DNA of 64,000 nucleotides from Platerodrilus igneus. Its lineage: Eukaryota; Arthropoda; Insecta; Coleoptera; Lycidae. Positions 1 to 64,000 of the stretch are shown here, piece by piece. A program made the position numbers and the translations under genes. How positions within the stretch are numbered: position 1 is the first letter of the stretch; each line of letters opens with the position of its first letter. The notes under the pieces were generated by a model. It saw nothing but the letters and a program-made list of their open reading frames with translations, was not told the DNA's origin and made no database searches. The stretch spans positions 248,001 through 312,000 of the forward strand of contig JARFIW010001364.1 in the NCBI GenBank assembly GCA_036346225.1. The letters are read 5' to 3'.

Positions 1-175
1 ACTCTCGCGAAACAAAACCTGCTTGTCCGTAGAAAAGCCTTTTGTAAAAAATCGGTAACCATTTCAAGTGTGGTCATATAATTAAATTTAACTAATCCAC
101 ACTATCTACTTTCTCTCGTAAGAAGTGATGTCTAATATCAATGTTTAGTACGAGGTTGATACTCGGCTCTATTAC

Positions 176-412
176 TCAAACAAATCGCCCCTTATTGTCT
201 GAATATATAACAGTTGGGTTTGAACTTTGTAGAAGCTGTTCTTCATACAAGTTCTTCAACCAAATTGCGTCCTGGCACGCAAATGACGTCGACATGTATT
301 TTGCTTCGGTGGTGATCAGCGCTACGGTTTGTTGACGTTTAGAAGCCCAAGAAATAGCTGTACGTTGTATAATAAACAAGTATCCAGTAGTGGATTTTTG
401 TTTCACAATCAT
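176..412 (-). pseudogene. Copia RNase H fragment
   Basis: A 78-residue frame matches the C-terminal RNase H of Copia polyproteins: STTGYLF, then ISWASKRQQTVALITTEAKYM, a version of the usual ISWxSKKQxTVALSSTEAEYM block, then DAIWLKNL and a final YSDNKG. The glutamate in TEAKYM corresponds to a catalytic acidic residue. It is an isolated piece, separated from the RT upstream by stops between 413 and 580. Confidence 0.8.
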
Positions 413-582
413 TTCCTGTCAGCTTCACAGTAACCTATTAGCTTAGAATCGGCATTCTGACTAACACTAACTTTGGATTAACCATATCTTTTAAACAACG
501 CAAAATTCCCTTGACAGCCAACCAATGTTCTCTAGTCGGTTCGTTATTTAATCAGCTGAAAAAGCTTACAGCGTCTTGAAAC

Positions 583-1320
583 TTATGCTACATACAGCAA
601 ACTACCCACAGCTCCATGGTATGGTACATCACTCGGCTTATCGGAGTTCGCATCAAACATTCTAAGCTTTTTACTGATATCAACTGGCGTTGTAACGCTT
701 TTGCAGTCGCTCATACCAAAACATTCCAGAACTTCGTTAATATATTTGTTTTGGACGACTGTATATGCTTGTTTTTTTTTTTCATCTTTTGTAATATGCA
801 TACCTAAGACGTACTTAGCTATACCCAGATCTTTCACTTTAAACTTTAATGATACTTTTGACTTACGCTCGTTTTTAATGTCAACGTCATTTTCAAAATT
901 CAGCAAATCGTCAACAAATACGGCAACTATGATAGCTTTTTGGTTCATAAATTTGTAGAATTTGCAAGGATCAGTCATGCAACTATTGAAGCCATGCTCC
1001 TTTAACCATTTGCTTAGTTTAAAATTTCTAACTCTACTAGCCCGTTTAAGATCATAAATGGATTTTTAAAGCTTACACATTTTAGGGCTACTGTCAGTAA
1101 ATCCATCCAATTGAAGTATGTAGACTTCTTCCCTCAGATCGCCTTGCAAAAAAGCGCAAATTGTATCCATTTGGTCTATCACAAGGTTACATTTTGCAGC
1201 TAAAGCTATTAATAATCTAATCGAAGAGTATCATACGACAGGTGAATACATTCCCTGATAGTCAACGCTTTGTCGTTCAGAACATCACTTTATTACCAAT
1301 CGCACCTTGTTACGTGCAAT
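583..1320 (-). pseudogene. Copia reverse transcriptase, broken
   Basis: The clean part (583-978) contains VFVDDLL, the Copia form of the YVDD active site, then LKFKVKDLG and the PVDISKKL segment that leads into RNase H. Further upstream on the minus strand, frames with stops still read as the RT N-terminal half: a QMDTICAFLQGDL block near 1150 and an IYDLKRASRV block near 1040 (family form YGLKQ). A TAA stop lies near 1066. The protein would copy element RNA into cDNA in virus-like particles; this copy cannot. Confidence 0.8.
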
Positions 1321-1518
1321 AGTTTTGTAATTTATTGCTCTGTGATTTGGTGGTAGTTTAACAAGTTGCCACGTGTTGTTATCAAGCAGTGATTTATACT
1401 CTTCATTCATAGCTTCTCGCCACAAAGTATTGTCGTTTCTCGACAAATTTTAATCATATCAAATAGGATCGCTTACTTCTTGAGACACGCACATTACTTG
1501 TTCAACAAATTTCCTTAG

Positions 1519-1914
1519 TTATGGAATGCGTTCAGATCTCCTCAAGAAACCAAACTCTTTGTAACACGTTGGAGGTACATAATCAACATCAGAATCAGAT
1601 TGTTTTTGATCAGACAATTCCGCTAAGAGTATATTGCTATCATATACAACCTGACCTCTACCATCACCACTGCATGTCGATTCGTTAGCAGATTCACCAA
1701 GCATTCGATCATGAGCTTCAGCAATTTGATCCGTACATTCGGCCTCTTGAAGGAACTCCATAAATGAAAGAAATGATTGTTTTTTCACATCATTGCTTGT
1801 TTTAATATCGCAAGCACTGTTTTCCAACAATTGCACATTCGTACTAGCTGCAAACTTCTTGGATTTCAAGTTATACAACCAATATGCTGTAGATTGATCA
1901 GCGTAATCCATCAT
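1519..1914 (-). pseudogene. Copia integrase-RT linker region
   Basis: A 131-residue open segment sits between the integrase core and the RT, as in Copia polyproteins. It has the acidic, serine-rich composition of that linker and ends in LRRSERIP, matching the usual RRSxRxxKxP motif just before the RT domain. It has no catalytic role known to me. Open reading suggests a fairly young element even though neighbouring domains are broken. Confidence 0.65.
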
Positions 1915-2106
1915 TAAACACTACTCAGCCTTGGCGTCAAATTTTCTTCGCTTTGCTTTGGGAATATGCATCATGGCTTTACATCCAAAAATGGGCAAAT
2001 TTCCTAAATTTGGTTTTACATTTGACCATATTTCTTCATGAGCTTTAATAGCGCCCTTACATGGTGATTTACTAATTAATTATGCTGCTATACATAAAGC
2101 TTCTAC

Positions 2107-2472
2107 CTAAAATTTTTGACCTAAACTGGTGTCAAATAATATACAACGTGCATGCTCAACAATTGTGCGATTTATTCGCTCTGTCATTCCATTGTATTTT
2201 GGCGTGTATGGACAAGTTAACTGATGCTGAATTCCAGATTCACTTAATAACTTATAAAGTTTGGAGTTGCAATACGCTGTACCGGCGTTGGTGCGTATTA
2301 CTTTAATCTTATTACCCGTTTGGTTTTCGACAAAATTTTTAGAAATCTCAAATTTTTCACACACCACATCTTTACTTTCCATAGTGTATACAAAATTTTT
2401 TCTAGCGAAGTCATCTAAAAGCACAAAAAATAACGCAAATCTCCAAGTGAATCCACAGCCGTTGGCCCGCAT
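2107..2472 (-). pseudogene. Copia integrase core, catalytic Asp changed
   Basis: The segment reads VLLDDFARKNFVY (first catalytic Asp region), then IRTNAGTAYCN, where Copia integrases have IRSDNGxEY, then CPYTPKYNGMTERINRTI carrying the catalytic Glu. The second Asp of the DDE triad is therefore Asn or Ala here, so the enzyme would be inactive even if translated. The HHCC zinc-binding N-terminus should lie to the right but is not in the same frame. Confidence 0.8.
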
Positions 2473-2690
2473 ACATCTGAAGAAACCAACTCTAAAGATG
2501 TTTTAGCACGAGTGCCGTGCAATTTAATAGACTTCCGTTGTTATTTTCTTTTAAGACAAATTACACATACACTATTTTTGTTAACATCTTTACAGTTAAG
2601 ATCCAGACCTTTAACTAAGCCTGACTTTAACCTTCTCAGGTAACTTGAGTCAATATGACCAGAGATCTTCAGTACTCATCTTTGTAACAG

Positions 2691-2873
2691 TCATCTACTA
2701 TGCATCGATACATTGTCCAAACAGTACATGCCATTAACTAAAGTTGCTGTTGCCGAAACACTACCCATTTTGTCCAATATTTTACTACAGAGATCAGAAA
2801 CACATTGAATATCCTTAATCCTGATACATGTAGTTTTATTTTTTTCGGCTACTTTCAATCCAACGTCACCCAC
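2691..2873 (-). pseudogene. Copia pre-integrase segment
   Basis: A 60-residue frame between the protease and integrase contains IKDIQCVSDLCSKIL and LVNGMYCLDN. It fits the region of Copia polyproteins just upstream of the integrase zinc finger (GAG-pre-integrase domain), where a strand ending in L.NVLYVPDL and an L..G.Y.L block are usual. Assignment rests mainly on position. Confidence 0.5.
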
Positions 2874-2906
2874 ACAGCTAATCGGTAAGCGTGTGTTATC
2901 AGGAAA

Positions 2907-3130
2907 CTACAATTTTTTATTATCAATATCTTTGCTCTTTTCTATCCAGTCACTTTTGTATGTCATATGAGCCGATACTCCTGAATCCACATACCAGTTT
3001 TGATTCATAAAATTTCCCACAGCAAAAGACACAAAATTTAGTTTATCCGGTTGAGAATTCTTTTGTTTTCGTTTTATAGCTCTTCCGCGCAATTTTTAAC
3101 GACATGCCCTTGCTTATGACATTCAAAGCA
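2907..3130 (-). pseudogene. Copia protease start and gag zinc knuckle
   Basis: At 2907-3092 the frame contains NWYVDSGVSAHMTY, the Copia aspartic protease active site (family WxxDSGAxxHM). Just upstream, 3089-3130 encodes CFECHKQGHVVKNC, a perfect CX2CX4HX4C zinc knuckle from the end of gag, in a different frame from the protease. Together they mark the gag-protease junction. Gag further right is not recognisable as a continuous frame. Confidence 0.8.
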
Positions 3131-3472
3131 TTCTATTGCCTTTTTATTAAACGTTTATTTACCAAACATGGCAATGGCATGATTTCCAGATAGATCTGTA
3201 CCATCTTTAAATTTCTTGCAAAAGTTTAATTTAAACCAGATCGGACGTAATCTTTAAAGCAGAAGACTCTCAACCCATTACCAATAGTTTGTGTTTTTCG
3301 GGTAATCTCGCCAATGATAAAGTTTCTATTCATTCATGATCTGTGTCTATCTTTACCTTGCGTAGTTTATGAGCTGTCAATGCAATTGTGTTGTGAATTT
3401 TCCCATTAGCAAGCGATTAGTGTTAATGAGTCCTTGATGATAAAACCCATTTAAAACAATTAGTGTTAATGG

Positions 3473-3500
3473 GTTTTTAATGAGAAAACTCATTAAAAAC
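3473..3500. repeat. 12-bp perfect hairpin
   Basis: GTTTTTAATGAG, a four-A loop, then CTCATTAAAAAC. It lies in a cluster of imperfect repeats of CGATTAGTGTTAATG spaced about 44 bp (3413, 3457, 3500), possibly part of the Copia leader or LTR. Confidence 0.7.
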
Positions 3501-3645
3501 GATTAGTGGAGGGTGGTGGAGATGGTGATCCCTCAAACACAATTTGGCATCTACTGTCGTTGTAACCGCTTTAAGGGGTCGGAACTTAGATAATCGACGT
3601 CGCCATTAGATTTTGGATTATATTGGGTTGAAGTAGCTGTTGTTT

Positions 3646-3791
3646 GATGCTCTGTGGCGTAGTTGGTATGCATGTGACTACTATACCCAAGGTCCCGGGT
3701 TCGAATCCCGACGCGGTCCGCTTGAAGAATGTAAGACGAGCATTTTTCACAAAAATACGCTTTTGCTCGGATAAGAAGTAAAATGAAGGTC

Positions 3792-3828
<37 letters not shown>

Positions 3829-3962
3829 GTCATGCATGTTAAAGATTCCTGCCGTGCTAGGAACAGTACGGCTTCTGCATAATTCAATATTTTTAAGGTA
3901 AAGAAACTCGTTTGCTTGCCATTGTAGTACCTTCAGATGGAGCATGAAAAAATTAAATGCAG
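3646..3962 (+). mobile_element. SINE-A copy 1, tRNA-derived, full length
   Basis: The 5' part is tRNA-like with a perfect A box (TGGCGTAGTTGG, 3655-3666) and B box (GGTTCGAATCC, 3698-3708) for RNA polymerase III. The body that follows (TTTTTCACAAAAATACGC, a (GT)n run, AGTACCTTCAGATGGAGCAT) recurs at 35.6-35.85 kb and, reversed, at 37.9-38.14 kb. An 8-bp direct repeat TGTTGTTT flanks it (3638-3645 and 3963-3970), the expected target-site duplication. SINEs move with LINE machinery; no partner LINE is visible here. Confidence 0.85.
3796..3827. repeat. (GT)n microsatellite inside SINE-A
   Basis: About 16 GT units inside the SINE body. The other copies keep a shorter or mutated GT tract at the same place, so the microsatellite is part of the family consensus. 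Confidence 0.9.
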
Positions 3963-4752
3963 TGTTGTTTTATGGACGCTAAATAGAATTATTGTAAAAT
4001 TGGAAACATGTTTTCCACTATTTTAACCTTATAACAAGTGAATTAAACCGTGAATAACTATAAGCATTTATATTTATATTGTTTTTCTATGTATATGTAA
4101 GTTTTGAATAAAATTGATTGATTGGTATTTATGTAATAAGAAACTAATCAGGTAATAGTAATTATTTGCATAGACTAGTTTGCGAAGGAATTGTGCATAT
4201 TGATTATAAATACAAATTTTATTGCTGAAATTTATTATTAGCTAAAGTACGGAATTTAACTATGTGAAATTAACAATGGAAGGCTATAATAAAGAAGGTG
4301 ATATTTAATTGTTTTGTATGTCAGTTATAAGCAACATTTCCATAAATTAAGATTTATATATATCAAGTAATTTAATATTGAGAACAAAGCATTTTTGAGT
4401 GATGATAGCTTTATTGATGAATTTGATTATGACCTTTTTAACATTTTTTTTTCATTTAGCAGTACTTGGCCGGAATTGAAGTTAAGAAATTGTTTTTTAA
4501 AGGAAGTACTTTATGTAATTTTGCTTGAAATTAATTTATGTTAATAGAGCTTAAGCTTGATTAAATTTTTATTTGAATTTATTTAAAAACTAGGTAAACC
4601 GATATTTGTAAAGAATATCCAGCTACTTAAGCCATGGAATCTTATTTAAAAAAGGCATTTTAATTTGGGAATTTTCTTTAATTATAACAGAACTAATAAC
4701 TGTTTTTAATGTATTTTTGAGAAAGATAAGTATAAGTTAATAAAATTTAGAA

Positions 4753-4872
4753 TACCGCATCAAAGCAGGTTTATGCAAAGAAACCGTCTTCCGCGTAGGG
4801 GTAGTATTAAAAGGAATTGCTGTGACGGACCGTTTGGCTCCCCTTAATTATAACAGAGAAAACACTTTTTAG
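4753..4872 (+). other. Candidate 3'-terminal exon, unidentified
   Basis: After a possible splice acceptor (TTTAG, ending at 4750) one frame stays open for 39 codons with a natural residue mix (KETVFRVGVVLKGIAVTDRLA) and ends in TAG at 4870. It is GC-richer than its surroundings. A second frame is also open across the same stretch (GSIKRNCCDGPFGSP), which weakens the call. I recognise neither, and no upstream exon is assigned. Confidence 0.2.
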
Positions 4873-6994
4873 AATAAGTAATAAGGTAGCATGGATCTTT
4901 TTTTGTATTTCAGCCTTTTATTTGTCATTTTAGTCCTCTATAAACTTTCGATTTTTTTTATTTTTTTTTATAGTTTTTATATAGTACCATACTCCCCTAC
5001 CTTCGCAGTTAATCCTCGCCCCCTTATATTGTTACGGGTTCCCCGTACCTTTAGGTCAAATTAAAATTTCTTAGCTTATTGTTCTTTTTGCCCATAATAA
5101 ATTTCCTAGTCAAGTAGTACAATTATATTTTGCAAACGGCTAGAATGCAACCTCATGTGTGATGTTTAGTTATCTGGTTGCGATTTTCGCAATTTTTCTA
5201 TTTTTGTTCGTAAATGGATAGTTAACGTTCCATATTCGATGTTCTGTTGGTGATTTACATTTAATATTTCAGATTTTTAAACACTTGGGTATAATGCCTA
5301 GCATTACTGTATTTTATGTATACTATGTAGTTGTTAACCCTTTAGTCAAGTAGTCCTATGCACGAAACAACTTGGTGTTTCGCTTTTTCTAAATTTGTTT
5401 TGCTACGTAATGATATCGCATGTGGCAAGTTCACAAAATAAAAGAGCCACGAACATACCGATGTATAGTTTCAAGGCGCGATAGCCTGGTGATTTACACT
5501 ACTCTGCGCCCTCAAGAACTTCTCATATAAAAGAGTCATTCAGAAGGGGTAATCTCCTAACCTCTTACGCACTGCAATATATTTTCACCCCCCAAACATA
5601 ATAATTCCTTTCGTCTTAATGCGCAGTCTAAAAGTTTGACGTAAAGCAGTAACTTTTAGTGTAGTTAGTAACTTGTAACTCTTATCTTGTGGTATTTACA
5701 TTCAATTCGTATGCTTTTTGAATAAGTGCGGTAAAATAAAATAGTAGCATTAAGTTCCAATGTTGGAAAGTATTTTATGATAACAGTGATACTCATGGGG
5801 TTGCGTTTTTGTTTCCAATATAAGGAAAGCAAAACGATATAAAAGTAAAAACTTGTAAAGTTTCCTAAACTTGACAACTTGAAACCCGTATTAAGCTACG
5901 TTTCCTGTCCCTGAAACCGTTTGAAACGTGACAACAATACATTATAATTGTGAAGTGGCTGTGGTTGCAACCTGAATTACAGTTTTAAATTGCAAAATAC
6001 ATATTTTCAACGTTAGCAAGAATACTTATTGCTAAGCTATTAGTGACCGAAATGTAATTAGGCGTATTGAATGACGGCATCCTTCTTTTTATCCTTAAAA
6101 GAAAAAAAAATTACTCAAATAATTTTGTAAGAAAGAAAAAATACCGCTTGATACCTTTGAAGAAGAGCTTTATCAGTTTATTTTACCTGTATCCCAATTC
6201 ACAGATTGGTTTCGTGTTAGTACAAATGAGAAAAATCATTATTCTTACAATGTGTTTTGAATTAAATATAGTTCTAACTAGAAGTTAAATTAACAATCCG
6301 CAGCACACACGAAGTTGCACATAGCATAGCGATATTGTTAAGGTTAATAGACAATTAAAAAATAGAAACGTTTTGTTTAAGAAAAGTCTTTTCCATAGCC
6401 GCATGTTTTTAACGCGCATGTATGGGATAATTAAATTAACAAAACTTATTTTCTATAACCTTAGCTTTTTTTTATTAATTTTTTTTACAAAACCCTGGTG
6501 GCTGTTTAACATATTTAAGAACCTCATAAATTAAAAAAAATATTTGCTATTGTAAAAGATGAGCAATAGAATATGAGTCTAATTAATCCTCCGTAAGTTG
6601 AAATCTTACTTTTTATATTTTCTGATTTAGTAATTTCGTTTACGTAATTCTTGTCTTTCGTTACACTTTCTTGAAATTCGTATTTTCCTAAATATTCGCA
6701 CATAGAATACATATGTTTATTAAATATGTTCCATGTAGAGTGCGAATACAGAATGATTGGAATCGTGCCTATATAAGAATGACAAGTGTTACGCTTAATG
6801 AAGCGCTAAATTCTTCAATGTGGAAATATACAAAGAAGGCGGAAATCCCGTATCAGATTAAGGATGCACCGACTAGACCCTGTGGCGCCTAAATTTGTTT
6901 TAGTATAGCATTATTCCATTATTTCTGTAAACAACCTTAGAGTTACTTACATCAATGTAAACGTCGACGACATAGAGATATTCCTGTAAACAAA

Positions 6995-7037
6995 TACACA
7001 CACATACACGCACGCACACACACACACACACACACAA
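6995..7037. repeat. (CA)n microsatellite
   Basis: Interrupted CA repeat (ACACACATACACGCACG then an uninterrupted CA run) in AT-rich sequence. No SINE-A head or body is visible beside it. Confidence 0.85.
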
Positions 7038-9048
7038 AATGCTAACATTCATAATGACTTGGTTATCAATTAATCACAACTTTTATGATTCAATTATAAT
7101 AATTAACAACAAGTTTCTAATTTTTATTTAAGTTTGCAATGTTTAAATTTGGCATATTTAATAAGTTCACAATACATTTTAACGAAACTGTACGTTGTGT
7201 AAGTTTATTAATATTTTATAAAACAAAATATTAGGCAGAAGTGCCACAAAACAAAAGAAACAATTTCTAGGCTTGTTGAAAATCCGCCGAACCTTACCAC
7301 GTTAACGCCGGGTTCAAGTATCATAAATCGCGAGGTATACTCGACTTCTTTCTTGTTCATAAGCAAATGTGTTCTTGGGCATGGCTCGGGAATAATTAAT
7401 TAAATTTTTTTATGTCTACTGTCTAGCGTTTGTCCCTTTCTCTCTATTCTTCCTTACGTTCAGGAGAGAGTTATGTCACGAATTTCTGTGGTACTATCAT
7501 GTAATAATCACGCTCCTGTGGCTATTTGTATTATTCTAGCAGTTTGAATAGATGCATTGAAAACATTTTTACTAATGTATTGAGTGATATAGTCAAATAT
7601 CTGTAATTTTATGTTTGTGAGTTTTACTACTAAGCGCTACATTTGTTTTTACATATTTAAATTTTCAGAACATGCTTATAACTTTGTTTAGGCTTACTTA
7701 AGATTATAATTACGCTTGTGGTCCCTGTAATAATAATTCTACTTTATTTAAATAAGATTTGTAAAAAGCTCTTTTATATTTGGAAAAATTATAATGTGGA
7801 ACATGCCAATTAGTCATTTTACTGTTATTTATTTCATAAGTCTGAAACTCTCTTAAAATAACAACTACGCTATGAAAATTTACTGTTATTATTACTATTC
7901 CTATCTGTTTGATGGTTTTAGAAAAATGTTTGAAAGTGAGTTCCATTTAAATATGTATTCAAGCGAAATAAGACGAGGCTATTGTGGTTTTTTTAAATAT
8001 ATTATCCTTAACTAAACTACAATTTTTAGAATGTCTTGCTTAGCGCACATTTATGAAATCGGAATATACAGGGTATATAAATATTAATTTGTCCATTTCA
8101 GAATAATTTTTCTTTTTTGCATCTGGCTTCTATTTAACGCAACGTCACAAGTCAACGCAGCTTATGATGGGTGTTAATAAAATTACCAATTATTGTCTGT
8201 AGAATCTGTCTTTTCTAAATATTCTGAATTTACTGCTAAAAATTGTCAACTAGTTAGTATGAATCTACTAGTGTGCTCTCGAAACTAGCACTAAGTTTGT
8301 GCACTGCGATTGCTTGATGTTACGGCAAAATTTTTCCTATAAAAGATCTAATGCTAGGTAGGAACATATTCCTAGCAGTTGAAATGCGTTGTAACATTTA
8401 ATCAGTTGAAAAAAAATTTCATTACTTCCGGTGGGTCTGGAACAAATAGAATGGTTCAAAAGAACGAGAAATTTTAGACGTAGTTGTAAAATACCATGTT
8501 AGTGGAAAAGAACGGTACAAATTCTTATAAAACATTTCAGTGCTTTGCGAGCTTCTAAAGTAGGGATCCATATGCCTGTTATTATTGGCAGATGCATGAA
8601 CTAGTGTCGAGCAGTGCGTCTCTTAGAAGACACTTCTGCGAGATGCTGCAATTCCTTTAGTGCTCGTTGATGCGAGAAAATCTTTGTATAACTCAAATAG
8701 TAAATTACCAACGTATTTTTAAGAATAAGCTTTAGGCAGCCACACTACATAACAAATTAATTCATATTATGTTTAATTTGGCCAAAAATTTCAGGACACC
8801 TACTGCGAACTTTTCACCATCCCGATAGTGGGTTTGCACAATCAAAACTCGCTGTTCCTTAACGTATCTTTCCATTACGATACTACGCAGATACTAACCT
8901 AGAACAAAAACACCGTATCAAAACGAAACCTCAATGATCACAGATAACAGAATATGAGAAAACAATGTTGCCAACTGAAATAAGTAACAATGCCGGGCTT
9001 CTTAAATCCGGCCTTTTTAAAACATCTTTTATACATATTGCTGTGATA

Positions 9049-9158
9049 AAGAGATCACGAGAGTTGATGGAAACCCAAGTTCTATAAATATATCCCATCC
9101 AAAGTAGTGGAAAACGGAAAAATTGAAATTCCCGAATATTTAATGTTCCACCCTATAT
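9049..9158 (-). repeat. Foldback-type repeat, single arm (copy 1)
   Basis: Reads GATCACGAGAG, GATGGAAACCCAAGTTCTA, and ends GTTCCACCCTATA. The same sequence reversed occurs at 16593-16705 and as both arms of the inverted repeat at 32630-32913. The outer end carries an ACAGGGTGGAAC-like terminus. No coding capacity. Confidence 0.65.
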
Positions 9159-10754
9159 AAAATAAGCGTACTTCGATGCCATTAAAATACAAAGTCCTTA
9201 TTAATTATGTGATTAGATTTTCACGTATTACATTAGCGGAGGAATGTAAAAAAGATTATAAAACGTATATAAAGCATATAACAAGCACACATTTTATTTA
9301 ATTTATTTCAATGGTTAAAATATACGGCCACTCATATCTACCATTAAGAAAGCAAACGCGTACTTTAATTATTTTCGCGTGTGTATATGAGTTAATTTCA
9401 TTTTAAAAGTTGCTAACACAACATCATTCTAGATTTCTTTGGTACATTATGAATAAAGACAAATTTGTCATATTTTCTAAGTATTGTCTTAAAACCTAAT
9501 TAATTATTAAACGTCGAAGCAGAGAAGCCCGAGGTCATTAAAATGTCAAGAAAAACAGAAATAAGATAACGTAAGGTTTATAGCTTTAATTCCTTTTGTA
9601 TTATAATACGAAAGAAGGAGATAGGAACAGATAACTTCGTGCATTAGACAAGAATAAACAGCGCGTATTACAGTAAAGCATAAATCATAAATTTGATACT
9701 AACTAGACCGCTAAAGCAATGGAACTTGCGGAAATATTGCATCACGTAGATGAGTAAGATTGAATTAAACCACGAAAACTCTGGCAAATGTGCCGTAGTT
9801 AGATAAATTTATATATAACGCGGAACATTAATAGAAGTATTTATTCATTATTTCGCGTTCCATTCGGTCCTAAACCAAGCATTATGTAACTATGGGTAAC
9901 GATTTAAACGCATAAGTTTGAGAGATTTATAATATTACGCTATGCAATAAGCACCGTGGAACTTTGCGTAAATATGAAACTTATAATTGAGTAGTTTCAA
10001 ACACAAAGGGCATCGATGCCATTATTTGGTAAAGCATAATTTGTTTTGTAAAATACTATAAAAATTGAACGTTCTTCGGTACAAAAGCTGCTCTAAGGTT
10101 GGATAATTAAAAATAGAAAATGCACTTTTAAATTAATCTTCTAAATTGGAAATTTATAGGAATATGAATTATCTTGTACACCGAAAATTTAATGTCAATG
10201 TAAAATTGGAGGTACCTAATATCATTAATTTGGAGATGAAATTTTAACAAACGCTGTTTTTCGCAAGTATAGAACTTTGATTCTTTGTTTATTAATTATA
10301 AAGATAATTAAATATTTTGTAATTTAAATTTAGAATAAGTTTTCGTTTTATTATTTGTAAGGAAGACAATGGATTAAATTTTGAGGTCAGAGTTTGCAGC
10401 ATCTTGACTTTATTGAATTATCCGTAACTGTTATTTGTTAATCACATTTACGAACATGGTAATAAAGGATCAGTAAATCACATTCCCATTAATTAAAATT
10501 GATAATGTACCAATTAACAAAGATTGGGTAAGGATTTTAATTATATTCTTTATGAACTGGAACTGTGAATTGTTTTAAAACAATTTTTTAGAAAAAAAAA
10601 ACGTTTTTGCATGTATAGTTGTTTTCTTGAGTTTGCTGTTTTATTTTATTTTGTAAATTTCATAACTTCCGTTGAGCTAGCCAGACAAAGTAAAGAAAAG
10701 GAAGGTAAGATAATTGTTGTATCGCTGTCACAGCACTGTTTAATTTTATATACA

Positions 10755-10756
<2 letters not shown>

Positions 10757-10820
<64 letters not shown>
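10757..10820. repeat. (TA)n microsatellite
   Basis: About 64 bp of TA, interrupted once by GA. Frames read through it as isoleucine-tyrosine repeats and are not genes. Confidence 0.9.
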
Positions 10821-10824
<4 letters not shown>

Positions 10825-10919
10825 TTTGCTCCATTCTATTCTTATAAAAACAATTGGTTGAAACGCGATTTAACACGTGCTGCCCACATGTAAAGCAGAG
10901 AGCAAAACCATTACACTAT

Positions 10920-10920
10920 T

Positions 10921-10972
<52 letters not shown>

Positions 10973-10976
10973 CTAT
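10920..10976. repeat. (TA)n microsatellite, imperfect
   Basis: TA repeats interrupted by CA and AAA, just left of the palindrome at 11015-11112. Confidence 0.85.
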
Positions 10977-11014
10977 ATACCCATATACACCTACCTAAAG
11001 CCTACCTACCTAAG

Positions 11015-11052
11015 CCTACCTAAGCCTACCCCATCACAGTAACATATATATT

Positions 11053-11085
<33 letters not shown>

Positions 11086-11112
11086 TACTGTGATGGGGTA
11101 GGCTTAGGTAGG
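11015..11112. repeat. Perfect 28-bp inverted repeat around a TA loop
   Basis: The arms (11015-11042 and 11085-11112) are exact reverse complements, each containing AAGCCTACCCCATCACAG or its complement, with a 42-nt TA-rich loop. The left arm is preceded by extra copies of the 10-mer AAGCCTACCT. It resembles a hairpin (MITE-like) structure, but no TSD is obvious. Confidence 0.8.
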
Positions 11113-12134
11113 TGTTAGGTCAAGCATTTATGTATTTATAGGTACCCTGTATATAAAAACTTATAATTTATTTAAAACGCGTCAATATAATTAGAATGGG
11201 ATAAAATTACATATTATAATGTAGGTTTAATTTGTTTGCGTTAATTTAGTACAAGGACAACAATTAAGGTCGATGACATGGTCGAAAATTGTGCACAAAG
11301 ATTATTAGTATTAAAGCTTTTTTTGTATAAAATCCATAATTTAAGCAACGTATATTTATTTAATACAACAGAAGCTTAAGCTTTCAACGAACGTTAAAAC
11401 AATCAAGGATTTTATATAACTGAAGTTAGGGTAAATAAACGATTCTTGTAAAGCTAATTTACGTTGACGATATAATGCGAGGTAAAATATGTTAACGGAA
11501 AAGGGCAAGGCTAACAGCAACACTCGACTAGTTGAAAACAAATCAATAAATTAGGAGACAGACAACTTTTAATATGTAACAGAGACAGATGAAAAATATC
11601 AGGTATTTAAGTGACAAATATTTTCAAGCGCGTGTCAGACAAGTATACTTTAAAAAACAATAAGTGGGACGAAGATGCAACATGTTTGTAGATGGTATCG
11701 ATTTTACAATGCACACATAAAGGAGGGAAAAATAACCGTAAACAATATTGTAATAGAGAAGCTACAAGCGAGACAGAAAACACGGGAAAGAAAGAAATAC
11801 CAGAGAAGCAGAAATAACATAGACACTTTAGGTAGGAAAAGAGACAAGGTTGAGAAATGTTATCATGAGAGTACAAGGGAGATAATTGGACAAACGCGCA
11901 CACGATAGGTGTGATTGTATTTGTGTGGAGTTGACAGAAAGATAAAATTTCATAGGATATTTAGACGGTTGGCACGGTAAATTTTTTGCGGTAATGAAAT
12001 GTTTGTATTGACGATTTCTGAGTTTTGAAAGACCGTTGTGTTTACGTGCAGGTATAATTTGTAGAATGAGTGGCCGTTTGCAAATTTACAAAGAATGGGA
12101 AATAAAAATACTGGCAACTGAAGTGGGGCGATGG

Positions 12135-12335
12135 TTATATAAGCGGTGCTGGAAGCGGCATTCGCTCTATCTTATTTTTCCAAGTCTACGAGATCAACCT
12201 AGCTACTAACCACGGGACAAGTGCAGTCCGAGATAAGATTTACAAGTGTTTTATGCACAAGTAGATGCAAGTTAGAGTTGAACGGACTGAACCGTAGAAA
12301 TCGTTGTAATAATTGAAGCAGGATGGCTCGTAAGT
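12135..12335 (+). promoter_or_regulatory. Candidate TATA promoter with first exon and splice donor
   Basis: A TTATATAAG box at about 12135 sits in a locally GC-richer stretch. About 190 bp downstream an ATG (12323) is followed after four further bases by GTAAGT (12330-12335), a consensus splice donor; unspliced, the frame stops after four codons. This is the layout of a short leader exon. No second exon can be assigned with confidence, so this is a suggestion only. Confidence 0.25.
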
Positions 12336-13260
12336 AGAGAATAATTGCATATTGAACTAGAGTGGTTGTTGCACATTGCGTGAAAGAAGAGGTGATGTTT
12401 GGATCTGGAGTGGCAGGGATTGTTGATGATTTGAATAAACAACAAGTTCGAAATGGAATTGCTGTTCACAATGGAAGGCATCTACATGGAGTGATCCGGG
12501 TACGTGCAGTCATGTTGGAGGGTATCTACAGAGGTGGTGATCAGAAAGCATAATACTCTCCAGTAGACGCTCTTCTTTGTTAAAACCGTTGTGCTGGTGT
12601 TGATGTATTTAAACTGGTAGTGATTTAAGTTTTGTTTGGTGAAAATATTTATGAACTGAAAATTAATTTATGGATATATGTAAAGGACAATTTTTTTATT
12701 ATAAATCTGAGGGTGTAAATGCTCGTATAATATTTTGATGATGTAAGAGGTAAACCGGTTTTTTGATAATTTTGCAGTGCAAAAATTTAAGCACAGAAAT
12801 ATAAAAAGGTTTATACTGAGCTCATCATAGACCAGGGGAAAATAAATTAAGGTTCCAGGATAGGCCCATCCACTTTAAACCAACATAATGAAATGTAGAG
12901 AAGCATAAAATTTTCTTTTAATACCGAGTAGGGTTATAAAAAATGTTTAACGTAGATACATATTGTAAACATTGAGATTGTGGGAACTTATTATTCATCT
13001 TGGAATAAAAGTGTTGTATGTTTTTGTCGAATCATAATTTTTTGTTTTATTAATTATCAAGGTTGTTGAGAGAATGAGTAACTATGGGGAGTATCCCTGA
13101 AGAAACAGTAAGCAGAGCTAACCGTGGAATGTCAGTTTAAAAAGCATTTTAAGAAGGTACTCAACCAAAACATTTCGTAATCAAAGCTTGAACTCAAAAA
13201 TTTTATTTAGGTGGAAATTGGTGTAGTTTTTAAAATTATTTTCAGTAAGTATTATAGCAA

Positions 13261-13659
13261 CTCAAATAGGTGCACGATTTAATACAAGATGACAGTGCAA
13301 TTTTATTACAGCCCAACTGTGGGTCACGAAGAAATCACCAAGGTTTCCGAGAAACCAGAGCACTTTTATGAACTCTCAAATAAGGGCACGACTTCTAGGA
13401 AAGTACAGAGCATATTTATGACGGCCAAAGTGTGGGGCCCGATTTCATAAGGCAAACTGTGCAATATATAAATATATATATATATATATATAAATATAAA
13501 AAATTATTGCTTATAGCAATTTTAATAAATAAAACAAGCATATACGATGTATAAATAAACACTAACTTTACGAAAAATCGAAAGAAAGTTATTAATTATA
13601 CAAAGCAAGCTAGTAATTTGCATAGTCATAAATGAAAGAATTTGTTTGTTTCATAAATG

Positions 13660-13702
<43 letters not shown>

Positions 13703-13856
13703 CAGTGAGATCGAAACTAGTTGATGAATGTTTATTCCCTATATGAAACAAACAAATTCTTTCATTTATGGCTATGCAAATTACTAGCTTGCTATAATTA
13801 ATAACTTTCTTTCGATTTTTCGTAAAGTTTGTGTTTATTTATACATCGTATATACT

Positions 13857-13893
<37 letters not shown>

Positions 13894-14095
13894 CTGTAGA
13901 ATCGGGGATTAGGAACCAGTATCGAGCCCGAGCGTTGGGCCGTCATAAAATTTGCAGTAATCTCTGGGACATTCTCTGGAGCTCTTTCCTACCTTTTCCT
14001 AAATCATTCGAGCCCCACGAATTGGGCGTCATAAAATTGCCGTGGAACCTTACAAATTAATTTCGTGCCCACTCCTTGGTCAACATACAATTTTC
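13261..14095. repeat. Large composite palindrome with leader-like tandem motifs
   Basis: The core arms (13535-13656 and 13742-13858) are about 120 bp and nearly identical in inverted orientation, around a loop with a (TA)n tract. Further (TA)n tracts flank both arms. Outside those, on the right (13930-14090), three to four degenerate units of about 50-60 bp carry a GAGCCCCACGAATTGGGCG-like core followed by TCATAAAATTG; on the left (13261-13450) the same units appear inverted. The motif resembles the complement of the primer-binding region of insect Gypsy elements (TGGCGCCCAACGTGGGGC), so the array may derive from Gypsy leaders. Confidence 0.7.
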
Positions 14096-14754
14096 AAAAA
14101 AAAATTTTATAAAAAAATATCTTACCCTTTTATTTGCACGCTTTCGAATTCCTTTGCTCACCCTGGCTAGCTCAGCAATCGGCCTCTTCTTGGATACTTA
14201 TCTTTACGCACATACCTCTCTCACACTCACACCATCAAATGAAATTACCAAATAATACAACAACCATACAACTTTTTATTTACACATATTAACACATAAA
14301 ATATTTACGCATGAGTACAAACGGTTTGGTACAATTATTACCAGCTCAATTATCAAATGCTTTAAAGTTCTTGATTTTTTTTTTATTTCAAACAAATTCG
14401 AGTAGATATGAGTAGATGGGCCCTACATGTAACTCTAATTTGACATCATACTGGTCTACTGTGAGCTCATTATTACCCAGTTTTTGTAAATTCTTTTTAA
14501 ACCTTGCATTATTGAAAACAAATTTACAGACTCGTTTACTCCTTACAACCACAATCTATAGCCTAAATAAATCTTTATATATCATCAATAAACCTTTTTT
14601 CAATACTCAAAATTATTAAATTGTCCCGCACATGTACCTTTTTCAACAAGTTTTAAAAACAATAAATACGCCACTAATAAATCAAACACACAAACACAAA
14701 ACTATTCACAAATGTTTATATAAAAACAGAAATTTCAAGTTTATTACCTGGAGA

Positions 14755-14960
14755 TACCTTCACTCCTCGTCACCGCTGGAGATGGTTACCAGAAACCCCT
14801 TGTCGTTGTGTCCATCTACTACGCTGAGGTCAAGATCCCTAGATCCCCACCATCCAATATCTCCGCTACCGCAACTGTACTTCTCCCAAGATATTAGCTT
14901 CGTCTCAACAGCAACATTCCATACCAGATATTTTACGTATACAAATTACTTTCAATTCTG
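14755..14960 (-). other. Candidate coding exon, unidentified
   Basis: On the minus strand one frame is open from about 14960 to a TGA at 14755, in a locally GC-rich island. The C-terminal part reads SCGSGDIGWWGSRDLDLSVV then ISSGDEE. The composition looks protein-like but I recognise no family, and an opposite-strand frame is open too. Splice sites are not convincing. Confidence 0.2.
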
Positions 14961-14963
14961 CTT

Positions 14964-16118
14964 ACCCCAAATATCATCCATCCATTTAATAACCTTTGTC
15001 GTAGTAACGGCACCTTTTATTTAAATAAGCACCAACTCCTGCAATCACTTTTATAACCAGCGTTCCGCTACTACAGCTTTTATAATTTCTAATAGGATCT
15101 TTAATGCAATTTTACTGAACACCATAGTTGCTAACCGAAAGCTTTTACTATATAGGTTGTAGATGAACCCGTATTCAAATCTAAATGGAAAGGGAAAGAG
15201 AGCTTTAATATATTCGTTTGTGTAATTATATCATTCTAAACCCCCCTAGTGGAACCTGTTTCATGTGAAAAGCTTGTTTTCGAAACGGCTTCTTAATATT
15301 TTGAACGTAACCGACTATAAATTCTGAAAAATTTCTCCCATCCGTCATGCTGTTTACATAGAATTTCGTTTCCTACCTTACCGTATGCGCACTTCTCAAA
15401 AACCGTTGGCCATCGACCAATGATAGAATTTTCCCCTGTCCAGACGCGCCACCTTTTAGCTATATATCTCCGTTCCACGCATATCTGTTGTCTCCTTTTG
15501 AACCCCAATTGAGTTACAGAAAATCAAATATTGTATTTGTCCTTCGCCTTTGCACGTGTATATCTTACGTGACTTCAATCCAACGCTTCATTTATACTTT
15601 TTTGTCTGTTTTATATCATCGACCGTTTATTCCACTCACTCCTTAAGGTACTGGTTATTTACCAGCTTATACAAATCGACCGTTGCAACAAACTTCATAA
15701 GAATTCTATCTTAACGTTTGTTTAATATTCTCTGAACGTAACATTTAATCAACAGGTGCTTCTTAAAATTATCGACCTTTTGAAAATAACAATTTCTAGA
15801 TTTTCCCTTTATAGTATTTGTATAAAGAACGTTGGCTTTTAAAACAAACAACTTTTGCGTTTGAAATTATTGATTTTTTAATGCATGCAAGCTCCCTTCT
15901 TGCTTTCATGCGTTTGATTAAGAGTTGTTTTAATTTCTTATGCGTATCCTTGAGCTTTTTTTATGTACTCTTAAACTTTCTTCCCTTATGTAATTTTCAG
16001 ATTCCAATTAAATAATAGAAAAATACCTTAATACCCGTCCGTTTTCACTATATAAATTAATTAATTTGGCGCGTAAATAATTTGCTCTTATTTCTATATA
16101 TACGGATGCTAAAATGTC

Positions 16119-16177
<59 letters not shown>

Positions 16178-16592
16178 CAGTAGCCGCTCGTTTGAGCGGG
16201 CGCTATAAGAGTGTTATTACAACGGTACAACAATGGGAAATTTGAAATTATATTCTTATCTTCTTTTTCTTTCCTTTGCTTTGCTGCCTCAACGGAAATT
16301 ATACTATAGAATTTACAAAATAAAATAAATCACAGATTTGCATCTTAGTAATTGTAACAAAAAAGATTGGCTTAGGGTAATTGTAACGTGTTCTAACGCA
16401 TATTTTACACACAAACAATTCCTTTAGTATTTAAATAATAAAAGTTTCATTGATAAATGCAATAACTTTGTATTTTAGGTATTAGTAAACTTGTTTATAT
16501 TAGGTTAGATTTTTAACTCACGCGGAAAGATATGCTTTTTATTAAGGCAAGTGATTTTAATATTTTTATTACATGTAATACTCTTATTTTTA
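14964..16592. other. AT-rich stretch, nothing recognised
   Basis: No frame with family resemblance. A 71-residue minus-strand frame at 15293-15508 is of ordinary composition but unsupported. A (TA)n tract lies at 16122-16174. Confidence 0.55.
16122..16174. repeat. (TA)n microsatellite
   Basis: About 53 bp of TA repeats. Confidence 0.9.
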
Positions 16593-16705
16593 TACAGGGT
16601 GGAACAATGATAATTCGGAAATTTTAATTTTTCCGGTTTCTTTCTATTTCGACGGGTTTTAATTATAGAATTAGTGTTTTCATGACCTCTGGTTACCTTG
16701 TTATA
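16593..16705 (+). repeat. Foldback-type repeat, single arm (copy 2)
   Basis: Starts TACAGGGTGGAACAAT, continues TTTTTCCGGTTTCTTTCTA, and ends near TTTTCATGACCTCTGGTTACC. It is the reverse complement of the copy at 9049-9158 and matches both arms of the palindromic copy at 32630-32913. Confidence 0.65.
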
Positions 16706-21347
<4,642 letters not shown>

Positions 21348-21850
21348 GAATGGTTCTAATGCAAGCCAGTGGTGATTGTACATTATTAAAGTTGGCATCA
21401 ACCAAAAACCATCATAATTATTGTTTTGATTGTTTTCGCTGTTTCCTAACAATTAGAATGTAATATTGTACTTAATAAATGATTCATATTGTGTACATTG
21501 TACTCAGATCTGAATATGATAAAATTTATCAAATACAATAATTGTCATTATTATAGAACATAACAATTTGATATAAATTTCACCTTCAGCTAAAATAATA
21601 TATAAAAATTAATTTTGTCAATTGTAAATATCTTTATTTAAATAGATGTACATACATAACCTTCTTCAGACTTGTTATTAATTCATTAACGTAACAAATT
21701 ATTAAGAAAGTTATTCTATGATAACATTTCACACCTAAAAGTATATATTTAAGAACTCTAGTAATCCTAATAGAATATGAACAACAAGTAGTGCATATTG
21801 ATGAGCAAAGTTCTTATAATCCTTCAATCAAAATTCATTATATGGATAGG
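21348..21850. other. AT-rich spacer after the USP7 copy
   Basis: Probably includes part of the copied 3' UTR: an AATAAATG motif lies about 125 bp after the stop codon. No poly-A tract marks the end of the retrocopy. Nothing else recognised. Confidence 0.5.
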
Positions 21851-22610
21851 TTAAATTTAGGTGGAATTTTCCCCTTATTTGATGGAAATCCACCTCTCTC
21901 TGCACATAGGTAGTAATCCCCTATCACTCTCTCAATGACATATGGACCAACATATGACAGCTGTTTTAATTACCAGTTTGTCTAGAAACATGTACGTAGT
22001 TCTTTTTTTCACACTCTGATTCATTTTTCTCACATACTTTTGCACCCTTTCCTGCAACCTTTTCTGGGCTTTATATAATCTTACCACCAACTCCTCATCT
22101 TGAGGCCGAGCAGCCCATGGTCATTCGGACCGAACATTTTTCATTAATGTAATAGGAGATTCTTCAGTAACCGCATAAGGCGGATGATTGATTTATTTCT
22201 CCACTTTGAACAGATCATTTTCCCAACTACTATGACATCATTCTTAGGAATTTGCATGTCTCTTGTACAAATTTCTCCGCTCGATTACCTTGCGGATGCC
22301 GGTTGCTGCAAGAAAAGACTCCTATATTTTGATTTACACAGTGAGATGTGAATATTGGACTATTAAAGTATGTGACATTGTCAGCCAAAGTTTTCTTGAA
22401 TTTTCGCACTTCCTGGATTAATTGTTCTATTTTCTCTATGGTGCCTACAGTGTTACATACTTCGTAGGAAACAACCTCGTATATTTTGAAGAGATTAACT
22501 ACAACTAAAATGTGTTTATTTCGTTTCCTACTAAGTAATAAATTGCTTAGATAGTCTACAACTATCAAGTCTAGAAGATCATCTACCTCAATACCCTTTA
22601 TTATGTTTTT
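21850..22610 (-). pseudogene. Gypsy-A integrase, downstream half of a split element
   Basis: At 22230-22568 the frame reads DYLSNLLLSRKRNKHILVVV (integrase core start, first catalytic Asp region) and NRHPQGNRAEKFVQE, the Gypsy block that holds the catalytic Glu (Glu kept, with RAEKF where VERV/IER is usual). To the left, broken frames resemble the basic C-terminus and a GPYVIE GPY/F-like motif near 21940. The RT and RNase H of the same element lie at 26.25-29.45 kb; BEL-B was inserted between them. The integrase frame continues across the BEL-B insertion when one copy of the short target repeat is kept. Confidence 0.75.
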
Positions 22611-22615
22611 ACTAG
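22611..22615. repeat. Left target-site repeat of BEL-B (ACTAG)
   Basis: Five bases next to the left LTR; the right flank has CCTAG (26241-26245), one mismatch. BEL/Pao elements usually make 5-bp duplications. Confidence 0.6.
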
Positions 22616-22976
22616 TGTAGTTTTATACGACCGCGGATGTCGGTATAATTTAAATAAAGACTAACGAAAGTATCAGGTTAAGTGATAACAACATCTTGCA
22701 GCATTTACCTGAATTGGCTTCTTTTGCTTTGCTTGTCCAGCGGCGATTTTCTTGTAGATGCGTGGCCACGCGTGTGGAATTTACAAATTTGGAAGCACTT
22801 TTTGAAGACCTTGCTGTGACAAACTGTGACAAACACCTAGGCGGTTGATTATAGTCTCACTACCCACGCATTCGCAATCACTGATGTTTGGTTCAATTCG
22901 ATTACCGAGGTGCACACAAATAATACGTCTGTAAACTTTTAAGCAATTTGAGTTGCCTATCCGCGAGGACGATCCA
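22616..22976 (-). repeat. BEL-B LTR, left (3') copy
   Basis: 361 bp from TGTAG to GATCCA. Longer than its partner because the right copy has internal deletions. Divergence between the two copies shows the element is not recent. Confidence 0.75.
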
Positions 22977-23099
22977 TACTGCCAACCAAAATTGCATCCG
23001 GGTACTATTTTTAAATAAAACTCAATCCCAAGGATTACAAACAAACTATGCATGTTGCAACTAACTATTATAATAACCAAGAATAAACTCAAACAAGTA

Positions 23100-25330
23100 C
23101 AACACAGCACAAACTTACCCTAAATTTGTTAAACATATTGTGAAGAATGCGCACAATTTTATTACGGGGCGCTTTAGAAACAATGCAGCAGTTTTAAGGG
23201 TGGCTACCCGTGAAACACCATCAGTTCCGGGATACAGATTGGTAATGCGAGCGAGTCGCCAGCGAAGAGGAGGAGTTCCATCTTACCTTATGAGGACAAG
23301 AGAGTCTATATCTATCGGCTCTACGCGTTTGGATATGAACCAGCGACTACGTTGATAGAGCTGGTGTAAAACCTATGGTGCCACCAATTCCAGAGTCCTT
23401 GATACATGGATTGCACTAACTGCTAGCGAGAGGGACGAGGCATGCTAATAAGCAAAAGATCTAGATCCGGAGCGCCGATTAGAGGTTCTTGTGTCTAAAA
23501 ATGACCAGGAGTCAAAGAGCGCATGTCATTGGGGTCACTACTTACACTACACAAGGGTCGAGAGTTCAACACAGCTTTGATCTGAACCGCAAGCGTTTGA
23601 GGCTCTTAGAAGCTAAGAATCTGACTACCAACGATCTGGATAAATGGGTTTTCACAGATTTGACCAAGGTTCTTAGATTTCTCCAAAATATGGTGCGAGG
23701 GGGTTTGAAATGCCATGCGATAGCTTCCGATTCAACGGCACTACTAAAATGTTCTTGTAATTGACGGGCAGCACTAATCAAAGTTGGTGCCGCAATCGCT
23801 ATAAATAGCTTGGCAACGACCACGTCGCCGAGGACAGGCAACAGCCTCGGCAAAAATGTCTGAAACTAGTTCGAGATGAAAAGCTTTAGCGGTCAGACAT
23901 ACGTTAATGGACAGATAGATCCTGTGGAGTTTGGCGCCTCTCGTCCGATACACAGTGATCATTAGCGGACCGGAAAAATCAATACCGATTAGGCTAAAGG
24001 GTTTAGCTTGGGAAACACGAAAGTTAGGCAGGTTTTCCATAAAGCGCTCGACCGATGGGGGACGAACACGAAAACAACGGTAGCATTTGGACAATACCCT
24101 GCCAATGGCGCGACGGTTTGTTACTATCTAAAAATTGTCTCGATTCAGATAGAGAGTAATGTCCATCCCAGTATGCAGATTGTTTCTATGAACTTGCTCG
24201 ATCAACCGATCGGTAAAACAATGACGACTAGGCAGCAAGGCTGGATGTCTAGTGATCTCGGGAAGATTAGCGTTGGCAAGTCTGTCACCGATCTTTAGAA
24301 TTCCGTTAGAGTCAAGGAACACGCCAAGGCGGAGGAAATGTTTCGGCAACTGTTCGTTCCGACGAATAGTTTAAATTTCACCCTTAACGGCAACAGCTTT
24401 AACCAATTTCACGAAGATGATAAGAGACTTGTGTAGCTCCAAAGCACATAAGGACAAAGAATGAACCTTGACTCGTCTGACGGTAAAAATGCGAGCACAT
24501 AAGGCGACTGTGCCTTGTATTTTCCGAAGAGACGAATCCGTTGTTAACAGACTAATAACAGATAAATATGGTGGGACTGCCCACCAAGAGGCGAGTGAGA
24601 GAAATTCTGAAGGAAATAAATCTCGGGCAGCACAATCTGCGGGGTTGTGCTGGGAAATAATAAGGTACCAATGTTCGGGAGTCACACGTTCTTGAATGTT
24701 GCTAACACGATTCGGCACAAAGGTTTTCAAGCGATAAGGAGCAGACTTGATCCACGACAACGAAACAGATGAGTCTGTTTAACAAAAATGCGATCTAGAT
24801 GAATATTCGAAAATGTGGATAAAACAAATTCAATTAAAGTAGATAAAAGTGCCGCAGCACGTAATTCTAATCGGGGTACAGACAAACATTTCAAAGGAGC
24901 CACTTTCGATTTGGAGGTAACTAAGTGAACCGGTATCCTCCCACCAGGGTCTATTGGTCGAAATATACAACAGCGGCAAAACCTTTTTTCGGAAGCATCG
25001 CAAAACTTATAGAGTTGCTTATTAGTGGAGTGCTCGATTAAATTATGACACGGGATTTTTTATAAATTCAGGTAAAACACCTCAGAAGAATACATTTTCC
25101 AAAAAGCAATTATTAATTCTAAATGGGGATCATCCTAAACAAGCCCGAGAACCCAAAAGCAGACGAGGTTCATTAAACATTTGCAAAATCACCAAATATT
25201 TTTGATTCTATTCAGTGTTATATTGTACGGCACTGAATTTTAAAGCACGATTTCCCACCTCTAAGGTTTCTTTTAATCTAGCCACATGCGAAGCATTGGC
25301 TAACACTAATTCATCATGCTTTGAAGGCAT
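23100..25330 (-). pseudogene. BEL-B pol remnant: RNase H, integrase, DUF5641
   Basis: In minus-strand order: near 24.9 kb a KVAPLKCLSVPRLELRAA-like block (BEL RNase H); 24371-24760 with FVPNRVSNIQ and HNPADCAARDLFPSEFL (BEL connection region); 24128-24349 with LGVFLDSNGIL and LPSRHCFTDRLI; 23774-24094 with the integrase core (CYRCFRV zinc pair, GIDFSGPL with catalytic Asp, IYSDCGTNF with the second Asp); 23566-23853 reaching LVKSVK but without the catalytic Glu; and 23150-23350, whose complement reads PPLRWRLARI and RVATLKTAA, typical of the C-terminal DUF5641. Many frameshifts; inactive. Confidence 0.8.
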
Positions 25331-25960
25331 TATAAATATTGTAGGTTTAATTCAACTTGTAACAAATAAGTTTGTTTAGCTTAACAAGTATTAAATTCTA
25401 AATATCGACGCAAAGACTTGCAAAGTTGAAGCTTGCAATTTTAGAATTAAATTTTAACTCTCAATAGTGAAAAAACAACCATATTCATTGGTAGGTACAA
25501 TAATACAAAATAATTGTTCTTTCACTTTTAATAAATACCTGAATATTTAATTTGTAGCTGTATTGTTCCTGTTACAACAAATATTTAATTTGTTTTCTTA
25601 CTAGAAATTAACATCTTTACCTGTTTAACAAACATGAAACCTTTAAAGTAGTATGGCCCTGTTTACCAGTAACTATAGTACCTAAGGTCGGTACATGCAA
25701 AGCCGTGATAATTTCACAGATAGAACACTGTAGTGTTGGTAATTCAAATCAGTGAAAGTTTCAACAGCAAATTCTGTAATGTCGGTAATTAATTACGAAT
25801 TAATTTTTTTTTGTTATCAGTAAGTAGTTGCAACAAAATGGATGGTTTTTTCCACAGGAGGGTTCAAATGTGGGCCGCAGGACCATGGAACAATATGGTG
25901 GAATGAAATGGATAGCCGACTGTAAGGAAAATATTGAGTTTTTGGTTACAACAATTGACC

Positions 25961-26240
25961 TGTATACGAGCGCGGAGGCCGGTATAATTTAAATGAAAAT
26001 TAATGAGAGCTCCCATCTGGCAACTTACATGAGTTGACTTCTTTTGCATTGCTTGTCCAGCGGCGATTTTCTTGTACATGCGTGACCACGCGTGTAGAAT
26101 TTACAACACACTTTCCAAAACGTCCCAACTCTTCAGCGGTTGATTGTAGTCTCGCTGCCCGCGCACTCGCAATCATTGGTGTTCGGTTCGTCTGTTATAC
26201 TTTCAAGCAACGTGGGTTGCCTATCCGTGGGGACGATCCG
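25961..26240 (-). repeat. BEL-B LTR, right (5') copy
   Basis: 280 bp from TGTATACG to GATCCG. Compared with the left copy it lacks several short internal segments. Its terminal CA has become CG. Confidence 0.75.
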
Positions 26241-26245
26241 CCTAG

Positions 26246-29200
26246 TGTGCATAAATGGCACACACTGATCAGCTCCTTGATGATTCTCAAATTCCTCTTT
26301 GCGTTTAAATTTTACCGAAACAGTAACCATATTTTCTAATTCCTATATACCCATACTTAACATGCAAATCTGAAATAATCAACCTAGCATGTGTCCCATT
26401 TAAGACATATAACTCTCTATAATTCAGATGTTTTATGAGAAAGCCCCGAATCATCTCTAAACCCTTATAATTTGGACTCTTCCTCGCCTTTTCTTTTAGT
26501 GGTAGAATATCGTCACTATTTTCTTGCTACTCCAAGATCCTCTCAAGTGAATACATCGTACGATCAAGCCTTAGATTGTGCATTGCCATGAAAATATCTC
26601 CTGCTTTTATGTCCTTATTTTCCTTGTTACGACATAAACCGACATTTTTCTTTTACATATCGGATCTCAGAATCATGGTCTTACAACACAATATTCCACC
26701 TTTATACGCTTTTGTGTGTGAATTTCATATTGAGCAATGAACACCACGCGGAATGATCTGTTTCTACAATGAAGTACCTGCCTATCAAGTTATATTTTAA
26801 TTTAATCACAGCCACCGCAGCCATTTTTTTTCCACTAACGGTGTAGTTCAATTCATGTGCTTTTAGCGTCCTCGATATGAATGAGTTTGGCACCACGATC
26901 CTCTCCTGAACTTGGTATAATTCTGCTGCTAAGGCACTATCGGAGGCGTCTGTGCATAGAATAAATTCCTTGGAGAAATTCAAGTGTTTCAATATAACTT
27001 GATCATAAAATTGTTCGATCAAATTCAAGTATGCCTGTTCATGGATCTCTTCCCACGACCATCTCCTTTCTTCAATAACCCAAATAATGGAACTGCTTTT
27101 TGGGAGAAGGACCGACGAAACTTTTTGTAAAAGTATATCACTCCCAAAGAGCTCTTAATGTCTTAATAGTTTTAGGTCTGGGATATTTTAAAATTTCAGA
27201 CAGAAAATCTTTGTTTATAAAAATACCTTATTTACTAATTTGATATCTCAAAAAAGCTCACTTGGTGCTGAAAAAACTCGCATTTCTATAAATTTAATTT
27301 TAATCCTGTCAGATTCAGTTCAGGTAAAATTCTCTCTAAATGCATAAAGTGCTATGGCGTATTTTGACTAGATATCATTATATCATCCACGTAGTGGATT
27401 CAAAATTTCTCGTATGGTCCCAAAATGCAGCGCGTAGCCTTAACTACGGCCGCGGAACCCGTAGACGAACCAAATGGAACAACTTTGACCTGGTAGATGT
27501 ATTCTTCTACGGAAAATCCCGTATACTTGCTCGATTCTTTTGAATGTGGAATTAAGCAGAACGAATTTTTAAGATCGATTTTCGAAAAGACCTTCTTATT
27601 GCCTATTCTTGCCAAAATACTGTCCATTGATGGTGAACAACTGTATTGTGGTTTTATACGCTGATTTATTTTTTTCGCATCCAAATATAAATAATACTGC
27701 CATCGCTTTTCTTTATCACAACTAAAGGATTTACAAAATGTGTGTTTGGTCATTTTATAATACCCTCACTCAACATATTTTCCATTTCGTTATTGACCTT
27801 TTCTCTATATGCTGCTGGTATTGGATAAATTTTGGAACTAAACTGTTCAGTATTAGTAACTTCTAATTTGTGTTCATAATCCATGGCAATCCTTTACTCT
27901 CTATTTACCAAATCAGAATATTTCTTCAGTAACGAATCTACCTCATTATTAATTTCAACTGAACATGTGACAGCAATTCTTACTTCCTCCTCTAATTCTC
28001 TCTATTTACCATTTTGATTTCCTCGTCCTCTTTCACTTCATCAATTCCTTCTTTATCCTACTGTTCCAGTTCCTTCTTACATCAGTATAGTTAAATGAAT
28101 GTTTTAACAAACCAAACGCCATTTCTCCTTATTTGTACATACGTCATTTCACTTTAAAAGAAATTATTCAACACGAATTATTAAGGTCCACTTTTTATTT
28201 TTAAAAACTACATTCAAACAAAGTTCCTTTATATCCTCCTCAACACCTGCAATTATACTATTTCCATTAGTTGCATATACTATTTCTATCTCTTCAACAT
28301 CTTCTCTGCAGTTTCAATAGTTCTGACTTTTTCTCTAAAAACAAAACAACCTCTTTTCTAACTTCACCAGGGTACCTAATACTTAAACTTTCATTTACTT
28401 TATTTTCCATCTCCTTCTCAAATTGATTCAAATTTATACAACCTTCTTATATCTCTATATGGACTTCCTGGTCCCATTTAATCTTTTCATTCCCCATCAC
28501 TTTATTCTCTGGATCCATTATACCCATCATCTTACTAATAAAATCCCTTATCAGAATAGCTTCAACTCTTAGTCTTAGCATTATTAAAAATTCCTGTTTA
28601 ACTTCAATCTTTCCAGACTTAACTTTCAGAATTATAATACTGTTGATAACTGCAAACTTTTCGTAATTCGGCGATACTAAATTACTTCTTTTAATAGGTA
28701 TAACGTTTTGCATTAACTCCTCTGAATTATCTTTTATGAAATCTTTACTTACTAATGTTGCTTCAGTGATTTAATCTTTCTTCCTTCTACTTGTAGTTTT
28801 ATTATAGGTAGTAAATCAATTTTTTCATTAATTTTTAAATTATTTTTCAAACCAAGTTTTATAAATTCCCGCGCATGTTCGTATTTATTAATTTCTATAA
28901 TCCCGTTGTGTAATTTGTCTGTTCCTAAAGATTCTGCCTACTTGACGTTTCTAGTTGATCCATGATATATGCTTATGTTCTTCTATTATTGTGGCCACCA
29001 TTCATGCCATCTCTTTTTACGTTTGTCATATTTTCTCTTCCTTGGATTACGGTTCTATTCTCAATGGTACGGGATTTATTGTTCTCCCTTTCTCCGTCTT
29101 CCTAATGGCATTTTTCCTATTCCAATTACTTCTCTGGAAATTCCCCATCAAATGTTCTGCCATTATTTTTTTGAAATCAAAACGCATTCATGGGCTGGCC

Positions 29201-29450
29201 CCTGGGTCTGGTCTCCATCCTCCTTGGTTAACACATCTCATCGTTTTGTTGCAGATATTCCAAAAATATATCTGTATCGACAATATTTGGAAAACGATGC
29301 ATTGCCTTACTCCTGCTTCAAAATATCCTGCTAAATACTTTATAATTTGCAAATCCTCTATACGAGGATCAAGGCTTGACAGCGTTCAATTTTTTGATGG
29401 CATACAACTCCATTGTCATGCTTGTATCAGTATTATACTATCCCATAAGT
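26246..29450 (-). pseudogene. Gypsy-A upstream part: gag tail, protease, RT, RNase H
   Basis: Minus-strand order is that of Ty3/Gypsy. 28447-28713: retropepsin-like segment with VEAILIRDFISKM. 27400-27753: RT fingers and palm with KVFSKIDLKNSFCLI and YTGFSVEEYIYQ, followed after a TGA by an intact YVDD codon set (27382-27393). 26702-27028: RNase H with FILCTDASDSALAAEL and YFIVETDHSAW. 29.15-29.33 kb resembles a gag tail. The region from 26330 to the BEL-B junction leads into the integrase at 22.57 kb. Stops and frameshifts throughout. Confidence 0.75.
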
Positions 29451-29633
29451 AAATTATCTCTGACTGGTTGTTTTTCTTTCATAGAAGAGAATTTATAAAA
29501 CATTTTACAGCTTAATTCATACAGAAAATAAATCCTACGATTTACTTAATTATTAAAATATTCTTTACCTAATCTTTGTTAAAAGGTACAAAATCCTCTT
29601 TAATTAGTAGCTGGCTAATTTACCTATCTTTTA

Positions 29634-30240
29634 TTACCACGCGTTGGGAGAAGCAGAAGAAGTTTGGCTCTTAGAACTGAGAACAGAATTGGAAGTATGA
29701 TTCGAAGACCTATTAGTAGTAGGATGACAGTTCGAACAGTTGCGGCGAGAAACTCCCTTATATCCGCAACTATAGCAATGGTGTACTTGAGGACGAGTGA
29801 ACGTGTTGAAACATGACGAGGTTTGTCGCAATTAAAACATACGACCTGACGAGTAGAGGTAAGACTAGGATCAAGAACAGTAGAACGTACGGAAGAAGTA
29901 TCGGATCTACCCGTAGACGTAGGAGAAATCTAAACAACTCGGTCATGTGAAGCAAAAGTGCTTTCCTCAGTAGTAGCAAACTTATACGCAAAATCCGGAG
30001 GTTCAAAATGTTGAATCAGTAAATTAGACAACGACTTCCAGTCAGAAAACCTATGCCGGTAACCACGATACCATAGTAGTCTTTTAGACCCTAACAAATC
30101 CACTGCAGACTCAAATAACTGCAATTCTGACACATGGTGAGTTCGTCGAAGTCCTACGACACGTCTCAAAAAATCATGTACAGTAAGAGTATTCGGGACA
30201 CCAGAAAATTTTTAAATTCCACTCTCACACTGGGAGGTCT
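29634..30240 (-). pseudogene. Gypsy-B gag with two zinc knuckles, frameshifted
   Basis: Three overlapping frames give one gag. The capsid-like part (29930-30169) reads LFESAVDLLGSKRLLWYRGY and DWKSLSNLLIQHFEP, the usual Metaviridae gag pattern. It is followed by CFNCDKPRHVSTRS near 29.83 kb (knuckle, last Cys lost) and CYSCGYKGVSRRNC near 29.76 kb (His replaced by Val). It is not the gag of gypsy-A, because a different gag tail lies directly left. No RT of this element is seen; it was probably truncated here. Confidence 0.7.
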
Positions 30241-31100
30241 TGGTGGAAAGTAAAAAAAGAAGTCATTTTGAAAACGAACAAGAAAGAAATTGGTAGAAAG
30301 TAACTAAATAAAAGCTAACCGTAACTTGAGAGAAGCCGAAAGAAAATAAACTTCCTGCGAATGCAGGACAATTTAAAACATATCCGACGGATAAACTTGG
30401 GGAACACTAATAGGAGCGAAACGGCACAATAGAATAGGGCTGTAGAATAAAAGAAAAAAATCGGAAGAAGAAAAACCTAACTCTAGACTTGATGGAGAGA
30501 ACAAAATATACAAAGAGGGAAGGAAGATAAAGAAAAATCTTGGGCGCCAGCGTTTTCAACAGACTAGGATTATTGGCGGAAACACAAGTCTGATAATCTG
30601 AAATTAACAAACCAATAATATCGAGCGATTAGGAAAGAAAATAAAACCAAATTTAAGAAGATCGAACCGCATATGGGTGACAGCAAAGAGCCGAAAAAAA
30701 AAGGAAATAACAGTTCGAACGTAAAGGAAGGAAAAATAATTAGCATTAGGCCGAGAAGTGCGGTAACGTAGGAACTTAGGCACTAACAATAAAAAAAAAT
30801 CGGAGTAAAAATTAACTAAAACAAACTCGGAGCAGAAATTAATCAAAACCAAATCGAAGTAACCGTTAACTAAAACAAAATTGGGGCCAAAGTTACACGA
30901 AGTACAAAAAAATTAACTAAAGCAAATTCGTAGCCCCACGCCAGGGCATCGTAAATTATGCTACGTACCATGGCGTAGCCGGAAGAAAACGTAAATATAC
31001 CAGGCTAGCTACTAATGCGGAGAGAGGAGGGGTTCCTAGCAACACACAAATAATAAATCGCAAACGAATTTAGATTTACAATAAAAAAACACAAATATGG
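30241..31100 (-). mobile_element. Gypsy-B leader with primer-binding-like site
   Basis: Noncoding sequence upstream of gypsy-B gag. At about 30930-30957 the minus strand reads TGCCCTGGCGTGGGGCTACG, which resembles Gypsy primer-binding sites (TGGCGCCCAACGTGGGGC). An LTR should begin to its right, but I could not fix its ends. The tandem repeat at 30799-30945 lies in this leader. Confidence 0.45.
30799..30945. repeat. Tandem repeat, about 28-bp period
   Basis: Five degenerate units of the type TCGGAGCAGAAATTAACTAA followed by AACAAA. Located between the primer-binding-like site and gag of gypsy-B. Confidence 0.7.
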
Positions 31101-32629
31101 AAATTTCTATCGAAACAGCAAAACAAAATTAACTAAGGTTACTATTTAATAAAACAATTTTACTCAATGGACAAATTCACTAATTGTTTCACAAAGTGCG
31201 CAATTCGTAGCCAACATGCAATAAATCTAATCAGTAGCAAAAAGATAACGCTGATACTTTCGTATAAGCGGATGGGTTAATTAAAAAAACATTAAATTTA
31301 GAAAACTTTCTAGTGAGAATTTTACCATACGAAGCATTTGTTATAACTCTTATGAGAAAAAAGAATACTGCTAATACTTTCTTATAAGCAAGATGGGTAA
31401 AGTACAAAAAGCAAAAGCATCAAAGTTCGAAACTTTTCTAGTAAGGATTTTATTAGAACAAACATTAGCGTATCTAATTTCAAATTGGGTATGTTAAAAA
31501 AGGAAAACAAGTCATTACATGTGTCGGGATACTTATCTTGTCAACCCTCAGAAGTGAATTGATACAGCATCGCCGCGGTAGTCAGTAACACCCAAGCTAC
31601 TACCGTATTTGCAACGGCGGTCTACATGCAAGAGCAGTTGATCTACTTCAAGGAATAGTCGGGCTACGCAACAAACAATTTAGTCTCCAGCTAAGAGCTA
31701 AAAAACAGAAAATATTACTAACATTAACAACTCAGGAGCGCTTGCCGATACACACCAAATCTACACATTTAATAGAGGAGAAACGTGCATTGCTCTTGGA
31801 GTAACAGAACGAGTAGTTTTTAAAAGTGCATCGACGCACAAGCTACAGAATCACAGTTTAAAAAGAATTCAAAATAACATGAACTCAAACATCCGCGTTA
31901 TCGAAACGCGATTGAAACTGGAAAACACGTTTTTACCGGAGAATAGTAGTATATATTATTTCGACAAATCTTTAGATGGGACATCAACTGGAACGCAGTT
32001 ATACGTTATCGGAAGGTATAACTCGCTCACCGTTACCTAAACAGCATATTGACTTATTAAATTTTATCATAAACTTGTCGTTTCCAAGCAAATAGGTTTA
32101 AGTTGAAAAATTATTCAAAAGCGTATTTTTTGCAGAAAAATAAAATATACAGGATGTACACTATTTAATTGTAGCATAAACTTGTTTTTAAAACAAAAGA
32201 GATTTGAGTTGAAAAGTACTAGACAACGTATTTATTATTAATCAAGTTGATGGGTGTGAGAATAGCAACGTAGTTGATTTAACAAAATTATCGTAAAATG
32301 GACTTAAGAATCAACGAGGGAAATTTTTAAAAACAAGATTGGAATGTAACAATTTGTTTTCTAATAAAACTAGTACTTTAAAAGCGTTTTAACGTATGTT
32401 GAACAAAAATGCATATTTTTAAAATCTAAACATGAGAATGTGTTTTAGATTGACACTATTCTATACTATTTCAGCGATTGATGCGTGTTCTTATGTATCT
32501 TTATGCAAAAAAAATATAACTACATAAACAATTCAAACTTGCAATCGCAAAGTCTTAAAGTTTATATTCGTAATAACACGAGTGTTCTAAAATGTGCTTT
32601 TTCTAGTATCTTTTAACAATTTATTTATT
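31101..32629. other. Noncoding stretch with two tandem duplications
   Basis: A unit of about 120 bp is repeated at 31240-31340 and 31360-31465 (shared ATACTTTC-TATAAGC and AACTTT-CTAGT blocks). Another of about 110 bp is repeated at 32055-32127 and 32163-32240 (shared CATAAACTTG and GAGTTGAAAA blocks). It may include gypsy-B LTR sequence. No coding frame. Confidence 0.5.
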
Positions 32630-32743
32630 TAGGGTAGAACAATTAAATATTCCGAAACTTTAACTTTTTTCCGTTTCCTTCTATTTTGATGGTTTTGTTT
32701 ATAGAATTTTGTTTTGAATGATTATTCAAGATCTCTTTATCAT

Positions 32744-32790
<47 letters not shown>

Positions 32791-32913
32791 CATTAACTTT
32801 ATAAGGGGTCACGAGAGGTCATGGAAACCCAAATTCTACAAATAAATCCCACCAAAATATAAAAGAATACGGAATAATAGAAATTTTCTTAAATTTATGG
32901 TTACGCCTTGTAT
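32630..32913. mobile_element. Foldback/MITE-like element (copy 3, both arms)
   Basis: Left arm 32630-32725 and right arm 32804-32913 are imperfect inverted repeats (CCGTTTCCTTCTATTTTG against AAAATATAAAAGAATACGG; TATAGAATTT against AATTCTACAAATA) with a (TA)n loop. The same arm occurs singly at 9049-9158 and 16593-16705. The termini resemble ACAGGGTGGAAC. No ORF, so non-autonomous at best. Confidence 0.65.
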
Positions 32914-33957
32914 AATACAAGCGTACTTTTATTTATTAAAATGTACAAGCAAAAATGCAATGGCGCGTGTATAAATAATCGCCCTGTATAAAATAAGCAT
33001 ATTTTAAATACATAACAGGTAACGTAAGTTGTAAATCTGAACATAATTAATTGCAAGATACCATAAAACGCATTTAAATGCGAATGCAAATCGATCATTT
33101 TAAGATAAATACTAAACCACTCGTTTGTAATAAAATGCACTTTGCGTGGATAAAAATAAGTAGTTTCGTGTAATTGAAACCCCAATTCTAGCCTTAATAG
33201 GTGTATTAAAAACACGTTTTGACCTAAAAGCAAATATTTTGTATAAAATGCAACCACATTTGCATTGAAAAGCAATTAAAGTTTAAATTAAATGTTCTAT
33301 GGATTACATAAATTTATTTTAAATAGAGCATTTTCTGGAATTGCCAAAAATACATCAATTTGTATGAACTTATTAATAAATCAACGTTTATTCCAAGAAG
33401 CGGCTTGAACATTGAAAAAACTCATAAAGAAGTGATATTTTAAACGTAACTTACATAAATATAAAAACGTATAAATGCAATTATTTGATTTGTAATATAC
33501 ACTTAGGATGGGAAATGCTTAGATATAAAAAGCTATTTAAAATTCTAATAAATAATCAAACCGAGGATGTACCTTGGTTTCTAAATGGAGATGTAAATGA
33601 TATGAAAATTTGGTAACTTACTACATTCCGGAAACAGATAATTTGTATATATAAGAAAGCGTTTATTAATAACGGGGATTCATTCAATTCATAACTTTAA
33701 TCGCGAAATGTTATTTTAATTTAAGTCGCAAGCTGTTGCTTTGCGAAAATGATATTCGAAATGTGCAGTAAGCATACAGTAATTTAATAATTACGATGTT
33801 CTAATTAATAAAGAGATTATGTTTTAATCGCAAGTTACATAAAAAAATGGAAATTATTAAATACAATGTAGAGTGAAAATACTTCAATATAACACTTAAA
33901 AATTATATTAAATAATTGAAGTAAAGATATAAGCAAATATGAAAATTTGTAACTGCC
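32914..33957. other. AT-rich stretch, nothing recognised
   Basis: A 124-residue minus-strand frame at 32901-33275 lies in AT-rich sequence and has no family resemblance. Confidence 0.55.
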
Positions 33958-35275
33958 GTGTATCTTATATACTATGACGTTAATAATCAATATGGATGGG
34001 CGATGAGCCAGCCCTTGCCCTATGGAAGATTTGAAAGGGCGGACACCAACATCAACGTGACATCAAGTTCCTGATAATGCGAATAATGGCTATATCTTAG
34101 AAATGGATTTGGAGTATCCGGAAACTATCCATGATGTACATAAAGACATCCCATTCTGTACCGAGCACATTGATCTGAAGACTGAAAAACCGCCTGTATC
34201 AAAAATTCAAAGTACCAAATTAATGGCTACACTAAATGCTAAAAGAAGATAAGTGATCCACTATAGAAATCTGAAACAAGCTTTAGAAAATGGACTTAAA
34301 TTAAAAGCTATTTACAGAGTACTGAAATTTAAACAAAATTGCTGGCTAAAATCTTAATTTGATCTCAATACTGAACTTCGGAAACGAACAAGGAATGAAT
34401 TTGAGAAGAACTTGTTCAAGCTAGTGAACAATGCTGTTTTTGTGAAGACGATGCAGAACAAGCGAAAACATTGTAATGTGAAACCTGTGCAAAACTGGGA
34501 CGGCAGATATGGAGCTGAAGCAAAAAATCCAACCCGTTATTCAAAAATGGTACAATCTTCGATGAAAACCTTGTGGCGGTGGAACTTCTTAAATCTGAAA
34601 TATATTTGAATAAACCTATATATGTTGGTATGTGTATCCTCGACATAGCCAAGTTGACAATCTATGATTTTCACTATGGATATATGAACGAAACCTTTGG
34701 AGATGGATGCCAAGTTCCTTACACAGGCACAGATAGCCTAATTTATAAAATAGTAAATTAGGATCCTTATAAAACTATGATTGTCGGCAACGTTTTGATA
34801 CTTCCGACTATCCTTCCAACAACATTTATGAAATTCCGCTAATTAACAAAAAAGTATTGGGTATGATGAAGGATGAAAATAATGTAGGACTTATGACAGA
34901 TTTTATTGGGTTACGATCAAAGATGTATGCGGCAAGAACTTTTAAAGCAGCCGAGCAAGAAGAAGCTGAACTCTTACGAAAAAAAGACGAATCATATGCC
35001 ATTCGAAACTTTGGTGTTACAAAGAAGATAAAAGGGATTAAAAGATCAGTGATAAAGAATAGAATTACTTTTGAGGATTATGTTAATTGTATAGAAGATT
35101 ACAAGGAAGTATTTGTAACGCAGAATCTAATTCAATCATCCAAGCATCAAGTTCATACTATCGCTCAGGAGAAGGTGCCCTAAGCCCGCATGATGATAAA
35201 CGCGACTTACTTCCTGGTTCATATGCAACACTACCTGTTGAACATTATTCAATTATGGAGCAAGAAGAAATATAA
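33958..35275 (+). pseudogene. Polinton/adintovirus-type family B DNA polymerase, C-terminal half
   Basis: Protein-primed family B polymerases replicate Polintons and related viruses. Three broken frames make one palm-thumb segment. Motif A starts at 33976 (DVNNQYGWAMSQPLPYG, catalytic Asp kept). Motif B region at 34412 reads [11 protein letters not shown], with Val where the family has Gly. KPIYVGMCILDIAKLTIYDF at about 34.62 kb precedes motif C, YTGTDSLIY, where the usual DTDS has lost its first Asp. GLRSKMYAARTF and IKGIKRSVIKNRITFEDY follow, and the usual SPHDDKR C-terminal block ends at a TAA after 35275. Stops near 34250 and 34355 and frameshifts near 34090, 34590, 34760 and 35185 make it dead. 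The exonuclease and N-terminal half are missing. Confidence 0.88.
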
Positions 35276-35574
35276 TACTTGTTGCAAATGTAGAATATTG
35301 ATTGTAAATATATTATCTATAGTAAAATTTTATATAGTTTATATTAGTGTTGGTTGAAAAGTAACCTGAATTAATGCACGGATCCTCTTTATGGGGATTT
35401 CAATGCTTGGTACAAAAATGACCAGAACGGACCTTAGATTTTTCCATTAGAAAATACATGGGAAAATTACACTTTTCGTACTAGAACATACCCTGCTTAC
35501 CTACTATCAAAATTTAATCAACCTGCGGTTTAAATACTGTAAGGGCTCAAAATGGAGACCTTTGAATTTGGCAA
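35276..35574. other. Spacer between polymerase fragment and SINE-A
   Basis: 300 bp without ORF or repeat that I recognise. No AGTA-type Polinton terminus is visible here. Confidence 0.5.
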
Positions 35575-35865
35575 CTCCGTGGCTTAGTTTGTTTGCGTGT
35601 GACTACTAAATACAATTTCCCGGGTTCGAGTCTCGACACGGATCGCATGAAAAATGTTAGGTGAGAATTTTTCACAGAAATACGCTTTTTTGGATGAGAG
35701 GTAGAATGTAGGTGCCACGCGCACACGCGCGCGCATGCGTGTGTGTGTGTTATCACACACGTTCGGGGAAATTCAAAATTTCCAGGTAAAAAACTCATTT
35801 CCTTGTTAAAGTAGTACCTACGGATGAAGCACTGGTAAATCAAATGTAGGGGCATTTGATATCAA
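35575..35865 (+). mobile_element. SINE-A copy 2
   Basis: Same structure as the copy at 3.6 kb: A box TGGCTTAGTTTG (35580-35591), B box GGTTCGAGTCT (35623-35633), GAATTTTTCACAGAAATACGC, an alternating GC/GT tract (35717-35758), and the 3' end AGTACCTACGGATGAAGCACTGG. The A and B boxes carry one or two changes, so it is probably not transcribed. No clear TSD. Confidence 0.8.
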
Positions 35866-36072
35866 TGTACTAATATGTTCGCATATTAAATTAATACACA
35901 AGTGAAAAGTGTGTCTGCTTGAAATTTGGCACAGCATTTCTGATTCGCTCAATCATATTCTTACATGTTGTAAGTACTTGTTTGTAAACCTTGTCTTTAA
36001 TAAACCTTCACAAAAAAAAATTGAACGATTTTTTACATTCCCCGGCGGCGCAATTAATTACTTTCACTTCTT

Positions 36073-37714
36073 ACTTCTAAAGGGTATAATAACTTAATGG
36101 GGCGTCGAAGAGTACCGTCCGCACATTTTATATAACAGGCACGCACTTTTTCGTCACGTCAGATAATTATCTCCTTCACTAGTCCGAGCTTCCACAGTAA
36201 TCGGTGTTTATCACTACCATGTACTAGCACAACGTCACCTTGCTTAATCGAACATTCACGCACATTATCGTTGTGATGGGCACCTCTTAATAATTGCAGA
36301 TATTCTACATTCCATCTTTTCCAGAAACTATCGACTACTTTAGTTCTTTGCTTCCAAAGATTTCGAATTTCTTCACCTCCTGGACTATGATTAACATATG
36401 GTATTCTATTTACAACAGGTCCTTATAAAAAATGTGCCGGAGTTAACGGAATTAAATCCTCAGGATCACTACCTACGTAGGTCAACGGCCGAGCATTAAT
36501 TGTAGCTTCTACTTCTGTAAGGAATGTATTTAGCTGATCGAAACTTAACAAGGAATGTCCAATTGTAGATTTAAGCACATCCTTTACGCTTTTAACAAGC
36601 CTTTCATAAAATCCACCATGCCACGCAGCACGTTCCACAATAAATTTTGAACTTATTCGATGTTCACTTATAAACTCAGCTAACTCTTTACTGGCTAACA
36701 CTTTATTTAAATAAGCTAATTCTAAGGAAAGTCTTTTAAAGGTTTTTGCGTTGTCTGAGTAAATCACTCTTGGAAATCCTCTGCGCACAAAAAATGTTTG
36801 AATGCACTAACTGTAGAACTAACATTCATATTTACAACTAATTCTAGATGAATCGCTCGAACGACAGCACAGGTAAATAAAACGATGTAACAACGTTTTA
36901 ACTGCTCCGTGTCTTTAAAATATATCGGCCCTGCAAAATATACTCCGGTTACCTCGAATGGGTTCGCTTTCTGTATACGATCTCTAGGTAACGGTGCAAA
37001 AGGCTCCGCTCCTGGTTTTCCACGAAGTCGCTTACATACAACACATTTATTTAAGATTGACTTTATTAACTGTCTTACTTTTATTATCCAGAAACGGTTA
37101 CGTAAGTCGTGGAGTGTTGCGTTTACCCCACTATGATGTACACCATTATGAAATTTGTAAATTAATAATTTACACAAATGTGCTTTCGTTGGTAAAATAA
37201 TGGGGTGCTTGGTATCAAAACAATCGTCTAAATTCTGTAAACATCCTCCTAAACGTAGTATCTGATCTTCGTCTAAGATAGGATTTAGTGACGCAATAGT
37301 CGAGGACCGTTTGAAAATGCCTCCTTCTAATAAAATGTTTACCTCGTCACAATAGACCTCTCGCTGTGCTTGCTTAAGTAAACATTTCTCTGCACTTTCG
37401 ATCTCATCCGCGTTTAAACTACCTGTCCTTTTATTGTTCTTGTCTTTAAGGTTTGCAAGAAACCGTAAAACGTAGGTAGTAATTCGTATTAAGCAGTCAC
37501 AGTCACTAAACTTAGACATATCTATCAATTTATCTATTAACACCTTATTATCACAAGCCAATAAACACATTTTAGCTTCTATTGAGGCCCCTACGTTATC
37601 ACCATTTTCATTAATTGAAGGCCAAGAGGGTTCATTTTCGCGTAACCATATCGGGCCATGTTGCCATTCATAAAAATTTATTAGCGCACTTGCTTTAATT
37701 CCACGCGTCAACAA
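36073..37714 (-). pseudogene. BEL-A integrase and DUF5641, frameshifted
   Basis: Two frames overlap at about 36775. The first (37714-36764) has a zinc-binding HNGVHHSG...CVVCKRLRG module and reaches GVYFAGPIYF, where BEL integrases have GVDFAGP: the first catalytic Asp is Tyr here. The second (36788-36423) carries IYSDNAKTF (second Asp) and HGGFYERLVKSVK (Glu). Beyond a stop at 36423 the frame continues as the DUF5641 C-terminus (KQGDVVLVHGSDKHRLLW; LKLLYPL-like end near 36075). The enzyme would insert cDNA; the Tyr change and the frameshift make it inactive. Confidence 0.85.
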
Positions 37715-37898
37715 ATTGGCAGGATTTTCGCGGCCGGGACAATGGCGTCATAGGCACTTTGACAAACTTTGAGTTTCCTTCACTCGGTTAGCTACATATG
37801 GTTTCTATTTAGAGACGTCACTTTTAATCCAATACAGTGTAATTTGTGAATCAGTTCAACACACCACTTTATTTATTCTAATTGAAAGATTCACCGTT

Positions 37899-38141
37899 AT
37901 AAAGGTTAGTGGCCTAGCCTTACATGTGATTTTCCAATGCTCCACCCGAAGGTACTACATTGGCCAAGAAGCGAGTTTTTTTTAACTGGAAAATTTGGAA
38001 TTTTGCCGAACCCTTGCTGTTCCAAGCAAGGTAGGGATCTTTAACGTGCGTGACAACACTCACACACGGGACCTCCATTTTACCTCTCATCCGAGCAAGG
38101 GTGTATTTTTGTGAAAAATGGCACAGTAATGTAGTACTAAT
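37899..38141 (-). mobile_element. SINE-A copy 3, 5'-truncated, with 9-bp TSD
   Basis: The complement reads TTTTTCACAAAAATACACCC, GGATGAGAGGTAAAATGGAG, a short GT run, and AGTACCTTCGGGTGGAGCATTGG, matching copies 1 and 2. The tRNA head is missing, as expected from incomplete reverse transcription. TTCACCGTT flanks it on both sides (37890-37898 and 38142-38150). It sits in the RNase H part of BEL-A, so it is younger than BEL-A. Confidence 0.85.
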
Positions 38142-38363
38142 TTCACCGTTGAACTTGATCTATCGAATATATGCCACTACGCCATATGCTCTTAAAGAAG
38201 AAAAAACATGCAATTGTAATTCGCGGGGTTCCCTTATTCTACACACGCAGCGCGGAACGGAAAAGTTCTTTAAAGCGATTAATTCTTGACTACCCACTAG
38301 CCATTCCTGAGCCATATCCTGGTGTATGGAATCATCCCAATTAATTTTCTTTATCCAAATATC

Positions 38364-39584
38364 TTAAAACAGGATCTTTAGCCTAACTAAGCAGGGTGCT
38401 ATGATACCTATAGGATCATAAATCCGAGCAATCGTCTGTAACACATGCCGTTTTGTTATCGTATGCACTGAATTTATATAATCTATCGTATTATTTAAGT
38501 CGACACTAATTCTATCTCTTGTGTTACACCAATTAATTCCTAGCACTTTCTGGGTCGATGTTTCTTGTGATTTACTTCTCTTGTCAGACTCCATATCGCT
38601 CTCCTTCCATTTACGTAGATTAATCGACGCTTGTTCAAAAAGTTTCGTTTCAAAAATCCTTATACGTTTCGCATCTGTACTATCTTTACTACTAATAACA
38701 AGATCGTCTACGTAAAACCCTTCCCTTAAAATGTTTATTAGTCTAGGATCGAGGTTTATATTATCATTCAAATGCTTTCTTATCGCCGCACTTAATAAAA
38801 ACGGGCCACAAGTCACACGGAATGTTAGGCGGTTCATACGATACGTTTGCACTGTATTACTATCGTCATACCACACAAACCGATGCGCGTCTTTATCGTT
38901 GGGATTCATATCTAGCTGTAGAAACGCCTTTTCAATATCCGCTGTTATACCTATTTGACCCACTCGAAAGTTAAGCAGAACTTTAATTAATTCGGGGTTT
39001 AAGTTAGGGCCCTTTTCTAACAGGTCATTTAAAGATTCATGTCCTGGTGCATGTGATGACGCATCAAAAACCACCCGTAAACGAGTTGTTTTTTTGTCTT
39101 CCCTAACAACGGGTCTGTGCGGCATATAATACACGCGGTCATTTCTTGGCGTTTCGATTGCGTCATCAGGAATTAGTTCCGCATAATGGTTGCTTATCAT
39201 ATCCTTAATAGCAGCATTATATTCATCCAATTTACCGGTATTGTTCAATTTAAATTTCAGTTTTTTAGCACGAACTCGGGCACTAATAAGATTATTATCC
39301 TCTGCGATTGTTTCCTTGCTTTTCCACGGCAGCGTAACTTGATACTGATTACCATTTTTCACAATGCAATTCTTCCCGAAATTTTCTTAAAGACCGTTCT
39401 TTTCGTCGTTTTCTTTACCTACACCAATTGTGTCCAAATCCCACATTTTCTGCACTGCTTCCGCGTCCATGTCCACAAAACTCGCTTGTAACACCGTATG
39501 CAAATTTACTGCTACCTTAGTAGTATCCACAGGAAATAGATCATGCAGCGTGTACCCGAATTTAGTATCTACAGCTACTAAACG
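38364..39584 (-). pseudogene. BEL-A reverse transcriptase
   Basis: A 332-residue uninterrupted frame (38364-39362) contains the BEL RT blocks: VYYMPHRPVVREDKKTTRLR, VFDASS, GITADIEKAFLQL (first catalytic Asp), HRFVWYDD, FRVTCGPFLLSA and FYVDDLVISS with the YVDD active site intact, then KVLGINW and a RIYDPIGIIAPC tail. Upstream to 39584 the frame continues with one stop. The domain itself looks functional; the element is not, because gag, integrase and RNase H are interrupted. Confidence 0.88.
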
Positions 39585-40007
39585 TTAAGTAAGACGTATA
39601 TTATTTCCCGTTACCACTGACCAATAATTGTCTGCTCCTATAAGCATGCTAATTCCTTCGATAATTAGTTCCTGATCAGAATCGTAAGGTTTACTATCTG
39701 ACAACTGTAAATGTTTATATTGTTCAACGCTCTCTGTAGGAACATTTAAATAATCGGTAGAAATTTCTGGAACTTCAACTGCTTCTATTCTTAGTAACTC
39801 ATCAGTATGCTGGCCCTTTAAAGTAATTAACACTCGATTATACAGCTTTGGCAAAACCGTTGAATTATTTCCAAATGCGGCAATGCTGAAGCGGTGCTTA
39901 CCTACAACTGGTAAACTTAAATTTCGGGAAACGGTTTCTTTAGTAAAGGTAAGTTGACTTCCACCATCAATAACCAATCTAATGAGCTTTCTTTCTTTGT
40001 CGCCGCG
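39585..40007 (-). pseudogene. BEL-A protease (peptidase A17)
   Basis: The frame contains RLVIDGGSQLTFTKETV, the DGGSQ form of the retropepsin active site typical of BEL/Pao (family DxGSQ), followed by LPVVGKHRFSIAAFG and LLRIEAVEVPEIS. It ends in TAA at 39585, separating it from the RT. The gypsy-C LTR begins five bases from its upstream edge, so its N-terminal side is joined to gag only across that insertion. Confidence 0.85.
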
Positions 40008-40011
40008 TGCG

Positions 40012-40609
40012 AGTTAACGTTCGGGCCTTTAGAGCGGTGTTTTTAAAAACAATTCCAAACTCTTAACAAATTTATTTTAACCTAAACAGAAATTACAATG
40101 GAATTTAGAATAACTGTCAAAAAATAATAATTTTAATCAAAAATAATATTAATTGTACTAAGGCGAGTAGTCTAGGTAAACAACAATGCAAAAGCTGTAA
40201 TACTCAAACTGACTCAATTGAGTAGCTTGAACAACGAAGTATGGAGTTCGAAGACTGACTGCCGGGCCTTGAGCTCCCGGGCTTTTTATAATAACCTGCC
40301 CCTCACACGGCTGTGGGAACTTGCAGATCTCATTTCTGCTTTTCTCTTAATTCTACACTTTATTACATTGTAACAATCTTGTTTCTAAGTAATTGCGGTG
40401 TGTTAACCGCCTGTGACCTGCTACCTGCAGTATCACTGCCCTCTCGGATGCAGAGTTACATATCCGTTCTCATGAACTGTTGATAACCTCTCTGGGTTAG
40501 CCTTGTATAACATTGTTGCAATGAACTTATACTTTATTTAACAATTTCTAATAATTCCTATTAGATTCAATATATTCAATATATATAGATAATTGGGGGA
40601 TACATAACT
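40012..40609 (-). repeat. Gypsy-C 3' LTR with promoter
   Basis: 598 bp ending in inverted AGTTA/TAACT. On the minus strand TATAAAAAGC (40281-40290) lies about 30 bp upstream of TCAGTC near 40255, an arthropod initiator-like start. A purine-rich AGGAGG tract abuts its upstream edge (40610-40617) as the polypurine tract. The boundaries come from the terminal motifs, not from an LTR pair. Confidence 0.65.
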
Positions 40610-40776
40610 CCTCCTACGGTAAATGAAAAATTAAGGTTTTACTTAATTTTTAAATACATAAAATTCATTATTCAATTTTATTTAAAATTCATTGTTTCTA
40701 AGGGTATACTTATTGTTTCTTTATTTCTCTTTGTTTTCTTAAATCTAGAATTGTTTCCTTCATTCTTATATCTAAG

Positions 40777-41520
40777 CTACATTTTGTAAAATACATATAC
40801 TATTACAAAAATTATTAAAATGATTAACACAATTGTCCAAACGCTTATATTATCATAATGTAACTTTGGCGTTTTGAGTTCACTAAAATGTTCTTTGTAA
40901 CTTTCCACTAATTTCATGGCGTGGTTGAGGTCGTCTAAGTCTAGATGCTCTAGCTTCATGGGTTGCTAGACTATTTCTTCGTCTCTTGTTGTTTTATCTT
41001 GAACTGTAGTTCCGGTAGGTTTGCAAGTTTCTTTGTTGCTATGGTTGTTGTCGTCATGGATTGGCATAAGTATTGGTTTGATGTTACTTCAGTACATTTT
41101 TCGTTTGTATAACCATATCTCAGTTCATTTAGGGATATGAATTTGGTTTTGGGTATGATAACTTGGTATGTGCTAGTAACTTTTGTTGGAAAAGCAAGTA
41201 AATGATAATAATTATAATTGTTACTTTCTACTATCGGGATTTCTATTAAAAATATTATTTCGTTATTCTTAATGTAGCTTTTTACTATAGCTATCTCTTC
41301 AAATATTAGAATGTTTGATTCTGTTACATCAAACGGTAATTTACTGTTAGTTATAAGTGATATAATTCTTATTAATTCTTTTAATAAATCGGTTGGTTCA
41401 ATAATACTATAGTGTAGGGTATTTAATTTTGCAAATGTTAGTTGGGGTTTTGCATACTGCCTAATTTAATTGGTAGTATACCGGGGTTGTTTTTTTTTTA
41501 TATCGTTTATTATTATTGGG
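40777..41520 (-). pseudogene. Gypsy-C env remnant (C-terminal part)
   Basis: In errantiviruses this gene encodes the membrane fusion glycoprotein. About 250 codons remain, roughly half of the usual length. The end (40777-40959) shows a hydrophobic transmembrane segment (WTIVLIILIIFVIVYVFY) followed by a short tail, preceded by a helix-like region. Further upstream, broken frames have the composition and Cys spacing of the fusion-protein ectodomain. An in-frame TAG lies just before 40959, and the N-terminal part with the cleavage site and fusion peptide is not seen. It is not functional. Confidence 0.65.
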
Positions 41521-41529
41521 TTGTCCGTT

Positions 41530-42480
41530 CTACCTGGGCGGAGGTTGACAGTAAGGGTAATGATTGTCCACTGAAATGACAGGGTGTCTTAGGTTTTTCA
41601 AATGAATGTACTTTGTTATTTTGCCGTTGTCTACTACTGCTATATTTTTATCTGATATTTTCTTAATTTTGAATAGTCCTAAATTTCTGGGTGCTGTTTT
41701 ATGTCGCTTGCTTTGAAAATTTTTCTCATACACGGTTTGTCCTATTGAAAATTTATTTGCGTCGGTATTTTTGTTTCGGGTTGTGGTGATACGTTCTTTA
41801 TCGTTCTCTAATTTATCTTTTACCTTGTCGTAAGTTATTTTTAGTTTTTCTTTGTGATCTTTTGCATATTGTCGATATACTTCCTTGTTGTAGTGTATGT
41901 CATAGGGATTTCGTGAATCTGAATGTCCTAAGGTTAATTCTAAGGGTGTAAAATTTGTTGATTAGTGAATTGTATTATTATAGGCGATTAGTGCGTATGA
42001 CATTAGATTGGTTATATGTTCCTTCTTATAATTTATTTTTAATAATCGAATTTGTTCTAACAGGGTAAAATGTAGTCGTTCAATTAGTCCGTTTGATTCA
42101 GGGTGGTTTTCCGTTATGAAATGAATTTTTATTTTGTGAAGGTCTAAAGTGTTTTGTATTGTCTCGTTTTTAAATTCGCAACCATTGTCTAGAGTTATTG
42201 ATTCGAATGTTCCATAAAATGTGAAATACTGTAAAAATCCTTGGGTCACGTCGATGCTGTCTTTGGAGGTGATTGGTATTGCTTGGCCTACTTTTGTGAA
42301 TGCGTCTACAATTGTTAAACAGTTTTGCGCTTCTACTACTAAAGTATCGGCATGTAGTTTTTGAAATGGTTTGTCGAGTGTTTTGGTTAACCTTAAGGGT
42401 ATCTTTGGGGGTTTTCTATCGTATTTCGGTTTGTCACATAATTCACATTGGTTAACGAAATCTGTGGTCAATTCATTCAT
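41530..42480 (-). pseudogene. Gypsy-C integrase
   Basis: 41962-42480 has the zinc-finger end CELCDKPKYDRKPP, then HADTLVV (first Asp), ITLDNGCEFKNE (second Asp) and NHPESNGLIERLHFTL (Glu): the full DDE triad. 41530-41733 holds the C-terminal domain (LGLFKIKKISDKNIAVV). A stop at about 41960 separates the two. The polyprotein is also interrupted between this frame and RNase H near 42.5-42.6 kb. Confidence 0.82.
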
Positions 42481-42602
42481 GTCTTTAAAATAATAACGTC
42501 TTACAAGTTGCTTTATTGTTTCGTTAATTCCACGATGGTTCGTTTTTCCTTCGTGTTGATTCCTAATTACATTGTTTATTTTGTCAGGGTTGTCTAGTGT
42601 TA

Positions 42603-44102
42603 TTAATTTTCTTGTACATCTGATGAGTTCAGGGCCAGAGTTATTGAATAATTTAACGTATAATTCTGAAAATCTTCGGTATTCAAATAGAAATAAAATC
42701 GTTTTTTCTCGAGAGTGTATTTTTTTAGAACTTTAATTATTTGTTCCTCATTGTCATCTTTAGTTATTTGAATTTTGTATATCTTTTTGTTATCTACTTT
42801 TGTATATTTTACGGGATTGGGGTTATTTAAAGCTTCGGTAATTTTAAATTGGTTGGGTTTCATATCGATTGCTTTGTTTAAAATTTTAATCGCGTTCTTA
42901 GGTTCTTCGTTTTGTGTCGAATGTATTGTGTCGATCTCGTCTGGATCTTCCCTTATTTCTTCTTCGTCTACGTTTCCTATAATGGATTCCGTTTCTAATG
43001 CATTGAGTTGGATTCTACTTAAAGCGTCTGCGTTGTTGTTATAAATTCCTTTTTTATATATAATTTCGTAATCGTATTCTTCTAATCTGATTCGCCATCG
43101 TTGTAATTTTGAATTCGATTCTTTAAATTTGCATAGCCATACTAGTGGTCTATGATCGGTGTATATGTTAAATTTTCTTCCGTATAAGTAAGGTCTAAAA
43201 TATTTTGTTGCCCAAATTATGACTAACAATTCTTTTTCGATGGTGCTATATTTTTGTTCGGTTTCGTTTAGGGTTCTGGATGCGTAGCTGATGGGTTTAT
43301 CGCTACCTACCTTTCCTTGGCTCAATACTGCGCGTAATGCTACATTCGATGCGTCTGTCGTCAGTATAAATGGTTTTGAAAAGTCTGGGTATTCTAATAC
43401 AGGGTGATTCATTAATATGTTTTTAATTTTGTCTACGGCTTTAATGAATTCCGGGGTGTGTTCAATTTTGTTTCCCTTTTTTAAACAATTTGTCAGGGGC
43501 TTGGTTATCTGAGAGTGACCTTTAATGAATTTGCGGTAGTAACCACTAAGTCCTAGAAATCCCTTAATTTCTTTGGTTGTCTTTGGTAATGGGTAATTTA
43601 GAACTGCATTTGTTTTGTCGGGATTTGGCATTACTCCTTGGGGTGTTATTACATGTCCTAAAAATGATACTTCTTTTTGTAAAAATTCACTTTTGTCTAA
43701 TTGTACTTTGAAATGTGCTTGTCTTAGTCTTTCAAATACTTCTTTCAATCTTTCTATGTGTTCTACCAATGATGTGGAATAAACTATGATGTCATCTAGG
43801 TACACAAGGCATTTTTCATTGTGTATTCCTCGTAGTATATTGTCCATGACTCTCTGAAAAGTAGCGAGTGCGTTCTTTAATCCAAATGGCATTCGTTTGT
43901 ATTCGTAATGTCCTCTAGGTGTGCTGAAGGCTGTTTTTAATATATCTCTTTCTTCCATGTCTACCTGATGGTATCCTGATGCTAGGTCTAATGTTGAAAA
44001 ATATTGGCATTTGCCTAATTTGTCTAAAATTTTGGTTATATTTGGTAGTGGGTATTTGTCATCTACCGTTTTTTCATTTAACTTTCTATAGTCTATTACC
44101 AT
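42603..44102 (-). CDS. Gypsy-C reverse transcriptase-RNase H, open 499 codons
   Basis: A long open frame with all RT landmarks: [32 protein letters not shown] (catalytic Asp), [25 protein letters not shown] (active site), SEVSFLGH-like and [12 protein letters not shown] blocks, then RNase H with [29 protein letters not shown] and [10 protein letters not shown], and [18 protein letters not shown] at the chromatin-linker end. The domain looks intact. The frame starts within RT; its N-terminal lead-in is in the next frame (44163-44648), so it is part of a broken polyprotein rather than a free-standing gene. Confidence 0.9.
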
Positions 44103-44162
44103 TCCGTACTTTCACTTTCCGGTTGCGTCTAATTTCTTAGGTACTGTTAACACGGGGCTGCT

Positions 44163-45060
44163 CTATGGTGAGTTGGAGTGCTGGATTATGTCTTGTTCTA
44201 ATAAGTCTGCTTCTTGTCTGTCAGCTTCTTCTTGGCTTGCATGAGGTAGTCTATATGCTTTTGTAAAGATTGGTTTATTGTCTGTTAGCTCGATATTATG
44301 TTTTATTGTGTTGGTAAATGTTAGGGGTATTCCTTCGCAATGGAATATGTCGCGGTATTCAAAACATAAGTTTTTAATTGCTCTTTGCTCTTCTTGATTG
44401 ATGTCGGTATTAAAGCGGATGTTAGTTAAATTTTCTCCTAACATTTTGTCATGTTCTATTGGGTGGTAGTCGTTTTCTAAATTTTCGTCTTTTTCCATTT
44501 CGTTAAAATTTAATTCTTCTACGAAAATTGGGTCTGTTAATGATAATTCTACGGGATAGTCGTTTGAATTTAATATCGTTGTAGTGGCATAACTATCTTT
44601 TATTTGCACTAAGGCAGTTGGGGTTTCTACACCTTGTTGAAATGTCATAGGATTTATTATTCCTACTTTTTTGTTAGAATTTACTGGGTTTTTATTTTTC
44701 TTTCCGTTCGGGGTTCTATTGTGTATTTTTGTTCGATTTGAGTGTTTTGAAATTTAATGGGGATTTTTTCGTACTTCGTCCTTAATAAACGGTTTTTTAT
44801 GTCAATGTTGGCTCCTAATTTTCTTAGAAGGTCCATTCCGATTAGTCCGTCGTATTTGTCGTTAAATTCGAATACACAAAATTTATGTTTCATTTTAACA
44901 TTAAATGTTCTCGGTAAGGGTATATTAGCTACGAATTGGTGTAGTGTTGTTTTATAGGCTGTTTTAATTTTAAATGGTTCTCTTTCTACATAATCTAAAT
45001 AATGTTTTTTCACGGTTTTGGGGCTAATTAATGTTTTTGAGGATAGCGTATCGATTAATA
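44163..45060 (-). pseudogene. Gypsy-C protease and RT lead-in
   Basis: 44681-45013 is protease body (HKFCVFEFNDKYDGLIGMDL, the family IGMDLL turn). The active site lies at 45044-45052, where the codons give Asp-Thr-Leu instead of Asp-Thr-Gly. 44163-44648 carries the stretch before RT (IKHNIELTDNKPIFTKAYRL). Stops at about 44660 and 44150 break the polyprotein. With DTL the protease would not be expected to work. Confidence 0.7.
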
Positions 45061-45558
45061 GTTTAAATTCGGCGTGGCGTATTTCTATGTATGATAGTAC
45101 TAAGTGATTTAATTATTTAAGTTTATTAAGTTTGGTCGTTTATGAATTAGTCCATTTGAAAATTTGAGTTCGAGTTTTCTTCGTCGTACTCCTCGTAAGT
45201 TTCGTATTGTTCGTTGCGTTCATAAGTTTCTGCATAGTTTGATTCATCGTTTGTACTTGTCCGAATGTAATTATTCTGGTCAGTGTCAAATTTTTCTACT
45301 TCTTGCTAAAATAGTTCTTCCGATGTAAATTGCGTTCTGATGAGGGTTTGGTCGGATATGTGTTATCTTGGTATTTTGTCCGGTGTTACCAGATGAGTTA
45401 TCCATTGGTGTTGGTTTATCATAATTATTAGGGTTGTTATTATTCATTGGTGTATTTCTACTAGGTTTTGTGTTGAATGCTGGTCTTTGTTGGTTTAGGT
45501 TTGAATTGAATCTTGGCTGGAATGCGGGTTTCGTTAAAGTTGGGTTAAACGTTGGCTT

Positions 45559-46305
45559 TTAAAAATGTTTATATTGATTATTAAAATTTGTATTGTTGAA
45601 ACTTGGGTTATTAATTCGCGGTTGATTTGTTTGTGTGTTGAAGAGTGTGAACTTTTGTTGAGGGATTGTTTGTTTTGTGGTTTGTATAGTTTTTATTGGC
45701 AAATAACTTTTATTCGCTTTGGGGTTGTATAGTCTGTTGCGGTAATACATTACATTTTCTTCTCCTATTACTAGGTTCATGGCTTCTTCTAGATTCTGGG
45801 GACGTTGGAATCTGATCCTATCCGATATTCGTTCTGGTAAAGCGTTTATATACGTGTCCAGTGCCATTTCGTCATACATTTTTGTTTTTAAATGTCGAAC
45901 GTTTTGATCGGGTTCTTCAATTTTTAATTTTGTTAGGATTAAACTTCTCACGTCTTGGCATTTTATTCCGAATTGATAGGGGGATTGGTTGTGTTCCATT
46001 CTGAGGTTTAGTAGGTCTCGTAACAGGCATTTTATGTTACGTTGGTCTCCAAAATATGCGATTAGTATCTGTTTAAATTTTTGCCATTCCTGTAGATCGT
46101 CTTTACTGGCAAATAAAGTTAGTGCCCTTCCGGTTAGTTTACTTATTATCAAGCGTATAAGCAATGAATTCCTTTCGTTATCTTCGGGTTTGTAGAAGGT
46201 TTTCAGAAACATTTCGCATGCTCCAATGTAGGTTCCGAGATGCGCTTGCGTGCCATCAAAGATTTGGGGTGTGTCCAAATAAAGCTTCATGTCAGCGTTA
46301 TTCAT
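45559..46305 (-). CDS. Gypsy-C gag
   Basis: 248 codons opening MNNADMKLYLDTPQIFDGTQ, typical of errantivirus gag (PxFDG at the start of the capsid-like domain). Mid-protein DLLNLRMEHNQSPYQFGIKC and an RFQRPQNLEEAM block match the Gypsy gag pattern; the C-terminal 60 residues are Asn/Gln-rich. No zinc knuckle, which is normal for this lineage. The frame ends at 45559, earlier than expected, with further N-rich sequence to about 45.1 kb in other frames. Confidence 0.75.
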   Translation of the reverse strand: MNNADMKLYLDTPQIFDGTQAHLGTYIGACEMFLKTFYKPEDNERNSLLIRLIISKLTGRALTLFASKDDLQEWQKFKQILIAYFGDQRNIKCLLRDLLNLRMEHNQSPYQFGIKCQDVRSLILTKLKIEEPDQNVRHLKTKMYDEMALDTYINALPERISDRIRFQRPQNLEEAMNLVIGEENVMYYRNRLYNPKANKSYLPIKTIQTTKQTIPQQKFTLFNTQTNQPRINNPSFNNTNFNNQYKHF

Positions 46306-46365
46306 GTTGGTTAAGGGTTGCTATCGCTTTTGGTTAATTTCAAGAAAAAATATTTTTTTTAATTA

Positions 46366-46715
46366 AGGTTTATTTCGCTATTTGTATCATTAATTTTGAT
46401 TTGGATTTATTAATTTTCCGTTTAGGTTGGGTAATTTCAAATTTTGTAAAAATAAAATTTGATTTTGCTATTTGTAACGTTAATTTTGGTTTGGATTTAT
46501 TAATTATCCGTTTAGGTTTGGTAATTTCAAATTTTGTAAAAATTAAGGTTGTTGTTTCTATTTGTAGCGTTAATTTTGGTTTGGATTTATTAATTTTCTT
46601 TTTAGATTGGGTAAATTCAAATTTTGTAAAAATTGGGATTAATTTTGCTATTTTTATCGTTATTTTAGGTTTGGATATATCAATTTTCAGTTTAGACTGC
46701 GTCGGGTTATTTTTA
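46366..46715. repeat. Four tandem 90-bp units in the gypsy-C leader
   Basis: The same element (TTTGTATCATTAATTTTG, TTGGATTTATTAATTTTC, TCAAATTTTGTAAAAAT) starts at 46381, 46471, 46561 and 46651, an exact 90-bp period. It lies between the gag start and a primer-binding-like GACGCAGTC (minus strand, about 46695). The plus-strand frame through it is a consequence of the multiple-of-three period. Confidence 0.9.
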
Positions 46716-46756
46716 GAATCGTAATTGCTGTTATTTGTATTTAGTTACACGGTGCG

Positions 46757-47574
46757 GTAATGAATCTGTGGGATTTATACTCGATAATGTTGATTTAATT
46801 ACTGTAGCCTTGAATTTGCCTTTGGCTCTATGGTTCCCTTTTGTACAAAGGTAACAAATACCCTTGAATTTTAAAACATCACGTTTTTTTTCTAAAGCGA
46901 TGTCTGCCATACAAAATTCTGTTTTATGGTCTTGCTTGCAGAATAAACAAGCTTCAGTGGTTTTATTAGGAGTAACCAATAGACTAGACGCCGATCCTCT
47001 ACCTGGATTTATTGTCCCTGCATTTGTTATCTTATCGTTTTTGTCTGCATCCGGCTTTAGAGCTTGTTCTAAAGACTATATTTCGTTTTTGACAAACTGC
47101 AATATATCTTTCACTTGTTTGTCTACGTTATCTTCTCTTTTAACAGACTCAGACATGGCATTTATTGAAGTTTCTTGTGACGTATCTAGTTTGGCGCCGC
47201 CATAGTCTGCTACTTTCCTATTGTTTTGGCAAAAATACGCCAATCGCATTTCATGAGGCAACGAGTTCATTAAACTAGACTTCACAATCATGTTATACTG
47301 CGTGCTCGCTACTTCCAGAATAGTAAGTGCACGCACAGTCGACGTAATACGATTGTAATTCTTGCGTAAAGTGTTCACGTCAGTCTTCGATTTTACCGCT
47401 TCAATTTTCATGATGATTTCAAAATATTGCTCTATTAGCCGGTCAGAATTCCCGAATTGATCTTTAAGTACCTTCAGTGCTTCTTCATAGAATGCTCCTG
47501 ATGGCGGAAAGCCTTCGATTGCTTCTGGTACTTTACCGGTCACAGACACTCGTAAATAATTAAATCGATCGCCC
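46757..47574 (-). pseudogene. BEL-A gag, downstream part
   Basis: The frame 47076-47549 contains FPPSGAFYEEALKVLKDQFG, the DUF1759-type gag signature of BEL. 46731-46979 contains CLFCKQDHKTEFC and CYLCTKGNH, the paired zinc-binding motifs; the second lacks its last Cys. A stop near 47.07 kb separates them. The frame continues at 58447 on the far side of the palindromic element, interrupted exactly at the TTTGTT duplication. Confidence 0.85.
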
Positions 47575-47580
47575 TTTGTT
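47575..47580. repeat. Left TSD of the palindromic element (TTTGTT)
   Basis: Exact match to 58442-58447. Six-base duplications are characteristic of Polinton/Maverick integration. Confidence 0.88.
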
Positions 47581-49199
47581 AGTAGAGGGTTGACAGGGTT
47601 TCTGCCGCATCATTTCCTCCAGCATCCCCATTTCCTCACACATTTACATGTAAATTCCCATAAGGAGAAAATGAGGAGGGATCCCTCATTTCCTCACATC
47701 TGGACCAAATAGTTTTCTTCGACTAACTATTTTTCATCTTTTGAGATAAATATATCTTGCATATTTATCTTAGCATCCTCATTTGCCCCCACATCTGAAC
47801 CAAATAGCTTTCTTCGACTAACCATTTTTCATCTTTTGAGATAAACCTATCTTGTTTGGTGTCAATTAATATTAGATTTTTTCAGCTACCCGAATCTCTA
47901 GGAATTTTTTAGATTGCATCCCCCAGGGAGCTACCCTAATTGTAAGATTTTCTGCAGGCAGCGATTTTTGCTCATCCCCATAAATTTCTTAGACATACGA
48001 CTCATCAAACTAACCTAGAATTTTACGCAGAATTTGAATCTGCAAACAAATTTAAAATCGGTCCACCCCCTGCAGAGTTACACCTTTAAAGTCCTGAACC
48101 TCTAAATTTTGCTCTTTGCTCCCACATCTGAATGAAAACGTTTTCTTCGGCTAGCCATCGCAGCTTTCGAAATAACCCTATCTTGTTTGGTATCAATTAA
48201 TATTAGATTTTTTTCAGCTACTTGAATCCCTAGGAATTTCTTAGATTGCATCATCCCACGGGGAACAATTTTATGGTCGTCCTTATAAATTTTTCAGTCA
48301 TGCAATACATCAAATTAGTCTAGAATTTTATGCATAATCCGAATCTGTAAACAGATTTAAAATCCGACTACCCCCTACAAAGTTACACTTTTAAAAATCT
48401 CAAAACTCTAAATTTTTGCATGCTTTAAACAACCATTTCCTGAGAAATCTAAAACTGCGGGGATTTTAGAAATGAGTTTTTTATAAGCCATAAGTGTTTA
48501 ATATTTAAAACCAATTTCAAACAGTAATGTACTGTTTAAGAATATTCAAAACGCGGCTTTTAAAATTTTAAACAGTTATTAATTTCTGCTTCAACATTTT
48601 CCTAAATAAGAAAATCACAAATAATTATATGCTCAAACTAAATATGTATTTTTGAAATACATTTCGTTTCCGAACTAATTGCTTTACAATTATGTGACGT
48701 AAAAGTGAAAGTAGCGTAGACCTATCTCTTTATTATTGACTATATGTTTGAGAAATATAATGCATTAGGCAATTCCATATAATTGCTGGGGATTCACACA
48801 ATGTACTTTTTAGTACGTCATTGACTAGGGAAATACGAACTTCATTTTGTAATATAGATCGATTAACGGTTAATTATTTCAAACCGTATATAACGAGGTC
48901 TGAATAGTAAAGCCTATTAGTTCCGCACGCTTTGCGTAACTTAATCGAAATTTTAAACAAATCCTTTCGTATAGTTATTTTTCCTCAAAATCTTTTTAAA
49001 AAATTTAAGTAAGTACATTTTTTTTATTAAAATAGAACACCAATTATTGTGTATTTTGCTATTGTTTCCGATTGTATTTTTAAAACAATTTTTTCAAGGT
49101 AAGGCGCTGTTTTACATATATATTATTTTCAAATTTTAAGGATAGGCTTTTAGCTAAGATAAATAAAAAAATAATTCCCCACAAATATTTTATTAAAAA

Positions 49200-49622
49200 T
49201 TAAATACATTTTACATCAACAAAAGGCTGTAACATTAAAACATTCTCTTTGGAACAGCTTAAGTTATTCAAACAATGGTTTAAGTAGTGATTGTATCTAT
49301 CACCGAATTTTCTTAATTCTTTGAGCCTTGGAAATGAGAATACACTTTCCATGTTTAAAATGTTGTTTGATAAATATTTCGATAGTAACTGCTTCTTCTG
49401 TTGTCCTTTAACATAGACAGTAGCCCCAGGAGGTATGACTTTTTTCAGTAAATCATCCACGTTTGTATATCCACTCGTAGACTGTTCATCCCAGCAAAGT
49501 CCATGGATTCTTTTCTTTAACCACCAAACTTGCTTTTTGAAATCATCACTTAGGGTGTTATACCACACCACCATGTTCAGTATCTTATGCCATATTACAT
49601 TATTTGTTACATCTACATACAT
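49200..49622 (-). CDS. ORF B2, left arm (unknown protein)
   Basis: 140 codons. Conserved-looking features: NVIWHKILNMVVWYN, WWLKKRIHGLCWD, VYVKGQQKKQLLSKYL and a C-terminal HCLNNLSCSKENVLMLQ. This spacing (HGLxW, then YVKGxxKK, then an H/C-rich end with NVxxL) resembles, from memory, a group of uncharacterised proteins found in insect DNA-virus-like and Polinton-like insertions; that is a weak, unverified link. Two further copies lie in the right arm. It starts at the ATG that overlaps the stop of B1 in the sequence ACATGTATGTAG. Confidence 0.6.
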   Translation of the reverse strand: MYVDVTNNVIWHKILNMVVWYNTLSDDFKKQVWWLKKRIHGLCWDEQSTSGYTNVDDLLKKVIPPGATVYVKGQQKKQLLSKYLSNNILNMESVFSFPRLKELRKFGDRYNHYLNHCLNNLSCSKENVLMLQPFVDVKCI

Positions 49623-49847
49623 GTATTGATAACATCTATAAACCTCTGTGGTAACCAGAGTCTGGTGAATCGGGGAATGGCCAAATCTCTAAACATTTGC
49701 GCAAACGATTGCCTTGCACTCGCATCTTTTAAGTATTGGATGGGGTAACATTTAATAGTTTTCAACACTGTCAAGTAATTTAAATTGCTGCAATCATTAG
49801 ACAGAGAAATTCTGGCACGGATCTCTTCCTCTACAAACGTTTAAACC
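49623..49847 (-). CDS. ORF B1, left arm (unknown protein)
   Basis: An open segment of about 70 codons without its own convincing start, reading RISLSNDCSNLNYLTVL, IKCYPIQYLKDASA, FAQMFRDLAIPRFTRL and INTCM before TAG. It follows ORF A in the -1 frame and precedes B2 in the next -1 frame. The same arrangement occurs in all three copies. In the second right-arm copy an ATG at 55752 makes it an 86-codon frame. Confidence 0.45.
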
Positions 49848-50431
49848 CTTTCTTCCTCCGTCGTATTTCCACATACTTTTTTATATCACCTACAAATTTT
49901 TCGTAAAATTCTCGAAAGTTTCCATACCTCAACTCAGCCATTTTAAAACAGATTAATTCTCGCAAATTTAATAGCTTGATGCACTCGTACGCAGGTAGCA
50001 CAATAACATTCCGATCTTTCGTAATTTCCATATTATATAAATTCTCATTTTTCAAAATTGTTCAAGAGCCATATACTTTTATTAAAGGATGTGCTCAGCT
50101 GCAATTTGAAATTTTGACCCAATTGTATGTCAACAACGTCGTCTCCAATAGTCAAACCATTTAATCCGATTTGTTTTGAGTCTTGAGCAAATTGGTGAAT
50201 TTGAAATTTCACTTGAAAAGTACACAAGTTCTTCCAATCGAAGTATGAGAATGTTATCGTAGAATCTGCACACATACCACTACAGCAAATAACTCGGATG
50301 GCAGGTTGAAGACCACCATATAAATCAAAATCAACTTCTATTATATGGTGGTGAGAATTTGGTGGAAATTCGCCTAACCTATAGGTTGTCTTACCAACTA
50401 GTTGGTTGATATTTAATTGTGGTACTCGCAC
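49831..50431 (-). pseudogene. ORF A, left arm, broken by 1-nt insertion
   Basis: Same protein as the intact right-arm ORF A (54530-55129). At about 50053 the left copy has GAAAAATGAG where the right has GAAAAAGAG; the extra T creates a stop after LLNNFEK. The remaining part (49831-50055) resumes with ENLYNMEITKDRNVIVLPAY. Apart from this the two copies differ by only a few residues. Confidence 0.8.
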
Positions 50432-51395
50432 ATCACTTGCAACGTCAACAGAAGAAAAAATCTATCTTTAACTTGTAATTTTAATCAAACTCGACAATAC
50501 TTTGATGACTAATGCACTGGTACAAGACTCCCCCGCCTTTTTGCCGATGGTCGAGCGTGTGCAGCTCCTTATTACGTTAATTGGCGTTAGCAAGTCTTGA
50601 CTGGAAAAGTGACGCGTATATTTGTTTTGTAGTGGGTTTTACCTGTATGTATTTAACCACCAACACCATTTTTAGAATTATTATACAAAATTACTCTTAG
50701 CAGTATTTTTAATATAACTCCGTCGTGTAACCTATCAAATTAGTATAGAATTTTCCTGGGGAATCGAACTTAATTATCACGTCTTTTAAAATTAGCTCCA
50801 ACAAGGACCTGCATAGTGTTTTAATATTCAATAACCTAACAGCAAAGCACCTCTACATTTTTATCTAGATTTAACTCGATAATACAGCAATTTAAAAAAA
50901 AATATTTATACAATATTTTATAGTTATTATTATTTCTATGCACTCGTCTGCGCGGGCGAGTCTATTTAATTAGAGAGAAGCCCGCATTTACTTTAAATAA
51001 AAAATATTCTACGTCATACGTTTCACCAATATGGAATTTCAAGAATGTAAGTGACGCGCGTAATTAAATGCGATATTAAACCAAGTAATTAGATTACTAG
51101 AAATGCACCCTACTTTCTGTTTGAGGAAATTCAGTACAAATTGGAGTAACAATTAAATCATAGATGTCTGTCTATTTCCGAGGCGATGTTTAAATTTTAA
51201 ACCATAGTTTTTTGGAGAAATTTCTGTCACAATATTCCTGCATATTACAGTTTATTCTCTTATACGTTTCTAAATTGTTGTACTCCAACTACAGATATAG
51301 ATCGAATTATGTTAAACTCGATCGGTTTTATATTCACTGGCTACAATATTATTACTTTAGTTTATCTCGGATATTGAACCGTAAAGCATTGTAAC

Positions 51396-51785
51396 TTGAA
51401 AATGATTTCTAGACAAACGTATACCAAGGAATGTTTGCAAGAAGCTCTTAATGAGGTTAAACGAGGTGTTGCAACAATGTACTCTGCTAGTAAGAAGTTT
51501 AGGATTCCAAAGTCGACATTGCGCGACCATCTTATACGATCGCAGAGTAAAAGAGATAAAAGTGTAGACAGTTACATCTCTGATATACAAACAACTAATT
51601 TACAAACTGCGGAAATGTGCACAGGAAGTACTCTAAAATGTGCAGCAACACCTACCTACTCAGATGGTAAAGATGATAAAGAAGTTTGTAAGAGAAGTTG
51701 TAAGATGCAAAAACAAAAGTTTAATATTGAGAAAATGAACTCTGCAATGGAATGCCTGAGGATCTGGATGATTTTATGGAAATAA
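51396..51785 (+). pseudogene. Truncated psq1 copy at the left-arm/loop junction
   Basis: Begins exactly like psq1 of the right arm (MKMISRQTYTKECLQEA) and contains the whole HTH-psq domain (YTKECLQEALNEVKRGVATM through IPKSTLRDHLIRS). After KMNS the homology stops at 51744 and the frame ends at 51785. Beyond the junction another frame reads PEDLDDFMEIIEEIGFIKLL, like the C-terminus of a different protein. The break marks where the palindrome arm ends. Confidence 0.8.
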
Positions 51786-52330
51786 TCGAGGAGATAGGGT
51801 TTATAAAACTGTTGGCAGATATTCAAATGGAATATATACTAAATTGTAAGTTTTTAAGTAAAAATTTAACCACCTCAAGTATTATCATAACAAATGAATG
51901 ATGTGAATTTAGAATTTATTTTTGTATATATTAACTTCTTTATGTTATAAAATATAAAGTACACATTGGTATTGTTTAATTTTTCAAATGTTCACGCAAC
52001 TGAAATGGGTATCTAAGTTCTTATGAAAAGAATTATAACAAAGAGCGCTACATTTAATTTTAATAGAAATGAGTACAACTGCGTGTTTGAAACATACCTT
52101 TTAGTTTAAAATTTTTTTGTTCAACCTCGATGATATTACATAAACCAAGATTCTGCTACTGCTTCCGAGTAACGGAAGTCATGTATTTTTATTGTATCCT
52201 AACAATACCATTATATATAAATAAAACCAAAACGTTTGAAACCATATTTATATTTCAATTCAAATACTTAACAAGTACACTACACATAGAAATATATTTT
52301 TATTCATTAAAACTAATACAGACACAAAAT

Positions 52331-52761
52331 TCACTTTTTTCTCCTTTTAATTGGCAAATGTGTAGTATACATATCCAAATTTTGTATACGATTTTCGTTT
52401 GATCTGAGTTTCGTATAGAGTGTAGCTTTTGGAACATTGTAGATTTCGGAAGCTTCTGAACCAGTAATCCATCCTTTGTTTATTTCGTCAAGGGCTTTAT
52501 TTAAATCCTCTTTAGTATACGATTTAAGTTGTCTCTTTCTTTTTCTGTCAAAAACGTCTGACTTGAAATCTATGTTCTGATCTTTCGCATCAAGATTATC
52601 ATGTGTAGGTTTATCTTGCACTATTTTAGTATTTGCAGGAGATTCATTAGATATACCATTCAAATGTTGGCTAGTTGAACTGTTTGATAAACTTTTTCAT
52701 ATCCTTGACAACTTCTTCTAAAATTTTCATAGCATCTACAGATATAATTTTTTCTCCGGTC
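52331..52761 (-). pseudogene. psq2: second Pipsqueak-type HTH gene, one frameshift
   Basis: Upstream ATG at 52761 starts MTGEKIISVDAMKILEEVV; after about 30 codons a 1-nt shift leads into a frame of 110 codons. It ends with an HTH-psq domain: SYTKEDLNKALDEINKGW, GSEASEIYNVPKATLYTKLR, then a basic tail IKRRKK. HTH-psq domains bind DNA (Pipsqueak, transposase-related proteins). It is distinct from psq1, sharing only the domain pattern. It lies in the loop, so it occurs once. Confidence 0.75.
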
Positions 52762-52869
52762 ATTTATATTACCATGTTTACTTATCAAAATGCAGATGCA
52801 GACTATTCCAATTTTACAATTTTGAAAAATATGTATAAATATTTACCCCCATCTAACTTTGTTGTCGTT

Positions 52870-53562
52870 CTATTCTATAATTCCTTTTTGTCGAAGTTTA
52901 GATATTATAGAGATAATTTTATTTAGGTTATGCATATCTCGATAGTTGTTATAATCAACAGTAACTAGCAGCTGCAGTCTTTCAATCAACCCATGTACAT
53001 TAAAGTGAATATATGCATCATCTGAACTGTGCCCAGTACGATGTGTATTTTTTAATACAACATCCCTTTTTATATACATCGGTATTTTAGTGCCCCGACT
53101 ATTGCTTTCCTGTGTTGAATTCTCATCTTTAGAATTTGGGGTGTAATCCATAGAACTTGATTCATTTATTATTTGCTCTGATGGTTTATGACGAGCATTT
53201 CCATTATTTTTTACAGAGTTCATTTTCTCAAAATTAAACTTTTGTTTTTGCATCTTACAACTTCTTTTACAAACTTCTTTATCATCTTTACCATCTGAGT
53301 AGGTAGGTGTTGCTGCACATCTTAGAGTACTTCCTGTGCACATTTCCGCAGTTTGTAAATTAGTTGTTTGTATATCAGAGATGTAACTGTCTACACTTTT
53401 ATCTCTTTTACTCTGCGATCGTATAAGATGGTCGCGCAATGTCGACTTTGGGAACCTAAACTTCTTACTAGCAGAGTACATTGTTGCAACACCTCGTTTA
53501 ACCTCATTAGGAGCTTCTTGCAAACATTCCTTAGTATACGTTTGTCTAGAAATCATTTTCAA
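52870..53562 (-). CDS. psq1: Pipsqueak-type HTH protein, intact
   Basis: 230 codons. N-terminal HTH-psq domain at residues about 7-50 (YTKECLQEAPNEVKRGVATM; FPKSTLRDHLIRSQSKRDK). A Ser/Thr/Lys-rich linker with two Cys (CTGSTLRCAA; CKRSCKMQKQK) follows, then a C-terminal domain (DAYIHFNVHGLIERLQLLV, MHNLNKIISIISKLRQKGIIE) of unknown fold. Likely nuclear and DNA-binding, perhaps binding the element's own ends; that role is inference. The first 349 bp lie in the right arm, the rest in the loop. About 970 bp separate its start from the divergent ORF A. Confidence 0.75.
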   Translation of the reverse strand: MKMISRQTYTKECLQEAPNEVKRGVATMYSASKKFRFPKSTLRDHLIRSQSKRDKSVDSYISDIQTTNLQTAEMCTGSTLRCAATPTYSDGKDDKEVCKRSCKMQKQKFNFEKMNSVKNNGNARHKPSEQIINESSSMDYTPNSKDENSTQESNSRGTKIPMYIKRDVVLKNTHRTGHSSDDAYIHFNVHGLIERLQLLVTVDYNNYRDMHNLNKIISIISKLRQKGIIE

Positions 53563-54529
53563 GTTACAATGCTTTACGGTTCAATATCCGAGATAAACTA
53601 AAGTAATAATATTGTAGCCAGTGAATATAAAACCGATCGAGTTTAACATAATTCGATCTATATCTGTAGTTGGAGTACAACAATTTAGAAATGTATAAGA
53701 GGATAAACTGTAATATGCACTAATATAGTGACAGAAATTTCTCCAAAAAACTATGGTTTAAAATTTAAACATCGCCTCGGAAATCGACAGACATCTATGA
53801 TTTGATTATTACCCCAATTTGTACTGAGTTTCCTCAAACAGAAAGTAGGGTGCATTTCTAGTAATCTATTTACTTGGTTCAAGATCGCTTTTAATTACGC
53901 GCGTCACTTACATTCTTGAAATTCCATATTGGTGAAACGTATGACGTAGAATATTTTTTATTTAAAGTAAATGCGGGCTTCTCTCTAATTAAATAGACTT
54001 GCCCGCGCAGACGAGTGCATAGAAATAATAATAACTATAAAATATTGTATAAATATTTTTTTTTAAATTGCTGCATTATCGAGTTAAATCTAGATAAAAA
54101 TGTAGAGGTGCTTTGCTGTTAGGTTTTTGAATATTAAAACACTATGCAGGTCCTTGTTGCAGCTAATTTTAAAAGACGTGATAATTAAGTTCGATTCCCC
54201 AGGAAAATTCTATACTAATTTGATAGGTTACACGACGGAGTTATATTAAAAATACTGCTAAGAGTAATTTTGTATAATAATTCTAAAAATGGTGTTGGTG
54301 GTTAAATACATACAGGTAAAACCCACTATAAAACAAATATGCGCGTCACTTTTCCAGTCAAGACTTGCATATAACGACAATTAACATAATAAGGAGCTGC
54401 ACACGCTCGACCATCGGCAAAAAGGCGGGGGAGTCTTGTACCAGTGCATTAGTCATCAAAATATTGTCGAGTTTGATTAAAATTACAAGTTAAAGATAGA
54501 TTTTTTCTTCTGTTGACGTTGCAAGTGAT

Positions 54530-55129
54530 GTGCGAGTACCACAATTAAATATCAACCAACTAGTTGGTAAGACAACCTATAGGTTAGGCGAATTTCCACC
54601 AAATTCTCACCACCATATAATAGAAATTGATTTTGATTTATATGGTGGTCTTCAACCTGCCATCCAAGTTATTTGCTGTAGTGGTATGTGTGCAGATTCT
54701 ACGATAACATTTTCATACTTCGATTGGAAGAAATTGTGTACTTTTCAAGCAGAATTTCAAATTCACCAATTTGCTGAAGACTCAAAACAAATCGGATTAA
54801 ATGGTTTGACTATTGGAGACGACGTTGTTGACATACAATTGGGTCAAAATTTCAAATTGCAGCTGAGCAAATCCTTTAATAAAAGTATATGGCTGTTGAA
54901 CAATTTTGAAAAAGAGAATTTATATAATATGGAAATTACGAAAGATCGGAATGTTATTGTGCTACCTGCGTACGAGTGCATCAAGCTATTAAATTTGCGA
55001 GAATTAATCTGTTTTAAAATGGCTGAGTTGAGCTGTGGAAACTTTCGAGAATTTTATAAAAAATTTGTAGGTGATATAAAAAAGTATGTGGAAATACGAC
55101 GGATGAAGAAAGGGTTTAAACGTTATTAG
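54530..55129 (+). CDS. ORF A, right arm (unknown protein, 199 aa)
   Basis: Intact. Starts MRVPQLNINQLVGKTTYRLG; contains HHHIIEIDFDLYGGLQPAIQ, a Cys pair in CCSGMCADS, DDVVDIQLGQNF, and a C-terminal half NVIVLPAYECIKLLNLREL followed by a basic, helix-like end (KKYVEIRRMKKGFKRY). No signal peptide or membrane segment. I recognise no family. It is divergent from psq1 and followed directly by B1 in the -1 frame. A possible TATA-like TATAAAAC at about 54329 may serve it. Confidence 0.65.
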   Translation: MRVPQLNINQLVGKTTYRLGEFPPNSHHHIIEIDFDLYGGLQPAIQVICCSGMCADSTITFSYFDWKKLCTFQAEFQIHQFAEDSKQIGLNGLTIGDDVVDIQLGQNFKLQLSKSFNKSIWLLNNFEKENLYNMEITKDRNVIVLPAYECIKLLNLRELICFKMAELSCGNFREFYKKFVGDIKKYVEIRRMKKGFKRY

Positions 55130-55130
55130 A

Positions 55131-55751
55131 GGAAGAGAGCCGTGCCAGTATTTCTCTGTCTGATGATTGCAGCAATTTAAATTACTTGACAGTGTTGGAA
55201 ATTTTTAAATGTTACCCCATCCAGTACTTAAAAGATGCGAGTGCAAAGCAATCGTTTGCGCAAATGTTTAGAGATTTGGCCATTTCCCGATTTACCAGAC
55301 TCTGATTACCAAAGCGGTTTATAGATGTTATCAATACATGTATGTAGATGTAGCGAATAATGTAATATGGCATGAAATACTGAACATGGTGGTGTGGTAT
55401 AACACCCTAAGTGATGATTTCAAAAAGCACGTTCGGTGGTTAAAGAAAAGAATCCATGGACTCTGCTGGGATAAACAGTCTACGAGTGGATATACAAATG
55501 TGGGTGATTTACTGAAAAAAGTCTTACCTCCTGGGGCTACTGTCTATGTTAAAGGAGAACAGAAGAAGCAGTTACTATCGAAATATTTATCAAACAACAT
55601 TTTAAACATGGAAAGTGTATTCTCACTTCCAAGGCTCAAAGAATTAAGAAAATTCGGTGATAGATACAATTACTGCTTAAACCATTGTTTGAACAACTTA
55701 AGCTGTTCCAAAGAGAAGGTTTTAACGTTACAGCCTTTTGTTAATGTATAA
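55131..55751 (+). CDS. B1 (with one stop) and B2, right-arm copy 1
   Basis: B1 frame (about 55131-55345) carries one TGA in the FTRL region. B2 (55338-55751, 137 codons) is intact: HVRWLKKRIHGLCWD, VYVKGEQKKQLLSKYL, and NHCLNNLSCSKEKVL near the end. As in the left arm, the B2 ATG overlaps the B1 stop in ACATGTATGTAG. Confidence 0.6.
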
Positions 55752-56414
55752 ATGTATTTGTGTACAGAGGAAGAAAGGGTTCAAGCGTTATTAGAGGAAG
55801 AGAGCGGTGCCAGTATTTCTCTGTCTAATGATTGCAGCAATTTAAATTACTTGACAGTGTTAAAAATTATTAAATGTTACCCCATCCAGTACTTAAAACA
55901 TGCGAGTGCAAGGCAATCGCTTGCGCAAATGTTTAAAGATTTGGCGATTTCCCGATTCACCAGACTCTTGTTACCACAGCGGTTTATAGATGCTATTAAT
56001 ACATGTATGTAGATGTAGCAAATAATGTAATATGGCATGAGATACTGAACATGGTGGTGTGGTATAACACCCTAAGTAATAATTTCAAAAAGCAAGTTCG
56101 GTGGTTAAAGAAAAGAATCCATGGACTCTGCTGGGATGAACAGTCTACGAGTGGATATACAAATGTGGGTGATTTACTGAAAAAAGTCATACCACCTGGT
56201 GCTACTGTCTATGTTAAAGGAGAGCAGAAAAAGCAATTACTATCGAAATATTTATCAAACAACATTTAAACATGGAAAGTGTATTCTCACTTCAAAGTTC
56301 AAAGAATTAAGAAAATTCGGTGATAGACACAATCACTGTTTAAACCATTGTTTGAATAACTTAAGCTGTTCTAAAGAGAATGTTTTAATGTTGCAGCCTT
56401 TTCTTAATGTATAA
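55752..56414 (+). pseudogene. B1 and B2, right-arm copy 2 (tandem duplicate)
   Basis: A 665-bp tandem duplication of the preceding B1-B2 segment. B1 is open for 86 codons from 55752. B2 starts at 56003, but one T is lost from AACATTTTAAACATGG near 56267, so it stops at 56269 and continues in another frame to 56414. This copy is missing from the left arm. Confidence 0.7.
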
Positions 56415-57290
56415 ATGTATTTAATTTTTAATAAAATATTTGTGGGAAATTGTTTTTTTATTTATCTTAGCTAAAAACCTATCTTTAAAATTTGAAAAAA
56501 ATATATATGTAAAACAGCGCATTACTTTGAAAAAATTAATGTTTTAAAAATACAATCAGAAACAATAGCAAAATACACAATAATTGGTGTTTGCAAATAA
56601 ATTCAGTTCTATTTTAATAAGAAAATGTAGACTTACCTTAAATGTTTTAAAAAGATTTTGAGGAAAAATAACTATACGAAACGATTTGTTTAAAATTTCG
56701 TTTAACTTACACAAAGCGTGCGGAACTAATAGGCTTTACTATTTAGACCTTATTATATACGGTTTGAAATAATTAACCGGTAATCGATCTATATTACCAA
56801 ATTAAGTTCGCAGTTCCCTAGTCAAGGACGTACTAGAAAGTACATTGTGTGAATCCCCAGCAATTATATGGGAATTGCCTAATGCACGACATTGAAATAT
56901 ATTTCTCAAACATATAGTCATTAATAAAGAGAAAGGTCTACGCTACTTTCACTTCTACGTCACATAATTGTAAAGCAATTAGTTCGGAAACGAAATGTAT
57001 TTTCCAAAGTACATATTTAGCATTGAGCATATAATTATTTGTGATGTACTTATTTAGGAAAATGTTTAACCAGAAATTGATAACTGCTTAAAATTTTAAA
57101 AGCCGCGGTTTTGAATATTCTTAAACAGTACATTATTGTTTGTTTTAAATATTAAACACTTGCGGCTTATAAAAAACTCATTTCTAAAATTCCTGCAGTT
57201 TTAGATTTCTCAGGAAATGGTTGTTTAAAGCATGCAAAAATTTTGAGGTTTGAGACTTTTATAAGTGTAACTTTGTAGGGGGTGGTCGGA

Positions 57291-58260
57291 TTTTAAATCT
57301 GTTTACAGATTCGGATTCTGCATAAAATTCTAGACTTATTTGATGTATTGTATGACTAAACAATTTATAAGGACGATTATAAAATCGCTACCGGTAAAAA
57401 ATCTTAAAGTTGGGGTAGCTCCCTGGGGGATGATGCAATCTAAGAAATTCATAGGGATTCAAATAGTTGAGAAAAATCTAATATTAAATGATACCAAACA
57501 AGATAGGGTTATCTCGAAAGATGCGATGGATAGTCGAAGAAAAGTATTTGGTTCAGATGTGGGAGCAAAGCGTAAAATTTAGAAGTTTAGGACTTTAAAA
57601 GTGTAACTTTGTAGGGGCCTCCAGTTTTAAATCTGTTTGCGGATTCAGATTCTGCATAAAATTCTAGACTGATTTGATGTGTCAGATGGTTAAAAAATTT
57701 ATAAGGACGACCATAAGATTGCTAGCAGCAAAAAATGGTAAACTTGAGGTAGCTCCCTGGGGGATGATGGCATCTGAAAAATTTAAAGAGATTCAGGTAG
57801 CTGAGAAAAATCTAATATTAATTGATACCAAAGAAGATAGGGTTATCTCAAAAGATGCAATGGCTAGCCGAAGAAAACTATTTGGTTCATATGTGGGAAC
57901 AAAGAGCAAAATTTAGAGGAGCAGGACTTTAAAACTGTAACTTTGCAGGGGCTAGACCGATTTTAAATCTGTTTGCAGATTCAAATTCTGCGTAAAATTC
58001 TAGGTTAGTTTGATGTGTCGTACGTCTAAAAAATTTATGCGGATGACCAAAAATCGCTGCCTGCAGAATATCTTAAAATGAGGGTAGCTCCCTGGGGGAT
58101 GATGCAATCTAAAAAATTCCTAGAGATTTGGGTAGCTGAGAAAATTCTAATATTAATTGATACCAAACGAGATAGGTTTATCTCGAAAGATGATACATGG
58201 TTTGTCGAAGAAAACTATTTGGTTCAGATGTGAGGGCAAATGAGGATGCTAAGATGAATA
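57291..58260. repeat. Three tandem units of about 335 bp, right subterminal
   Basis: Anchor sequence GTTTGCAGATTCAAATTCTG and variants starts at 57301, 57635 and 57971. Each unit also has GGTAGCTCCCTGGGGGATGA and GAAGATAGGGTTATCTC-like blocks. Two units keep an 80-codon frame, the third does not. The left arm has only two units, about 305 bp apart (48041 and 48346). Confidence 0.85.
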
Positions 58261-58326
58261 TGCAAGATATATTTATCTCGAAAGATGAAAAATGGTTAGT
58301 CGAAGAAAACTATTTGGTCCAGATGT

Positions 58327-58414
58327 GAGGAAATGAGGGATCCCTACTCATTTCCTCCTTATGGGAATTTACATGTAAATGTGTGAGGAAATGAGGATGC
58401 TGGAGGAAATGAGG
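58327..58414. promoter_or_regulatory. Cluster of four GAGGAAATGAGG motifs at the right tip
   Basis: Exact copies at 58327-58338, 58385-58396 and 58403-58414 and an inverted one at 58347-58358, around a 14-bp palindrome ATTTACATGTAAAT. Degenerate versions lie at the left tip (47611-47696). Such subterminal clusters are typical of transposase or replication-protein binding sites; here the binder is unknown. Confidence 0.6.
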
Positions 58415-58441
58415 TGGAAGAAACCCTGTCAACCCTATACT

Positions 58442-58447
58442 TTTGTT
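58442..58447. repeat. Right TSD of the palindromic element (TTTGTT)
   Basis: Exact copy of 47575-47580. From here the BEL-A gag continues. Confidence 0.88.
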
Positions 58448-58917
58448 AGTAGTAGATTTTCATGTACCATACTTCGAAATTGCTCCCAAAATGGAAGCCA
58501 TTTTTTTGCGGTACCGTCAAATTTAACTAATTGCAAGCACTGAAGCTTCATAGATGCTAATGATGGTAATGTACTTACGTCGTTACTTGGCGGTTGCGTA
58601 ATAATGCCATCAGATTGAACTACTGATTGTGATTGCGCCTTGTCCTCTGCACTTAATCGAAACCTCAACTCCTACTCTGTAGTAACAACAATCTCCTCGT
58701 ATTCATATTGTTTTAGAAGCTCCTCTTCGATATTTCCCTTAAGTAGAAGTTCTACTTGTCTGTCGATTTCTTTCAAGTTATCACCAGCCAATTTTAACTT
58801 TGATAAAGCCGTATAAATATCTTCGGTACTGTAGTCCTTGTTTTCTAACATTACGTTAATATTGTTAACTGCCTTAGTCAACTGCATTCTACAGACCGTC
58901 CGTTTTGCTAGTTCCAT
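58448..58917 (-). pseudogene. BEL-A gag, N-terminal part
   Basis: Starts with MELAKRTVCRMQLTKAVNNI at 58917, a coiled-coil-like BEL gag N-terminus, has one in-frame TAG at about 58670, then runs LQCLQLVKFDGTAKKWLPFW and VHENLLLT to the insertion point. LVKFDGxxxxWxxFWxQF is the BEL gag (DUF1759) hallmark. Only the single stop separates this from an intact N-terminal half. Confidence 0.85.
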
Positions 58918-59010
58918 TGTTGAGCCTTTATTATAATCACCGATTATAAATAGCCACGATCGCGATAAACCTCAATTTGTAATTCTTTGATCAGGTCGGA
59001 ATACTTCCCG

Positions 59011-59025
59011 GGTTTCGGCACCAAA
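59011..59025 (-). promoter_or_regulatory. BEL-A primer-binding site
   Basis: The minus strand reads TTTGGTGCCGAAACC followed by CGGGAAG, the usual BEL/Pao and retroviral-type primer site immediately after the 5' LTR. Confidence 0.75.
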
Positions 59026-59240
59026 TTTAAAAAAGAGGGGTTGCTCTTTAATAAAAGAAATACGCATTAAAGGTTTATTTAAAATACCAGCTGAACTAAG
59101 CGGCTACCAATACAAGACTAACTTTAAACTTAAACTAGGTAACGCAGTTTTAACATCCTGCGCCTCTTTCCCTTCTACTCTAATTCTAGCGGCGCCAGTA
59201 CCTGACCTTACAATTTTCTACAATCGTTGGCTTCTTAACA
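59026..59240 (-). repeat. BEL-A 5' LTR
   Basis: Minus strand starts TGTTAAGAAGCCAACGATTG, the common BEL LTR start, and ends just before the primer-binding site. It has AATAAACC and ATTAAAG-like polyadenylation signals near its end. About 215 bp. No second copy was found at the other end of the element. Confidence 0.65.
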
Positions 59241-60344
59241 CTAAAATAACGTGTTTAAGTAAATAAGCAAGTTTAATCGTGCTTGTCTTATGCTAACTAC
59301 AAAAGCTTTGGTTTAAAAAGCACAAATTATGAAAATTGATATTGCACCTTCAAGATGACTTCAAGTATAAAAATTAAAATTTTAGCAAAATACTAAATTT
59401 TGTTACATAATAGTATTCAGAAACTTACATAGTTTAATAAAATCATATAATTGCTTATATTTATGTGATAATAAGCTTTAGTTCTTAAGCCTTCTATTGT
59501 TGCTACAACAGGTTTTTGTTTTAGTGTTCCTTGTACGACCCCGTGGCCATTAATGTTGCTAAAGTAATAAAGTTATAATTTCTAGTATTTTGATTATCTA
59601 TGCAGATAAATTAGCTTGCAGAAAACGGTTTAAGGATTTGCTAAACCGAGTTGACTATGGAGTCGCCGCAGTGTCCATTCGTGAAAACACTATTATAAAA
59701 ATACCTAGCATAAATTTATGGTATACTTCAAAACATAAACACCATGACTATCTAATGGTCGGCTTATCTAACGATGCTACTTTACACCTGCTCACGTATG
59801 CTGCAATCTCAAAAAGAGTTATTGTGGTTTAAATAAGATTGAATTAGTGGTGATTTCGGTATTAGCCCACTGCCGCATCTCGAGCAATCTGGATTTTCAG
59901 AAAAGGGTTCAAGTGCGGCATACCCACTTCATTACCTTTTAAAATAAATATCGACAATGGAAATTTTTATATACTAATTTTATTTATTAAAACACGGCTA
60001 TTTTAAAACATTACTGAAATATTTGTTCGGAGTATAAATGAACATCAAAACACATATGCTGCAAATTTCAACAGCTTTTTCTAAATTGAATTCGTAATAC
60101 AAAACATGGCAACGTTGCTGGATTCAACAATGTACAGTCTATATCAATATGGAGCTGGCATAGTGCAAAAATCATATGGAGCTAATAATGATACAAAATT
60201 GAATAAATTGCGTATATTCAAATTTTACGTTACGTTGTTTTAAGGTGTGCACTGAGCAGTTCACTTTGCCTTGGCAACCAATATACATCACAAAAATTCG
60301 AATAGTGCCGCGATGCTTTGTGAAAGGACGCAAAAATGGTTTAA

Positions 60345-60349
<5 letters not shown>
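59241..60349. other. AT-rich flank, nothing recognised
   Basis: An 80-codon plus-strand frame at 59590-59832 has a natural composition but no family resemblance that I know. No other feature. Confidence 0.5.

Positions 60350-60392
<43 letters not shown>
60350..60392. repeat. (TA)n microsatellite
   Basis: About 43 bp of TA repeats fused directly to the truncated SINE-B copy. Confidence 0.9.
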
Positions 60393-60396
<4 letters not shown>

Positions 60397-60511
60397 AAGT
60401 CCTGCTGTAGCCGTTCTTTTGGTGGTTTTCAATTACTAGTTCGATTTGAAATGGTAATTCAACTTTAAATACAAAGTTGGGTTTTCATTTCATCTTAATA
60501 ACTATTAATAT
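60393..60511 (+). mobile_element. SINE-B copy 1, lacks most of the tRNA head
   Basis: Starts in the T arm of the tRNA-like region (TCAAGTCCTGCTGTAGCCG) and continues with a body shared almost base for base with 60796-60908 (CAATTACTAGTTCGATTTGA, AATACAAAGTTGGGTTTTCA). Only about one difference over 115 bp. The 5' side abuts a (TA)n tract. Confidence 0.8.
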
Positions 60512-60741
60512 ATATTAAGCATTCATTTGCATTCCAAATGTGGATTATTCTTCTCTATTAATAATAATATAATTACATGTTTGTATTATTCCGAACGTTG
60601 CAAAAATAGGATGATCAAGTTATTAGTACATGAATTATGTATATAACTAGATTCAATTTCCTTAAATGCAAGACGTAATTGAAAATCGTTAACAAGAGCC
60701 AAGCTTCAGTAGTATTAAGTATAACATCATCTAAACAATTA

Positions 60742-60904
60742 GGCTAGATAGCTCAATTGGTTAGAGCACTGATCCGGAAAATCAGAGGTTGCAGGTTCAA
60801 GTCCTGCTGTAGCCGTTCTTTTAGTGGTTTTCAATTACTAGTTCGATTTGAAATGGTAATTCAACTTTAAATACAAAGTTGGGTTTTCATTTCATCTTAA
60901 TAAC

Positions 60905-60942
<38 letters not shown>
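60742..60942 (+). mobile_element. SINE-B copy 2, tRNA head, body and (TA)n tail
   Basis: The head (60742-60815) folds as a cloverleaf: GGCTAGA/TGTAGCC acceptor with one mismatch, D arm GCTC/GAGC, anticodon stem CTGAT/ATCAG, T arm GCAGG/CCTGC. A box TAGCTCAATTGG (60749-60760) and B box GGTTCAAGTCC (60794-60804) are present. The anticodon loop CCGGAAA has C at position 33 where real tRNAs have U, so this is a SINE head rather than a working tRNA gene. The body ends in a (TA)n tail (60909-60942). Confidence 0.75.
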
Positions 60943-60946
<4 letters not shown>

Positions 60947-61072
60947 CGCCACATACTTTTTTCTGCAAACCAGGGTTTTGGTCTAGCATTGTAGCTGCTC
61001 CTTTCATTTTTGAATATATACGTTATTTCTTTTTAACCATGAATCGTTATACTCAAAACTTCATTTGTTTGG

Positions 61073-61209
61073 TCACAAAGTTCCAAATGTTCCAGAGACA
61101 ATTAATTTACCTTTATATTCAATTCTGGTGTAGTGGGAGAAATCTCCGATAGTTACATATTTGACTAAAACGCTCAGTTCATCTTGTATTGAGATGTTCT
61201 GTGAAGCAT
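61073..61209 (-). CDS. Candidate host exon, unidentified
   Basis: The minus strand shows a pyrimidine-rich tract and TTGCAG acceptor ending at 61210, then an open phase-2 frame: SQNISIQDELSVLVKYVTIG, DFSHYTRIEYKG. It either splices at AAAG|GTAAAT (donor at 61110) or reads on through KLIVSGTFGTL to a TGA at 61073. Codon use and composition look like a real secreted or extracellular domain, but I recognise no family. No neighbouring exon is assigned. Confidence 0.45.
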
Positions 61210-64000
61210 CTGCAATATGAACAAAAAAATATAAACAAATTTTTATTAGTTGATACTAGCACAGAAACATTCAATATAGTAATAAGATAATTTTTAATTC
61301 CACAATGCAAGCATTTTAATTGTAATTATTCATTTGTAATAAGAACCTTTAAAAAAATCAACGTGTTAAGAGGTATATAGTATTCAAGAAATTGCCAGAT
61401 CCTAGTCCAATTTCAATTAATCTTTCCCTACGACCCCGGAGAGGCGGACATTTTTCCAGCATGAGTCACGATAAACCAATTTAGTTTTAACAAATAACAT
61501 AACCGGTATCTGCCAACGCTTTGTTCCGCTATGGTTTTAAATAAATACTAAGCTGAATGGAAAGACCTACTACTTTCTTATCTTTTGAAAATTGCCTCTT
61601 TTGTTGACAACGTTTAAATGCTAAAATGTATTTTATTTCTTTAGATAAAGATTCTTGAAAATTAGTTATGTTTGTGTTCAGTGTAGCGGTTACAATAATA
61701 GGCTATTGGATTATTTTAAAAATTGTTATTAGGAAGATTACTGCTTTCCTGGAGTGAGTTGTAAGAGCTTTTGTTGAATGGCTTCTCTTGTATAGTTTCA
61801 AATTACTTTCCATATTGATATTTGCATTTTAGAGACCTTTTCTAAGATTTTTACGGGATTCAGGTATTTGTTGATTCACTTGCTTTGGTTTTGCTTTGAA
61901 AAGTATTTGCATTTACGGCTGACTGGCTTGATCGGTTTGCTTAATTCACTCCATACTAACAAAACTAGTACAGTAAAATAATAAGTAAGTTGGTTCAACT
62001 TTCTACGCACGAAATGATCTCTTAACGCATATGAAATAACTGGACACCAATATCCGATACCGAACAATGAGCAAAGCCAATTTACGTTAAAATCAAGTAT
62101 GAAATTATGGTAACCAAGCTGAAGATGAATGGATGAGAAGCAATGTAAATCTAATATAATTTGAGCTGAGGTGATAGAACACCTAGATTAAAACTCTCTA
62201 AATGAATTAATCATCGCCTGCGGACGTAGTTAAGAAGTTTAGAAATGTATGTAACACATGCAAAGGCAAAATCTCATAAATCAGCATATTAAATAATCAC
62301 TTATATGTTATTTTTAGTTTGTACAAAAATGTGTTACATGTTAATAAATTGTACAAATCAATTATTCAAATTCAATTGTTTAATAATTACTTAAATAAAT
62401 TTTAAGTTCTTATTATTTTATGTAGTCACGATGGAATGCAGCCGTGTAAGATCAGGTGAAGCTGCGAACACCAAAATGGGAGACAAAGCATTGAAGGAGG
62501 TAGAGGGATTCTGCTAATTGGGTAGTAATGACAGCCAGGGACGGTAGAAACAAAAATGGTATAGGAGTGTAGGATGCACAAGTAAGGAAAGCATTTTTAA
62601 AAGAAAAAAATTTGATGACTGAATAATAAACTTAAATATTAGGAAAATATTTCGGAAAGTCTGTGTATGGGAGCGTCTTTATATGGAAGGGCAACGTGAA
62701 CGATAAGTAGCACTAAAGGAAAGAGAATATAAGCCTTTGGAATGCGGGGTTACAGACAAATTTAATGATTAGGTGGGTAGATTTTGTTTCAAATAAAGGA
62801 GTGTTGAAGCGCATTGATGAGGGGGAGAGAAAGAAGTCTGTGACGACGTGTAATAAAAAGAAGAGATGGAACGATTGGACATACCTTGGAATATACAGAA
62901 TTAATTAATTTAATATTAGAAGGAAGTACGATGGACAAAAATAGTAGACGCAGACCGGAGGCTTGAATATGATAAACAGATTAAGATGGATGTAGCATGT
63001 ATTAGTTACATAACAATGAAGAGCTAACCTCAAGATAAGTTAGCATGGAAATCTACATCTAGCGAGTGTGCAAACTGAGATCCCAACAAGCTTTTATATG
63101 CCTATCGGAGTAGGGCATTCAGACCTAGCACTGAGTGCCTCCAAACATTATGTCTCGTTCTCGGCATTGTGTACTTTTATTCACTTAAAATTTAAATTGA
63201 ACCAATCGCAATTGCTTTAGTGCCGGAGAACATACCGGAATGCCTAAATGCAAGCGGGTTATAAGATTAATAAAATTAACATGATTTATAATTACACTTT
63301 TCCATTTATAATAGAAGCCTACTACTTAAACGCTATCTCATAAAACATTCTCAATAATTTTGGTCAATGGACAGATTATCTGAATACATAAATAACATCC
63401 CTATTGTGGTTCTCTTTATAAAGCGTATGCTTCAGCCGTATTATACACAGGGCTTTTAGCTCTAAAAATAATCTTGTAGAATCTCGAAGTATAGAAAAAT
63501 TAAAATATATTTACATATTTGGAGGGTATTATGATTGATTAAAGTTAATAAGAAAGCTTAGGTAGAAATGTCACAAGCTTCTAGCGCATTAAAGTAGTGA
63601 CAAACACATGTAAACCCCAGTTTTTATAATCGTTATTAACTGTTTATGCTGTTCTGCTGTATACGCAAACTTTTAATATTTACCATGTAATAAATTTAAT
63701 TAAATTAAGGTTTATTAAAAAGATTTTACAGTTTATAGAAGACCTAGTACATTAGGGTCCAGCACTTTCCGTAATAATGTAGTAAACAGAAATTGAAGGA
63801 AATCTGGAAATAAACGTAACTGATATGTCCAATAAATAGTTAAATTTTGCTAAAAGCCTTATGAAAAGGGAGACATAAGTTAATGGGACTTTTCTTAAAT
63901 AAAACACAAAAAATCCTTTGCTTAAAACAACCCTTTTAAGCTGCTTTAACATCGTTTCTAATTAAACTTCAAAGAGCAACCTACCATACAATCTATATGG
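61210..64000. other. AT-rich stretch, nothing recognised
   Basis: A purine-rich part at about 62.42-63.0 kb differs in composition from its surroundings but has no coding frame or repeat that I can name. Short frames at 61876-62067 and 63752-63952 are unsupported. Confidence 0.5.

Follow-up and report, generated by a model that had tools for sequence, protein, structure and literature searches.

A palindromic mobile element with Maverick-like ends and no recognisable core genes in a BEL/Pao Gag gene of Platerodrilus igneus

The incomplete adenovirus genomes are palindromic defective genomes of protein-primed replicons and exist as free viral genomes. The vertebrate Mavericks, in the portion of their description available here, have the end motif (AGT)2//(ACT)2 and 6-bp target duplications; intact copies measure 12.7–24.6 kb, with terminal inverted repeats of 46–1,447 bp, and accessory genes are situated in regions flanking the core modules (PMC8097293). 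For the fungal protein-primed invertron plasmids, one report describes integrated copies bordered by long inverted mtDNA repeats and explains these repeats by intermediates with the shape of a racquet or a panhandle (PMC1864894). The partial accounts of several transposons are also relevant. Galileo, a Foldback-like element of the P superfamily, encodes a P-type transposase and makes duplications of 7–8 bp (PMC4168063), the ends of GingerRoot are mostly TA..TA and occasionally TG..CA (PMC10045372), and those of Ginger2 are TGTNR (PMC2836005). Lastly, Unknown 6 of the fly Calliphora vicina is an unclassified insect repeat that is palindromic almost end to end, with 92% identity (PMC3630058).

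The window analysed here comprises 64,000 nucleotides of the Platerodrilus igneus genome (contig JARFIW010001364.1, positions 248,001 to 312,000), and all coordinates given below refer to it. It contains an element of 10,861 bp (47581–58441) that is an imperfect palindrome, with arms of 4.2 and 5.2 kb separated by a spacer of 1,463 bp. The incomplete adenovirus genomes share with it one inverted duplicated end, a single-copy loop and the loss of core genes, but they are free genomes, whereas this element is integrated and flanked by a target duplication. Its 6-bp duplication, terminal inverted repeats and room for accessory genes outside a core are likenesses to the Mavericks/Polintons as these are described in the excerpted source, and its AGT...ACT termini resemble theirs in the first of the two repeated triplets; however, at 10.9 kb it is shorter than their 12.7–24.6 kb, its inverted repeat spans nearly its whole length rather than 46–1,447 bp (PMC8097293), and it lacks recognised core domains and carries the unmatched genes A and B. 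With Galileo, so far as the available account describes it, the element has very long inverted repeats in common, but no transposase domain was recognised in its six frames and a duplication of 7–8 bp would leave its ends out of register. Likewise, the partial descriptions of GingerRoot/IS3EU (6-bp duplications) and Ginger2 (6-bp AT-rich targets) agree with it in duplication or target size, but these elements carry retroviral-type integrases, of which none was recognised here in six frames, and their ends (TA..TA/TG..CA or TGTNR) differ from the AGTA..TACT found here. Unknown 6, as excerpted, differs in being 488 bp long with no genes reported (PMC3630058).

The element interrupts the Gag gene of an older BEL/Pao retrotransposon. 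The downstream part of this gene (47079–47549, minus strand) matches positions 41–140 of the PF03564 (DUF1759) profile with E=9e-12, and the upstream part (58448–58716, minus strand) matches positions 1–22, with a value (E=2.5e-4) that is below the cut-off for this short piece; the latter match stops at the junction with the element. As PF03564 is present on both flanks, and joining them to reconstruct the empty site restores a single open Gag frame of 242 codons, the insertion is real. An ordinary cluster of host genes is ruled out by the target duplication and the split Gag. A pair of LTRs that could date the event was sought around the BEL and Gypsy pieces, and none was found.

The sequence of both junctions bears out the AGTA...TACT termini given in the preliminary description. 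It also bears out the flanking copies of TTTGTT (47575–47580 and 58442–58447), which had been described as an exact 6-bp target duplication. However, because the host target continues past the right copy with AGTAGTAGA, which is the same as the element's own end, the direct repeat that is identical on both sides is 11 bp long (TTTGTTAGTAG), and 6 bp is not the only possible length. A 6-bp duplication keeps both ends in register, whereas one of 7 or 8 bp fits inside the 11-bp repeat but puts both of them out of register. The left end reads AGTAGA and the right end, in reverse complement, AGTATA; thus each end retains the first AGT, while the second one is degenerate.

The arms, which were detected among the longest 25 of 29 inverted repeats, were aligned, and the palindrome and its overall coordinates stand as reported earlier. 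The left arm (47581–51747, plus strand) begins with AGTAGAGGGTTGACAGGG, and the right arm (53211–58441, minus strand) ends with CCCTGTCAACCCTATACT. Homology between them covers both whole arms and reaches both termini, and the single-copy spacer (51748–53210) contains psq1 together with the portion of the right psq2 that encodes the C-terminus. Identity between the arms is 93.7% over the terminal 301 ungapped bp, 94.2% over the outer single-copy part (747 bp), 95.4% over the B region (692 bp) and 97.6% from A to psq2 (1,700 bp), the inner value being significantly different from the outer one (94.2%; Fisher p=5.8e-5). The arms therefore diverge by 2–6% per segment, and they are further set apart by two additional stretches (334 and 664 bp). 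Two observations tell against the fold-back origin discussed below. At the inner junction, no overlapping sequence was seen of the kind that a template switch would leave. Moreover, if the palindrome were the product of one fold-back, divergence should be even along the arms unless gene conversion or selection acted afterwards; the observed identity is non-uniform.

Two different HTH-psq genes had been proposed for this element, and two distinct proteins are indeed present. The domain is clear in psq1 (52331–52663, minus strand; 110 aa from TTG), which matches PF05225 above the cut-off (E=1.5e-5), but the match of psq2 is weak. The open frame of psq1 (52334–52696, 121 codons) has its first ATG at codon 109, after the DNA-binding domain, and its length is within chance, having been attained in 44 of 400 simulations. 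The right copy of psq2 (52870–53562, minus strand; 230 aa from TTG) lies in an open frame of 236 codons (52873–53580), a length attained in none of 400 simulations, and has its first ATG at codon 9. This copy has no HTH_psq match in Pfam at E≤1 and is named after the left copy (51396–51785, plus strand), for which E=9e-4 is just under the curated cut-off. The gene is thus present in both arms, but it is of full length only in the right one, where it runs continuously from the arm into the spacer; the left copy is cut at the inner end of its arm. The psq proteins would most simply act as regulators that bind the element's own promoter or ends.

Gene A occurs once per arm. Its right copy (54530–55129, plus strand) encodes an unmatched protein of 199 aa from GTG within an open frame of 209 codons, which was attained in 0 of 400 simulations, and the left copy (50045–50431, minus strand) is frameshifted, its frame being broken after 128 aa. 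The first ATG of A lies only at codon 63, and such late first ATGs in A and psq1 point to an upstream exon, a non-ATG start or lost starts. The B1-B2 cassette is present in two direct copies in the right arm, at 55099–55763 (B2 ORF 55338–55751) and 55764–56427 (B1 ORF 55752–56012; B2 ORF 56003–56269, cut short), both on the plus strand, and in a single copy in the left arm (49199–49866, minus strand; B2 ORF 49200–49622). The tandem unit of the right arm consists of B1-B2 only (664 bp) and does not include A, and the A-B1-B2 cassette that was earlier thought to be repeated is not found. B1 contains stops in two of its three copies, and its dN is about equal to dS. B2, with its first ATG at codon 23, is shortened in one of three copies, and its frame of 159 codons, reached in 4 of 400 simulations, is nearly beyond chance. 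When A, B2 and psq2 were pooled, 12 synonymous and 31 nonsynonymous differences were observed between the arms (pN/pS 0.63, p=0.17), and with out-of-frame controls giving similar values this indicates no clear constraint. For B2, pN/pS in frame was 0.18 for the right-arm pair and 0.25 for the left copy against right copy 2, in comparison to 0.44–1.20 in the two other frames, which may be a sign of past constraint on this gene.

A Pfam scan of the element in all six frames (E≤0.1) gave HTH_psq alone, in two frames (E=0.053 and 0.0011, both under the cut-off), and no integrase, polymerase (including protein-primed DNA polymerase B), ATPase, protease or capsid domain, in agreement with the earlier statement that no Polinton core gene can be seen. 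As a control, two of three minus-strand frames of the neighbouring retroelements yielded Integrase_H2C2, rve, RVT_1, RNase H and Peptidase_A17, the rve match (E=1.9e-6) also being under its cut-off. The six-frame scan is less sensitive than that of a single frame (psq1 has E=0.0011 in the former versus 1.5e-5 in the latter), and hence a very decayed core gene could escape it. The target duplication, the interrupted Gag gene and the lack of any core domain in six frames support the view that the element is mobile and has no recognisable core genes.

A, B2 and psq2 (3 of 3) had no match at E≤1 in a protein database drawn from collections poor in animal genomes. Viral contigs contained no relative by protein scans with A, B2, psq1 and psq2, which require exact 8-residue words and would miss distant relatives, or by one end pattern. 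Against genome contigs, a 17-base end pattern retrieved 21 records, each of them titled as bacterial or archaeal; as the estimated chance yield from the two strands of 257 billion bases is about 30, these records were set aside. A and B2 matched no phage protein. Searches of PHROGs and NCBIfam with six proteins each gave one weak match each (E=0.089 for psq1, and E=0.015, far below the cut-off, for B2), which were taken as chance. Among the solved structures (PDB), A had no match at E≤5 and psq2 none at E≤1, and B2 had one match with E=1.7. Altogether, nothing credible was found for A or B2 in Pfam, NCBIfam, PHROGs, PDB or the protein set, no Maverick protein was matched by A, B2, psq1 or psq2 in the libraries used, and no relative carrying core genes was seen in the collections searched, in which animal genomes are few. 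The single-sequence AlphaFold models had mean pLDDT values of 33.1 for A and 38.7 for B2 and were useless.

The element had been interpreted in the preliminary description as a non-autonomous Polinton relative or a derivative of an unknown integrated DNA virus or transposon. The mobile element without recognisable core genes stands, but neither a Polinton nor a viral parentage is established, since A, B2 and the psq proteins had no relative in the collections searched, which are poor in animal genomes. What links it to Polintons is its terminal motif, the size of its duplication and the arrangement of its inverted repeats, and nothing else; we do not claim membership, as core genes were sought and none was found. 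We consider the chances to be about even that this is a non-autonomous, palindromic element to which one end of a Maverick/Polinton-like progenitor gave rise. Reading inward from one of its ends, the progenitor would have carried a terminal repeat containing tandem 334-bp units, followed by B, A, psq2 and, further in, psq1. During strand-displacement replication the growing strand may have turned back on itself within psq2 and been extended along its own sequence to the end from which it had started, so that the product had that end twice, with a central loop. With a recognised terminus on either side, this molecule could be replicated and inserted in trans by a polymerase and an integrase that a full-length relative supplies. 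Insertion into the BEL/Pao Gag gene would have made the short target duplication, after which the element's genes presumably drifted. The anatomy of the element, its insertion, the divergence of its arms and the lack of a recognisable core domain are established, and the parentage, the fold-back step and the helper are our inference. The geometry accords with a fold-back in that only the right copy of psq2 is continuous, from its arm into the spacer, the left one being truncated where its arm ends internally; the racquet- or panhandle-like intermediates proposed for the fungal invertron plasmids (PMC1864894) are a further point in its favour. The degenerate second end repeat and the 11-bp junction repeat, which is not uniquely 6 bp, weigh against this reading, as does the absence of any match to a Maverick protein in the libraries used. 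An end-derived piece with accessory genes only fits the location of such genes on either side of the core in vertebrate Mavericks, as given in the available part of that survey (PMC8097293).

It is possible, if on the unlikely side, that the element is instead a non-autonomous member of a different, perhaps undescribed, superfamily of DNA transposons with duplications of 6 bp or longer and long inverted repeats, its AGT ends being due to coincidence or convergence. The tie to Mavericks consists of ends, duplication length and inverted repeats only, A, B2 and psq2 are unmatched in the protein set, and the Foldback-like Galileo, as excerpted, too has long, variable inverted repeats (PMC4168063). 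However, its duplications are 7–8 bp in that same account (PMC4168063), and AGT...ACT ends are absent from all three transposons compared (Galileo, GingerRoot and Ginger2), so far as the partial sources describe them. That the palindrome was made in place, with host repair (fold-back break-induced synthesis or conversion between the arms) later copying one half of an ordinary insertion over the other, we regard as improbable. The flanking duplication would be retained in such a process, and the greater identity of the inner arms is what conversion spreading from the centre would give, but conversion following a replicative origin accounts for this gradient equally well. In addition, as homology extends to both termini, the repair would have needed to end precisely at the native terminal repeat or inside it.

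The frames of A and psq2, which are beyond chance, and that of B2, which is nearly so, the sign of constraint on B2 and the lack of any credible match for A and B2 would also accord with a new type of element that is natively palindromic and autonomous, and in which A or B is an unrecognised mobility or replication enzyme. This is quite improbable in our assessment: several gene copies are broken, the pooled comparison between the arms gave no clear constraint, the proteins are shorter than one would expect of a polymerase or transposase, A lacks an early ATG and the structure models lend no help. Palindromic chimeric reads have been described for whole-genome amplification, in the available portion of one report (PMC13265396), and a fold-back chimeric read could have mirrored one arm during assembly. 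Nevertheless, the divergence of the arms by 2–6% per segment, together with the additional 334-bp unit and 664-bp cassette in one of them, argues against a mirrored error, the spacer is single copy and the outer flanks form a coherent empty site; an artefact of this kind is barely credible.

Should other copies turn out to have the same inner junction, the element would qualify as a palindromic Maverick satellite. In that case it would provide genomic evidence for fold-back-capable strand-displacement replication of Mavericks and a marker for their helper-dependent transposition. Should it instead be a member of another superfamily, then A, B and the psq regulators would define something undescribed. 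Among the matches listed from open-licence full texts, none described a palindromic Maverick satellite. A broader proposal, which we view as rather doubtful, is that palindromic elements form a satellite family of Maverick-like viruses, in which a doubled viral end with accessory genes only (psq, A, B) is replicated by a helper as a hairpin-prone linear molecule and spreads as an independent lineage.

The tandem repeats of the outer arms provide information on the order of events. Three tandem 334-bp units are present in the right arm (57258–58263, plus strand) and two matching units in the left arm (47740–48395, minus strand), and the lowest single 200-column blocks in this part of the arms show 90% identity. 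The units are 75–84% alike inside one arm, whereas the matching pairs across the arms are 90% and 93% alike. The tandem units are thus older than the split of the arms, as is expected from the duplication of a finished end.

The sequences at 47581–51747 (left arm) and 53211–58441 (right arm) are joined by inverted repeats with 1,463 bp in between, which bears out the near-complete palindrome of the preliminary description. The ends of the element share four bases (AGTA) and, after one mismatch, 18 identical bases in a row. The two arms are 93.7% identical over the terminal 301 bp and 94.2% identical in the outer single-copy part (747 bp compared); identity reaches 95.4% in the B region, which holds the unmatched frames B1 and B2 (692 bp compared), and 97.6% over the 1,700 bp from the unmatched gene A to psq2, the identities of the outer and inner parts differing at p=5.8e-5. 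Two large differences were observed in the arm alignment, viz. one 334-bp unit and one 664-bp B1–B2 cassette, both extra in the right arm, together with smaller gaps of 8–31 bases. Because the arms differ both at individual sites and by these two large pieces, an assembly artefact due to a mirrored read is unlikely.

The motif TTTGTT is present at both flanks of the element, as described earlier, and the ends (AGTAGAGGG and AGTATAGGG) are in register under a duplication of 6 bp but not under other lengths. However, the host sequence 3' of the right TTTGTT is AGTAGTAGA, and the identical junction repeat therefore extends over 11 bp in total. At 58442–58456, this host sequence beside the duplication is similar to the element's own end (AGTAGA); the likeness, seen in a single copy, may reflect chance, a target preference or a longer duplication. 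The interrupted gene is a BEL/Pao Gag. Its left piece matches positions 41–140 of the PF03564 (DUF1759) profile with E=9e-12; the right piece matches positions 1–22, the match stopping at the junction, and its E value of 2.5e-4 falls short of the curated cut-off because the piece is short. When the flanks are joined with one TTTGTT, a 242-codon open frame runs across the junction; an in-frame stop codon lies upstream of it, and the host retroelement is thus not pristine.

The open frames of the element were compared with those of 400 simulated sequences having the make-up of 51748–58441. Runs as long as those of A (209 codons) and right psq2 (236 codons, more than any other open frame in the element) were reached in none of these, and hence both are, or were, genes. 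The right copy of A comprises 199 aa from a GTG, the first ATG being codon 63 of the 209-codon frame, and the left copy has a broken frame; the left copy of psq2 is truncated at the inner end of its arm. B1 is open in one of its three copies and B2 along its length in two of three. Runs of 159 codons, as in B2, were attained in 4/400 simulations, and since the differences of right copy 2 from the other copies also lean to synonymous changes (pN/pS of 0.18 and 0.25 in frame, 0.44–1.20 in the other two frames), B2 probably is or was a gene. No clear constraint was seen when A, B2, and psq2 were pooled and compared arm against arm. An open frame just inside the left arm that runs into the spacer (51748–51830), in a frame different from that of psq2, possibly represents what is left of a further gene.

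With regard to the two different HTH-psq genes reported previously, the HTH_psq domain (PF05225) is clear in psq1 (52331–52663, minus strand; E=1.5e-5), whereas psq2 is weaker, with E=9e-4, slightly under the cut-off, in the left copy and no match at E≤1 in the right copy. No ATG precedes the domain in psq1, and the length of its frame (121 codons) is unremarkable by itself, being attained in 44 of the 400 simulations. HTH-psq is described in a section of PMC10027918 as derived from the pogo transposase, and therefore psq domains alone are no mark of a Maverick.

A Pfam scan of all six frames of the element (stops as X, E≤0.1), which is less sensitive than scans of single frames, as seen with psq1, detected only HTH_psq (E=0.053 in one frame and 0.0011 in another, both under the cut-off) and nothing in the other four, and no core gene was recognised, in agreement with the earlier account. 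When this method was applied as a control to the neighbouring retroelements, two of the three minus-strand frames of 36–46.5 kb yielded Integrase_H2C2, rve, reverse transcriptase, RNase H and Pao peptidase. No credible match was found in PHROGs and NCBIfam for A, B2, B1, psq1, or psq2, in viral contigs for A, B2, psq1, or psq2, or in solved structures and a 5.8-billion protein set for A, B2, or psq2. Most of the sequences in these collections come from prokaryotes and viruses, and absence from them is thus a weak guide to relatives in animal genomes.

We give about even odds to the element being a palindromic non-autonomous derivative of one end of a Maverick/Polinton-like element. Close to one end of the progenitor, a polymerase would have turned around to copy the strand it had just made, and the product would carry the same end at both termini and mirrored accessory genes, with core genes absent; the layout of the element is that expected of such a product. 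Incomplete adenovirus genomes are often palindromic. The end repeats of Mavericks are taken, in part of PMC8097293, to permit jumping-back during protein-primed replication, and for invertron plasmids, whose replication involves a terminal protein, PMC1864894 attributes the inverted repeats that flank the integrated copies to intermediates shaped like a racquet or a panhandle. Under a fold-back origin, the gradient in arm identity would be a product of later gene conversion near the centre. Formation of the palindrome in place through repair would likewise account for this gradient, and we regard it as improbable. The non-autonomous Polinton relative proposed earlier fits the ends, the duplication and the inverted repeats; since only these three features link the element to Mavericks, it may belong to a different transposon superfamily. 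A phrase search of open-licence full texts returned no description of nonautonomous, palindromic or defective Polintons/Mavericks and nothing related among palindromic transposons; PMC3630058 describes an unclassified palindromic repeat of 488 bp from a fly.

The repeated units provide some insights into the order of events. When 334-bp units are compared between the arms, the two matching pairs show 90% and 93% identity, whereas units inside one arm are only 75–84% alike, which indicates that the tandem array predates the arm duplication. Two successive units each contain an 80-aa open frame (57340–57582 and 57674–57916); the two are similar in sequence but are read in different frames of the array. 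Among the three B cassettes, all pairwise distances are much the same (right 1–right 2, 93.1%; right 1–left, 94.3%; right 2–left, 93.3%; shared-change counts of 18, 26, and 20), and the duplication of the cassette is thus similar in age to the split of the arms. As psq2 is unbroken only across the boundary of the right arm and the spacer, the right side may have kept the older order, with the left arm perhaps being the added copy.

The window is AT-rich (33% GC) and contains several retroelements, with Pao-type peptidase, reverse transcriptase and integrase domains at 36–46.5 kb on the minus strand. Its BEL/Pao elements and psq domains suggest an animal origin. Nested minus-strand retroelements occupy 36000–58917, where a Gypsy-like gag-pol (about 41–46.3 kb) lies between Pao peptidase and DUF5641 domains (about 36–38.5 kb) and the BEL/Pao Gag pieces (46.7–47.5 and 58.4–58.9 kb); a search for LTR pairs detected none around the BEL/Pao or the Gypsy-like retroelement. 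An imperfect direct repeat of ~284 bp (82%) with open frames on both strands (46330–46702) adjoins the Gypsy-like gag. Open frames at 18263–20595 look like coding exons orthologous to ubiquitin-specific protease 7 and probably represent a resident host gene. Lastly, a 121-bp direct repeat (60395–60515 and 60797–60917) is 99% identical, and short repeats shared with 32.7 kb adjoin it.
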